Source: Beroe forskalii
Taxonomy: Eukaryota > Ctenophora > Nuda > Beroida > Beroidae
Reading direction: 5' to 3'
DNA: 64,000 nt
Assembly (NCBI GenBank): GCA_011033025.1
Contig: WFMF01000420.1
Span: 1-64,000, forward strand
Positions 1 through 64,000 of this stretch are shown piece by piece. The translations under genes were made by a program, and so were the position numbers. The notes under the pieces are model-generated. The model was not told the origin of the DNA, did not search any database, and worked only from the letters and a program-made list of their open reading frames with translations. Every line of letters begins with the position of its first letter. The stretch's first letter is position 1.

Positions 1-2190
1 GTGTCAACTCATCAACTACCACATCATGACGTGACGAACCAGGTGTCAACTCATCAAATACCTCATCAAGACGTGACGAGCCAGGTGTCAACTCATAAAC
101 TACCACATCATGACGTGACGAACCAGGTGTCAACTCATCAAATACCACATCATGACATGACGAGCCATGTGTCAATTCATCAAATACCACATCATGACGT
201 GACGAGCCAGGTGTCAACTCATCAAATACCACATCACGAAGTGACGAGCCAGGTGTCAACATATCAAATACCACATCACGTCGTGACGAGCCAGGTGTCA
301 ACTCATCAACTACCTCATCATGACGTGACGAGCCAGGTGTCAACTCATCAAATACCACATCATGACGTGACGAACCAGGTGTCAACTCATCGAATAACAT
401 ATCATGACGTGACGAGCCAGGTGTCAACTCATCAACTACCTCATCATGACGTGACGAACCAGGTGTCAACTCATCAAATACCTCATCAAGACGTGACGAG
501 CCAGGTGTCAACTCATAAACTACCACATCATGACGTGACGAGCCAGGTGTCAACTCATCAACTACCACATCATGACGTGACGAGCCAGGTGTCAACTCAT
601 CAAATACCACATCAAATATCACATCATGACGTGACGAACCAGGTGTTAACTCATTAACTACCTCATCATGACGTGACGAGCCAGGTGTCAACTCATCAAC
701 TACCACATCATGACGTGACGAGCCAAGTGTCAACTCATTAACTACCTCATCATGACGTGACGAGCCAGGTGTCAACTCATCAACTACCACATCATGACGT
801 GACGAGCCAGGTCTCAACTCATCAAACACCACATCATGACGTGACGAGCCAGGTGTCAACTCATCAAATATCACATCAAATATCACATCATGACGTGACG
901 AACCAGGTGTCAACTCATTAACTACCACATCATGACGTGACGAACCAGGTGTCAACTCATCAAATACCACATCATGACATGACGAGCCATGTGTCAATTC
1001 ATCAAATACCACATCATGACGTGACGAGCCAGGTGTCAACTCATCAAATACCACATCACGAAGTGACGAGCCAGGTGTCAACATATCAAATACCACATCA
1101 CGAAGTGACGAGCCAGGTGTCAACATATCAAATACCACATCATGACGTGACGAGCCAGGTGTCAACTCATCAACTCCCACATCATGACATGACGATCCAG
1201 GTGTCAACTTATCAAATACCACATCACGACGTGACGAGCCAGGTGTCAACTCATCAAACACCACATCATGATGTGATGAGCCAGGTGTCAACTCATCAAA
1301 TACCACATCACGTTGTGACGAGCCAGGTGTCAACTCATCAAATACCACACCACGACGTGACGGCCAGGTGTCATCTCATCAAATACCCCATCACGACGTG
1401 ACGAGCCAGGTGTCAACTCATCAACTACCACATCATGACGTGACGAGCCAGTTGTCAACTTATCAAATACCACATCACGAAGTGACGAGCCAGGTGTCAA
1501 CTCATCAAATACCACATCATGACGTGGCAAGTCAGGTGCCAACTCATCAAATACCACATCATGACGTGACGAACCAGGTGTCAATTCATCAAATACCAAA
1601 TCACGACGTGACGAGCCAGGTTTCAACTCATCAAATACCACATCATGACGTGACGAGCCAGGTGTCAACTCATCAAATACCACATCACGACGTGACAAAA
1701 CAGGTGTCAACTCATCAACTACCACATCATGACGTGACGAGCCATGTGTCAACTCATCAAATACCACATCACAACGTGACGAGCCAGGTGCAACTCATCA
1801 AATACCACATCATGACGTGACGAGCCAGGAGTCAATTGATCAAATACCACATCATGACGTGACGAGCCAGGTGTCAACTCATCAAACACCACATCACGAC
1901 GTGACGAGCCAGGCGTCAACTCATCAAATACCACATCATGACGTGACGAGGCAGGCGTCAACTCATCAAATACCACATCATGACGTGACGAGCCAGGTAT
2001 CAACTCATCAAATACCAAAATACCACATCAGGACGTGACGAGCCAGGTATCAACTCATCAAATACCACATCACAACGTGACGAGCCAGGTTTCAACTCAT
2101 CAAATACCACATCAGGACGTGACATGACAAGTCAGGTGTCAACTCATCAAATACCACATCATGACGTGAGGAGCCAGGTGTCAACTCATC
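1..2190. repeat. 42 bp minisatellite, about 52 units, truncated by the left window edge
   Basis: Head-to-tail units of 42 bp with the core CATCATGACGTGACGAGCCA, about 52 copies, diverging by a few substitutions and occasional small indels (for example near 613 and 2015). Because 42 is divisible by three and the unit lacks stops in several frames, long open frames appear on both strands; they encode a 14-residue repeat on each and show no sign of being a gene. The core TGACGTGA resembles a bZIP/CRE half-site; that is a sequence observation, not proof of binding. The array begins before base 1. Confidence 0.95.
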
Positions 2191-3112
2191 ATTCTTTCAG
2201 ACTGATCAGGTGATCTGTGTTATATAGGCCATAGCTTGAAGTTGATGTTAGATGCGTTGGTTCAATATTTTTAGTCAATGCAATATCATAGGTAGTAGTT
2301 TCCCTTTCAGCTTGAATTGTTTGACCTCTTGTCTCATGACGTGTCAGAAATTCAATTCAATTCAATTCAATTTTAAATTTCACAACACAACAGAAGATAG
2401 TTCTTGTTTGACACTGGGTTTTGTCCTGCTTTCATTTATATTTCACGATAAAATCTGGAAGAAATGTGCGTGCGAAATTGTGACGTGATGCGTCTCGACC
2501 AGATACCTACAAGCGACGCATTACGTGGAGCAGGGTCTGATAAGGCAATAAGTAATAACTAGAGTACAATTCGGAACAAATTTAGTCACGCAATACTGCA
2601 AGTCTCCGACTTAATTTCACGCAAAAAACATTTTTGCCCCTAAATTAACTAAAATTTAGGTGATGTCAACAATTTACTAATTACAAGATACAAAGAAATC
2701 TGAAATAAAAACAAACCTGAGGTTTACAAGCATTGGATGTGTGTCATCATCAGGTGAGACCTACTCTACTACAGAGACTTTATGATATCAGCGTAGGAGA
2801 TGTCTTGTAATACATGCTACATCCTGCTTCTAAGACATAAATAATACTTCATTGCAAAGCAATATAATTATGATTATATCGAGAAAACAGCTGAAAATGA
2901 CAGCTGTCCACTATATACTTAATATCACTGCACAGTGTACGGTCATGCCTATCTATTTTTAAAACATTCACTCTACTCACTAAGCACGTCCGTAAGTTTA
3001 GTAAAAAGTAATAGTAACTTCCCTACGGTCGGTTACTGAGGGGTTATTTTCCGAAGGAAAATAGGTTACAGGAAATTAATCAGTGAGCACAAAGTTATCA
3101 CTAATTATTTTC
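2191..3112. other. AT-rich sequence without recognisable gene
   Basis: No coding signal is convincing. It holds a short (AATTC)n run around 2350-2370. Nothing else stands out. Confidence 0.5.
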
Positions 3113-3448
3113 GGGCATAGATCCGTTTGCCACTTTGTCCGGGCGCCAGTCTCATGCAGGTCTTGTGCCAGTCTAGTGCAGGTCTGATGCAGTTTTGGCA
3201 CAAGACCTGCATCAAACCGGCGCTAGACTTGTATTGGACCAGCGCTGCACCCGCGTCCCGCGCTTATTAACCAGCGCTGGACTTGCACCAAACCGGCGCT
3301 AGACCTACATTAGGGTAGCACAGGACCTGCATTAGACTGGCGCAGGCCCCGCGTTAAACCGGCGCCAAACCTGCACAAAACTGGCGCCATACCTGCATTA
3401 GACCTGCATTAGACTGGCGCCCGGACAAAGTGGCAAACGGATCTATGC
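3113..3448. mobile_element. Short foldback element, family 1 (TIR GGGCATAGATCCGTTTGCCA)
   Basis: Starts GGGCATAGATCCGTTTGCCA and ends with the near-perfect reverse complement (TGGCAAACGGATCTATGC). The interior is an inverted series of GCGCCGGTTTAATGCAGGTC-like words, so the whole element can fold back. The last bases of the right end differ (GCTT instead of GCCC), and no target duplication is visible here. The same ends occur at 10647-12147 in a longer copy with an 8 bp target duplication. It encodes no protein and would be non-autonomous. Confidence 0.85.
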
Positions 3449-4581
3449 TTAACTTCGTCATTTTTCATCCAATCTGGACAAAAAATCCGCGTATTTTCAT
3501 GTTTATTATTCCGCGAATTTCGCGGGCAAACGCTGGTTTTGAATATTTTCAGTTCAAAAATCAAAATTATTTTATTGTAGTCCATGGAATATTATCAGAC
3601 AGTTTCAAGGTGATTCTCCAAAAATGTTGGTGGAGACAATTTAGAAGATGTTTTTTGGTCAAAATCATGACAATCAAATTCAAAAATAAGAAGTTACGAC
3701 GCATTCATGTATCATGTAACTTATAAAGGTGCAAATTGAGTATGTTTTTTGTACGTCAAGCCTCATGGCAACACGCACACAGTGGGAATTGGGAAAAGTG
3801 CTCGTGAAGATTAATTGCGCGCGCGTTCATTTCTATTTTAATGCTTTTTTGAGGACGTTGCTCCGTAACTTTTCATCTGATTGGAATTTTTTGAGGCGAA
3901 AAAAATATTCAATCAATGAGAATGGTGGTGTTTAAAATTTACGAACGAAGTCCTGCGTAGCAGCACCGAGTGAACTGTGCTGCTAGTATGATTATAATTA
4001 CAGGTAAACTTGAATTTCAAAGTGCCATAACTCAGAGTCCTAGAAACAAGATTAATGGATTGCAGATTCAAAAATAAGAGTTAACATTGCACAAGAATGT
4101 CATGGATAATAGTTAAAACTTGAATAAATGATTCAAAACTTCAATTAGATTATTCAACATAACGAACAAAATGATAAACTGATAAAGGGAAGCGCCAAAA
4201 CGTTATAAAGTTAAGTGAGCGAGAGTTTTTATAATTTTTTTGTCCTCAAACTGTGCAAAAATACCCCATACAGTATTGGAATATATCAGTATATCTCAAT
4301 CAAAGCTCAAATTACTCTCAATACGAGTAAAGGAGTTGCTGTCACATCCCATGGCTCGTCGTCTGAAATAAATTCTATGATTGACAACTCAACCTGCGCG
4401 AATACATAAAGTGTACACTTTTTGTCAGCTTTGAAAAGTTGAAATATACAAACTTTTCCCACAGCCTTCCGATTGGGAGAGGAATAAATATTTATGCTAG
4501 AGATAACAAGAACTGCATGATTTATCTTGAGAAGAGATAAGTCCAATAATGTCATGTTCTATGAGGACCCCTACAAGAGTA
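3449..4581. other. Non-coding stretch with a dispersed repeat
   Basis: The part around 3760-3990 is related, in reverse orientation, to 23655-23890. Both contain a GTTACGGAGCAACGT-like block, an AATTGCGCGCGCGTTCATTTC-like block and a CTGCGTAGCAGCACCGAG-like block. This marks a dispersed repeat. The remainder is AT-rich with only short open frames that I do not credit. Confidence 0.5.
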
Positions 4582-4614
4582 TACCTTATCGGACATATTT
4601 ATCACGGACATAAC

Positions 4615-4641
4615 ATTCACGCTGAGCACCTCAGCGTGAAT
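4615..4641. repeat. 12 bp stem hairpin with 3 nt loop
   Basis: ATTCACGCTGAG, loop CAC, CTCAGCGTGAAT: a perfect stem. It lies inside the TA-flanked foldback, and a related GCGTGAATATT occurs near the opposite end (5456). Confidence 0.8.
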
Positions 4642-4952
4642 ATTAATGTCCGTGAAAATTTTGTCTGTGATACCTATGTCCGTGATTTTCAGGTCCGTGA
4701 AAATTAAGTCCGGTATTTCCTCCTAAAATTTGTAGGGTAAAGACGCAAAATTTCTGACTTCATCTGTTAAAATGCAGTAACTAATAAAATTTCTAAGGAA
4801 ATTATACTTCTTTTTCATGCTTAGTACCTGCAATATCCAAATTTATCATATCAATTAACGAAAAATATTGAAAAAATCTTCAATTCAAGTATTTAAATCG
4901 TAGAAGAAAATGGGAAAAATCGGGCAGTATCCAAGAAGCCCGACCACCATCG

Positions 4953-5036
4953 CGGAATTCCGCGCGGAATTCCGTGGTAAAATTCCGCGCGGAATTCCGC
5001 GCGGAAAATTCTGCGCGGAATTTTACCACGGAATCG
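4953..5036. repeat. Cluster of CGCGGAATTCCGCG palindromes
   Basis: Overlapping copies of GCGGAATTCCGC arranged so that the outer GGAATTCCGTGGTAAAATTCC-like parts also pair with each other. This forms a compact nested hairpin in the centre of the surrounding foldback element. Confidence 0.8.
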
Positions 5037-5533
5037 TGTCGGAAGATTCTTGAAGTACTACCCAAAAGGCTGTATATAATAGGAGTGGGTAAATTCATTA
5101 ATCAATATCAATACAAAATATAATCTGAATCAAACGTCAATGTGCTATCGACTACATAGGTGAATTTATCAGTCATTAAAATTTAAATACGTGAATAAAG
5201 CTGACTAAAGGCAACTTAATCAGTGTCAAGGCAAAGAGAGTCAGGGCAAACAAAGGATCGCATAGCAGCATCAAAGAAATGAGACTTATTTTGCACGCGC
5301 AAACGCGCGTGTTCCGGCTAAATAAAGGCCGGCTAAATAAAGGCCAATAAGGTAAGAGAAAATCTTCAATTCAAGTATTCACATCGTGGAAGAAAATGGG
5401 AAAAATCGAGCCGATAATTTCGAAGTTTTCTTGCAATTTGAAGTTGCTGGATGGAGCGTGAATATTTATATTATGTCCGTAAAGTTCAAGGTCCGTGAAA
5501 CTAAAGTCCGTGATAATTATGTCCGATAAAGTA

Positions 5534-6690
5534 AGTGGATCGTGTGTGGTATGATATACTGTTATCTGTTTTAAGGTTTTACAAGAAAACACAATATATA
5601 AGCTTTTAAACCGGAACGCTCATACTTTATGGCATATATCAGATCAAAGGCTTTTATAAGTTTATATATTGTGAATAATTCACGAAAGTGAGTGAATTAA
5701 TCATGGAATAGCATACGAGCTATGCGAGTATGTTATTTCATACCTTATAGTATGAGAGTGAGGTTTTAAAGATTATAAAAAATCCACTAAATACAGACAT
5801 TATGCTGTGGGTGTGGTGCAAATTGAATATCCAGTGATAAGTATCATCTCCGACGGACAAAAAAAGAATCATTTTTGAACCGTTTTAGCCGGACCCTTGG
5901 ACAAAACATTTTCAAGTGGTTACCAGATCAAGTATTTCATGCTGTAAAATGACCACTAAATTACTAAAACCCATTTCTCCATTTATTCTTAATTAATAAA
6001 TTTCATCAAAAGAGTCAAACCCCGGTCATATGATGATTTGGATCGTCATTGAGTTGACGAAGACGTTCCCGTGAATTTAACCCAGCATAAGCCAAGTCAT
6101 AAAAGAGTCTGAAGACCTAAATCAACTGGCTTTGAATTTGACTGGCCCACTTTTACAGGCCTTTTTTAACCGGCCCATCGGACAAAAATTCAAAGTCATT
6201 TTTGTCCTAAGGGGGGTTGAAGCCAAATTTTTTGGAAAACACTTTTTGGCGCACGGGGTTACCATTTTACCATAAAAGAATTTTAAGTCGATATCTCAAA
6301 AAATCACTGAGGTATGGCCGAAAAACGTATGCCCATATTTGGCTTGACCACCCCCCCCCCCTTAAGGCCTGGTTAAATAAAGTTTCATAAAGGTTGCCGA
6401 AACCAAAAAATTGGGACCAGTCCTTTTCCTAGGTTCTCATTTGACCGGTAGTGGATTTTGATGAAAAGTTGCTGGAAAATAGAGCAGTGAGCACAAGTTT
6501 CCACGTGGATGTGATGTAGAAATCACTTTTTTCTTATGTTATGAATAACTTGAGTCTTGATGTTTCATTGATAAGTATTTGGTAGGCTTCCACTGTGTTA
6601 CTTAGAGCTTCCTCGATCATAATATAATAGTTTAGCGGAATATAAGTTCATTATTATTATTATTAATATTATCATTATTTTGAGATAATA
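5534..6690. other. Non-coding sequence downstream of the dispanin exon
   Basis: No gene is recognised. There is a C homopolymer near 6351-6361 and (ATT)n-rich sequence at 6648-6690. On the minus strand a possible AATAAA polyadenylation signal lies near 5982, about 700 bp past the stop codon. No nearer canonical signal was seen, so the transcript end is unresolved. Confidence 0.4.
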
Positions 6691-6873
6691 TCAAAATAAT
6701 AATAAGTTAAGATACTGACTAGTTTCATTTTTCCAGCCGTCCCAATCTTCTCTTCTGTCACTACTGTTATCGCTCGAGCCATGTCTACCTTTTAAAACTC
6801 CATATATGATCCCCAAAGATAAGCTTAGAAAAATTGCTGTCGTAATCGACACAATCGCCGATATTCTAGCAAC
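6691..6873 (-). CDS. Dispanin/CD225-family protein, C-terminal exon
   Basis: Sixty codons plus a stop, entered at a strong acceptor (pyrimidine-rich TGCTTTTTCTTGCAG, then GTT). The exon begins VARISAIVSITTAIFLSLSL, which continues into a hydrophobic helix fitting the second membrane segment of a dispanin. A polar tail of about 34 residues rich in Ser, Asp and Arg follows. It joins in phase 0 to the exon at 10261-10103, restoring the loop-to-helix junction typical of CD225 proteins (IFITM, PRRT2 and TUSC5 relatives). Such proteins are small membrane proteins of endosomal or plasma membranes that affect membrane fusion or trafficking; the role of this one is unknown. The last codons run into (ATT)n sequence, so the true end of the protein is less certain than its start. 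An alternative donor after GTTTTAAAAG cannot be excluded. Confidence 0.72.
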   Translation of the reverse strand, partial: VARISAIVSITTAIFLSLSLGIIYGVLKGRHGSSDNSSDRREDWDGWKNETSQYLNLLLF

Positions 6874-6914
6874 CTGCAAGAAAAAGCATAAGTCGTGATC
6901 AAGGGACTGGATAA

Positions 6915-7500
6915 TATAGAGTATAGAGACATTGAATTGATAAACAAGTTTATGCCACAAATTGGGAATTTCTGACGGTTCCAAGTAGGTCATAGTTACT
7001 CAAATGTTGCTAGATATGTTCTAGGAGGTGTATCAAATCATACAGTATCCGTACGACGTGTGGTAATCGCCTCAGAAAGTGGAACCAAGTGTATTTTAAA
7101 ATGTGTCAAGATTGTAAGCATATACGCTAAAAAGTGTCATGATTGCATAAGCATATTAACTGAGGCCAGAGTTAACCAGGACAGTCATTAAGTTGTTATA
7201 GGTATGTCTTGACAATGAATTGATATTGTTGATAGGTTGTTAGGGTCAGGTTGCCACACGTTTATGCCAGTATTTTGGCATTGATGACAGTTCCAAGCCA
7301 GTCTTAAGTACTCAAATAATTTTTATATATGTTTTAGAAAGTCTATTTAATGATGCTATATCTGTACGATGCCTGGTATTTGCTTCAGAAAGCAGAACAG
7401 AGTGTATTTGAAAAAACGTGGGAAAAGTATCAAGGTTGTACGCATATACACAAAAAAGTTTCAGGATTTTAAGCATCTTAACTGAGGCTAGAGTCAGACT
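6915..7500. repeat. Divergent tandem duplication inside the dispanin intron
   Basis: Two copies of roughly 240-290 bp (about 6920-7175 and about 7215-7500) share the same order of blocks: a TTTATGCCA block, a GACGGTTCCAAG-like block, a CAGTATCCGTACGA-like block, a GTGTATTT block and an AACTGAGGC block. Divergence is high, so the duplication is old. Confidence 0.65.
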
Positions 7501-7503
7501 AAG

Positions 7504-7629
7504 GGACTGGTATCCCGCTGTGGGGCTTCAGAACCCTTGGTAGGGGAGGGACTGGTATCCCGCTTGGGGCTTCAGAACCTTTGGTAAGGGTGGGACTGGT
7601 ATCCCGCTATGGGGCTTCAGAACCCTTGA
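7504..7629. repeat. 46 bp tandem repeat, about 2.8 units
   Basis: Three successive units of GGGACTGGTATCCCGCT followed by GGGGCTTCAGAACC and a short G-rich tail. It lies within the dispanin intron. Confidence 0.85.
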
Positions 7630-8097
7630 GTTGATGTGTGACCTTTGAGTTGGTGTGGCAAGTTGGTGTGGCGAGTTGATGTCTTTTGGGAATTTTGTGT
7701 TTTTAAGTGGACGCACAGTTTGATCAGATGGGTATCAATCCGTTTTCCCGCAATGGCAGGGGGTTATGGAATATGGAAGTTGTCCACTTGGGACTATTGC
7801 CACTATGGCAAGGTTGTCTGGACTCTGGTGCACGCTTGGTGCTATTTCCGCTATGGACTAGGCTGTATCTGCGGCATTCCGGCTGCCATGGGACATCAGC
7901 AGCAGTCCCGCCGCAGAGGGACCCCACTGGGTACGGGGAGCCAACTCCCATACCCAGTCTACCTACCAGAGATCGACATTGGGGAGCCTGCGGGGACTCT
8001 CGATCATCTGCTACGACAGGGGCTTGCACGAGACGGTCTGACTGAGACTGGCTGCGCCATGTCGCAGTACTAGGCGACCGCCCCCCTCTGATCCATT
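7630..8097. other. GC-richer stretch of unknown nature
   Basis: It starts with short GTTGGTGTGGC-type repeats. From about 7720 base composition is clearly richer in G and C than the flanks, and three overlapping open frames exist. None has a recognisable domain. Because it directly precedes LINE reverse-transcriptase sequence it may be retrotransposon-derived. Nothing more can be said. Confidence 0.35.
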
Positions 8098-9252
8098 GAA
8101 ATTGCCATTCAATTTGGTGTCCCACAACTCACAAGGATCCGTTTTTGGTCCAATTTTATTCAACATCTATATTAGATCTATTCACAAGACAAAAAATTCT
8201 GTTCTGTTCAATGTTCATGGATTTGCTGATGATCACTAAGTCTTCAAGTCTATTAAACCAAATGGAGAATATAAGATCATGGCAACTGACATACCTCTCT
8301 GCTTTAAAACCATAAATGAGTGGATGAGTTCCCACTACTAGTAACGTTAAATATAGCATTCTTAGCAAGTTTGAGAATAAAGAGAACGACAAAGTAAGAT
8401 GTCAAAAATTTCATTACGAAAATAATGACACTATTTTACAAAGCTTTGTAAAATAGTGTCATTATTTTCGTAATGAAATTTTTGACATCTTACTTTGTCG
8501 TTCTCTTTATTCTCAAAATTCCCACTACCTTTAACTAAATCCAGGCAAAACAGAGATTATTGTAATCGGAAGTGACGGAGTACAATCAAAACTAGAAATT
8601 AATGGACTTTTTCTTACTCCTGAGGTCTGCGTGAGATTTTTTTCAACTGCAAACTGCAAAGAACTTGGGAATCTTCCTGGACTCATCTCTCACATTTACT
8701 CCTCAAATAGACAAACCTAAAGTCAAATGTCTTCACAGCCTCAGAAAATCAGCCAAGACGATATCTTTCCTTTCCTAGAAGCAAATGCAGCAACTAGTCC
8801 AAGCTATAGTTATCTCTTCACTTGAGTAGTGCAACTCATTGTATTATGGGATTGGGCCTCACTAAAAAATTTTAAGAAACTTCAAAACATACAAAACAGA
8901 GCTTGTGCAATAATCCTCAATCTGAAAAAGAGGGACCCTAAAACTGAGCATCTCAAATCACTTCACTGGCTCAAAGTACCTGAGAGAATCGAATTTAAGA
9001 TCCTATTAACTGTTTACAAAATCATAAATGGAAAGGCACCAAACTATCTCATTCATCTCATAAACTACAATTATATCAGTGGAAGTAGGACCACCATTAA
9101 AACCATATCTACCAAAAACTAGAATGGGATCCAGAGTATTTGTTTGTTGTGCCCCAAAGCTATGGAACAATTGCCACTAAAGTTGAAATCATGCTCATCC
9201 ATGAACGAACTTAAAACTCATTTGAAAACATATTTGTTTACTAGATCATATT
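8098..9252 (+). pseudogene. Decayed LINE ORF2: reverse transcriptase C-terminal half (L2/CR1-like)
   Basis: Reading through stops and frameshifts shows the order of a non-LTR reverse transcriptase. A FGVPQ segment and then GSVFGPILFNIYIRSIHKT are separated by a small frame-breaking insertion near 8130. Next comes the catalytic-type box FADDH (about 8222), then WMSSHY, interrupted by a 180 bp insertion, and LNPGKTEIIVIGS. The thumb and C-terminal region follows with KRDPKTEHLKSLHWLKVPE and IEFKILLTVYKIINGKAP, and a tail matching the PKLWNSLP-type motif. In a living element this copies RNA into DNA at the target. Here stops (after FADDH, near 8776, 8824 and 9119) and frameshifts make it dead. 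It lies inside the dispanin intron, opposite to the gene. The clade assignment is from motif memory only. Confidence 0.85.
8339..8518. mobile_element. 180 bp insertion with a perfect 74 bp-arm palindrome and 10 bp target duplication
   Basis: TTCCCACTAC occurs on both sides (8329-8338 and 8519-8528). Removing the insert plus one copy restores the reverse-transcriptase reading frame (W-M-S-S-H-Y then L). Inside, 8370-8517 is a perfect inverted repeat with no loop, centred at 8443/8444 (ACAAAG then CTTTGT). Positions 8339-8369 are unpaired. The type of element is unknown. Confidence 0.85.
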
Positions 9253-9532
9253 AAAGGGATGTTCTCTTAGTAGGTGCATAATTCGAAATGCATACTTTTT
9301 ATCTGATTATTTTCGTCACATTGAAACTTTTATTGGATAAGATCTTGACCTGAGAGTCCGCTAATATTTTGGTTGATTGTAGTTATCTAAGGAGACAACT
9401 TGTTTTTAAAGTATCCCACACAGTTGTGCAAAGAAACTTTGTAATTCAATATTTTGTTACCTCGTTACTGTGTATAAGCTACCTTATTTTATTATTGAAC
9501 TACTGGGAGAGATTGGCTAAGCTGAAATTGAT
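9253..9532. other. Probable LINE tail and unassigned intron sequence
   Basis: Follows the LINE ORF2 remnant and is AT-rich with no feature I recognise. It could include the LINE 3' UTR. Confidence 0.35.
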
Positions 9533-9690
9533 GGGCAGACTGGAGGTTCGCCGACTTCTCCCAGAGGACCACTATAGATGTCCACTAGAGGACCACTAGA
9601 GGACCACTATAGAATACCACTACAGGACACTGCAGGACCACTGGAGGACACTAGAGGACCACTATAAGTCGGCGAACCTCCAGTCTGCCC
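9533..9690. mobile_element. 158 bp MITE-like foldback, TIR GGGCAGACTGGAGGTTCGCC
   Basis: GGGCAGACTGGAGGTTCGCC at the left is perfectly inverted at the right end (GGCGAACCTCCAGTCTGCCC), with AGTCGG extending the pairing. The interior is a run of GAGGACCACTATA-like words. I could not find a clear target duplication. It lies in the dispanin intron. Confidence 0.8.
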
Positions 9691-10102
9691 AAAACTGTAG
9701 AGTGTAGAACCAAGTACCGAGCACAATTAAAGCAATCGAAAAATTTGACATGTTTAAAACTAGTTTTGTCGAAATATAATGCTTTGATTCCGTACAAGCC
9801 TCCGGTCGTCGGTTACAGCTGCAGCTGGTCTAACTTTCTGGTTGACTACTCACCAACGCGGTGGTCGGACCTCTGATGACCCTACGACTATACGAAAACT
9901 CTTCCGAGATTGTCACCAAGATAGATTGGCTAGTTACAACTAAATAATATCTTTCCTGCGGTAAAAACTCTCTGGTAGATGGCGTTATGCTCTATCAAAA
10001 ACAACAGAAGACCGAAATTTACGAAATCGACCTCGGACCCCTTAATTATTTGATGCTAAACTACTAAATATTGTTAGAGATTAGTTAAAATGTAGTACAC
10101 AC
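9691..10102. other. Intron sequence next to the splice donor, with a dispersed repeat
   Basis: The part at about 9945-10045 (GGTAGATGGCGTTATGCTCT and a following CGACCTCGGACCCC block) belongs to a dispersed family. Other copies lie at about 10393-10490, 13556-13680, 14310-14410 and 15890-16010. The minus-strand donor GTGTGTAC is at 10102-10095. Confidence 0.5.
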
Positions 10103-10261
10103 CTTTGCTGACATTTTGGCTCCACTGAGATCGCCGTGTTTCATGCGGTCACTTGATTCTTTGGATTTTATTAATGCATAAATTCCCAAAGGAAAGAAGA
10201 GTAAAATTGATAGCCACAATAAGAGTTTATTTGTAGAAATCTGCTGGTCTCTGAGCAAAAC
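10103..10261 (-). CDS. Dispanin/CD225-family protein, exon with first membrane segment
   Basis: Exactly 53 codons between an acceptor (TATTCTATTCTACAG, then GTT) and a donor (GCAAAG, then GTGTGT), so both introns are phase 0. The exon contains TNKLLLWLSILLFFPLGIYA, a membrane helix of the dispanin type, followed by a basic loop with the hallmark HGDLSGAKMSAK (family pattern GD-x-x-GA-x-x-x-S-x-x-A). It continues into the exon at 6873-6691. Known CD225 proteins pack a re-entrant or membrane helix, a conserved polar loop and a second helix just as here. The CC pair of IFITM proteins is replaced by FF. The upstream exon or exons, start codon and N-terminal region (often proline-rich) were not found in this window, so the gene is incomplete at its 5' end. 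No promoter can be assigned. Confidence 0.82.
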
Positions 10262-10638
10262 CTGTAGAATAGAATAATAATGCGATACAGAAGTCTTGGT
10301 AACTTAGTAAGCCAACAGCCATATTTTCATTTTTTAAATTCCCAATATTTTCCCTCCCAAATCGCCCTTCAGTGGGGTCGAGGGTAGGTCCAAGGTCGAA
10401 TTCCGTTTTTTTCCGCCAGCTACCAGTATGTTTTTACTCCATTAAAAACATTGTTCCCAGTCAAAGTTATGAATTTTTTCCCTCTCCAATTGCGTTTTTG
10501 TTTTACGAAAAGGTAATGAAAGGGATAGCAGAGATCGTGATTTGGAGGATTGTGGGAGAATTTGTGTATACTACCTTTATCCGTACTGTTAATTCTGAAA
10601 AGTTCCCGGGTGGGGGAGAAATCTCTTAATTTGGGGGA
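10262..10638. other. Upstream intron side with dispersed repeat copy
   Basis: The first bases are the pyrimidine-rich acceptor on the minus strand. The part at about 10393-10510 (CGCCAGCTACCAGTATGTTT with AAAGTTATGAATTTTTTCCC) is a reverse-oriented copy of a dispersed repeat seen four more times in the first 16 kb. A GGGGGAGAAATCTC word occurs twice just before the next element. Confidence 0.5.
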
Positions 10639-10646
10639 GAAATCTC

Positions 10647-12147
10647 GGGCATAGATCCGTTTGCCACTTTGTCCAGGCGCCAGTCTAATGCAGGTCTAGC
10701 GCCGGTTTAATGCAGGCCTAACGCCAGTCTAGTGCAGGTCTAATGCAGGTTTGGCGCCGGTTTTGTGCAGGTTTAGCGCCGGTTTAGCGCGGGGCCAGCG
10801 CCAGTCTAATGCAGGTCCTGTGCCACTCTAATGCAAGTCTAGCGCCGGTTTGGTGCAGGTCCAGCGCCGGTTGAGCGCGGGTACAGCGCTGGTGCAATGC
10901 AGGTCTAGCGCCGGTTTAATGCAGGTCTTGTGCCAGTCTAGTGCCACTCTAATGCAGGTCTAGCGCTGGTTTGGTGCAGGTCCAGCGCTGGTTTAGCGCG
11001 GGTGCAGCGCTGGTCCAATGCACCTCGGATGCTATCTCAATATAACTTATGCATTTCATACAGATTTGGCGCCGATTAGATTATGCAGGTTTGACGTCTT
11101 TTCATGAATGTTTGGCGCCGTTTTAATGCAGGTGCAACGCCATTCCATTGCGGGTTTGGCGCCGGTTTCATGCAGGTTTAGCATGTTCAATTCTATGCCC
11201 CATGACTCCTCATAATAATAATGAATAATGGTTACCGGTGGTAACTAACGTACTTCATCATTGTTACCGGTGGTAACTAACATACGTTACCATGGTTACC
11301 GATGGTAACTTACGTACATTACCATGGTTATCTGTGGTAACTGACGAACGTTGCCATAGTAACCGGTGGTTACTAACGTACGTTACCATGTTTACCGACC
11401 TGGTAACTAACGTGGGTTACCATGGTTACCGATGGTAGCTAACGTACGTTACCATGGTTACCGAATACCGGTGATAACTTAGGTGGGTTACCATGGTTAC
11501 TGATGGTAACTAACGTGGGTTATCATGGTAAACGGTAGTAACGTATGTTACTATGGTTACCGATGGGAGCTAACGGACGTTACCATGGTTACCGATGGTC
11601 CCTAACGGACGTTACCATGGCTAACGGTGGTAACTAACCTGCATTGGAATGGCGTTGCACCTGCATCAAAACAGCGCCAAATATGCATGAAACGACGTCA
11701 AACCTTCATAATTTAATCGGCGCCAAATCTGTATAAAATGCATAAGTAATATTGAGATAGCATCCGAGGTGCATTGGATCCCAGCGCTGCACCCGCGCTA
11801 AACCAGCGCTGGACCTGCACCAAACCGGCGCTAGACCTGCATTAGAGTGGCACTAGACTGGCACAAGACCTGCATTAAACTTGCGCTAGACCTGCATTGC
11901 ACCAGCGCTGTACCCGCGCTCAACCGGCGCTGGACCTGCACCAAACCGGCGCTAGACTTGCATTAGAGTGGCACAGGACCTGCATTAGACTGGCGCTGGC
12001 CCCGCGCTAAACCGGCGCTAAACCTGCACAAAACCGGCGCCAAACCTGCATTAGACCTGCACTAGACTGGCGTTAGACCTGCATTAAACCGGCGCTAGAC
12101 CTGCATTAGACTGGCGCCTGGACAAAGTGGCAAACGGATCTATGCCC
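10647..12147. mobile_element. 1.5 kb foldback transposon, family 1, with 8 bp target duplication GAAATCTC
   Basis: Bounded by GGGCATAGATCCGTTTGCCA and its perfect inverse, and flanked by GAAATCTC at 10639-10646 and 12148-12155. The two arms (about 560 and 500 bp) are inverted series of words such as GCGCCGGTTTAATGCAGGTC. The centre (about 11213-11640) is a separate tandem array of about 32 bp built on GGTTACCGATGGTAACTAAC. An 8 bp duplication is shared by hAT, P and Merlin superfamilies. The GG start makes Merlin or an atypical hAT possible; without a transposase this stays open. Non-coding, so non-autonomous. Confidence 0.92.
11213..11640. repeat. About 32 bp tandem array (GGTAACTAACGTACGTTACC) in the element centre
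   Basis: About thirteen imperfect units, each containing a GGTTACC or GGTAACC dyad and ACGTACGT-like palindromes. The spacer therefore also has local self-complementarity. It is confined to the middle of the foldback and is absent from the short copy at 3113-3448. Confidence 0.85.
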
Positions 12148-12155
12148 GAAATCTC

Positions 12156-13398
12156 TATGGTGGTTATGATTGGTGGTTATGATTTAGGGCATAAAAATTT
12201 TTTGATACGGGCAGATTTTTGAATAAAGCCTTAGAAGTGAAAAAAAGGAATGTTCAAAGTTGACTGTTGTCCCAAAAATGGTCAAAAATGACCATTTTCA
12301 AGGAGAAAGTTTAAAACGTTTAAATGATACGAAAAAGTTTAAAATCAGACGCTTTCGAAAATCATGTGATTTGCGTCGTCAGCTGGAAATGGAAGGTGAG
12401 TGTGCTCATAAATGATAATGAGTGGTGTCGAGGGGAGGGAGATGAGCGGGAGGTCAGGTTTGTCCTGGTGACGGGATAATCAAATACAATATCACTATCT
12501 TATATATAAAGTAAAGTCACACGTGAATAATGTTTGTGCCGCCGTATACAATTAAATTTGAGCTTGCCAAGAAACTATCAAGAGAAACAAAGGCTAAGCC
12601 GGGCTAAGTCGCGCCGTTGCTAAGGATACAGATATTCTGCACGTGCAGATTATGATCAATTCTATGCGAGTACTTTCTGATACGTTGTTGATTGCTGCGT
12701 TTTAGCGTTTGAACGAACGAAGTGTTTACTGTTTTCAATTGAAATTCAGGATCTGGAAATAGAGAACGGGTATGGCTTGCATCGTGGAGGCTATTTCCGA
12801 TGGCATCTATTCATAAATCTGTGGCAGACGTCAGTCGATTTGAAGCAATGTTGAGTTGATAATATAAACGGAAATAAATGTCAATGTAGAGCAATTCAAG
12901 ATTGGCCAAAAGCAAAATCAAATTGAATCGGATTTAGGCATTGCGAATTTGGAAAACTGCTCTTGCCGTGAATCAATGCTTAATTCAACGTTCAGTATGA
13001 GTACCATACTCGGTTTTAATTTTCAGATTTGACTTCATGATACAATCGAAAATTATAATTATCAAAACTTGCCCGGTCCAGCATTACTAAAAGTTTAACC
13101 AACGAATTTGCTCCTTCATAAATTTTTTGATGAGCTTTATAGTATTTGGTTCTGTATTATCTAGCGAGTCCAACGGGCCTGCTAGTATAACAATAAAAAG
13201 AACGACATCGAAATCCTCAAATCCCTGCCTCAGTGCCTCACAGATCTTATCTCGACTTCACAGAGCACGCTGCCATCTAAAACGAGGAAACCTACACTTA
13301 ACAGGACAGACAGCGCCCCCAAGTGCAGTCCCCTCTGGAATCCTATTCTCCCTAGGATTTCCGCTACCTTCAAACCCACAGACTCCACTACTTGTCTT
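12156..13398. other. Mosaic of dispersed repeats, no gene recognised
   Basis: 12180-12330 is related to the arm of the foldback at 14404-14857 (GGCATAAAA, CAGATTTTTGAA, GTCAAAAATGACCATT). The rest includes AT-rich unique sequence and weak open frames (13127-13395) without domains. Confidence 0.45.
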
Positions 13399-13553
13399 GA
13401 AATCGCGACTTCGCCTGTGGTTACATTGCCCACAAACTTCTAATGCAATAACAGTACAAAATTTATAACAAGACAGTGTCTTGTTATAAATTTTGTATTG
13501 TTATTGCGTTAGAAGTTTGTGCGCAATGTAACCACAGGCGAAGTCGCGGTTTC
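13399..13553. repeat. 155 bp near-perfect hairpin (77 bp arms, 1 nt loop)
   Basis: Centre at 13476, with CAAGACA and TGTCTTG separated by one G. The arms differ at about four positions, so this has aged naturally. The right arm continues into the dispersed repeat found inverted at 14310-14440. Confidence 0.85.
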
Positions 13554-13555
13554 AA

Positions 13556-14403
13556 AAATTCATAACTTCGACTAGGATCAGGAACAATATTTTTCAAGAG
13601 GAAAATACCTACTGGTAGCTGGCGTCTCCTTCTATCAGTTACAACATCAACCCGGAAACTGACCTCGGACCCGGCCCCCTAAATGCTAAACGTTGGAAAA
13701 AGGGTCCCAAAAAAACAAGATGAAGTCATAGGTTTAATTCACCAGGTGCGCGCGTTGCTTTGACTTTACGCTGTAAGGCGTGTTAAATGTACATGCATAA
13801 GTGGGCAAGGGGGGGGGGGGGCAAGGGGGGTTTTCGGGGTGCCGATGGCCAAAATGGAGTTTTTGGCTAGAAATGATAGAGGAGTATCGTAGCTACCAGA
13901 AAAACTTTACGGAATGAAAAAATCTTGTTCTTAGCCTGAGTCATGCGATTTTGAAAATCGGAATTTGCCTGTAATTACAGTACGCGCGCAAATTTCTATC
14001 ACGATTTGCCGAAAATGATCTTAGAAATCTATCTCCTCCTACATTTTTTAGAGAATCGTCATCAAACTTTCCAGATATGTTCTAGGAATTAAAATGAAGA
14101 GGTTTGATTTAGGCCTTTAAACCGAAAATATTTGATTTTGAAATTTGGAGGTGCCAAATTTTGATGATTTTTGGCGGGTTTAAAATTTCAAAATCGAATA
14201 TTTTCGGTTTAAAGGCCTTAAACAAAAATCTACTAAACAAAACTCCATTTTGGCCATCGACACCCCGATGACCCCCCTGCCCCCTTAAGGGGGGGCTGCG
14301 GTCGTGTTACGGTTGTTTGTTGTTTCTGATAAGGGAGAATGCCAGTTACCAGTAGGTTCTTACCCATGTAAAAATATTGTTGCTAGCCGAAGTTATGAAT
14401 TTT
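13556..14403. repeat. Foldback repeat containing G-tract-flanked arms (13805-14290)
   Basis: TTTTCGGGGTGCCGATGGCC with AAAATGGAGTTTTT on the left is inverted on the right as AAAACTCCATTTTGGCCATC then GACACCCCGATG. Arms continue inward through AAACCGAAAATATT words. The pair is in turn flanked by inverse copies of the dispersed CTACTGGTAGCTGGCG repeat (13600-13680 and 14310-14380), so a larger inverted structure of about 900 bp is present. A poly-G run lies at about 13809-13821. Confidence 0.7.
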
Positions 14404-14857
14404 TCAAATCGTGATTTCGCCTGTAATTACAGTGCGCGCGCAAAACTTTCGACGCATTTCGCCAAAAATTAACTTTGAAAGTTTAAAATCTATCTCGTCC
14501 TACAGTTTTTGAGGAAACCCCTTGCAACTTGGTAGTTATGCTCTAGGGCATAAAACAAAACTTTTGATCAGTCAGATTTTCGAAGTGAAAATATGAATTT
14601 TCAAAGTTGGCTACTGTCCAAAAATTGGTCAAAAATGACGATTCACAAATTTCAAAAGCCCATATTTTCACTTCTGAAGCCTAAATTAAAAATCTGGCCG
14701 ATAAAAAGTTTTATCTTTTGCCCTAGAACATAACTACCAAGTTTCAAAGGGGTTTCCTCAAAAACTGTGGGAGGAGATAGATTTTAAAGATGATTTTTGG
14801 CAAATTGCGTTAGAAGTTTGCGCGCGCACTGTAATTACAGTCAAAATCGCGATTTGA
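14404..14857. mobile_element. 454 bp foldback element (TCAAATCGTGATTTCGCCTG ends)
   Basis: The left arm TCAAATCGTGATTT, CTGTAATTACAGTGCGCGCG is mirrored at the right (CGCGCGCACTGTAATTACAG, AAATCGCGATTTGA). Arms of about 200 bp stay alignable through TCTATCTCGTCCTACAG and GGGCATAAAAC blocks and meet near 14620. The arms differ by scattered substitutions, so it is old. Target duplication is not resolvable because both flanks are repeats. Confidence 0.75.
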
Positions 14858-14889
14858 ACAAGAATTGCGCCCGCGCCTGCATGCTCAAT

Positions 14890-15171
14890 TCATATTTGTC
14901 CCGTTGCCGTGTTTAGCAGGCGCTTCATTTCCCTCTCCAACGTATTTGAATTATCGTGCGCATTTGATGGCACGTGGGTGAATTCCGTCCGATACACGTG
15001 CCAAATGATTGCACGCGCTCCCGCCAATTCATAGAACTCTTTGTAGAATTGGCCATTTTGCTTGCGCGCCATTTCATTACCAAAAGTCCCATTTTTGTTA
15101 CGCATAACATTTTCTTTGATGTTGATATCGAATGACAAACCATTGTACAATTGTTGCTCTTTCTGGTTCAT
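14890..15171 (-). CDS. Possible small ORF of unknown function
   Basis: A 93-codon open frame starting MNQKEQQLYNGLSFDINIKE and ending LLNTATGQI, with a balanced, non-repetitive composition unlike the array-derived frames elsewhere. I recognise no domain. The 3' end abuts a dispersed repeat (GCCTGCATGCTCAATTCAT, also at about 32225). It may be an exon, a fragment of a mobile-element gene, or chance. No splice sites or partner exons were established. Confidence 0.22.
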   Translation of the reverse strand: MNQKEQQLYNGLSFDINIKENVMRNKNGTFGNEMARKQNGQFYKEFYELAGARAIIWHVYRTEFTHVPSNAHDNSNTLEREMKRLLNTATGQI

Positions 15172-17574
15172 GTTGTATCACATCGTCCCTTTACATGATT
15201 TCAAGATATGGAAAAGATTGAAAGGTACTTCATACTGTTCACGATTCTGATATGATAACCGAGACAAATTTTTCATCAAAAGCCATGGTCATCATTGATC
15301 GCACTCAAATTGCTCATTGTCAATTGTTTCTAAGCTACAAGATCACTTGATATCCAATAAAAATGAAAATATTGATGAAGAATTCCGTGACAGCGTGACA
15401 GTTGATAGATATTTATCCCTTCTTATCCAATATCCACGGGCCTGGGCCACGTCATTGACATTAATAAATAAATTTTTAAAAAGGAATCAAAATTTTCAAG
15501 GTTAGGATCACTGGAGCATTGAACCCAAATAGCTGTTAGCTAGCTGCTGTGAGAACTGCACACGATGCCACTACACCAAACTGAGACAATTCACCGGCGC
15601 GAATGATTTTATAAAGGAGCAGTTGGTTAATGCACCTTGTGCCTGTAATGGTACCTTGTTGACGAAATCTCCCTCAAATATGAGGACATCTCCCTCAAAT
15701 TTGTGGACAACTCCCTCAAATTTTGTGGACATATCTCCCTCAAATTTTCCGGGCACTTTCCAGAAATTACAGTAGTTGTATTGCAAATCTGGACCTGCTA
15801 TACACATATCCCATTTCTCACCTTCCCAAACACGATCTCTGCTAACCCTCTCATTTGCCTTTTTGTAAAACAAAAACGCAATTGGAGAGGGAAAAATTCA
15901 TAACTTCGGCTATAGGAACAATATTTTTACATGGGGTTAAAAGTATAAACCTACTGGTAGCTGGCGTTCTCCTCTATCAGAAACAACGAGAACCCGAAAA
16001 CCGACCTCAACGAAGAATCTGCCATTTCGTATTTTGGAAATGTTTCAACTGCTGAAATTTATATTTAATTTTCTCAATGGAATTTTCGAGTTCAGTAAAA
16101 AAAGTTTACGGCAAAAGACTATTAATTTTTCCCTCCCCATTGGCCTATTTGTGAAACAAATTAAAGGGCTGACGAAGATTTTGTGTCGTAAAATCTTAGA
16201 AGCGATTTGGGCTATGGATGGGAGGAAAAGGCTTCGGTTCTGTACTTAGTGCCAAACTGCATAAAAATTCGATTGTAAAATGAATCTGAAGTTCTAGAAA
16301 TACGATGGTCGATTTGAAAGACAAATATTGCTTTTCGAACAAGCGACAATATTGAAACAAAAAAAGAGGGCATGAAATTTGAAAAATTAACGACTGTTAT
16401 AAAGTACTGATTATGATGTCAGTCAATATCATCAAATCAGTGTCATGATCTAAAATCTATGCTTGAATTTCATAAATTCCTCATCACGAAATTTCAATTT
16501 TTTGATGACCACTCAGCCAATAACTAATTGACAAGAAAAGTGTCGATGATAATGTGGCAAAGTGCATAAGTGATCTTAGGCTTAACGAAACTGCTTCGTT
16601 TAGTATAAACATTCAAGAAAATACAGCGCATGAATAAACGGTGACACAACCTGATGCGAAACTTAAACTAATTCAACAAAATGCTAAAATGGCGCAAAAT
16701 CTACAACAACTGAATACAACAACTTGGTCCGTATAGTAAGAACGCGCGCGCAAGAGTTTTAGAAGAAATGGCACGTGCCAATGCATGTTCTCGGCGGTCG
16801 CGTGCAGTATCGGCAATCGAAGCAATACTTTCACTACGACTGAGCGTTGTACCATGATGATAAAGTAACTTCAAGCATCGCGGGGGAGGGAAATTAAGCG
16901 CCTGTATTAAAGTATTAATACGGGAACAACGGACGAACAAAAATTGTGCCTGCAGGCGCAATTCTTGTTATCACTATGATACGAGAAAAAGGTAAGAGCT
17001 GAACGTGAACATTTTGCTCCATTGTGAAAATGAGCGACAATTTTTTCAACGCATGGGGCCAGTCTCTCAGATATTTTTTCCTTCCCACTGGCCTTTTTGT
17101 CTTACCTACTACCTCCACAGTGGTAACCATGCAGACATCCAATCAGAGAGCAATGTTTGCACGCGCCACGACCGTTGTCCATGCCCGCATATTATAATCT
17201 GTGCCAGCAGTTTATGTACAATTTGTTCCTTTGAGAGTTCAGAGTTTCAGAAAGCATATGAATTTACACGTGAGGCAGAATTTGGCCAATGTGCCGGCTA
17301 GAGAGTAGAGTGAATGATTATAATGTTCTGATTGGGCGGTTATCAGAACATCGCTCATTCACTCATGTGGCAATCAGAACTTCATTACTTAAATTTTAAT
17401 AACAAAAGTAGGAAACAACCATTTCAGGGAATAAAAATGATCCCATTGTTGTGATATGAAAATAATAGCTGCTGAAAAAGAATCGTTGAAGTTCTGTTCG
17501 AAGAAATAAGTTGAACCAATTCCAAAAAAAGTATATATCATTGAATCAAGAGGATCCTCATGATTCAATGATTA
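15172..17574. other. Mixed non-coding sequence with small repeats
   Basis: Contains a four-unit repeat of about 25 bp (CTCCCTCAAATTTGTGGACA) at 15668-15750 and a copy of the dispersed CTACTGGTAGCTGGCG family at 15890-16010. On the minus strand around 16745-16860 there is a short stretch with coding-like composition (SRSESIASIADTARDRREHA) with no recognisable domain or clear start. A CAGGCGCAATTCTTGTTATC word (about 16951) is shared with about 32250. Confidence 0.4.
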
Positions 17575-17813
17575 ATACATTAGGTCGTACTAGTGAATTT
17601 CGACGGCACACCTGCGACACAACTGCGACACAACTGCGACACAACTGCGATACACCTGCGACACACCTGCGACATACCTACGACACACCTGCGACACACC
17701 TGCGACACAACTCAAACATAAGTTCTATCGTTATTGTGATACAACTACGGCACACCTGCGACACACCTACGACACACTGCGACACAACTCAAACATAAGT
17801 TCTATTGTCATTG

Positions 17814-17980
17814 GGGATCGTTCACATATTACGTAATCTATTTTTGGCAGATTTTAACTCCCCCCCCGCCCCCTCGTAATCAAGTTTACAGTAGTTGTAT
17901 TTGTTACATTAACATGTAACGTAATCATTCCGAAACCCCCTCACTCCCCCTAGGTGATTACGTAATATGTGAACGATCCC
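17814..17980. mobile_element. 167 bp MITE nested in copy A, 3 bp target duplication TTG
   Basis: GGGATCGTTCACATATTACG and the perfect inverse CGTAATATGTGAACGATCCC bound it. TTG flanks both sides (17811-17813 and 17981-17983), and sister sequence without the insert (about 18085-18100) confirms the empty site. A 3 bp duplication and a GGG start suggest a PIF/Harbinger-like MITE, by analogy only. Confidence 0.88.
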
Positions 17981-18426
17981 TTGTGATACACCTACGACAC
18001 ACCTGCGACATACCTACGACACACCTACGACACACCTATGACACACCTGCGACACAACTGCGACACAATTCAAACATAAGTTCTATTGTTATTGTGATAC
18101 ACCTACGACATACCTACGGACGGTTACCACTAACGGACAGTTTAAGTTACCAGTCAGTATAGGTAAACCAATGAACCCCTGCTGACCCCTGGTGAACCCT
18201 CACTGACCCCCTACTGACCCCGTGGTGAATCTCAACTGACCCCATACTGACCAATTCCTGATAATTTTTCTAGCACTTATCATGACTGTTAAAAAGTGCT
18301 TAAAATATCACTCAGCCTTATGATGACACTTAACTCTTCAATAACCAGTCGGTCCCATAGCACCATAAACGCACTCAAAGTTAATAAGTCATATGTTATT
18401 CAAGTCAGTAATTTGTTGGTCAAGTC

Positions 18427-18840
18427 AGTCAAGTCAATTTAGTCGAGTTAGTTCGATCAAGTCAGTCAAGTCAGTCAAGTCAGTCAAGTCAGTCAAGTCA
18501 GTCAAGTCAGTCAAGTCAGTCAAGTCAGTCAAGTCAGTCAAGTCAGTCAAGTCAGTCAAGTCAGTCAAGTCAGTCAAGTCAGTCAAGTCAGTCAAGTCAG
18601 TCAAGTCAGTCAAGTCAGTCCAAGTCAGTCAAGTCAGTCAAGTCAGTCAAAGTCAAGTCAGTCAAGTCAGTCCAAGTCAGTCAAGTCAGTCAAGTCAGTC
18701 AAGTCAGTCAAGTCAGTCAAGTCAGTCAAGTCAGTCAAGTCAGTCAAGTCAGTCAAGTCAGTCAAGTCAGTCAAGTCAGTCAAGTCAGTCAAGTCAGTCA
18801 AGTCAGTCAAGTCAGTCAAGTCAGTCAAGTCAGTCAAGTT
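18427..18840. repeat. 9 bp array (GTCAGTCAA)n in the core of copy A
   Basis: About 40 nearly identical units with a few one-base slips (near 18620, 18650 and 18671) that shift the reading frame from one repeated tripeptide to another. The corresponding core of the sister copy (about 27165-27360) has only degenerate, non-expanded GTCAAGTCA words. Confidence 0.95.
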
Positions 18841-19624
18841 GGTTGGGTTAGTCGAGTAAGTAAAGTTAGGCTAACGTGACTAACTTGACTTGACTAGACT
18901 GACTTGACTCACTTACCTGTGAGTGCGTTTATGGTCTTATGGACATTTGAAGTGCTTTTAACTTTTTAAAACAGTCATGATAAGTGTTAGAATAATGATC
19001 AGGAATTGGTCAGTAGGGGGTCAGTTCACAGTTGAGGTTCACCACGGGGTCAGTAGGGGGTCAGTGAGGGTTCACCAGGGGTCAGCAGGGGGTTGGTATA
19101 TACTATGCTGACTGGTAACTCAAACTGTCCGTTAATTATTAACCGTCTGTAGGTATGTCGTAGGTGTATCACAATAACAATAGAACGTATGTTTGAGTTG
19201 AGTCGCAGTTGTGTCGCAGTTGTGTCGTAGGTGTGTCGCAGGTATGTCGTAGGTGTGTCGCAGTTGTGTCGCAGGTGTGTCGTAGGTGTGTCGCAGGTGT
19301 GTCGTAGGTATGTCGCAGGTGTGCCGTAGTTGTATCACAATACCGATAGAACTTATGTTTGAGTTGTGTCGCAGCTATGTCGCAGGTGTGCCGCAGGTGT
19401 GCCGCAGGTGTGTCGCAGGTATGTCGCAGGTGTGTCGCAGGTATGTCGCAGGTATGTCGCAGGTGTGTCGTCGAAATTCACTCGTACGACCATACATTAA
19501 TCAATGATCATCTCGAAGTACCTGAAAAAAATCACCGTTATTCATATCAAAGACGTACGGCGTATTCATAAGTACTGTAGGCAAATCCGTGCGCAGGATT
19601 CAACAAACTGCAAACGTATAGAAT

Positions 19625-21511
19625 GTTAGTAGACTGTAGAGGGGTTCTAGATAATTAGGCAGAAGTTCTCTAGAATGTGGGTAGACTGTAGAGGGGTTCG
19701 AGATAATTAGGTAGAAGTTCTCTAGAATGTGGGTAGACTGTAGAGGAGTTCTAGATAATTAGGCAAAAGTTCTCTAGAATGTGGATGGACTGTAGAGGGG
19801 TTCTAGATAATTAGGTAGAAGTTCTCTAGAATGTGGGTAGACTGTATAAGGGTTCTAGATAATTAGGCAGAAGTTCTCTAGAATGTGGGTAGACTGTAGA
19901 GGGGTTCTAGATAATTAGGCAGAAGTTCTCTAGAATGTGGGTAGACTGTAAAGGGGTTCTAGATAATTAGGTAGAAGTTCTCTAGAATGTGGGTAGACTG
20001 TGAAGGGGTTCTAGATAATTAGGCAGAAGTTCTCTAGAATGTTAGTAGACTGTAAAGGGGTTCTAGATAATTAGGCAGAAGTTCTCTAGAATGTGGGTAG
20101 ACTGTAGAGGGGTTCTAGATAATTAGGCAGAAGTTCTCTAGAATGTGGGTAGACTGTAGAGGGGTTCTAGATAATTAGGCAGAAGTTCTCTAGAATGTGG
20201 GTAGACTGTAAAGGGTTCTAGATAATTAGGCAGAAGTTCTCTAGAATGTGGGTAGACTGTAAAGGGGGAGATAATTAGGCAGAAGTTCTCTAGAATGTGG
20301 GTAGACTGTAGAGGGGTTCTAGATAATTAGGCAGAAGTTCTCTAGAATGTGGGTAGACTGTAGAGGGGTTCTAGATAATTAGGTAGAAGTTCTCTAGAAT
20401 GTGGGTAGACTGTAGAGGGGTTCTAGATAATTAGGCAGAAGTTCTCTAGAATGTGGGTAGACTGTAGAGGGGTTCTAGATAATTAGGCAGAAGTTCTCTA
20501 GAATGTGGGTAGACTGAGGGGTTCTAGATAATTAGGGTTCTCTAGATAGACTGTAGGGCAGATGTTCTCTAGAATGTGGGTAGACTGTAGAGGGGTTCTA
20601 GATAATTAGGCAGAAGTTCTCTAGAATGGGTAGGTAGAGGGTTAGACTGTAGAGGGGTTCTAGATAATTAGGGTTCTAGAAGCAAGAAGTTCTCTAGAAT
20701 GTGGGTAGACTGTAGGGGTTCTAGATAATTAGGCAGAAGTTCTCTAGAATGTGGTAGACTGTAGAGGGTTCTAGATAATTAGGCAGAAGTTCTCTAGAAT
20801 GTGGGTAGACTGTAGAGGGTTCTAGATAATTAGGCAGAATGAAGTTCTCTAGAATGGGTAGACTGTAGAGGGTTCTAGATAATTAGGCAGAAGTTCTCTA
20901 GAATGTGGGTAGACTGTAAAGGGGTTCTAGATAATTAGGCAGAAGTTCTCTAGAATGTGGGTAGACTGTAGAGGGGTTCTAGATAATTAGGCAGAAGTTC
21001 TCTAGAATGTGGGTAGACTGTAGAGGGGTTCTAGATAATTAGGCAGAAGTTCTCTAGAATGTGGGTAGACTGTAAAGGGGTTCTAGATAATTACTAATTA
21101 GGCAGAAGTTCTCTAGAATGTGGGTAGACTGTAGAGGAGCTGTAGATAATTAGGCAGAAGTTCTTTAGAATGTGGGTAGACTGTAGAGGAGCTGTAGATA
21201 ATTAGGCAGAAGTTCTTTAGAATGTGGGTAGACTGTAGAGGGGTTCTAGATAATTAGGTAGAAGTTCTCTAGAATGTGGGTAGACTGTAGAGGAGTTCTA
21301 GATAATTAGGCAAAAGTTCTCTAGAATGTGGGTAGACTGTAGAGGGGTTCTAGATAATTAGGCAGAAGTTCTCTAGAATGTGGGTAGACTGTAAAGGGGT
21401 TCTAGATAATTAGGCAGAAGTTCTCTAGAATGTGGGTAGACTGTAGAGGAGTTCTAGATAATTAGGCAGAAGTTCTCTAGAATGTGGGTAGACTGTAAAG
21501 GGGTTCTAGAT
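19625..21511. repeat. 52 bp minisatellite, about 36 units
   Basis: Units read GTTCTAGATAATTAGGCAGA then AGTTCTCTAGAATGTGGGTA then GACTGTAGAGGG. Most units differ by one or two bases. A region at about 20515-20850 has partial and rearranged units. The array resumes at 21812 after an insertion. Each unit holds two imperfect TCTAGA dyads. Confidence 0.95.
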
Positions 21512-21523
21512 AATTACTAATTA

Positions 21524-21801
21524 ATGAACGATGTGGTTCTTTAATGACAATTTTTCGTCGTTCTTATCTTTAGACTGTAAATTTGATTGGGTAGTAGTGC
21601 TGTGAAGTTTTAAACTTTACAACACTACTTTATACAATCAAATTTGAGACCTGAAGATGTCGTAGAACGACGAAATTGATTGTCATTAAAGAACCACATC
21701 GTTTATATTTGTATCTGTACCATTGAGTCAAAAGAGAATTAATAAATTACTCATCAATTGTAATCATGCGACTCTTATTCAATGACCCGATCTGTGAAAT
21801 C
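21524..21801. mobile_element. 278 bp foldback insertion in the 52 bp array, flanked by AATTACTAATTA
   Basis: AATTACTAATTA is present at both junctions (21512-21523 and 21802-21813). The insert has imperfect arms, AACGATGTGGTTCTTTAATG and inverse CATTAAAGAACCACATCGTT, and an inner dyad around AAATTTGATTG. A non-interrupted AATTACTAATTA unit at about 21089 shows the word can exist in the array without an insertion, so a true target duplication is likely but not certain. Confidence 0.7.
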
Positions 21802-21811
21802 AATTACTAAT

Positions 21812-21995
21812 TAGGCAGAAGTTCTCTAGAATGTGGGTAGACTGTAGAGGAGCTGTAGATAATTAGGCAGAAGTTCTTTAGAATGTGGGTAGACTGTAGA
21901 GGGGTTCGAGATAATTAGGCAGAAGTTCTCTAGAATGTGGGTAGACTGTAGAGGGGTTTTAGATAAGGCAGAAGTGTTCTAGATGAGAACAGAGG
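21812..21995. repeat. Continuation of the 52 bp minisatellite
   Basis: About 3.5 further units, the last ones degenerate. Confidence 0.9.
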
Positions 21996-23080
21996 GGTTT
22001 TAGATTATGGCACCATGGTTCTAGATAACGCCCTAGGGCAGATTGTATAATGAATAAAGGTTTTAGTTGTGGTTAGCGGAAAAAGACCTCTAGAAAAAAG
22101 AAGTCGATAAACTGATAAAGAATGAAAAGTCACAAAAACACACCATAAACCTTATGCATGAAATAGGCCGAGTATCAACAGCACTAGCATATCCCGTGTG
22201 GTGTATAATTTATGCTTCCTGGCAATTCGCGCAACAAAATGTGGCACTTGAATGTGGTCAATTCACCAGCCTAAGACAAGGTTATGACGAAATGTTCACG
22301 CACCTTATATCTCTGCTCAGCCATTGAGAGGACTAATGAAATAACATAAACTTCTTTGACTAATGGTAGGTTCAAAGAGTCAGACAACGCACTCACTTAT
22401 ATCCGAGTTTAAGGTGACGTTTGCACGCAGTATTGGTGTCTCACATCGCCTGGCTTTTTCCGAGTCCATTCAGTGCTAACTCTCCACGGAGGGGTAAGTT
22501 TACCGCAAATTTACCGGAATTTTACCGAAAGTGTGGGTGTTCACAAAGCTATATAACAGTATGCTGCCCAGCGACCAATCCGGTCCAGTAGTACAATGGC
22601 ATGAACAATGCCCAATACTAGTGATTTGTTAAAAAGCAGTGCTGCTGCGGCTTTCACCGGAACAGTTAGCGGTTTGAAATGCTAGTAATTCTCCATTATA
22701 AATCGTGATAATGACGTCACTTCGAACCGCCAATCAGATTCATCCGCGCGACTTATGATAGTACTGATCTCTTGTTACGAGAAAAATATATCGCTGCGTA
22801 GAGTAGTGACTTGCGAGCAGAAAAATATAGGCAAACAAATGATAGTTTTGATACTTTAATTCTTGAATTTAAGCGATTTTATCGGTCTTATTATGCTTTA
22901 TTTCTTAGAAAACAAAACCCTGCAGATGCCTCCTAGCGAAATCATTGGTCAATCACAATAGTAGGATGAGCTACGACAATTGGTCACTCTTGGAGTTGGT
23001 TATAGAAACAAACCAAATTTTGATGCCGCAACTGATAAACCAGAGGATATAGCTCGAGGAGTTGATCGTGTGTAAGTGTG
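21996..23080. other. Largely unique sequence, no gene identified
   Basis: One of the few non-repetitive kilobases of the window. No domain or splice pair was recognised. It contains the promoter-like site cluster at 22712-22736. Confidence 0.4.
22712..22736. promoter_or_regulatory. CRE octamer next to a CCAAT box
   Basis: TGACGTCA at 22712-22719 and CCAATCA at 22730-22736, ten bases apart, in non-repetitive sequence, with TATAAAT-like bases about 15 bp before (TTATAAATC at about 22698). This resembles a CREB plus NF-Y promoter arrangement. No transcript or first exon is assigned, so chance is possible. Confidence 0.3.
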
Positions 23081-23089
23081 TCGTGGATT

Positions 23090-25140
23090 ATATCATACAC
23101 CTCTAAAGCTTATTTTAACGACCGTGTAAGTTTGGTTATACGGTCTCAACTGAATTACAGTGCAAAAAAGCTTAATACAAAATTCCATTTTATAAGGGAG
23201 CACTCAAAAATTCACTCAAGGGGGGGGGTCAACCCTAATATTCTGGAAAGCACGAATTTGGGATAGGAGTTGACCAGGACGGCCTGAACGTGTAACACCA
23301 TTTTGGTGGTGGTTTCGAGTCCATAGGTCTAACATTGCCCATGTGAAGCCTCAGAGCAAAATAAGGGGTCCAAAAATCGAAACGGAAGGAGATAAAGCTT
23401 AGTTTTAATTTTATTAGTGTATTTGTTTGTCAAAATCGGTTGAAAAATGGCCAGGTTATGGCCTTGCAAAGCATGACATGCACCAAAGTGGCAGTTGGCC
23501 TATATAAATTAATATTGGACCTAAAGGTGGCCAGATTGGCCACATTTTTGGAGATATTAGCTTCAAACTTGTTTCGCCCATCGCTTTGGTCAAAAGTGAT
23601 GGGCGAACCGAATTTTAAGTAAATTATAAGTAAACTAAAAGGCCCGTTGGGCCTGGAGATACACAGCTCGGTGCTGCTACGCAGCACTTTATCGCAGAAT
23701 GCAAATTTCGACCTTCGCAATTCTGATTTGAATACTTTTTACCGCATCAATAAATCCCAATCCGTTCAAACTTCCAAAAGTTACGGAGCAACGTAATCAA
23801 AACAGCATTTATCAGAAATGAACGCACGCGCAATTCGCCAATTCATCTGCACGTATAACCATAGCAACATGTACAACTAAATCCATACTGCACGTGGACG
23901 CCCTAGAATGTGTCTACAAAAGACGTTACCACGTAAAAAATACAGAAAATGGGATTTTATAATACAGATCGGACCTTATTTGGCCATTTTAGCCCAAAAA
24001 ACCTTCAAAAATCCACAAAATGGCCATATCTTAAAACCCGTTTTTCCAAAGTGTCATACACTCAAAGGCTACGAATAATATTTTTGCATGATTTTTTTTG
24101 CATAAGTTAGAAGACTTGATTCCTCAGAAACAAATATAATTTTCGATTAAGGCCTCAAAAATTTTTGAGCACATTTGGCGCAAATTTTTGCGCCAAAATT
24201 GGAGGCCAAAATTAAAAATCCGGCTCTTTTTGTTTCTGAGGAAATTAGCCTTCTAAGTTATGCAAAAAGAATGATGCAAAAATATTATTCGTAGCCGAAG
24301 TTATGAGCCTTCGAAGGTGGAATACTTTGGAAAAATCGGGTTTTGAGATATGGCCATTTTTGTGGACCTTTGAAGGTTTTAAGTTTTTATGGCCAAATGA
24401 GGTCCGATTTACTTAAAATTTGGTTTTCCCATCCCTTTTGACCTAAATGATGGGCAAAACAAAGTTGAAGGTAATATCTCCAGGAATGTGGCCAATCTGG
24501 CCAACTCTAGGCCCAAAATAGGTCAACTGCCAAAATAGGTCATCCGATTTTGACAAACAAATACACTAAAATCCTCAGCTCGTCGAAACGAATCGAATGC
24601 AAGCGAAAGCTAAGCTGTATCTCCTTCCGTTAAAATTTCGATTTTTGGACCTCATCTTTGCTCCGAGGCTTCACATTGGCAAGGTTTGACCTATGAACTC
24701 GAGATCACCGCCAAGATGTTGGTACACATCCAGACCATCCTGGCCAAATCCTATCCCAACTTCGTGTTTTCGAAAATATTAGGGTTGAACCCCCTCCCCC
24801 CTCCCCTTAAGCGTTGACTGATGAATCCGGACGAAGCCAGGGTCGTCAGACCCGAGTGTAAAGTAATACTGTTGTTTGGCCGGAGAATAGTCGGTGATCC
24901 CAGCTATTTCCAGTCGGGGTATTATCCGGTTCCATGATCTCAGCCGTGACTTTATACCCTCGATAATGAACTCGGCACACCTCGTCTATTATCAAACTTA
25001 CACAGTCTCGGCTGTCGCCTCGGCCGTGTTAGTTGCAGTATTCGGTCACCACCTAATACTTGGACATGTAACCGCATACATTCTAACTTTGAGAGCCGCG
25101 CAACACCATGTCACGTTACGAGCACTGCTTTCAAAATGAG
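23090..25140. repeat. Dispersed GTGTAAGTTTGGTTATACGG repeat, split by a foldback
   Basis: 23110-23220 and 24808-25140 together match two tandem copies at 33370-34060. Shared blocks are TTATACGGTCTC, GGAGCACTCAAAAA, TAAGCGTTGAATCCGGACGA, GATAATGAACTCGGCAC and CTCGGCTGTCGCC. The open frame at 24894-25139 belongs to this repeat. I do not recognise the family. Confidence 0.7.
23221..24807. mobile_element. 1.6 kb foldback element inserted in a dispersed repeat
   Basis: The left end, a G tract followed by GTCAACCCTAATATTCTGG, is inverted at the right end (AATATTAGGGTTGAACCCCC). Arms of roughly 400-700 bp remain alignable through GAAGCCTCAGAGCAAA, CCAAAAATCGAAACGGAAGG, GTTTGTCAAAATCGG and TGGCCATTTT blocks. 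The host repeat resumes directly after it (TTAAGCGTTGA). A short duplication of about 5 bp (TCAAG/TTAAG) is possible but imperfect. Confidence 0.75.
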
Positions 25141-25647
25141 AAACTAGTTTTGTTATCATGTAAAAACACAAGCCCGTAAGGGGAGTGTTCCCTGTTTATA
25201 GTATGTGGCATCAATTGTTATTTGCACTAGCAAAACCCCGGCAGGGGGAACCCCAATGATGCTTTATTAAAGAATCGGGACCTCTAATCCCTGATCACTG
25301 CAAAATGAGCGCCTTTTCTTAGTAGTTATCGAGCGTGCCCACTGCCTACCCTTGTCTAGATGCTTCTCATCCTCAAGTGGTGTCAAACGTCACTACTAAC
25401 TGGCATGAACCTTCTGATAATCGTCATGCCTGATTGGGTACCAAGTGGCGTCAGAAAATGTGTCCCGTTATAGAATTAAACAGAATTAAACAGAATTAAA
25501 CATAATTTGTCCGAAGAAGCACTAACACTTCTGTCTGGACGTATAATACATCAATCAAATTCACATAATATTCACTCTGTCTTCAAACACCGAAAAAGCT
25601 TGGCAGCGAAAGTTTATGATTTAGCGCCGTATGCTTTGCTCTGCAAC
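25141..25647. other. Sequence between repeat and LINE ORF1
   Basis: Holds a three-unit AGAATTAAAC repeat at about 25472-25502. The part from about 25500 lies just downstream of the ORF1 stop on the minus strand and is probably LINE-derived; no further motif was read. Confidence 0.35.
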
Positions 25648-26292
25648 TTAGCATTTATTGCCATCAGCAGTGCTACCAGTTGCTCCTGTACGGGAGACAG
25701 GGGCAGGAGCAAGCTTTGAAGGTGCGGCAGAAGGCTTCGAGGGCGCAGGAGTAGTCTTCGAAGGGGCAGGAGTGGTCTTTGAGGGGGCAGGAGCGGTCTT
25801 TGAGGGGGCAGGAGCAGTCTGAGAATTGGCAGCTGGTGACCGTTGGTTGCGGGTTGTTGGTGACTGATCACACCAAACTTCACCTCTTGAGATGTAGAAG
25901 TGGTGCTCTGGGTTGGCTGTCTTCCTCGCTTTCATGAGTTTAACCAGTCTCTTCCGTTCCTCTCTCTCCTCATGAGTCAGGTCCGGTGCCACAAACACTC
26001 GCCGAGCAGCTGGAATTTCTCGCAATCTCTTCCCGCATTTCCGTAAACGGACAGCTGCATCACCATATTTTGTAAGACAGACTTTGATGGGACGGGGTCT
26101 GTCAGTGCTCTTCCTCCCCAACCTTTCACAGAAGCTTCTCTACCTCAACACCGTCATCTTCCTCAACACCGAACAGAATGACGTTCTTGCTCCTGTCCTC
26201 TGTTTTCACAACGTTCTCAACAACACCATCAATTTCCTCGGCAGAAATCATTGGAACCTGGGTACTGAAACTGGAAGCAACAGCATCACTGT
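25648..26292 (-). pseudogene. LINE ORF1 protein remnant
   Basis: The open part (from 26121) contains STDRPRPIKVCLTKYGDAAV, then RRVFVAPDLTHEEREERKRL and a HHFYISRGEVW segment. This is the pattern of the C-terminal domain of ORF1 nucleic-acid chaperones of L2/CR1-like LINEs. It is followed by a low-complexity (K-T-A/T-P-A-P-S)n linker of about seven units and a stop. Upstream the frame continues in another phase (KTEDRSKNVILFGVEEDDGV at about 26185-26245), broken by a single-base shift near 26130 and a stop. The family role is RNA binding in the retrotransposition particle. The copy is dead by frameshift. The ORF2 end on the opposite strand begins about 130 bp away. Confidence 0.8.
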
Positions 26293-26423
26293 AAAGACAA
26301 GATCACTGTTATATAAAGAAAACTGGACAGACATATATTGATATGGGGAAGAATTATTACTAAGATTCCCTGTTTTGAGGCCTTAAACTTCTTATGCTGG
26401 ACGAAGGCTTTCATACGATGTGA

Positions 26424-28109
26424 GAAGTCAAAGACAAGATCACGTGGGAACATAACCTTGACCATGCCCGCAATTTTGAGGACAAGAAATTCACTGCAAG
26501 GATTCGCTGTAGTGCTCACAAACTCAATATAGAAACTGGAAGGCACAAAAACATTCCTAAAGCAGAAAGGATCTGTGACTTCTGCTCATCAAAAGGAATC
26601 GACATCTCAGCTATTGAAGACGAAGAACACATCCTTGCCACTTGTCCACTAACAACATCACATAGGCATAAGATGGCATCACTGGGTCGTACAAGTGAAT
26701 TTCGACGACACACCTGCGACACACCTGCGACATACCTGCGACACACCTGCGACATACCTGTGACACACCTGCGACACATCCACGACACACCTGCGACACA
26801 ACTCAAACATAAGTTCTATCGTTATTGTGATGCAACTACGGCGTGACACCTGCGACAGACCTACGACACACCTGCGACACAACTGCGACACAACTCAAAC
26901 ATAAGTTCTATTGTTATTGTGATACACCTACGACATACCTACGGACGGCTACCACTAACGGACAGTTTGAGTAACCAGTCAGTATAGGTATACCAATGAC
27001 CCCCTGCTGACCCCTGGTGAACCCTCACCGACCCCCTACTGACCCCGTGGTCAACCTCAACTGACCCCCTCTGACCAATTCCTGATCATTATTCTAACAC
27101 GTCTTATCATGACTGTTTTAGAAGCACTTAAAATGTCAATAAGACCATAAACGCACTCATAGTTAAGTGAGTCAAGTCAGTCTAGTCAAGTCAAGTTATT
27201 CACGTTAGCCTTACTCGACTAAATTGACTAACCCAACCAACTTGACTGACTTGACTGCAGACTTAATCGAACATACCCGACTACATTGACTTGACTTATT
27301 TGACTTGACTGACTTGACTAACAAATGACTGACTTGACTAACATATTAACATATGACTTATTAACTTTGAGTGCGTTTATGGTGTTATGGGACCGACTGG
27401 TTATTGAAGAGTTATGCGTCATTATAAGGCTGAGTGATATTCTAAGCACTTTTTAAACAGTCATGATAAGTGTTAGAATAATGGTCAGGAATTGGTCAGA
27501 AGGGGGTAAGTTGAGGTTGATCACGGGGTCAGTAGGGGGTCGGTGAGGGTTATCCAGGGGTCAGCAGGGGGTCATTGGTATACCTATACTGAGTACTGAC
27601 TGGTAACTCAAACTGTCAGTTAGTGGTAACCGTCCGTAGGTATGTCGTAGGTGTATCACAATAACAATAGAACTTATGTTTGAGTTGTGTCGCAGTTGTG
27701 TCGCAGGTGTGTCGTAGGTCTGTCGCAGGTGTCACGCCGTATTTGCATCACAATAACGATAGAACTTATGTTTGAGTTGTGTCGCAGGTGTGTCGCAGGT
27801 GTGTCGTAGGTCTGTCGCAGGTGTCACGCCGTATTTGCATCACAATAACGATAGAACTTATGTTTGAGTTGTGTCGCAGGTGTGTCGCAGGTGTGTCGCA
27901 GGTATGTCGCAGGTGTGTCGCAGGTTTGTTGCAGGTGTGTCGTGGATGTGTCGCAAGTGTGTCGCAGGTGTGTCGCAGGTATGTCGCAGTTGTGTCGCAG
28001 GTGTGTCGTCGAAATTCACTAGTACGACCCATCACTGATCAACAGTCTTGACATCAACCATGGTGATACTCCTCTCAATAGCCAGGACATATCCACCAGG
28101 TCCTGCTGA
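26424..28109 (+). pseudogene. LINE ORF2 C-terminal end, split by a 1.3 kb foldback transposon
   Basis: From 26424 the frame reads EVKDKITWEHNLD, then FTARIRCSAHKLNIETGRHK, then the cysteine-histidine cluster (ICDFCSSKG, EDEEHILATCP) typical of the extreme C-terminus of some non-LTR reverse transcriptases. After the host codons at 26677-26684 a foldback element intervenes. The same frame resumes at 28038 (INSLDINHGDTPLNS) and stops at 28107-28109. An upstream in-frame stop (26421-26423) shows decay, and the catalytic part is absent. The neighbouring ORF1 remnant lies on the opposite strand, as in LINE copies whose 5' part was inverted during insertion. Confidence 0.78.
26685..28029. mobile_element. 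1.35 kb foldback transposon, family 2, copy B, with 8 bp target duplication CATCACTG
   Basis: Ends GGTCGTACAAGTGAATTTCG and CGAAATTCACTAGTACGACC. CATCACTG is duplicated at 26677-26684 and 28030-28037. It sits inside LINE ORF2, and its removal with one copy of the duplication restores the open frame. The interior matches copy A (17583-19491) in inverse orientation but lacks the expanded 9 bp core and the nested MITE. Confidence 0.93.
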
Positions 28110-29055
28110 ATAGAATTATGATGCACTTGTGAGACATGTTCAAATGTAGACCAGGGCAATCAAAATTATGTACAAGAGCACTCTAAAGTACAAAAAAAAT
28201 ACTGTCTCAGCAAGGTGAAAGCTTATCTAAGATTTCCTGTGATTCCACCTTCAATCTCACTTATCTCAGTTTTTCACCCCTTCCGCTTCCTGCTCTTTGT
28301 TTTTCCAGCCTTGTCTGCTCTTTTCATCGTCTGAATCCTCATCACTTAGGGCCTGGATGTTGTCTAAGTGTCCCACTCCCAATCAGTTTGGATCCCAGAT
28401 GGCTGAGTGGAAAAGAGGGGGTGTTTCCGACTTGCGCTGGTAGTGATCCAGTTACCTGCTACATATGTGTGGGAAGCGGGTGCCTCTCCGATGCTCACCT
28501 GGCTACGTACCGATTTGGGCTTATATGTGTCCCATGCGTGGGGCATGCGTAGGCCGGGGGACAACATCAACCCTATCCATTTCTTCTTTTTCTCATTCTC
28601 CTCCTCCAGGTCTTCGTGAGTTCTTGTTGCTTTGCTCCTCCTGCACCATCACTCCTGTTACTTCAGCTCTCATCAGTTCTTTTTTCTCTTCAGCATCTCT
28701 CTGTTGGCTCTTTGGTCCATGCACTCCGTACGTGCCCACGTTATGATCCCCGATCTCACAAAGTCACCAAGATCCTTCTACTATTTCAATTTGTGGCCCC
28801 TTTTTTGTATCCTTTCATCTGCTACCTCGAATCAGTACGCTGATGACTTTTAATCAAATAGATTCCCATCACTATAACACATCACCAAATCACATTATCA
28901 TCTCCGATCAACATAATGCTGCTGACTTGTGTGCGATTTGAATGACATAGCTTTTGTCACAAATTATATTTTAAAATTCTTGTAAAATTCTTGTACGATC
29001 CAATTAATATCAAAACTTACGGTATATAACGATAACAAACAAACAAACGGACAAA
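28110..29055 (+). mobile_element. Probable LINE 3' UTR ending in an (AAAC)n tail
   Basis: Follows the ORF2 stop. The stretch at about 28340-28600 is richer in G and C (GCATGCGTAGGCCGGGGGAC). The stretch ends in AACAAACAAACAAAC at about 29034-29049, which is a plausible LINE tail. Assignment as the 3' UTR of the preceding ORF2 is inference; short open frames in it carry no domain. Confidence 0.45.
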
Positions 29056-29120
29056 TGAGGATAAGGCATTGAATCCTCAGTGTCGCCTCTCGTTTCTGTT
29101 TTGAATTACAAGCAGCATAG

Positions 29121-30689
29121 AATCACCGATTTGGTGCATTTTCGGCCCACTGGGCATAACTACATATATGGCTGTTTTAAGTTACAAATTGACTTTTATA
29201 AGTATCTACCTTGTCTTACCGGTCCTTTCTCTCGGTTTAGACTCCCAAAATCGTGTTTCCTATGTCTCAACCCTCCGTTCAGGCTCTCAGAATCGTGTTT
29301 TCTAGGTTTCTGCACTCGGTTCAGGCTCCCAAAATCGTGTTTCCTGTCTCAACCTTCCGTTCAGGCTTTCAGAATCGTGTTTCCTAGGTCTCTGCACTCA
29401 GTCAAGGCTTCCAAAATCGTGTTTTCTAGGTTTCTGCACTCAGTTCAGGCTCCAAAATCGTGTTTCCTAGGTCTCAACCCTTGGCTCAGTCTACCAAAAT
29501 CGTGTTGCTAGGTCTCAACCCTTGGTTCAGGCTCCCAAATCGTGTTTCCTAGGTCTCTGTACTCAGTCAAGGCTTCCAAAATCGTGTTTCCTAGGTCTCT
29601 ACATTCGGTTCAGGCTCCAAAAATCGTGTTCATGTTGCTAGGTCTCAACCCTTGGTTCAGGCTCCCAAAATCGTGTTTCCTAGGTCTCAACCCTTGGCTC
29701 AGGCTTCCCAAGATCGTGTTTCCTAGGTCTCTGCACTCAGTTCGGGCTTCCAAAAAATCGTGTTTTTAGGTTTCTGCACTCGGTTCAGGCTCCCAAAATC
29801 GTGTTTCCTGCCTCAACCTTCCGTTCAGGCTTTCAGAATCGTGTTTCCTAGGTCTCTGCACTCGGTTCAGGCTCCAAAATCGTGTTTCCTAGGTCTCTAC
29901 ACTCGGTTTAGACTACCAGGATAGTGGTTCTTAGGCCTCTTGACTGATTTATGCTGATTCATGTTTCCAAGGTCGAAACACTCAGTTTAACAACCTCTTA
30001 CAATTGTGTTTCTTATGCAGAGAACATGAAAATTAAATCGTGATTTCATACCTAATCTCTTCAATTGGGCCTGCATTGTCAAGGCCCAGTGGTTCATTTT
30101 CGGCCCAAGTGTTGATTTCCATCGGTTATGGTCAAGTTTTTGATGAACCATGGAGTCCTGAGACAGAAATTCTGTAAAGAGCTTACAAAATATGCCTTAG
30201 CGTGAGGAAATTTTGGGTCTGCCCAGTGGGCCTTTTTAGCACCAGACATGCTTTTTCGACCAGATTAAGCCTATGAACGAGCAGCTATGTATATTTGTCA
30301 TCACCTGATTAAGTTTTAAATGTTTTATTCCTTTTTATATAACGGTTAAGGGCAAATTCAGGTTTGGTTCATTTTCGGACCAGCCCAGTGGTTCAATTTC
30401 GGCCCAGTTTTTCAAAGCTCTATTTTGGGGACTTGCATTTGAGTCTAAGGTTTGAGATTTATACCAATGCGTAGCCAATTAATTGTTCTTTACAATGAAC
30501 ACTCCTCAAATATGATGAATTGTGATCATATACCCTCAAAATTCTAATGAAATTAAGCCTTTAATTTTTGTGTTTACCGCTAATTAATTAATTAATTACT
30601 AATGGACGTGATGAGATGGTGACATAAAAACATTTTCAAATAAAATCCCAACTTGTCTGCTAGTGAATTAAGGTACTAAAACGTCCAAA
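29121..30689 (+). mobile_element. TTAA-type (piggyBac-like) element, copy A, truncated at both ends
   Basis: Matches 38930-40910 over its length. It starts in an AATCACCGATTTGGTGC block, lacks about 290 bp before the array (jump near 29219), and stops after AAAACGTCCAAA. It keeps the recurrent motif TTTTCGGCCCACTGGGC and relatives. Both termini are missing, so this copy is a dead fragment. Confidence 0.85.
29230..29935. repeat. About 42 bp array, roughly 17 units, in copy A
   Basis: Unit GGTCTCTGCACTCGGTTCAG then GCTCCCAAAATCGTGTTTCCTA. Two alternating unit types (CTGCACTC and CAACCCTTGG) occur. Frequent 1-2 base indels break reading frames. Confidence 0.92.
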
Positions 30690-30876
30690 CAAGAAAGGAC
30701 AAGGAGAACTGAAGGGAATAAAGGAGGCAACAAATGAAATATCATCGAACCTACCAATTTCCTAGATTGAACCCTGTGCACAAAAATAGGCGGTGCAATG
30801 GGAATTTGGATTAATGGATTATCTTGGCGTCACTTCTTCGACATATTACACGAGAACCAACACAATATAAGACCCG
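30690..30876. other. Short unassigned stretch
   Basis: No feature recognised. Confidence 0.3.
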
Positions 30877-31711
30877 TTCTAGACAGGGATTTTTGAGGGG
30901 CTATAGCTCGAACTATAGCTCGAGCAAGCCTGTCTAGAATGGGATGATGACCCCGGCTATAGTACCGGCTATAGGAGGGGTAATAGTTGGAGGTATTACC
31001 CCGGCTATAGCTCCGGCTATAGTTCGGGTCATCATGCCTGTCTAGAAAGCACTCTGACCCCAGCTATAGCTCTTTCTGATATACGTGACTCTGTCACGTG
31101 ATTCATTTAATCAGAAATAGGACGAGTAGAGTGGTTACGAACATCTTCAATTGTAACAATTAAAACGTCGTGTTCTTGTGATATTTCAATGAATATATCA
31201 TTCATCATAGTCATACATTCTGAGAAGTTTATTGGTTAGAACATACAACTGACACGCAACATATTCATATCACTAAGCTCTTATCTTAACTAAATCTATA
31301 AATAATTGAATTAAATTAATTTATTAGAAAATGCACTGGATATATTATACGGCAATCTACTGTCTGCTATTATGTGAGTACAATATACATTATACAATAA
31401 GATAAGAGCTTAGTGATATGAATATGTTGCGTGTCAGTTGTATGTTCTAACCAATAAACTTCTCAGAATGTATGACTATGATGAATGATATATTCATTGA
31501 AATATCACAAGAACACGACGTTTTAATTGTTACAATTGAAGATAATCCCTATTCTACACATCACGTGATTCGCGTCATGAAAACAACACGAAATAGGAAG
31601 TAGACCGTAGTTGTGCATCATCTTATTTGATATTGTAACATTACACCTTTTGCCCACGTGACATTAAGTGTTAGCTGACAGGAGCTATAGTTCGAACAGC
31701 TCTGTCTAGAA
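30877..31711. mobile_element. 835 bp foldback with GGCTATAG motifs and inner inverted repeat
   Basis: Outer ends TTCTAGACAG and CTGTCTAGAA, with CTATAGCTCGAACTATAGCT near the left end and GAGCTATAGTTCGAACAGCT near the right end. An inner inverted repeat (about 31138-31310 and about 31400-31544) consists of two opposite copies of a dispersed sequence containing TGAATATGTTGCGTGTCAG. Single copies of that sequence lie at about 32815-33000, 38105-38280 and 42140-42320. No target duplication was found. Confidence 0.65.
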
Positions 31712-31762
31712 AGAATATTGTGTCGGACGATAACCCGACGATAACACTGAATTATATAACTA

Positions 31763-31787
31763 CTAGAAGGCCCGTTGGGCCTTCTAG
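31763..31787. repeat. Short hairpin CTAGAAGGCCC-GTT-GGGCCTTCTAG
   Basis: A perfect 11 bp stem with a 3 nt loop. A related AAAGGCCCGTTGGGCCT occurs at about 23639. Function unknown. Confidence 0.75.
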
Positions 31788-32499
31788 GTCACAGGACACC
31801 CGACCAATCCAATGCTGGCTACAGAGTACCCCAATGTTAACATATAATTGACCTAGCCAGGACACTGGTTTCTTCAAATATGGACATACGCAGTACTGTA
31901 TTCTAAAAATTCATGCATCACAACGTAGATTTTACGAATATTGAATTGTAGAAATTAATGACAAAAACAAATGTTTGTAAAATCGCGTTTTTTTAAAGTT
32001 TGGAAGTGTCAAATGTGATATCTAAGTGAGTAAGTCATTGATGCAATTTTTTGTTACTTGGGGTGGGGGTGCAACGTAACGAAATTGCGAAATATTCACG
32101 TAGGCTTTGAAAAAAATTAAGGTTGCATATTAACCTCGAGCAAACAGTTGGCAATTAAGAAGAACTCAAGAACAATGTTTTTTGATCTAAAGTTCAGATT
32201 AGGAGAATAGATGGGCAACAAATTTGGGAAAACATGAATTGAGCATGCAGGCGCAATTCTTGTTTAGAAAGGCAGCACTATCTCTCAGATATAAATAATT
32301 TTATTCTATAATTTGATATTGTAAAAGTGACAAGAAAGTGATATTAAAGTTGTTTACTTGATATTAAAGTTGTTTGCTTGGTTTGGTTAAATCCGGTGGG
32401 TTCGGGTGGTTTGTGCTTTTAGTATCGAAGACCAAAATGGGGGGGGGGGATAGGGGACTTTGAAAATCCAGGGGTGTTGGCGAGGGGGCAGTTGCAACA
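31788..32499. other. Non-coding sequence with dispersed-repeat fragments
   Basis: 32210-32265 (GAATTGAGCATGCAGGCGCA) is the inverse of 14850-14910. A G tract is at about 32440-32449. No gene seen. Confidence 0.4.
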
Positions 32500-32645
32500 T
32501 TCAGGGGGGAGGTTTTAGCAAGGGGGATTTGAAACACTCAGGGGGGAGGTTTTGGCAAGGGGGAGTTGAAACATTCAGGGGGGAGGTTTTGGCAAGGGGG
32601 ATTTGAAACATTCAGAGGGGAGGTTTTAGCAAGGGGGAAGTTGAA
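32500..32645. repeat. 37 bp tandem repeat, about 4 units
   Basis: Unit ATTCAGGGGGGAGGTTTTGG then CAAGGGGGAGTTGAAAC. Confidence 0.88.
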
Positions 32646-32655
32646 ACTGAATACA

Positions 32656-33025
32656 GTGCTCGTGCCTTGACATTGCCAATTGCTGTGTATATTGTATAAT
32701 GTATATTGTACTTCACATAATAGCAGAAAGTAGATTATCGTATAATATATTCAGTGCATTTTCTAATAAATTAATTTAATTCAATTATCTATAGATTTAG
32801 CTAAGATAAGAGCTTAGTGATATGAATATGTTGCGTGTCAGTTGTACCTATGTTCTAACCAATAAACTTCTCAGAATGTATGACTATGATGAATGATATA
32901 TTCATTGAGGTATCACAGGAACACGACGTTTTGATTGTTGCAATTGAAGATGTTCGTAACCACTCTACTCGTCCTATTTCTGATTAAATTGACGAAGAAA
33001 TCCCTATTCTACACACCAAGCTACT
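32656..33025. repeat. Dispersed repeat copy (GTGCCTTGACATTGCCAATT start)
   Basis: Nearly identical to 37950-38280, with partial copies at 31400-31560 and 42140-42340. High identity between copies implies recent spread. The vehicle is unknown. Confidence 0.8.
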
Positions 33026-33099
33026 ATATTCCCCGAGCTCACTGCAAGTGTAACATACAGAACACCCTCGATACTGCGTGATGAACGGTGATCTTAGAT

Positions 33100-33200
33100 A
33101 GTGACTGATCCAAGTGATGACTGATCCAAGTGATGACTGATCCAAGTGATGACTGATCCAAGTGATGACTGATCCAAGTGATGACTGATCCAAGTGATGA
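33100..33200. repeat. 16 bp array (TGATCCAAGTGATGAC)n
   Basis: About six perfect units, followed by related but degenerate sequence to about 33310 (TGATCACTGACTCACTGATA). Confidence 0.92.
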
Positions 33201-33359
33201 TGAAAGTTTGGTCATGGTGTTCATCTCAGATAGAGACTGATCAGTGATCCTAGTACGAACTAGGATCCTATGGTGATTGGTGATCACTGACTCACTGATA
33301 ACTGATGATGAATGTTTGGACCGCTAAGTCACGGACTCCAACTATAGATTAACGATTAT

Positions 33360-34070
33360 ACCCCTCCCAAACTTGTTTTAGTGACCGTGTAAGTTTGGTT
33401 ATACGGTCTCCACTGAATAACTGTACAAAAAATCTTAAAATGAAATCTGATTTTATAAAGGAGCACTCAAAAATCTACTTAAGCGTTGAATCCGGACGAG
33501 GGTCGTCAATTGAGTGGGAAGAAATACTGTTGTTTGGCCAGAATCACCACTTTGAGCTGTTTCCGGTCGGGGTATAATCCGGTTCCATGATCTCAGCTGT
33601 GACCGTATACCTTCGATAATGAACTCGGCACGCCTCGTCCATTATCCAACACACAGTCTCGGCTGTCGCCCTCGACCATGTAAGTTGCGGTATACGGTCA
33701 CCACTTCGACATGTAACCGCTTATTATACCCTCCCAAGCTTGTTTTAGCGACCGTGTAAGTTTGGTTATACGGTCTCCACTGAATAACAGTACAAAAAGC
33801 TTAAAATGAAATTTGATTTTTATAAAGGAGCACTAAAAAATCTACTTAAGCGTTGAATCCGGACGAGGGTCGTCAGTCTTGGTGGGAAAAATACTGTTGT
33901 TTGGTCAGAGAATATCTGTACTGTTTCCGGTCGGGGTATAACGTTCCATGATCTGGACTTATAGTGCGATAATGAACTCACTATCTGTACGTCCATTATC
34001 CATCTGGCTGTCGCCTGACCAGTGTTGGGGAGGACGTCACTATCTGACATGTAAAAGCTTATGGGGACGG
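33360..34070. repeat. Tandem pair of the GTGTAAGTTTGGTTATACGG dispersed repeat
   Basis: Two units of about 360 bp (from 33380 and 33746). The second is altered from about 33918, where ACTATCTG words enter; these foreshadow the following minisatellite. Confidence 0.8.
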
Positions 34071-34379
34071 TAGGACATCATTGGACTTAAAGTATTGGGG
34101 ATGACGTTACATCACTACCCCCGTCAACGTATTGTTTCAGGTCGACACAGCACTGAGAATATCTGCAGTGATGAAAACGACATGTGTAATCCTCAGAGAT
34201 TAATGTGTGAGAAATAGGCGTCATCATCTAACTCACCACTTTGAGCTGTGCTAATGACGTCATCCTATAACCACCCATTTCTCCCATGTTGAACTTGGTG
34301 AATAGTCATCAGATTATAATGCGAGGCACGAGTGTTGCTAATTATGTAATTAAACTCCCAGATAACATCCCCCACTGAG
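34071..34379. other. Transition into the 35 bp array
   Basis: Contains isolated GACTTAAAGT and GATGACGT fragments related to the array, between apparently unique bases. Confidence 0.5.
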
Positions 34380-36110
34380 ATAACCGCAAGCAAATGAGTG
34401 GTTGGGGGAGTGACGTAACTATCTGGACTTAAAGTGATGGGGGAGTGACGTCACTATCTGTACTTAAAGTGCTGGGGGAGTGACGTCACTATCTGGACTT
34501 AAAGTGCTGGGGGAGTGACGTCACTATCTGTACTTAAAGTGCTGGGGGAGTGACGTCACTATCTAGACTTAAAGTGCTGGGGGAGTGACGTCACTATCTG
34601 GACTTAAAGTGCTGGGGGAGTGACGTCACTATCTGTACTTAAAGTGCTGGGGGAGTGACGTCACTATCTGTACTTAAAGTGCTGGGGGAGTGACGTCACT
34701 ATCTGTACTTAAAGTGCTGGGGGAGTGACGTCACTATCTGGGGGAGGACTTAAAGTGCTGGGGGAGTGACGTCACTATCTGTACTTAAAGTGCTGGGGAG
34801 TGACGTCACTATCTGGACTTAAAGTGCTGGGGGAGTGACGTCACTATCTGGACTTAAAGTGCTGGGGAGTGACGTCACTATCTGTACTTAAAGTGCTGGG
34901 GGAGTGACGTCACTATCTGGACTTAAAGTGCTGGGGAGTGACGTCACTATCTGTACTTAAAGTGCTGGGGAGTGACGTCACTATCTGACTTAAAGTGCTG
35001 GGGAGTGACGTCACTATCTGTACTTAAAGTGCTGGGGAGTGACGTCACCATCTGGACTTAAAGTGCTGGGGAGTGACGTCACTATCTGTACTTAAAGTGC
35101 TGGGGAGTGACGTCACTATCTGACTTAAAGTGCTGGGAGCGAGTGACGTCACTATCTAGACTTAAAGTGTTGGGGGAGTGACGTCACTATCTGTACTTAA
35201 AGTGCTGGGGGAGTGGGACGTCACTATCTGTACTTAAAGTGCTGGGGGAGTGACGTCACTATCTGTACTTAAAGTGCTGGGGGAGTGACGTCACTATCTA
35301 GACTTAAAGTGCTGGGGGAGTGACGTCACTATCTGTACTTAAAGTGCTGGGGGAGTGACGTCACTATCTGGACTTAAAGTGCTGGGGGAGTGACGTCACT
35401 ATCTAGACTTAAAGTGCTGGGGAAGTGACGTCACTATCTGGACTTAAAGTGCTGGGGGAGTGACGTCACTATCTGTACTTAAAGTGCTGGGGGAGTGACG
35501 TCACTATCTGTACTTAAAGTGCTGGGGAGTGACGTCACTATCTGTACTTAAAGTGCTGGGGAGTGACGTCACTATCCTGTACTTAAAGTGCTGGGGAGTG
35601 ACGTCACTATCTGTACTTAAAGTGCTGGGGAGTGACGTCACTATCTGAACTTAAAGAACCCTAACGTCACTGGGGAGTGACTTAAAGTGCTGGGGAGTGA
35701 CGTCACTATCTGTACTTAAAAACTGGGGGAGTGACGTCACTATCTGTACTTAAAGTGCTGGGGGAGTGACGTCACTATCTGGACTTAAAGTGCTGGGGGG
35801 AGTGGACGTCACCATCTGTACTTAAAGCTGGGGGAGTGACGTCACTATCTGTACTTAAAAGTTGGGGAGTGACGTCACTATCTGACTTAAAGTGCTGGGG
35901 AGTGACGTCACTATCTGAATGTCACTATCTGTACTTAAAGTGCTGGGGGGAGTGACGTCTTTATCTGACTTTTTCAGTGGGGGGAGAGTGACGTCACCAT
36001 CTGTACTTAAAGTGCTGGGGGAGTGACGTCACTATCTGGTACTTAAAAGTGCTGGGGAGTGACGTCACCATCTAGACCCTTAAAAGTTGGGAGACGTCGC
36101 CTATCTGTAC
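34380..36110. repeat. 35 bp minisatellite, about 48 units, each with a TGACGTCA octamer
   Basis: Unit CTGGGGGAGTGACGTCACTA then TCTGTACTTAAAGTG. G-tract length varies (4-6), and TCTGTAC/TCTGGAC/TCTAGAC variants intermix. TGACGTCA, the canonical palindromic cAMP-response element, is intact in nearly all units. Quality falls towards the right end (from about 35640), where units become irregular. Confidence 0.95.
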
Positions 36111-36490
36111 TTAGTGCTGGGGGAGACGTCACTTTTTAAAAATCCCGGGGGGCCTGCCCCCAATTGGACAAAGGGTAACTCATCACCTTGGGTCCCTTTT
36201 TATCCCCCGGGGAAAAAATTACCCCACTTAAAGGTGGGGGGACGAAAAATTTGGTTTTTTTGGCTTACCCCAAACTAGACCTTTAAAATTTGGGGGGGCT
36301 AATTTACAAAAACGCCCCTACCCTTTTTTAAAAAAATTGGGGGTAATAATTTTTAAAAAATTTAAATCCAAACTTTAAAATTAACGAAAATTAACTTTTT
36401 GGGGGGGGAAAAGCATTTTTATCGATTTAAATTTTGGGGAAAACGCAATTGTTTAAATTGGGGGGGAGCACAATTGGGTAACGTAGTTGT
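36111..36490. other. Likely low-quality sequence (stretched homopolymers)
   Basis: Runs such as GGGGGGGG, AAAAAAA and TTTTTT dominate, with composition unlike either neighbour. It begins where the 35 bp array fades. This is the look of an unreliable read end. Do not interpret features here. Confidence 0.7.
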
Positions 36491-37098
36491 ATGAAACATT
36501 AACTTCCCACCCAGTCCCAAGGTTGTTTGTTTCCTAAAGCAATCAGGTCGGACCAATATCTACATGTTCTCATGTTGCAGCATATCAAAATGATAGGCAT
36601 ATGGAAGTGACATCATAATATTGTGTTATTGCAGGAATTACCGATTGGTAAACCGCCTATCAAATGAAAAGTCGTACACTTACAGTAACCACACTGAATC
36701 TAGTTTGTATCGGTTAATGATGGTCATAATCTTATTTGGTCAAGGTAAAGTAGCCTTGAAATAAAAGCAATTTTTACACAATTATAATTTATAGATTGGT
36801 GTAACTTGAAAAGTAAGGCTCAAAGCTGGACACGATTTGCAATTTTATATAAGAAGGTTGAAAATTTTGTCAAATTTGAGCCGGGGAAATTTTCCCCGGC
36901 TCCATGAATAAAGCCGGGGAAAACCCCTGTCCCCGGCTCCTGCTCCACCCATGAAGGCAGAATTTTCCCCAGCTATTGACAAGGTCAAGACACAGAGTCA
37001 CTGAGCAACAAAGTGTCGGTATGCAGTGACGTATTGACAAGCATAGGGTTTGAGCGGGAACTCTCTCTCTCTACTAGCTCACATACGTCATTACGTCA
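36491..37098. other. Unique stretch with GC-rich hairpins
   Basis: Contains a perfect 25 bp palindrome at 36878-36902 (GAGCCGGGGAAA centre) and further CCGGGGAAAACCCC words up to 36935. A short (CT)n run lies at about 37063. No gene recognised. Confidence 0.5.
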
Positions 37099-37103
37099 CT
37101 GTG

Positions 37104-37944
37104 TAGGGGAGCGATGGGGCAAATGGGATAGTATACCAAATGGGACCCTTGCCGTTTCAGGGAATTTACATGGGTTGGGACTAAATTTTTGTTGCTGCTC
37201 AATGGGTCACCGAGATAGCTCACTTAAACCATAAAGTCATTGAGATAATTCAATCAGGCTCTTCTTCACACGCACTTCCTTACACCAGATAATGAGTAAC
37301 GATTTTGCTTGTTTTACTCCTATCATGACATGATTTGTATTGGAATATTCCCTTTATGTTTGATTGTATTTGGTTCGTCATCATGTATTCTCCAGTGATT
37401 GATGGGTTTTTGGTTGGTTAATGATAGTCTAATATGTTAATTAGCCATAAATCGAATTGCCATATAGATTGTAAATGGGATACTCATGAATTTGTAATAT
37501 GGGATATCCCATTTGACCATTTTACTATATCCCATTTGACCAACTATGCTTTTCTAATTTTCCATTTAGTTGGGACATGGTTTGAACTTTATCATTTTAC
37601 CATAAAAATGTATTCGTATTTCATTTGTACTATCCAGACATCCAAAAATTTAGTTTTAAATACACGATGTTAAATGGGATACTGGAAGTTGGTCAAATGG
37701 GATATCCCATTTGGGGCTATTTACGGGTCCCATTTGACATACTTTACAGGAAAATCAAATGAGGGTTGGCCAAACGGGACGAGGCCACACCCAAAATGGG
37801 CAGGAATGGTGAAGTTTGGTTTTTAGTACACCAATCTACAGGCAATAGCGAGAATCTACGCAAAAAATTTCATGGAAATCGGCTAAAATGAAAACTCTAC
37901 AGACTTTAGAATTTTAGGGTCCCATTTGCCCCATCGCTCCCCTA
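37104..37944. mobile_element. 841 bp inverted-repeat element with AAATGGGATA motifs
   Basis: Ends TAGGGGAGCGATGGGGCAAA and TTTGCCCCATCGCTCCCCTA, perfect inverses that extend to AATGGGA. CTGTG flanks both sides (37099-37103 and 37945-37949); alternatively the terminal TA is the duplication. Inside, CAAATGGGATA or its inverse recurs about ten times in both orientations, including back-to-back GGGATATCCC. Non-coding. Confidence 0.85.
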
Positions 37945-37949
37945 CTGTG

Positions 37950-38279
37950 TACAGTGCTCGTGCCTTGACATTGCCAATTGCTGTGTATCTTGTATAATGT
38001 ATATTGTATTTCACATAATAGCAGACATAGATTGTCGTATTATATATTCAGTGCATTTTCTAATAATTAATTTAATTCAATTACCTATAGATTTAGTTAA
38101 GATAAGAGCGTAGTGATATGAATATGTTGCGTGTCAGTTGTATGTTCTAACCAATTAACTTCTCAGAATGTATGACTATGATGAATGATATATTCATTGA
38201 AATATCACAAGAACACGACGTTTTAATTGTTACAATTGAAGATGTTCGTAACCACTCTACTCGTCCTATTTCTGATTAA
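37950..38279. repeat. Dispersed repeat copy
   Basis: Same sequence as 32656-33000 with few differences. It abuts LINE-like coding sequence at 38280. Confidence 0.8.
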
Positions 38280-38614
38280 ATTAACACAGGACCTCTTGTT
38301 TGATGTTTCTACGATGCTGCATGAGTTTTCCCTCGAAACACAGTGTAAAGATATCAGTTCAGTAGCGTCCGATAGATTTGCGAGTGCAAAGTACAACAAG
38401 GAGGTATTATCAGTGTGGCTGGCAGAAACTTAGAAGCAACTAAAACTGTGCTACGATGGATTGAAAGTTTCCACAGGAAAGATAGACGAGCTAAAAGAGG
38501 AAGTTATCAGCCTGCAGAAGAGTGAACTTCAGAAACAGAGAAAGCAGTTCGATGAAGCTCAGAGTGAGACGGTGGGAAAACTTCAGACTGCGGTTAAATC
38601 AGAACTAAAGAGCT
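38280..38614 (+). pseudogene. LINE ORF1-like coiled-coil fragment
   Basis: One frame reads LTQDLLFDVSTMLHEFSLET, a single TAG (38431-38433), then DGLKVSTGKIDELKEEVISL followed by a lysine/glutamate/glutamine-rich helix (QKQRKQFDEAQSETVGKLQT). The heptad spacing of L, I and V suits a coiled coil as in the N-terminal half of LINE ORF1 proteins. That assignment is by style, not by a diagnostic motif. The frame is cut at 38615 by a TA-type element end (CCCAGCCGGCA), so the protein end is lost. Confidence 0.5.
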
Positions 38615-38649
38615 CCCAGCCGGCACAGAAACGTTTTAAATACGTTTAA

Positions 38650-40985
38650 CCCATTACTGCCCAGAATACATTTTTTGTCGAGTTTTTTCATGAAACTTTG
38701 GGAACCTAGTGATAATGGTTATAATAGTAGGAGTTTAAAATTTCAGCTCTCTACCTTTTTTACTTTTTGAGATATGAAGCTGGTTCGTTTTCGGCCCTCT
38801 GGACTGGGCCGAAATTGAACCGAACTCCAAATTGGATATAAACAAACGTAAGAAAGATTCAAATGGTCAGAAATTGAAAATCATGTGGTACTGTAGCATG
38901 ATAAAAGTCATGCATTCGTTTAAGATACCTAATCACCGATTTGGTGCATTTTCGGCCCACTGGGCATAACTACATATATGGCTGTTTTAAGTTACAAATT
39001 GACTTTTAGAAGTATCTACCTTGTCTTATCAATTAATTAGCTATACCTTAGTCTTATTAAACACTAGTTGCAAGTTTTAATCCTTGAAACTGACCTAGTG
39101 CATTTTCGGCCCACTAGGCAGACTTGCTTTACTGGGTATTAATTGCTCTTATTATTCTGGAAATACTATCTTATTGGTTGTTTTAGTAAATGATAATAAC
39201 AATTGGTGCAATAATTCAGGAAAAATGTAAATGGTGCATTTTCGGACCACTGGGAAAGTGTGTTTTTCAGAATCAAAACAAATTCTTGTTCGAATGAAAA
39301 CCGTTTTAGGCTTACAGAATCATGTTTCCCAGGTCCTTTCTCTCGGTTTAGACTCCCAAAATCGTGTTTCCTATGTCTCAACCCTCCGTTCAGGCTTTCA
39401 GAATCGTGTTTCCTAAGTCTCTGCACTCGGTTCAGGCTCCAAAATCGTGTTTCCTAGGTCTCTACACTCGGTTCAGGCTCCCAAAATCGTGTTGCTAGGT
39501 CTCAACCCTTGGTTCAGGCTCCCAAATCGTGTTTCCTAGGTCTCTGTACTCAGTCAAGGCTTCCAAAATCGTGTTTCCTAGGTTTCTGCACTCGGTTCAG
39601 GCTCCCAAAATCGTGTTTCCTATGTCTCAACCCTTGGTTCAGGCTCCCAAATCGTGTTTCCTAGGTCTCTGCACACAGTCAAGGCTTCCAAAATCGTGTT
39701 TTCTAGGTTTCTGCACTCGGTTCAGGCTCCCAAAATCGTGTTTCCTACCTCAACCTTCCGTTCAGGCTTTCAGAATCGTGTTTCCTAGGTCTCTGCACTC
39801 GGTTCAGGCTCCAAAATCGTGTTTCCTAGGTCTCAACCCTTGGCTCAGGCTACCAAGATCGTGTTTCCTAGGTCTCTGCACTCAGCCAAGGCTTCCAAAA
39901 TCGTGTTTCCTAGGTTTCTGCACTCGGTTCAGGCTCCAAAAATCGTGTTTCCTATGTCTCAACCCTTGGTTCAGGCTCCCAAAATCGTGTTTCCTGCCTC
40001 AACCTTCCGTTCAGGCTTTCAGAATCGTGTTTCTTAGGTCTCTGCACTCGGTTCAGGCTCCAAAATCGTGTTTCCTAGGTCTCTACACTCGGTTCAGGCT
40101 CCCAAAATCGTGTTTCCTAGGTTTCTGCACTCGGTTTAGACTACCAGGATAGTGATTCTTAGGCCTCTTGACTGATTTATGCTGATTTATGTTTCCAAGG
40201 TCGAAACACTCAGTTTAACCTCTTACAATTGTGTTTCTTATGCAGAGAACATGAAAATTAAATCGTGTTTTCATACCTAATCTCTTTAATTGGGCCTGCA
40301 TTGTCAAGGCCCAGTGGTTCATTTTCGGCCCAAGTGTTGATTTCCATCGGTTTTGGTCAAGTTTTTGATGAACCATGGAGTCCTGAGACAGAAATTCTGT
40401 AAAGAAGTTACAAAATATTCCTTAGCGTGAGGAAATTTTGGGTCTGCCCAGTGGGCCTTTTTAGCACCAGACATGCTTTTTCGACCAGATTAAGCCTATG
40501 AACGAGCAGCTATGTATATTTGTCATCACCTGATTAAGTTTTAAATGTTTTATTCCTTTTTATATAACGGTTAAGGGCAAATTCAGGTTTGGTTCATTTT
40601 CGGACCAGCCCAGTGGTTCAATTTCGGCCCAGTTTTTCAAAGCTCTATTTTGGGGACTTGCATTTGAGTCTAAGGTTTGAGATTTATACCAATGCGTAGC
40701 CAATTAATTGTTCTTTACAATGAACACTCCTCAAATATGATGAATTGTGATCATATACCCTCAAAATTCTAATGAAATTAAGCCTTTAATTTTTGTGTTT
40801 ACCGCTAATTAATTAATTGATTACTAATGAACGTGATGAGATGGTGACATAAAAACATTTTCAAATAAAATCCCAACTTCTCTGCTAGTGAATTAAGGTA
40901 CTAAAACGTCCAAAATGAATATGCATCATGCTTAGATGTGGGCTTAAAGTTGCGTTGTATTATCGGCCCGCTGGGCTCTAATGGG
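38650..40985 (+). mobile_element. TTAA-type (piggyBac-like) element, copy B, complete, 2.3 kb
   Basis: TTAA occurs on both sides (38646-38649 and 40986-40989). Ends are CCCATTACTGCCCAG and, inverted, CCCATTAGAGCCCAG. Removing the element rejoins a TACGTTTAATAAACG sequence known from 54435-54450. A TTAA duplication and a CCC start fit piggyBac; Kolobok also uses TTAA. It carries many copies of a TTTTCGGCCCACTGGGC-type motif near both ends and a central array. No transposase, hence non-autonomous. Confidence 0.93.
39305..40150. repeat. About 42 bp array, roughly 20 units, in copy B
   Basis: Same unit as in copy A (GGCTCCCAAAATCGTGTTTC). The 5' and 3' boundary units (TTCTCTCGGTTTAGACTCCC and GGTTTAGACTACCAGGATAG) are identical in kind to those of copies A and C, so the array position is homologous. 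Confidence 0.93.
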
Positions 40986-41290
40986 TTAATAAACGTTTTT
41001 TAGGAAACCATAACGAAACGAAGTAACGTTTAATAAACGTTTATTAAACGTTCTTTTGCGTAACGGATAAAACGAAAAAACCGGTTTGAATCTAACGTTT
41101 AATAAACGTTTCTTGGGAAACATTTCTTAAACGTCATACAGAAACAGTAATTAAACAGAAAATTGGTCTTGCAATTTGGTTTATTTTTGGTTTATAAATC
41201 GTTTTCAAAAAACGTTTCTGATTGGTTTCCCGAAACGATAAATAAACCCAACTAATTAATAATTTAATCCTTAATTATTTTTTCTCAACA

Positions 41291-42125
41291 AAATTTCAGC
41301 CCTCCTCACCATGTTGGAAAAACATGGTTGTAAAAAAATTTAAAAGGGTTTTTTTTTCCCTTCAAACAAAAAATTTCTGAACTCCAGGGGGCCCGGGGTT
41401 ATCAAAAATAAAATTTTTTTTTTCAATGAAAAATCTTAACTTTTTTAAAATTTTTTTTTTTTTAAAAAATTTTTTAAAATTTCGTTTTTAGGTTTTAAAA
41501 CGTTTTTAAAATTTTTAAAAAGTTTTCCCCCCCTGGGCTACCAATTTTTTGATTTTCTCGTTGAAAAATTGTTAAAAAAATTTTCGGGGGTTTTTAAGGA
41601 AATAGTTGCCCGGGGGACTTTTTTTTTTTGGGGGTTTTCCAGGGCTGGGTTTTCTTAGGAGCAGCTGGGTTTTTAAAAGGGGGGGGGGGGGGGTTTTTGG
41701 GGTTTTCAGGGCCGGGGGTTTCTCAGGGGCGCTGGGTTTCTCGGGGGGGGAGCTGGGGTTTCCGGGCACTGGGTTGTCCAGGAGCACTGGGTTTTTTTAA
41801 GGGGGCTGGGATTTTTCTCAGGGGCCCTTTTCTGGGGGCACTTTTCCAAATGGGTTTGGAAAGGGGCTTTTATAAAACCGGGTTTTTAAAACTGGGCCTT
41901 CAACAGTGGGTTTGCCCAAAAATTTTGGGGGGGTGGGTTTTTCCCAAAAGGGGGTTTTCCAGGGTTTTTTTTTTTTGGGGAAAGGTTTTCTTGGGGCACT
42001 ATTCTCAAGGGGCTGGGGCCAGCTTGGGCCTTTTTTCCCAAATCCTTTTTGGTTTTGGGGGAAAAAAAAAACACCCCTTTTTTTTTTTAAAACTTTTTTG
42101 GGAAATCATAAATTGGGTTCCTACA
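41291..42125. other. Likely low-quality sequence, partly a garbled 24 bp minisatellite
   Basis: Extreme homopolymers (T, A and G runs up to 15). Between about 41640 and 42040, words such as GGAGCAGCTGGGTTT, GGAGCACTGGGTTT and GGGTTTCTCAGGGGCGCTGG resemble the minisatellite at 61480-64000. This suggests a poor read through such an array. The open frames here are artefacts. Confidence 0.7.
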
Positions 42126-42340
42126 TTCTATGACAGATAGAGCTTAGTGATATGAATATGTTGCGTGTCAGTTGTATGTTCTAACCAAAAACTCTCTCAG
42201 AATGTATGACTATGATGAATGATATATTCATTGAAATATCACGGGAACACGGCGTTTTGATTGTTACAATTGAAGATGTTCGTAACCACTCTACTCGTCC
42301 TATTTCTGATTAAATTGACGAAGAAATCCCTATTCTACAA
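42126..42340. repeat. Dispersed repeat copy, 5'-truncated
   Basis: Matches 32815-33020 (GTGATATGAATATGTTGCGT onward), including the GACGAAGAAATCCCTATTCT end. Confidence 0.8.
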
Positions 42341-42774
42341 TTGGACCTAGCAACTTCATATTCACTGAACAGATTGATTCATCACAGTTCACACGTCGTT
42401 CAACTGTCAAGTAATTGAACCTCAGTTATACCTTATGATTATAGGCAGTAAAGAAGTGAAGCAATGAGTTGCTGTTAAGATTTTGTACTTCGTTAAGACA
42501 AGACGTTTTGATCATTCTAAACAATAAATAATGATAAAAAATACTTAGTACCAAGTAAATAGGTATTGCTCTAGTAAAGCAAGGAACTGATATAAGTAAA
42601 TAATTATAAAAAAAGATCGGCGAATTGTAATTCATCCCTGCTTCCTTGGCTTGGCATCATTCCAAATTATCATTAAGTGAACCCAAAGTGTTAAAAATGT
42701 GTCCCAGGTGCCGACAATCCGACATAGCACATGCAATTCAAATTCAGTGACTTCACATTCATCTATAAGATTAT
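42341..42774. other. Unassigned AT-rich sequence
   Basis: No feature recognised. Confidence 0.35.
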
Positions 42775-45700
42775 CCCATTAGAGCCCAGCGGGCCGATAA
42801 TACAACGCAACTTTAAGCCCACATCTAAGCATGATGCATATTCATTTGGGACGTTTCAATACCTTAATTCAATAGCAGACAAGTTGGAATTTTATTTGGC
42901 AATGTTTTTATGTCAACATCTCATCACTTTCATTAGTAATTAATTAATTAATTTACGGTAAACACAAAAATTAAAGGCTTAATTTCATTAGAATTTTGAG
43001 GGTATATGATCACAATTCATCATATTTGAGGAGTGTTCATAGTAAAGAACTATTAATTGGCTACGCATTGGTAAAAATCTCAAACCTTAGACTCAAATGC
43101 AAGTCCCCAAAATAGAGCTTTGAAAAACTGGGCCGAAATTGAACCACTGGGCTGGGCCGAAAATGAACCAAACCTGAATTTTCCCTTAACCGTTATATAA
43201 AAAGGAATAAAACATTTAAAACTTAATGAGGTGATGACAAATATACATAGTTGCTCGGTCATAGGCTTCATCTGGTCGAAAAAGCATGTCTGGTGCTAAA
43301 AAGGCCCACTGGGCAGACCCAAAATTTCCTCACGCTAAGGCATATTTTGTAAGCTCTTCACAGAATTTCTGTCTCAGGACTCCATGGTTCATCAAAAACT
43401 TGACCAAAACCGATGGATATCAACACTTGGGCCGAAAATGAACCACTGGGCCTTGACAATGCAGGCCCAATTGAAGATATTAGGTATAAAAACACGATTT
43501 AATTTTCATGTTCTCTGCATAAGAAACACAATTGTAAGAGGTTAAACTGAGTGTTTCGACCTTGGAAACATAAATCAGCATAAATCAGTCAAGAGGCCTA
43601 AGAATCACTATCCTGGTAGTCTAAACCGAGTGCAGAAACCTAGGAAACACGTTTTTGGAACCTGAACCGAATGCAGAAACCTAGGAAACACGTTTTGGGA
43701 ACCTGAACCGAATGCAGAGACCTAGGTTCCATGATTTTGGGATCCTGAACTGAGTGCAGAGACCTATGAAACACGATTTTGGGAGCCTGAACTGAGTGCA
43801 GAGACCTAGGAAACACGATTTTGGGAGCCTGAACCAAGGGTTGAGACCTAGCAAACACGATTTTGGGAGCCTGAACCATGGGTTGAAACCTAGGAAACAC
43901 GATTTTGGGAGCCTGAACCAAGGGTTGAGACCTAGGAAACACGATTTTGGGAGCCTGAACCAAGGGTTGAGACCTAGGAAACACGATTTTTGGAGCCTGA
44001 ACCGAGTGCAGAAACCTAGGGAACACGATTTTGGAAGCCTTGACTGAGTGCAGAGACCTAGGAAACACGATTTGGGAGCTTGAACCAAGGGTTGAGACCT
44101 AGGAAACACGATTTTGGGAGCCTGAACCGAGTGCAGAAACCTAGGAAACACGATTTTGGAAGCCTTAACTGAGTGCAGAGACCTAGGAAACACAATTTTG
44201 GGAGCCTGAACCAAGGGTTGAGACCTAGGAAACACGATTTTGGGAGCCTGAACCGACTGCAGAAACCTAGGAAACACGATTTTGGGAGCCTGAACCGAGT
44301 GCAGAGACCTAGGAAACACGAATTTGGGAGCCTGAACCAAGGGTTGAGACTTAGGAAACACGATTTTGGGATCCTGAATCGAGTGCAGAAACCTAGGAAA
44401 CACGATTTTGGAAGCCTTAACTGAGTGCAGAGACATAGGAAACACGATTATGGGAGCCTGAACCGAGTGCAGAGACCTAGGAAACACGAATTTGGGAGCC
44501 TGAACCGAGTGCAGAGACCTAGGAAACACGAATTTGGGAGCCTGAACCGAGTGCAGAGACCTAGGAAACACGAATTTGGGAGCCTGAACCGAGTGCAGAG
44601 ACCTAGGAAACACGATTTTGGGAGCCTGAACCGAGTGCAGAAACCTAGGGAACACGATTTTGGAAGCCTTGAAGCCTATTGACTGAGTGCAGAGACCTAG
44701 GAAACACGATTTGGGAGCTTGAACCAAGGGTTGAGACCTAGGAAACACGATTTTGGGAGCCTGAACCGAGTGCAGAAACCTAGGAAACACGATTTTGGAA
44801 GCCTTAACTGAGTGCAGAGACCTAGGAAACACGATTATGGGAGCCTGAACCAAGGGTTGAGACCTAGGAAACACGATTTTGGGAGCCTGAACCGAGTGCA
44901 GAAACCTAGGAAACACGATTTTGGGAGCCTGAACCGAGTGCAGAGACCTAGGAAACACGAATTTGGGAGCCTGAACCGAGTGCAGAAACCTAGGAAACAC
45001 GAATTTGGGAGCCTGAACCGAGTGCAGAGACCTAGGAAACACGAATTTGGGAGCCTGAACCGAGTGCAGAGACCTAGGAAACACGATTTTGGGAGCCTGA
45101 ACCGAGTGCAGAAACCTAGGGAACACGATTTTGGAAGCCTTGAAGCCTATTGACTGAGTGCAGAGACCTAGGAAACACGATTTGGGAGCTTGAACCAAGG
45201 GTTGAGACCTAGGAAACACGATTTTGGGATCCTGAATCGAGTGCAGAAACCTAGGAAACACGATTTTGGAAGCCTTAACTGAGTGCAGAGACATAGGAAA
45301 CACGATTTTGGGAGCCTAAACCGAGAGAGAGGACCTGGGAAACATGATTCTGTAAGCCTAAAACGGTTTTCATTCGAATATACAAATTTCAGTTTTTTAA
45401 GATTAGAATTTGTTTTGATTCTGAAAAACACACTTTCCCAGTGGTCCGAAAATGCACCATTTACATTTTTCTTGAATTATTGCACCAATTTTTATTATCA
45501 TTTACTAAAACAACCAATAAGATAGTATTTCCAGTATAATAAGAGCAATTAATACCCAGTAAAGCAAGTCTGCCTAGTGGGCCGAAAATGCACCAGATCT
45601 GTTTCAAGGATTAAAACTTGCAACTAATGTTTATTAAGGCTAAGGTATAGCTAATTAATTGATAAGACAAGGTAGATACTTATAAAAGTCAATTTGTAAC

Positions 45701-46036
45701 TTAAAACAGCCATATATGTAGTTATGCCCAGTGGGCCAAAAATGCACCAAATCGGTGATTAGGTATCTTAAACGAATGCATGACCTTTATCATGCTACAG
45801 TACCACATAATTTTCAATCTCTGACCATTTAAATCTTATTTACGTTTGTTTATATCCAATTTGGAGTTCGGTTCAATTTCGGCCCAGTCCAGTGGGCCGA
45901 AAACGAACCAGCTTCATATCTCAAAAAGTAAAAAAGGTAGAGAGCTGAAATTTCAAACTCCTACTATTATAACCATTCTCACTAGGTTCCCAAAGTTTCA
46001 TGAAAAAACTCGACAAAAAATGTATTCTGGGCAGTG
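42775..46036 (-). mobile_element. TTAA-type (piggyBac-like) element, copy C, inverted, 3.3 kb
   Basis: Matches copy B along its length in the opposite orientation. The end CCCATTAGAGCCCAG is intact but flanked by TTAT. The other end stops at CTGGGCAGTGG, a few bases short. The element is longer than copy B mainly because its internal array is about twice as long. Confidence 0.9.
43620..45350. repeat. About 42 bp array, roughly 41 units, in copy C
   Basis: Unit TAGGAAACACGATTTTGGGA then GCCTGAACCGAGTGCAGAGACC. A higher-order block of several units recurs (the TGAAGCCTATTGACTGAGTG variant at 44659 and again at 45138, about 480 bp apart), evidence of segmental duplication inside the array. Near-regular 42 bp spacing keeps a 540-codon frame open; I regard it as spurious. 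Confidence 0.93.
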
Positions 46037-46039
46037 GCT

Positions 46040-47720
46040 ATACCGCATATGGCTCCCCCCTACCTTGGGCTTCTGCAATGCCTTGGGCTAACCCCAAACA
46101 CAGGATCCCCCATACCAGACCAACCCCTTATCCTGGGCTATACCGCGTATGGCTCCACCCCTATGGGCTCCCCCTCGCTTTAAATATGGGCTCACCTCCG
46201 TTATATTGGGCCACCCCATTCCTCACCCCATGCCCTCCCCCCCCCCCCCCCCCCTAGTTTGGGCTCCGCCATGATCAAAACCCGGACTAGCCCCATGTTA
46301 ACTCGGGCTCCCTCATGGATAACTCAGGCTCCCCTACTAACTCGGGCTCCCCTCCCCCCCCCATATTGACTCGAGCTCCCCCCATATTAACTCGAGCTCC
46401 CCCATACTGGCATACTAACTCGGTTTCCCCCATACCAACTCGGGCTCACCCATACTAACTTGGGCTCTCCATGATAATTGATAATTTGGGCTCCCCCTTG
46501 ATAACTTGGGCTCTCCCCCATGTTGTGTCGGGCTCCCCCCGTATTAACTTTGGCTCCCCACACTTTTGGATCCCTCATACCAACGCTGGGCTCCCCCGTA
46601 CTAAATTGGGCTCCTCCATACCAACTTGGGCTCCACCGTACTAACTTGGGCTTTCCCGTACTATCTGGCCCCCCCTAACCAATTCGGGCTCCCCCATACC
46701 TACTTGGGCTCCCCCGTACTAACTTGGGCTCTCCCATTTTTGTGCTCCCCCATGCCAACTTGGGCTCCCCTGTAGTATCAGGGCTCCCCCATACTATCTG
46801 GGCTCCCCCATATTATGTGGGCTCCCCCATATCAACTTGGGCTCCACCGTACTATCTGGGCTCCCCCATACCATCTTGGGCTCCCCCGTACTATCAGAGC
46901 TCCCCCATACCAACTTGGGCTCCCCCGTACTAACCTAGGCTCCCCCGTACTATCAGAGTATCAGGGTTCCCCCGTACTATCTGGGCTCCCCCATACTAAC
47001 TTGGGCTCCCTCGTACTAACTTGGGCTCCTCCGTACTATCAGATTATCAGGGTTCCCCCGTACTATCTGGGCTCCCCCATACTAACTTGGGCTCCCTCGT
47101 ACTTACTTGGGCTCCCCCGTACTAACTTGGGCTCCCCCGTACTAACTTGGGCTCCTCCGTACTATCTGGGCTCCCCGTGCTGCCTCGGCTCCCCATGCAA
47201 ACTTGGTCTCCCCGTACTATCTGGGCTCCCCCGTACTATCTGGGCTCCCCCATGCTATCTGGTCTCCCCCGTACTATCTGGGCTCCCCGTACTATCTGGG
47301 CTCCCCCGTACTATCTGGTCTCCCCCCGTACTATCAGGGTTCCCCCATACTATCTGGCCTCCCCCATACTATCTGGGCTCCCCATGCTATCTGGTCTCCC
47401 CCATACTATCTGGGCTCCCCCGTACTAACTTAGGCTCCCCTTGCCAACTTGGGCTCCCCCGTACCAACTTGGGCTCCCCCGTACTATCTGGGCTTCCCCG
47501 TACTATCTGGTCCCTCCATACTATCTGGTATCTCCCGTACTATCTGGTCTACCCGTACTATCAGGGCTTCCCCATCCCAACTTGGGCTCCCTCGTACCAA
47601 CTTGGGCTCCCCCGTATTAACTCGGGCTCCCCCGGACCAATTGGGGCTCCCCCGTACCAACTTGGGCTCCCCGGTACAATCTGGGCTCCTCCGTATTATC
47701 TGGGCTCCCCCGTACTATAC
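46040..47720. repeat. 19 bp degenerate array (GGGCTCCCCCGTACTATCT)n
   Basis: Starts irregular (46040-46700) and becomes regular, with 19-20 bp units alternating ACTATCT and ACTAACTT forms. Strongly strand-asymmetric: C-rich on plus. The 316-codon open frame at 46815-47765 is a by-product of the period. Confidence 0.92.
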
Positions 47721-48427
47721 TTTCATACTTTCATAATGTATGCTCATTTCTTGGTCATGAGATGACGCACTACGATAATCTCATGATTTGATCAATTCAT
47801 TAATCATTATACATGATTTGATTTAAGTTAAGATCGCTTTTTAATAGCGATACCAACTGTTCCAGTCGTATCATTTAAACTTAAGTTTTACAATTAGTTT
47901 TGTCATCGTAAATTATTGAGAGGGTACTATTGAAGTATTGAGTACTGGAGTACCTACAATCGTATATTTATAATCTATGATTTTATGAATTTTGAGAGAG
48001 AAGCAGAAATTTATCCAATATCCACTTCTTCGAACGACGCAAGTCCGTGTGTGTTTCTAACTCAAAGAGTGTGTAGGTACACACTGTACGCAGAACACAG
48101 CCGTGTAATAGGTTGTGTGTGGGTATATTAATTATCTCATTAAGTTCGTCATGAGAAAATCTCACAGAAAATATGCATATGGAACCAAGAGCAAATATCT
48201 CACCCAAATATCCGACTAATTAGCATTGGTGCCTGATCTAATTAAGGTATCAATTACCGCAAATATTCGAGTACAGCAGAGAAAATCTGTAAACACGTTG
48301 ACAGATATTTTGCGCGGATATTTGCCCGAATATCCCAGAAATTCGACTCGAATTTTTACTCGAATTTCCTCTCGCGGATATTCGAGTAAAAATTCGACTA
48401 AAAATATGCATATGGAACAAGGGTGTG
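47721..48427. other. Non-coding sequence
   Basis: Contains GGATATTCGAGTAAAAATTCG-like direct and inverted words (48300-48400) and two copies of AATATGCATATGGAAC (48170 and 48404), 234 bp apart. No gene seen. Confidence 0.45.
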
Positions 48428-49745
48428 AGTGGAGGCTAAGTGGAGGCTGAGTGGAGCCTAAATCAATAAGCCTACAAAACACAAATTTCTTGCTGAAAAT
48501 GGTGATTTATGTGTACTAATGTGAAAAACAATATATAGCTTCAAACTTTCAGACAGCTCCAACTGTCCTACACTCAGCCTCCACTAGGCTCCACTTAGCA
48601 GCCACTAGGCTCCACTCAGCCTCCACTAGGCTCCACTCAGCCTCCACTAGCCTCCACTTAGCCTCCACTAGGCTCCACTCAGCCTCCGCTGGGCTCCACT
48701 CAGGCCCCACTGGCCTCCACTAGGCTCCACTCAGCCTCCACTAGGCTCCACTCAGCCTCCACTAGGCTCCACTGGCCACCACTAGGCTCCACTAGCCTCA
48801 ACTAGGATCAATAGGCTCCACTAGCCTCACTAGGCTCCATTCAGCCTCCACTAGGCTCACTTAGCCTCCACTAGGCTCCACTCAACCTCCACTAGGCTCC
48901 ACTCAGCCTCCACTAGGCTCCATTCAGCCTCCCACTAGGCTCCCTTAGCCTCCACTAGGCTCCACTCAGCCTCCACTAGGCTCCATAGCTCCACCAGCCT
49001 AGTGGAGGCCAGTGGAGGCTAGTGGTTAGTGGAGGCTGAGTGGAGCCTAGTGGAGGCTGAGTGGAGGCTAATGAGGCTGAGTGGAGGCTGCGTGGAGGCT
49101 AGTGGAGGCTGAATGGAGCCTAGTGGAGGCTGAGTGGAGCCTAGTGGAGGCTAAGTGGAGCCTAGTGGAGGCTGAGGAAGCCTAGTGGAGCCTAGTGGGA
49201 GGCTGAGTGGATTCTAGTGGAGGCCTAGTGGTGCCTAATACTAGACTTTGGTCTATGTTACACAATGTGCTCTTTTTGTACAATCATGACATAGATTTAA
49301 TTTTTGGAGGCTAGCATATTATCTGTGTTTTTCATGATTTTAGCCTACATTTGGAGGCTATAGCCTCCACTAGCACTGTCAAAATAGCTTCCATAGAATC
49401 CAAAAAATGACTTTTTTAAATTTCCGTGGAGGCTAATGGAGGCTAAATCTTGAGTGGAGGCTAGTGGAGGCTAGTGGAGGCTAAACCAAAATTTAGCCTC
49501 CATGGAGGCTGAGTGGAGGCTGAGTGGAGGCTGAGTGGAGGCTAGTGGAGCCTAGTGGAGGCTAGTGGAGGCTAATATAGCCTCCATAGTGAGGCTTATT
49601 TTTCGAAAATTAGCCTCATGCCTCCACTAGCCTCCGTGGAGGCTAATTTTTGAAATTAGCCTCCACTTAGCCTCCACTCAGGCTCCACTCAGCCTCCACT
49701 CAGCCTCCATGGAGGCTAATGGAGGCTAATGGAGGCTAATTTTTG
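48428..49745. repeat. AGTGGAGGCT/AGCCTCCACT array with inverted halves
   Basis: From about 48567 to about 49000 units read AGCCTCCACTAGGCTCCACT (about 21 bp). At about 48998 (CCAGCCTAGTGGAGG) the orientation flips, and the inverse units continue to about 49245. A second set of short inverted blocks follows at 49420-49735 around GAGGCTAATTTTTGAAATTA. The whole is a giant imperfect palindrome. No clear termini or target duplication were found. Confidence 0.88.
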
Positions 49746-49854
49746 TCGTGTTCCTGTGGTACCATTTTGCCAATCAGAATAGTATCCTTACAATAAAGCA
49801 ATAACAATAGAACCCTTCAAAATCAAAACAATAGAATAACAATATCACATAACA

Positions 49855-49965
49855 TAGACGTAGTGGCCCAGTGCCCTGACGTAGTGCCCTGGTGCCCTGA
49901 CGTAGTGCCCTGGTGCCCTGACGTAGTGCCCTGACGTAGTGCCCTGAGTGGCGAGTGCCCTAAAA
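49855..49965. repeat. Short array GACGTAGTGCCCTGGTGCCCT
   Basis: Five to six units of GACGTAGTGCCCTG with variable GTGCCCT additions. Confidence 0.85.
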
Positions 49966-50229
49966 CGTTATAAGGTTCTCTGATCTAGCGCTTTAAGCAG
50001 TAAGGTTAGGGTTCTGGTTAGGATCAGGATTTGTTAGGTTTAATTGTATTGTTAATTGTATTGTTAGGTTTAATTTTATTTTTGAATCAAAAATACAATA
50101 TACATTAACATAAGGAATGATGGTTCATATTAAGAGGCAATCGGCCGGAATAAAATTTGACACCTTATTGAATTTGAACCCAAATGAGCGTAAAAATTAG
50201 AGAAAAATTCATTTTTTGAGATAAAGCAA

Positions 50230-50690
50230 AATCGGCTATATACTGGGTGAACTGCAGTTCATATGAAGTCGCCGCGCACTTCATATGAATTCATATGAAT
50301 TCATATGAGTTCACATGAATGCGTTTACCAGTTCAATAAATTTTTATATGAATGAACTTCATATGAACTTCACATGAATTCATATGAACTTCATATGAAC
50401 TCCACCCAGTTCATATGAACTTCATATGAATTCATATGAATTCATCAAACACGGATGAACCAGCTCACCAAAACTCAGTGAACTGAGATGCATATGAATT
50501 CATATGAATAAACTAGTTCATTTAAGTGAACTACGGGATGAACTTTGAGATGAACTCCGTTGAACTGCGTTGAACTGCGTTGAACTACGTTGAACTGCGT
50601 TGAACTGCGTTGAACTGCGTTGAACTGCGTTGAACTGGAGTTCACCTGAGTTCATTTGAGTTCACCTGAGTTCATGTCACTCAATGCGAA
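50230..50690. repeat. TTCATATGAA palindromes and (GTTGAACTGC)n
   Basis: The first part is packed with TTCATATGAATTCATATGAA-type palindromes. The second (50540-50635) is a run of ten or so GTTGAACTGC decamers, followed by GAGTTCACCTGAGTTCATTT words. All share the GAACT/AGTTC core in both orientations, so this is another self-complementary block. Confidence 0.88.
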
Positions 50691-50935
50691 CAACATAATA
50701 TGTTATTTTGGAAAAACTTAGCTTAGCAACAGAATAGACCTAAACGAATGTATGTTACTGTTAGTGTTACCCTACCCTCCACTGCGAGCACTTATTTTAC
50801 GCAACACGTCCTTCCAAATTTCCGATTCCATTAGCTCATTAGGAATGAGAAAATAACAATGTAAATAGAAATGTTATCTGACAGCTGAGGTGCCAGGTGG
50901 TCAATGACTTGACTCAACAACTGGACTTTATGACT
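50691..50935. other. Short unassigned stretch
   Basis: No feature recognised. Confidence 0.3.
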
Positions 50936-51660
50936 TGACTCGACTCGACGACTCGACTCGACTCGACTCGACGACTCGACGACTCGACGACTCGACGACT
51001 CGACGACTCGACGACTCGACTCGACTCGACGACTCAACTCGACGACTCGACTCGACTCGACGACTTGACGACTCGAATCGACTTGACGACTCGACTCGAC
51101 TCGACGACTCGACTCGACGACTCGACTCGACGACTCGACGACTCGACTCGACGACTCGACTCGACGACTCGACTCGACGACTCGACTTGACGACTCGACT
51201 CGACGACTCGCCGACTCGCCGACTCGCCGACTCGACTCGACTCGACGACTCGACTCGACTCGACTCGACTCGACTCGACGACTCGATGACTCGACGAATA
51301 AAATCGAAGACTCAAAGAATAAACTCGACGATTCGAGTCGTCGAGTCGAGTCGAGTACGAGTCGAGTCGAGTCGAGTCGTCGAGTCGTCGAGTCGTCGAG
51401 TCGTCGAGTCGTCGAGTCGTCGAGTCGTCGAGTCGAGTCGAGTCGTCGATTGTCGAGTCGTCGAGTCGAGTCGTCGAGTCGTCGAGTCGTCGAGTCGTCA
51501 TCGAGTCGAGTCGAGAGTCGAGTCGTCAAGTCGAGTCGAGTCGAGTCGTCAAGTCGAGTCGTCGAGTCGTCGAGATGTCGAGTCGTCGAGTCGAGTCGTC
51601 GAGTCGAGTCGTCGAGTCGTCAAGACGAGTCGTTGAGACGAGTCGAGACAAGTCAGAGAC
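50936..51660. repeat. 725 bp palindromic (CGACT)n/(AGTCG)n array
   Basis: The left half is GACTCGACTCGACGACTCGA-type words of mixed 5 and 8 bp periods. At about 51335 (AACTCGACGATTCGAGTCGT) the strand sense flips and the inverse continues to about 51660. Both halves lack stops in several frames, hence long Arg/Ser/Asp frames on both strands that I reject as genes. Confidence 0.92.
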
Positions 51661-52566
51661 TCAGTGTAAGTCATTTTTAACTCAGGGGCTATAGAGGCAA
51701 GCCCAGTGGAAAAACAACTGAAATGGACACACTTGATTTAAATCTCATACCTAAAACTGATTACTAGTTCTGGATGTGGAAGTTTGCCCCTTCTAACCCC
51801 CATAATTTGTTGTTTTTCAGTTGAAATAATTGCTCTCAGCTCTGTGGAATAATTGCTCTAAGGAAAAGGAACAAACATAAAAAACAACCAAATTCACATA
51901 CACAGTACTGATTACTATGATAAATGATAATAATATAAGGTTTATGCAAATGTTCCTAGAAATCATCGACTTCTTGATGTTCTTATTAAGCTCACACTTT
52001 TTAAAACAGTTTTCTTTCATGATTTTCATCCAGTCTGATCCTCATAATCTTCGTTATGTAATCCATAATTTTCTTCCTCACTCAAGCTCAGACTCAGCTC
52101 AGGAGACTGAACTAAGAATTCGGGAATGGCTGAACTCAGAGGTTTCAGGCTACAGGAGTCGAAGGTGACGAGAGTCACTAGTCAGGGGAGACTGAACTAA
52201 GAGATGACTTGAGAGAGTCAGAGGTCACTGGACTCAGAGGCGACTGATCATAGAAATTCAAAAGTGACTGAACTCAGAGATTATATTACGAGTCAGGGAT
52301 GACTGGATTTGAACGACAAGGTGATTAAGTGACTAGTCACAAGATCATTATACTCTAAACCTGTGTTTTTAGCATGAAAAATCGATTTAATCTATTATCT
52401 TCACTCTAAAATAAAAATCTAGACTATAATATAATGTGACTTTATGATCGTATTCACATTTTGCCACTAATGTTTTGTCAAAATTCCTAAGTTAGGCAGA
52501 CTCTATAAGTTTATAGCTAACACATTTTATAGCTAAACCGGTCAAAACGGCTGAATTCCGGTTTTA
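51661..52566. other. Mostly unique sequence, no gene recognised
   Basis: 52085-52310 has loosely repeated GACTGAACTCAGAG words. The rest is AT-rich with no domain or splice pair seen. Confidence 0.4.
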
Positions 52567-53188
52567 CTCTAGTAGCAGAGTGTTGTTGAGTATGCACGGC
52601 ATTGGCCACGAAGTTTCTCGACGTAGGGTATTTTGTTAGGCAATTCTTAGCAAGAATCACCTAGGTACGCAATTTAAAAACGTATTCTGAACCCTGTGGG
52701 GCTTATTTTCTAAATCCCCTCAGGCGCGTAAGGCAAAAATTCATATCTCAGTCCAGGAAGGTCGTAGAGACAACGTTTTGGGTGCAAACGAATCGCAATG
52801 ACCGTGTTTCTATACAATTATTAATTGGAAAACACCGTCAAGTGCTCAGAAAAAAAGTTATGGGCCTAAACGTTATTTTTCACCATACGTGAGCCATGAA
52901 TCAGACGATTTTTCATATCTCGATCCAGGAAGGTCGCAGAGACTTCGTTTTGGGTGCAAACGAATCGCAATGACCATGTTTCTATACAATTCTTAATTAG
53001 AAACACCGTCAAGTACCCAGGAAAAAAGTTATGGCCCAAATGTTATTTTTTACTATACGCGATATGAAAAATTTTCATATCTCCACCCGTCCTTTAGTAG
53101 CAACGTGTAGTTGTGTATACACTTCGATGCCCACAATTTTTGACCGTTGCATGTTGTTCTCCAGGCAATTCTGGTCCAGAATCACCTA

Positions 53189-54469
53189 CCCAGCCGGCAT
53201 TTTCAAACCAAACCAAAAATAAACCAATAATAAACGTTTATATTTGGTTTTAATTTGGTTTCCGTCAAACGTTATGGATAATCGTTTTTGATACGTTTAA
53301 TAAACGTTTCTGTAGAAACGTTTATTGAAATACCAAATATAAACGTTTCTGATACGTTTAATTTAGGTTCATCCAAAACGTTTATGTGAAACCAATAATA
53401 AACGTTTAAAAAACGTTTATTTTTGGTTTACAAAATACTACTTTTTGAATTGGCATTGCGTTTCATGGAAACCCCAAATAAACGTTTATTAAAATACGTT
53501 TATTTTCGGTTTGCAGTAAACGTTTCTCGCCAACCAAAAATAAACTTTTTCGAAACGTTTATTGTTGGTATTCGCAAAACGTTTCCACAGAACCAAAAAT
53601 AAACTTTCCAAAAACGTTTATTTTTGGTCCACAAAAACGTTTTCCTGAAACCGAAAATAAACGTTACAGAAACGTTTATTTTTGGTTTTGTCGAAACGTT
53701 TCTTGAAGACCAACAATAAACGTTTCGAAAAAGTTTGTTTTCGGTTGGAGAGAAACGTTTACTGCAAACCAAAAATAAACGTATTTTAAACGTTTATTTG
53801 AGGTTTCCATGAAACTCAATTCCAATCCGAAAATTGGTATTCCTTAAACCAAAAATAAACGTTTTTTAAACGTTTATTTTTGGTTTGATGTAAACGTTTT
53901 TTTCAAACCAAAAATAAACCTTTTGAAAACGAAGTTAACGAGGTTTCATTGAAACACAAGGAAACATTTTATTCTTGTAAGTATAATCCCTGGTCCTGGA
54001 GCCTCAGCAATATTTGCCTTGTAAGGCGAACACAGTGGATAATATCCCTGTTGTATAATTTTTGTTACAACCATCTGTACAGTGTATGTTGCATACACAT
54101 GGTCGACGGAGGACTCACAGAGTCCATGTCGAGAATTAAAAAATAATTAAGTGATTAAATTATTAATTAGTTGGTTTATTTATCGTTTCGGGGAAACCAA
54201 TCATAAACGTTTTTTTTGAAAACGATTTATAAACCAAAAATAAACCAAACCGCAAACCTAATTTTCTGTTTAATTACCGTTTCTGTATGACGTTTAAGAA
54301 ACGTTTTCCAAGAAACGTTTATTAAACGTTAAATTCAAACCAGTTTTAACGTTTTATCCGTTACGGAAAAGAACGTTTAATAAACGTTTATTAAACGTTA
54401 TTTCGTTTGGTTACGGTTTCCTAAAAAACGTTTATTAAACGTATTTTAAACGTTTCCGTGCCGGCTGGG
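53189..54469. mobile_element. 1.28 kb ACGTTT-rich element with TA target duplication (Tc1/mariner-like MITE)
   Basis: Ends CCCAGCCGGCA and TGCCGGCTGGG, flanked by TA at 53187-53188 and 54470-54471. The empty site (CACCTAGGTACCAC) is present in the opposite arm of the host foldback at about 55395-55408, confirming insertion at TA. The interior is densely packed with AAACGTTTATT and AATAAACGTTT in both orientations, alternating with AACCAAAAATAA. Non-coding. Confidence 0.9.
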
Positions 54470-54789
54470 TAGGCACCACTTTTGTATTGCTAGACACATG
54501 CCATGCCCTTAGGCGCATATGGATAAAATTCATATCACGGTCCAGGAAGGTCGTAGAGACTTCGTTTTGGGTGCAAAAGAATCGCAATGACCATGTTTTT
54601 ATACAATTCTTAAATCTTAATTAAAAAATACCGTCCAGGACTCAGGAAAAAAGTTATGGGCCCAAACGTTATTTTTGACTATACGCGAGCCATGAATCAG
54701 AAGATTTTTTGTATCTCCACCCTTGCTCTAGTAGCAACACGTAGTTGTGTATGCACTTCGATGCCCACAATTTTTGACCGTTGTATGTT

Positions 54790-54995
54790 GAAGGGTTTAG
54801 TAATGAGTAAAAAGTACTAACCGTCATATTACACACGAGGGCGGAAGGTCCGAGTGTGTAATATGCTAATATGGCATTAAAAACCGAGGCCGAAGGCTGA
54901 GGTTTTTAATGCTGATTGCTGAGGTTTGTACTTTTTACGAGTTATACTTTTTACGAGTTATGATTAGTCCCATTATAGTACCATTATCCCAGTAT
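54790..54995. repeat. Pair of adjacent hairpins with GGGCGGAAGGTCC and GGCCGAAGGCT loops
   Basis: ATTACACACGAGGGCGGAAG pairs with a GGTCCGAGTGTGTAAT side, and GCATTAAAAACCGAGGCCGA with an AGGCTGAGGTTTTTAATGC side, back to back. Outer AAAAAGTAC and GTACTTTTTA also pair, giving a three-way structured block. It lies in the centre of the 3.5 kb foldback. Nature unknown. Confidence 0.75.
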
Positions 54996-56281
54996 CCCAC
55001 TATTCAAACATTTAATATCAGAAATATTAGTATTGTAATTCATGACAGAAAGATTGTTGTTACATAATATAAGTGGAGAATATAAACATGCCTATTGTGG
55101 TTGTTTTGAGCCATAAACGAAGTCCTTACAGCCTTCTTGGGCGTAGTTATTAAAATTACCCAATACATTGCTCGTGCATAGCTTGAAAATCGGTTTGTGT
55201 CCATAACTTCTTTCCTGAGCATTTTAGGACATATGTTGCTTAACAAGTCCAATATAAACATGGTAATTGTGGTTCGTTTGAGCACAAAGTTTCTACGACC
55301 TTCCTGGACCAAGATACGAATTTTCACCATTATATGCGCCTAAGGGCATGGCTTGGGCAGGCCACACAGGCATGTGTCTAACAATACAAAAGTGGTACCT
55401 AGGTGAATTGCCTGGAGAACAACATACAACGGTCAAAAATTCTGGGCATCGAAGTGCATACACAACTACGCGTTGCTACTAGAGCAAGGTTGGAGATACG
55501 AAAAATCCTCTGATTCATGGCTTGCGTATAGGAAAAAATAACGTTTGTGCCCATAACTTTTTTCCTGAGCACTTGACGGTGTTTTTCAATTAAGAATTGT
55601 ATAGAAAAATGGTCATTGCGATTCGTTTGCACCCAAAACGAAGTCACTACGACCTTCCTGGATCGAGATATGAAAAATCGTCTGATTCATGGCTCACGTA
55701 TGGTGAAAAATAACGTTTAGGCCCATAACTTTTTTTCTGAGCAATTGACGGTCTTTTCTGATTAGGGCCCTGATTAATAATTGTATAGAAACACGGTCAT
55801 TGCGATTCGTTTGCACCCAAAACGAAGTCTCTACGACCTTCCTGGACCGAGATATGAATTTTTGCCTTATGCGCCTGAGGGGATTTAGAAAATAAGCCCC
55901 ACAGGGTTCAGAATACGTTTTTAAATTGCGTACCTAGGTGATTCTTGCTCAGAATTGCCTAACAAAAGACCCTACGTCGAGAAACTTCATGGCCAACGCC
56001 GTGCATACTCAACAACACTCTGCTACTAGAGTATTTAGCTATATCGTCCGCAGTTCGGACTATTTAGCTAAATCTTCCTAGCTGTCCCTCCTCCAGTTTA
56101 GATTTTTAGCTATGTAGTCCTCAATTCAGATTATTTAGCTAGATCTGTATCATAGCTCTCCCTCCCCCATTCAATTCATTGGTATCCAAGAAGCTTGATG
56201 GATGTCGGGCAATGATGGACTTGTCGGGCTCGTCTGCTCAGTCTGGAGAGGGAAATTGAAAAGATGTGGCAGTTCAGGTTA

Positions 56282-56575
56282 CTAGTTTGGCACCGGCTTC
56301 CAAATCTTGAGGGAACCAACACTGTCAGTAATGATGTACTTGGTGGTGAGGCCCGTGGAGGATGCCTTTTCCTTGATGTCGTTCTTCACTTGGAGGACGT
56401 TGATCTCTACTTCCTGGCCGGGTGTGCTCAAAAGAGGCCGATGAGGGCTCCGTCTGTGAAGGTGATCCTAGCCTTGCATGTCTTCTGTTCCTTCTGTAGT
56501 AGGTGTTGTTGTTGCGGTAACCGTTTTTCGTGTATATTTTGAAGCCCTGCGGCGTAGCTAAGAGGAAGGCGACAC
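56282..56575 (-). pseudogene. FLYWCH-type zinc-finger / MULE-associated fragment
   Basis: In minus-strand reading, LATPQGFKIYTKNGYRNNNT leads through a frame shift to KEQKTCKARITFTDGALIGL. That is the layout of a FLYWCH domain (GFKI-Y-x-x-NGY, aromatic pair, CKARI-T-x-TDG, then a histidine-rich end). A C-terminal part with EINVLQVKNDIKEKASSTGL and a stop at 56282-56284 follows. FLYWCH domains occur in DNA-binding proteins and in MULE-type transposon genes. Here at least two frame changes and a stop are needed to follow it, so it is a broken copy. Adjacent inverted-repeat DNA makes a transposon origin plausible. Confidence 0.5.
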
Positions 56576-56599
56576 TGCATACTGTTCAGTGTACCTATG

Positions 56600-57339
56600 G
56601 TTTCTCGTTTGATATGTCACATTGCAGACGAGATGTAACACCAAATCAGGGATGCACTCTGATTACTGATAGGTATAGAATCGTATCGCCATGATGGCAT
56701 TGATGACTCTGATCTGCTCTGATAAGGTGTAATATCCTTAATTGCATTTACACCAAGTTTCTGTAGCACTTAACTGAAATATCGGATAATTGTTTATGAG
56801 CCGCATAATAGAATGAATAATTTTCTTTATTCTCTTCTTAGCTCAGCGAAGTGAAACGAACTTTTTCTGAAATTCAATTAATTTCGTCGAATCTTCAACG
56901 TCATCAGGAAATCTGACAATGATATAGAATTAACTTTATTAAAGGTGCATGACGCGATAATCATGAAAAATTAACATATACTTTTTATTGGCTTAATGTG
57001 ATCCTTATAGCATAACAAAAACTTGTGGTAAGTATGGGCGTGTAAATTTCATGTATTACCGGTCTAATTGGATAAACTAATTTGTGCCGGATGCAGCAAT
57101 ACAGCACCCTCGCTTCTGATCATGTATTGTTTACATTGCGTTCCATGTTTCTGTTCGTGTTTAGTGTCATGCTGTGATGTAAAATACATGTTTCTCGTTT
57201 TAGACACCTCGGCTAATTATGTAATCTTGTTAACAAACTGCAATAAGGTTCTTTTGAACTTTTTAATTACGTAATAATAGCTTAATATTAGTTTATTAGT
57301 TAAAAACGAATTACACTATGCATTTCAAGTTTCAACAAT
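56600..57339. repeat. Left arm of an outer inverted repeat plus spacer
   Basis: 56811-56965 (GAATGAATAATTTTCTTTAT, TCAGCGAAGTGAAACGAAC, GATGACGTT inverse, AAAGGTGCATGACG) is inverted at 58815-58951 together with 60765-60842. The right arm is interrupted by the element at 58952-60756. The stretch between 56966 and 57339 has no recognised feature. Confidence 0.75.
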
Positions 57340-58440
57340 GAAGAATCTTCAGCGTTCTGACCAGTAGACTCAGACATCAGCGCACTCTTAGACCAGTGCA
57401 CTCTGATCTGAAACCAGTGCACTCTGATCTGACACAAGTCTACTCTGACACCAAGCCATTCTGACACCAATCCACTCTGACACCAATCTGACACTCTGAC
57501 ACCAGCGCACTCTGCAATCTTAGACCAGTGCACTCGGAAACCAGTGCACTCTGATCTGAAACCAGTGCACTCTGATCTGACACCAGTCTACTCTGACACC
57601 AAGCCATTCTGACACCAATCCACTCTGACACCAATTCACTCTGACACCAGCGCAATCTTAGACCAGTGCACTCAAACGAGTGCACTCTGATCTGACACCA
57701 GTCCACTCTGACACCAAGCCATTCTGACACCAATCCACTCTGACACCAATTCACTCTGACACCAAGGTAATCTTAGACCAGTGCACTCGGAAACCAGTGC
57801 ACTCTGACCTGAAACCAGTCCACTCTGACATCAATCCACTCTGACACCAATCCACTCTGACACCAATCCACTCTGACACCTGCACACTCTTACTCTTAGA
57901 CCAGTGCAATCGGAAACCAGTGCACTCTGATCTGACAGCAATCCATTCTGACACCAATCCACTCTGACACCAATCCACTATGACACCAGCGCACTCTTAG
58001 ACCAGTGCACTCTGAAACCAGTGCACTCTAGCACCAGTACACTCTGACTCTTTGACATTGACACTGGAGTGCACTCTGACACCAGCACACTCTGCAGACA
58101 CCACATCACTGGGACACCTGCGCTTTTGACAGCAGTACATGCACTCTGACACCAGTACACTCTAACACCAGTGCATTCTGATACAGGCGCACTCTGAGCC
58201 TGACTCCAGTAAACTCTAATAACAGTGACACCATTAATTGCACTCTTGACACCATTCACTCTGACATTAGTGCCTTCTGTCAACAGTGCGCTCGGGCACC
58301 ATCCCACAGTGATAACAGTTCACTTTCACATCAATGTCCAATGCACTCCGAGAGCAGTGCACTCTGACACCAGTGCATTGAGAAATGAGAATCTCCACAC
58401 TCCAACACCAGTTCACTCTGGACCCATATGGAAATTACAC
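57340..58440. repeat. 16-21 bp degenerate array (CACTCTGACACCAATC and relatives)
   Basis: Two unit classes intermix: CACTCTGACACCAATC (16 bp) and ACCAGTGCACTCTGATCTGA (about 20-21 bp). A larger block (GCACTCTGATCTGAAACCAG through CCAATTCACTCTGACACC) recurs several times, for example from 57400, 57540 and 57670. From about 58030 the array decays. Confidence 0.9.
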
Positions 58441-58821
58441 CGGCTATAATAGTGATCCAGTCAAAACAGATTGAATTGACTGTTTAAACTGTTCATTTTG
58501 TCGCATGAAACATCTGCTTTTTAAAATTTTTCAGCTTGGTGCATCAAATGATATTAATCAATGTCATAATTATGCGGGTGAAAAGTGGGATGAAGCACCA
58601 AGACTGTAATTATAATTCAATTAGCCTCGCTGTATCGCTAGCGTACTGTTGTTGATATTGATATGCAGCGCAGGGTGCTGTATTGCTGCAGAAAGCGGAA
58701 TCTTTGGGGGCTCTAATTAGGGTGATCTAATTAGGAACACGCCGCAAGATATACATAGGCGTGATCCACTAGTGATCTGCTACTATTTTAAGCAAAGTTG
58801 TTTTTTTCGTGTCATGCACCT
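58441..58821. other. Unassigned sequence inside the outer inverted repeat
   Basis: No gene recognised. It ends at the TCATGCACCTTTAA end of the right arm. Confidence 0.35.
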
Positions 58822-58901
58822 TTAAATGAAAATGAAAAATCATAAAATTAGAAAATGAAAATTTTCATTTTCTAATTTTATGATTTTTCATTTTCATTTA
58901 A
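58822..58901. mobile_element. Perfect palindromic insertion (40 bp arms, no loop)
   Basis: Centre at 58861/58862 (GAAAATGAAAATTTTCATTT). Comparison with the uninterrupted opposite arm (about 56950: TTTATTAAAGGTGC) shows that about 70 bp were inserted, with TTTAA repeated at both sides. Confidence 0.75.
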
Positions 58902-59406
58902 TAAAGTTAATTCTATATCATTGTCAGATTTCCTGATGACGTTGAAGATTCGGCATAATAGGCCGCGAACTTTAGTTCGCCGCGAACCCGGGCGAACTCA
59001 GGCGAACCCGCGCGAACTCCGCGCGAGTTCGCCAGCGTTCGCCGACAGTTCGCCAATTTTTTTCCTTTGCGAACTCCGCTGAAGTTCGCCGAAAGTTCGC
59101 CAGACGTTCGCCGAACTCCGGGCGAACTCGAGCGAACTCAGGCGAACCCGCGCGGAGTTCGCCGCAAACTGAGACGAACTAGTTCGCCGCGAACTAGTTC
59201 GCAGCGAACTTAAAATTTTTGGTTGGCGAACGATTTTTTGGAGTTCGCGGCGGACTCGTTCGCGGCGAACTTGTTCGCAGCGAACTAGTTCGCGGCGGAC
59301 TAGTTCGCCGCGAACTACTTTTTTCTAAGTTCGCGGCGAACTAGTTCGCGGCGAACTTTTGTCCGACGTTGTCTGACCCCTTCGCCTTCGGTTAGGGTTT
59401 GGGTTA

Positions 59407-59720
59407 GGGGCCATCCATAAACTAAAAGGACGTCCGCAAAATTTCGAGCATTTTAGACCCCTCCTCCCCCTTGTCCGCAAACGTCCGCATTTCAGAAACC
59501 CCTCCCTCCCCCAGGACGTCCGCACTTTTCTTTAAAATCTTTTGAGTCATCATTCTGGGCCCGAAATTTCACGATTTTCTTGTGAAATAACCGTCAAATC
59601 GACCAAAAATTGCGGACGTCCGCATTTGACCAAACACCCCCTCCCCCTATGTCCGCAAACATCCGCATTGGCCAGACTCCCCCTCCCCCCTCATTGCGGA
59701 CGTCCTTTATGGATGGCCCC
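59407..59720. mobile_element. 314 bp MITE nested in the telomere-like array, TTA target duplication
   Basis: Ends GGGGCCATCCATAAA and TTTATGGATGGCCCC, with TTA on both sides (59404-59406 and 59721-59723). Interior has GGACGTCCGCAAA words in both orientations and C-rich tracts. A TTA duplication with a GGG start fits a PIF/Harbinger-type MITE by analogy. Confidence 0.88.
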
Positions 59721-60240
59721 TTAGGGTTTGGGTTAGGGTTTGGGTTAGGGTTTGGGTTAGGGTTTGGGTTAGGGTTTGGGTTAGGGTTTGGGTTAGGGTT
59801 TGGGTTAGGGTTTGGGTTAGGGTTTGGGTTAGGGTTTGGGTTAGGGTTTGGGTTAGGGTTTGGGTTAGGGGTTTGGGTTAGGGTTTGGGTTAGGGTTTGG
59901 GTTAGGTTTGGGTTAGGGTTTGGGTTAGGGTTTGGGTTAGGGTTTGGGTTAGGGTTTGGGTTAGGGTTTGGGTTAGGGTTTGGGTTAGGGTTTGGGTTAG
60001 GGTTTGGGTTAGGGTTTGGGTTAGGGTTTGGGTTAGGGTTTGGGTTAGGGTTTGGGTTAGGGTTTGGGTTAGGGTTTGGGTTAGGGGTTTGGGTTAGGGT
60101 TTGGGTTAGGGTTTGGGTTTGGGTTAGGGTTTGGGTTAGGGTTTGGGTTAGGGTTTGGGTTAGGGTTTGGGTTAGGGTTTGGGTTAGGGTTTGGGTTAGG
60201 GTTTGGGTTAGGGTCTGGGTTTGGATTCGGGTTAGGGTTT
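59721..60240. repeat. 12 bp telomere-like array (TTAGGGTTTGGG)n, about 42 units
   Basis: Alternating TTAGGG and TTTGGG hexamers, very homogeneous with four single-base slips (near 59869, 59905, 60085 and 60114). One further unit lies left of the nested MITE (59392-59406). All G-rich on the plus strand. It lies in the middle of a transposon, so it is an internal array and not a chromosome end. Confidence 0.96.
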
Positions 60241-60764
60241 GCGAACAATCGTTCGAGGTGAACTAGTTTGGCAGTTTGCAGCGGAATTGTTATAACTTAT
60301 AGTTGATGACAAACAAGTTCGCAGCACAAAATGAATAATGAAGTTCGCCGCGAACTAGTTCGCCGCGAACTTAGAAAAAACTAGTTCTTGGCGAACTAGT
60401 TCGCGGCGAACTAGTCCGCCGCGAACTTGTTCGCCACGAACTAGTTCGCCGCGAACGATTGTCCGCCGGCGAACAATCGTTCGCCAACCAAAAATTTTAA
60501 GTTCGCTGCGAACAAGTTCGCGGCGAACTAGTTCGCCAGTTTGCGGCGAACTCCGCGCGGGTTCGCCTGAGTTCGCTCGAGTTCGCCCGGAGTTCGGCGA
60601 ACGTCTGGCGAACTCTCGGCGAACTTCAGCGGAGTTCGCCAAGGAAAAAAATTGGCGAACTGTCGGCGAACGCTTGCGAACCCGCGCGAACTCCGCGCGG
60701 GTTCGCCTGAGTTCGCCCGGGTTCGCGGCGAACTAAAGTTCGCGGCCTATTATGCCGAAGATTC

Positions 60765-61479
60765 GACGAAATTAATTGAATTTCAGAAAAAGTTCGTTTC
60801 ACTTCGCTGAGCTAAGAAGAGAATAAAGAAAATTATTCATTCATATTTCTGTAGCACTATCATATGTTTATATGTACATTCTTACATTCCCTTACACACA
60901 ATGTTTTGTGTACACCACGAACTTTGTTCTCTTGTTGTAGACTTTGCTTCGCAGAGAGATGCGAAAATTTGAATGGCATTCAATCGTCATTCCCAAATTT
61001 TCATTTGCGAGTGAGTGTGACAAATGTGAAATGACAAATAGCAAAATGGCAAATTACGCCGATAAGTCACCAAAAACCAGAAAAATGTCGCCAAAACCGG
61101 CGATAGTCGCCAAAAACTGGCAAAAAGTCACAAAAACTGGCAAAAAGTCGCCAAAAATAGAATTTGGAGAATGAAAATTTCATATTTAAATGCAGTTTTT
61201 TAATGAAAACTGCATATCTTCACGTTAGCACGTTCATTGCAATTGCATAGGTATAGGGGCCGGGATGGTCCTAGGATTTCACGGGCTGAACGCTTATCTG
61301 AAATTATACTAGGTAGGTACCTACTCATTGAGCTGATCATCAATATGTTTTTATCCGAAGTTCCTAACAAGATCCTCAAGAAGTTAACGAGGCACTTGAA
61401 AATCGGCTAAAACCAGTCACTTGTTACAACACGCGCAAATCGATCAGGTAACTTAAGGAGGTAAGCTTGCTCTCGGGCT
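60765..61479. other. Right arm of the outer inverted repeat, then non-coding sequence
   Basis: 60765-60842 pairs with about 56811-56890. Beyond it, 61060-61170 has AAAAACTGGCAAAAAGTCGC short repeats, giving a lysine-rich open frame (60944-61174) without a recognised domain. No gene assigned. Confidence 0.5.
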
Positions 61480-64000
61480 TGTTTTCAGAGACCACTGGGC
61501 ACTGGGTTTGCTCTTAGGGAGCTCTGGGTTTGCTCTCAGGGAGCGCTGGGTTTGCTGTCAGGGAGCTGGGTATGCTCTTAGGGAGCTGGGTTTACTCTCA
61601 AGGAAAAAGATTTTGCTCTCAGGGAAATGGGCTTTCTCCCAGGGAGCGCTGGGTTAACTCTCAGGCAGTGCTTGGTTTGCTGAGTTTGCTCTCAAGGAAT
61701 TAAATTTGCTGTCGGGTTTGTTGTCGGAGAGCACTGGGTTTGATCTTAGGGAGCATTGGGTTTGCTCTTAGGGAGCATAAGGTTTGCTCTCAGGGGCGCT
61801 GGGCTTGCTCTCAGGTATCTGGGTTTGCTCAAAGAAAGTGCTTGGTTTGCTGTCATGAAGCAACTGGGTTTGCCCTCTGGGAGCAGATGGGTTTGCTCTT
61901 AGGGAGCGCTGGGTTTGCTCTGAGGGAGCACTGGATTTGCTCTCAGGGAGCAGCTGGGTTTGCTCTCTAGGAGCAGCTGGGTTTCCTCTCGGGGAGAAGC
62001 TGGGCTTGTTTTCAGAGAGCACTTGGTTTGCTCTAAGGGAACACTGGGTTTACTCTCAAGAGCCGCTGGGTTCGCTCTCAGGGAGCTGAGCTTGCTCCCA
62101 GGGAGCGCTGAGTTAACTCTCAGGAGTCAGGGAGTGCTCGGTTTGCTCTCAGGGAGCAGCTGGGTTTGCTGGGTTATGCTCTTAGGGAACTGGGTTTGCT
62201 CAGGGCTGGGTCAGGGAAAAAAAATGGGTTTGCTCTCAGGGAGCTGGGTTTGCTCAGGGAGCGCTGGGTTTGCTCTCAGGGAGCAGCTGGGTTTGCTCTC
62301 AGGAGTCAGGGAGTGCTCGGTTTGCTCTCAGGGAGCAGCTGGGTTTTGCTCTCAAGGAGCAGCTGGGTTTTGCTCTCAGGGAGCAGCTGGGTTTTGCTCT
62401 CACTCTCAGAGAGCAGCTGGGTTTTGCTCTCATGGAGCAGCTGGGTTTGCTCTCAAGGAGCAGCTGGGTTTTGCACTCATGGAGCAGCTGGGTTTGCTCT
62501 CAGGGAGCAGCTGGGTTTTGCTCTCTGGGAGCAGCTGGGTTTCCTCTCGGGAAGATACTGGGCTAGTTTTCAGAGAGCGCTGGGTTTGCTCTTAGGGAGC
62601 ACTGGGTTTGCTCTCAAGGTGCGCTGGGTTTGCGCTCAGGGAGCAGCTGGGTTTGCTCTCTGGGAGCAACTGGGTTTCCTCTCGGCGAGAAACTGGGCTT
62701 GTTTTCAGAGAGCACTTGGTTTGCTCTTAGGGAACACTGGGTTTACTCTCAAGGAGCGCTGAGTTCGCTCTCAGGGAGCTGAGCTTGCTCCCAGGGAGCG
62801 CTGAGTTAACTCTCAGGAGTCAGGGAGTGCTCGGTTTGCTCTCAGGGTGCAGCTGGGTTTTGCTCTCAAGGAGCAGCTGGGTTTTGCTCTCAAGGAGCAG
62901 CTGGGTTTTGCTCTCAGGAAGCAGCTGGGTTTGCTCTCAGGGAGCAGCTTGGTTTTGCTCTCAGGGAGCAGCTGGTTTTTGCTCTCATGGAGCAGCTGGG
63001 TTTTGCTCTCATGGAGCAGCTGGGTTTGCTCTCAGGGAGCAGATGGTTTTTGCTCTCATGGAGCAGCTGGATTTTGCTATCATGGAGCAGCTGGATTTTG
63101 CTCTCATGGAGCAGCTGGGTTTTGCTCTCATGGAGCAGCTGGGTTTTGCTCTCAGGGAGTAGCTGGGTTTTGCTCTCATGGAGCAGCTGGGTTTTGCTCT
63201 CATGGAGCAGCTGGGTTTTGCTCTCAGGGAGCAGCTGGTTTTTGCTCTCATGGAGCAGCTGGGTTTTGCTCTCAGGGAGCAGCTGGGTTTTGCTCTCAGG
63301 GAGCAGCTGGTTTTTGCTCTCATGGAGCAGCTGGGTTTTGCTCTCATGGAGCAGCTGGGTTTGCTCTCATGGAGCAGCTGGGTTTGCTCTCAGGGCAGCT
63401 GGGTTTGCTCTCAGGGAGCAGCTGGATTTTGCTCTCATGGAGCAGCTGGATTTTGCTCTAATGGAGCAGCTGGGTTTTGCTCTCAGGGAGCAGCTGGGTT
63501 TTGCTCTCATGGAGCAGCTGGGTTTTGCTCTCATGGAGCAGCTGGGTTTTGCTCTCAGGGAGCAGCTGGGTTTTGCTCTCAGGGAGCAGCTGGGTTTGCT
63601 CTCAGGGAGCAGCTGGGTTTTGCTCTCAGGGATCAGCTGGGTTTTGCTCTCAGGGAGCAGCTGGTTTTTGCTCTCAGGGAGCAGCTGGGTTTTGCTCTCA
63701 GGGAGCAGTTGGGTTTTGCTCTCAGGGAGCAGCTGGGTTTTGCTCTCAGGGAGCAGCTGGGTTTGCTCATGGAGCAGCTGGGTTTTGCTCTCAGGGAGCA
63801 GCTGGTTTTTGCTCTCATGGAGCAGCTGGGTTTTGCTCTCATGGAGCAGCTGGGTTTTGCTCTCATGGAGCAGCTGGGTTTTGCTCTCATGGAGCAGCTG
63901 GGTTTTGCTCTCATGGAGCAGCTGGGTTTGCTCTCAGATCAGGGAGCAGCTGGGTTTTGCTCTCATGGAGCAGCTGGGATTTTTCAGATCAGGGAGCAGC
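61480..64000. repeat. 24 bp minisatellite, about 100 units, truncated by the right window edge
   Basis: Unit GGGTTTTGCTCTCAGGGAGC then AGCT (24 bp; a 23 bp form lacks one T). The left part (61480-62800) is heterogeneous and includes a near-duplicate block: a GGCTTGTTTTCAGAGAGCAC to GAGTGCTCGGTTTGCTCTCA segment at about 62000-62145 and again at about 62695-62840. The right part is nearly uniform. The 24 bp period opens long frames on both strands, which I reject as genes. Confidence 0.96.

Follow-up and report, generated by a model that had tools for sequence, protein, structure and literature searches.

A telomere-like minisatellite carried between the arms of a foldback transposon, probably a Merlin element, in Beroe forskalii

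Merlin DNA transposons have a terminal 5'-GG-3', TIRs of 24-462 bp and a target duplication (TSD) of 8 or 9 bp, according to the definition in the available text of PMC8101967. Foldback elements of other superfamilies are also described, such as Galileo, which has multiple transposase sites in its long repetitive arms in the accessible part of its description (PMC3688188), and Tetris, for which the available text reports that foldbacks feed satellites (PMC4079207). Mobile elements are frequent neighbours of interstitial telomeric tracts (ITSs), and their transposition is named as one possible mechanism by which ITSs arise in the part of PMC6410037 at hand, while the TERC-ITSs are judged not to be transposon-spread in the accessible text of PMC8537989. 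No telomere-repeat-carrying DNA transposon of the build described here is among the matches listed in a literature search that had most subscription journals outside its scope. The element studied here lies in a window of 64,000 nucleotides, the whole stretch of DNA that was analysed, and is read, with a probability of about 0.75, as a foldback DNA transposon that is non-autonomous, most likely Merlin, and has a telomere-like minisatellite middle as cargo.

The element spans 58952-60756 with exact edges, starting with GGCATAATAGGCCGCGAACT on the left and finishing with the reverse complement of GGCATAATAGGCCGCGAACT on the right. It is flanked on both sides by identical copies of GAAGATTC, at 58944-58951 and 60757-60764, and this perfect TSD bears out the original prediction of a foldback element with 8-bp target duplications. 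The TSD also rules out a chromosome-fusion scar at the window locus. The left arm (58952-59358, plus strand), which starts with GGCATAATAGGCCGCGAACT and matches the right arm in a search of its own genome, is 407 bp long, and the right arm (60341-60756, minus strand), which aligns to the left one as its inverted copy, is 416 bp long, with 386 of 398 aligned bases identical when gaps are excluded. The inner part of the left arm is formed by 15-bp odd palindromes, AGTTCGCGGCGAACT, located by the program TRF at 59242-59357. Palindromes, with a 1-base centre allowed, number 13 in the left arm, against a shuffle mean of 2.3, and 0 of 300 shuffles are as high; even palindromes alone give no separation, as the arms of this family, called A, hold 4 against shuffle means of 1.5 and 1.3 and maxima of 7 and 6.

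Between the arms, a left spacer at 59359-59389 (plus strand), with similar sequence in the MITE-bearing copies compared, leads to a 17-bp stub of the telomere-like array (59390-59406, plus strand), which ends in the TTA duplicated by a nested MITE. This MITE of 314 bp (59407-59720; TIR GGGGCCATCCATAAA, TSD TTA), which is recognised by its sequence and by blastn in other copies, is taken by us to be of PIF/Harbinger type from its TIR and TSD. The main array follows at 59721-60241 (plus strand), with 43.8 units of TTAGGGTTTGGG at 94% matches according to TRF, and a spacer at 60242-60340 (plus strand) connects it to the right arm. The element holds 43 TTAGGG and 42 TTTGGG hexamers in about 44 units of TTAGGGTTTGGG, in agreement with the predicted core of about 42 units, half TTAGGG and half TTTGGG. 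The first description thus had the edges and the core right and missed the MITE of 314 bp that interrupts the array. The window element has all the features of the foldback class, namely arms that are long, inverted and internally repetitive, flanking TSDs and a non-coding middle. Its single long frame, an ORF of 218 aa across the array (59610-60266), is a by-product of the 12-bp unit. Folding of the array strands with ordinary pairing found nothing, in a default model that omits quadruplexes; the GGG-N3 period, which is kept in family A, is quadruplex-prone.

The genome searched has 216 Mb in 1134 contigs. The family A terminus, with at most 2 mismatches, has 122 matches in it, which indicate about 60 copies, and (TTAGGGTTTGGG)2 has 1411 exact matches; the reversed-pattern controls are 0 in both searches and in the other pattern searches that had one, which rules out a chance origin of the patterns. 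The sample of both-ended copies has 28 members (25 plus three more); copies chosen by whole-element similarity are biased toward array bearers. Their TSD is an exact 8 bp in 26, matches at 7/8 in 1 and is absent in 1; in copy L012, which also has an inner terminus, the TSD is exact when the outer terminus is used. The array is present in 26 of the 28, at different sites, and lies between the arms in all 26. Its orientation relative to the arms is that of the window in 24 of these 26, the window counted, with L012 and L034 as the exceptions. Three more copies (L080, L081 and L084), which fall outside the 28 since one terminus is too diverged for an exact match, are all array-bearing. A less biased sample was drawn with the terminal 201 bp, taking the top 30 of 40 scored candidates and collapsing them by hand to 26 distinct copies, and 24 of these have an array run. 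The two others are L018, which is truncated, and L023, in which the stretch examined stops short of the other arm.

The genome search by termini therefore finds the array shared among family copies (26/28 both-ended, 24/26 by the terminal 201 bp), and this sharing rules out a private insertion. Because 26 of the 28 both-ended copies bear the array, and do so at different sites, it is cargo of the mobile element, as had been proposed. Copies without any core, which the original prediction had named as the sign of a private insertion, do occur in 2 of the 28, and the array in the other 26 leaves the cargo reading standing. One of the two (L100) is a 447-bp deletion form, with inner parts gone and no array, and the other (L101, C404:173832-174635) is an 804-bp form with the arms directly joined, without core and without TSD, which arose possibly by deletion or recombination. 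The array is dispensable for the existence of the element, because these two copies have both ends and no array. Two family A copies, L037 (C669) and L023 (C170), are apparently interrupted by other DNA. By eye, an open frame of L037 resembles a non-LTR reverse transcriptase, and the flanks of L018 and L037 have frames that are transporter-like and fatty-acid-synthase-like.

The nested MITE is found by blastn in 21 of the 26 array-bearing copies, and the MITE is missing from five that do have the array (L012, L015, L016, L036 and L102), which makes the array the older of the two. Both would precede the spread of the main subfamily. The end sequence of the MITE is also found downstream of the Merlin ORF in L094. 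The array is the part that changes most among copies that are otherwise near-identical: in L001, L069 and L070 it measures 499, 464 and 469 bp, respectively. It holds 13 of the 14 substitutions and 35 of the 41 gap columns between L001 and L069, 5 of 8 and 34 of 52 between L001 and L070, and 11 of 13 and 45 of 59 between L069 and L070. Across 25 copies, 1112 of 1269 pairs of adjacent hexamers (88%) alternate. This alternation, and the concentration of variation in the array between near-identical copies, favour slippage or unequal exchange of the 12-bp unit as the probable source of array change, and not telomerase copying of a 6-base unit.

Elements with three other kinds of ends also have telomere-like cores. 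B elements end in GGCACATTACCACTTGTGCAAACCGCC and have the TSDs AACAAATG (L059), GTCGGTTG (L057) and AAAAAATG (L089), the C element (L068) ends in GGCAAATGACCACATTGCAAAATCGCC with TSD CTATAATT, and the D element (L091) ends in GGCTAAATCCTATTTATGCAAAACGCC with TSD AACCTAGC. The B, C and D elements examined all have GGC[A/T] ends, 8-bp TSDs and cores of TTAGGG type. A and C have a core of alternating TTAGGGTTTGGG, B has TTAGGG and some TTTGGG, and D has TTAGGG and TTGGGG. L059 and L089 are located on C44, L057 on C20, L068 on C50 and L091 on C66, and the core of L068 is inverted head-to-head, with a TTAGGG run followed by a CCCTAA run. Termini with at most 3 mismatches, counted regardless of core, number 119 for B, 179 for C and 95 for D, with controls of 0. 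On inspection only, the arms of B and D seem related to each other, and the arms of A to none of the other three.

Array clusters were grouped by hand from the matches listed, which are 100 of 408 places for (TTAGGGTTTGGG)5 and 100 of 443 places for (TTAGGG)5. Among these matches, (TTAGGGTTTGGG)5 forms 18 clusters, of which 10 lie between paired A/B/C termini, 4 are within 2.5 kb of a single terminus and 4 have none, and a D terminus is seen by eye near two of the last four (C192:1041760 and C111:369344). One of the one-terminus assignments, to B at C172:406918, is doubtful, as the B element lies wholly beside the array, and the D terminus at C172:409055 fits better. The (TTAGGG)5 matches listed form 22 clusters, 8 between paired termini, 3 with one terminus and 11 with none, and one of these 11 (on C66) is the D element L091. 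Plain TTAGGG tracts are also present where no such ends are found, such as a long array inside C492, and all 100 of the matches listed for (TTAGGG)10, which has 220 places, are inside this contig. The long plain TTAGGG arrays of C492 lie at 397640-398796 and 408722-408967 of an 817-kb contig, outside the foldback families, and L093 covers 201 bases of them. No telomere repeat occurs in the last 100 bases at 20 ends of 10 contigs, and no assembled chromosome end is seen whose repeat could be compared with the core.

The window itself has other foldbacks. A scan for GG-ended inverted termini with an 8-bp TSD, one mismatch allowed, gives five candidates including 58952-60756, and the reversed window gives 0. 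The candidate at 49097-49632, which is inside a tandem array, is doubtful. The other three, at 10647-12147, 17583-19491 and 26685-28029, are GG-ended foldbacks with exact 8-bp TSDs and different tandem repeats inside. The element at 10647-12147 has the TIR GGGCATAGATCCGTTT, perfect in its first 16 bp, the TSD GAAATCTC, 22-bp repeats in its arms and a core of a 32-bp tandem repeat (ATGGTTACCGG...). Those at 17583-19491 and 26685-28029 are related, with the TIR GGTCGTAC[T/A/G]AGTGAAT, arms of 11-bp repeats (CACACCTGCGA-like) and the TSDs ATACATTA and CATCACTG, respectively, and the core of the former is built by about 47 copies of the 9-mer GTCAAGTCA. Passive capture is favoured over a special role, because tandem repeats of several kinds, the telomere-like core among them, are carried in this way.

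Family A is most likely a member of the Merlin (IS1016-related) superfamily, as judged from its sequence, since its ends, arms and TSD length match this superfamily best. The window element starts with GGCATAATAGG... and has arms of 407 and 416 bp, within the Merlin range of TIR lengths, and the exact 8-bp TSD of 26 of the 28 both-ended copies is a Merlin length. The genome has 35 matches to the transposase domain PF12762 (DDE_Tnp_IS1595), with open frames of up to 377 aa. One Merlin copy, at C171:120483-123218 (L095), of which about 0.9 kb of the 3' part is outside the sequence read, has the ends GGCAGTATCCAAGTTGCCCGACA, is flanked on either side by the TSD CAATTTTC and contains an open frame of 297 aa that matches PF12762 with E 1.4e-19. 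L094, on C188, is a Merlin element with a 297-aa PF12762 frame, and at C263:69513-71458 the TSD AGGGATCG surrounds a PF12762 match. A PDB search with the Merlin protein gives a single match with an uninformative E of 0.83. The ends of family A and Merlin have GGCA alone in common. Merlin is the best fit and is not proven, because a by-eye comparison of 100 of the 122 terminus places finds no PF12762 match within 3 kb of family A termini. In a palindrome test that allows a 1-base centre, the arms of A, B, C and D and the 5' arm of the C171 Merlin copy each have 0 of 300 shuffles as high. The number is 15 of 300 for the C188 Merlin copy, 16 of 300 for one control stretch, and 184, 147 and 300 of 300 for the remaining three foldbacks of the window.

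Movement of the cargo element by a transposase of another superfamily, Mutator or hAT, is unlikely. It would accord with Tetris, which has TSDs of 8-10 bp and is assigned to Mutator, and whose authors, in the available text, state that the majority of foldbacks seem to belong to Mutator (PMC4079207). The same by-eye comparison, over 100 of the 122 terminus places, finds no PF12762 transposase match beside family A ends, which also leaves room for another enzyme; however, 26 of 28 copies have a TSD of exactly 8 bp, the ends start with GG, and the same genome has Merlin copies that end in GGCA and are flanked by 8-bp TSDs. Mutator elements have as a rule a 9-bp TSD, and a MULE transposase; the TSD of family A is 8 bp. 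Palindrome-rich 5' arms like those of family A also point to Merlin, although in only one of the two Merlin copies tested (C171, not C188). Addition or renewal of the arrays copy by copy, via telomerase or double-strand-break repair, is highly improbable: insertion by break repair is documented for vertebrate ITSs in the accessible part of PMC8537989, but here every one of the 26 bearing copies has the array between its arms, 24 of them in one shared orientation, the MITE is nested in 21 of the 26, and the 12-bp unit alternates at 1112 of 1269 neighbours.

A further reading is that the G-rich core is selected because it forms G-quadruplexes, recruits telomere proteins, affects replication timing or protects the hairpin arms, so that TTNGGG-type cores occur in several families. 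In its favour, TTAGGG-type cores occur with four kinds of ends, and the arms of A seem on inspection unrelated to the B, C and D arms. The arms of B and D seem related on inspection, however, which makes some of the cores non-independent; one copy has its two arms but lacks a core, and the three other GG-ended foldbacks of the window, with exact 8-bp TSDs, carry different repeats. Binding sites are also rare. Human TRF1 and TRF2 bind YTAGGGTTR in the available text of PMC5651854, and this site, a human consensus that may not be the one of the host, is absent from the window element and is found 94 times in 25 copies that hold 741 TTAGGG hexamers, being scarce in family A because the alternating TTTGGG breaks it; the D element L091 has 22 sites against 25 TTAGGG. 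The proposal that such an element could spread telomere-like tracts and telomere-protein sites is thus upheld at many sites for the tracts and stays weak for the protein sites, with no TRF-type site in the window copy. Selection on the core is on balance quite improbable. Still more doubtful is a wider proposal, in which several Merlin-type foldback families would have separately acquired or long kept G-triplet cores (TTAGGG, TTAGGGTTTGGG, TTAGGGTTGGGG) because these are useful to the element, by forming G-quadruplexes or by drawing it to telomere-protein compartments, and the elements would continually seed telomere-like DNA across the genome, and perhaps new chromosome ends as well.

For the preferred reading, a Merlin-type foldback with the array as cargo, insertion with 8-bp TSDs at many sites, the long inverted arms and the inheritance of the array with the element are read directly from the copies. 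A Merlin transposase made elsewhere would bind the GGCA... ends and the arms, which may be carriers of transposase sites by analogy with Galileo, and would excise the element and paste it elsewhere with the TTAGGGTTTGGG block as passenger DNA. Comparison of the arrays suggests that two arms first enclosed a short seed of telomere type, and that the block then grew and still changes length via slippage or unequal exchange of the 12-bp unit, without telomerase.

At the sequence level, the window locus and its family are a clear case of transposon-spread interstitial telomere-like DNA, and many intrachromosomal telomere-like tracts of this genome are probably products of transposition. ITS tracts are usually read as scars of fusion or break repair, and here transposition can be read from the TSDs, the arms, the shared MITE and the about 60 copies, so telomere-like DNA inside these chromosomes need not mark old fusions or repaired breaks. 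In such genomes, counts of TTAGGG tracts by FISH or sequence are not marks of fusion unless transposon ends are checked. The family A copies are also a natural series for the rate at which telomere-type arrays change at internal sites.

Among described systems, Merlin (IS1016/IS1595-related) shares with family A the terminal GG, the 8-bp TSD and a long TIR, as far as the available text of PMC8101967 goes, whereas family A has long foldback arms and a telomere-like core, and no transposase is seen in it. Galileo and Tetris, in the accessible parts of their descriptions, resemble family A in their long inverted arms, which contain tandem repeats, in their non-coding middle and in their variable size. 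Galileo belongs to the P superfamily (PMC3688188) and Tetris to Mutator (PMC4079207), while the 8-bp TSD and GG ends of family A point to Merlin and its middle is TTAGGGTTTGGG. The insect (GTCY)n MITEs and the Xenopus Xstir, in the available text of PMC6947457, are likewise cases of a tandem repeat that rides in a non-autonomous DNA transposon, but the passenger here is telomere-type and is found with several kinds of ends. TERC-ITSs, which come from break repair, are also telomere-like tracts within chromosomes, whereas the tracts described here are carried by a transposon.
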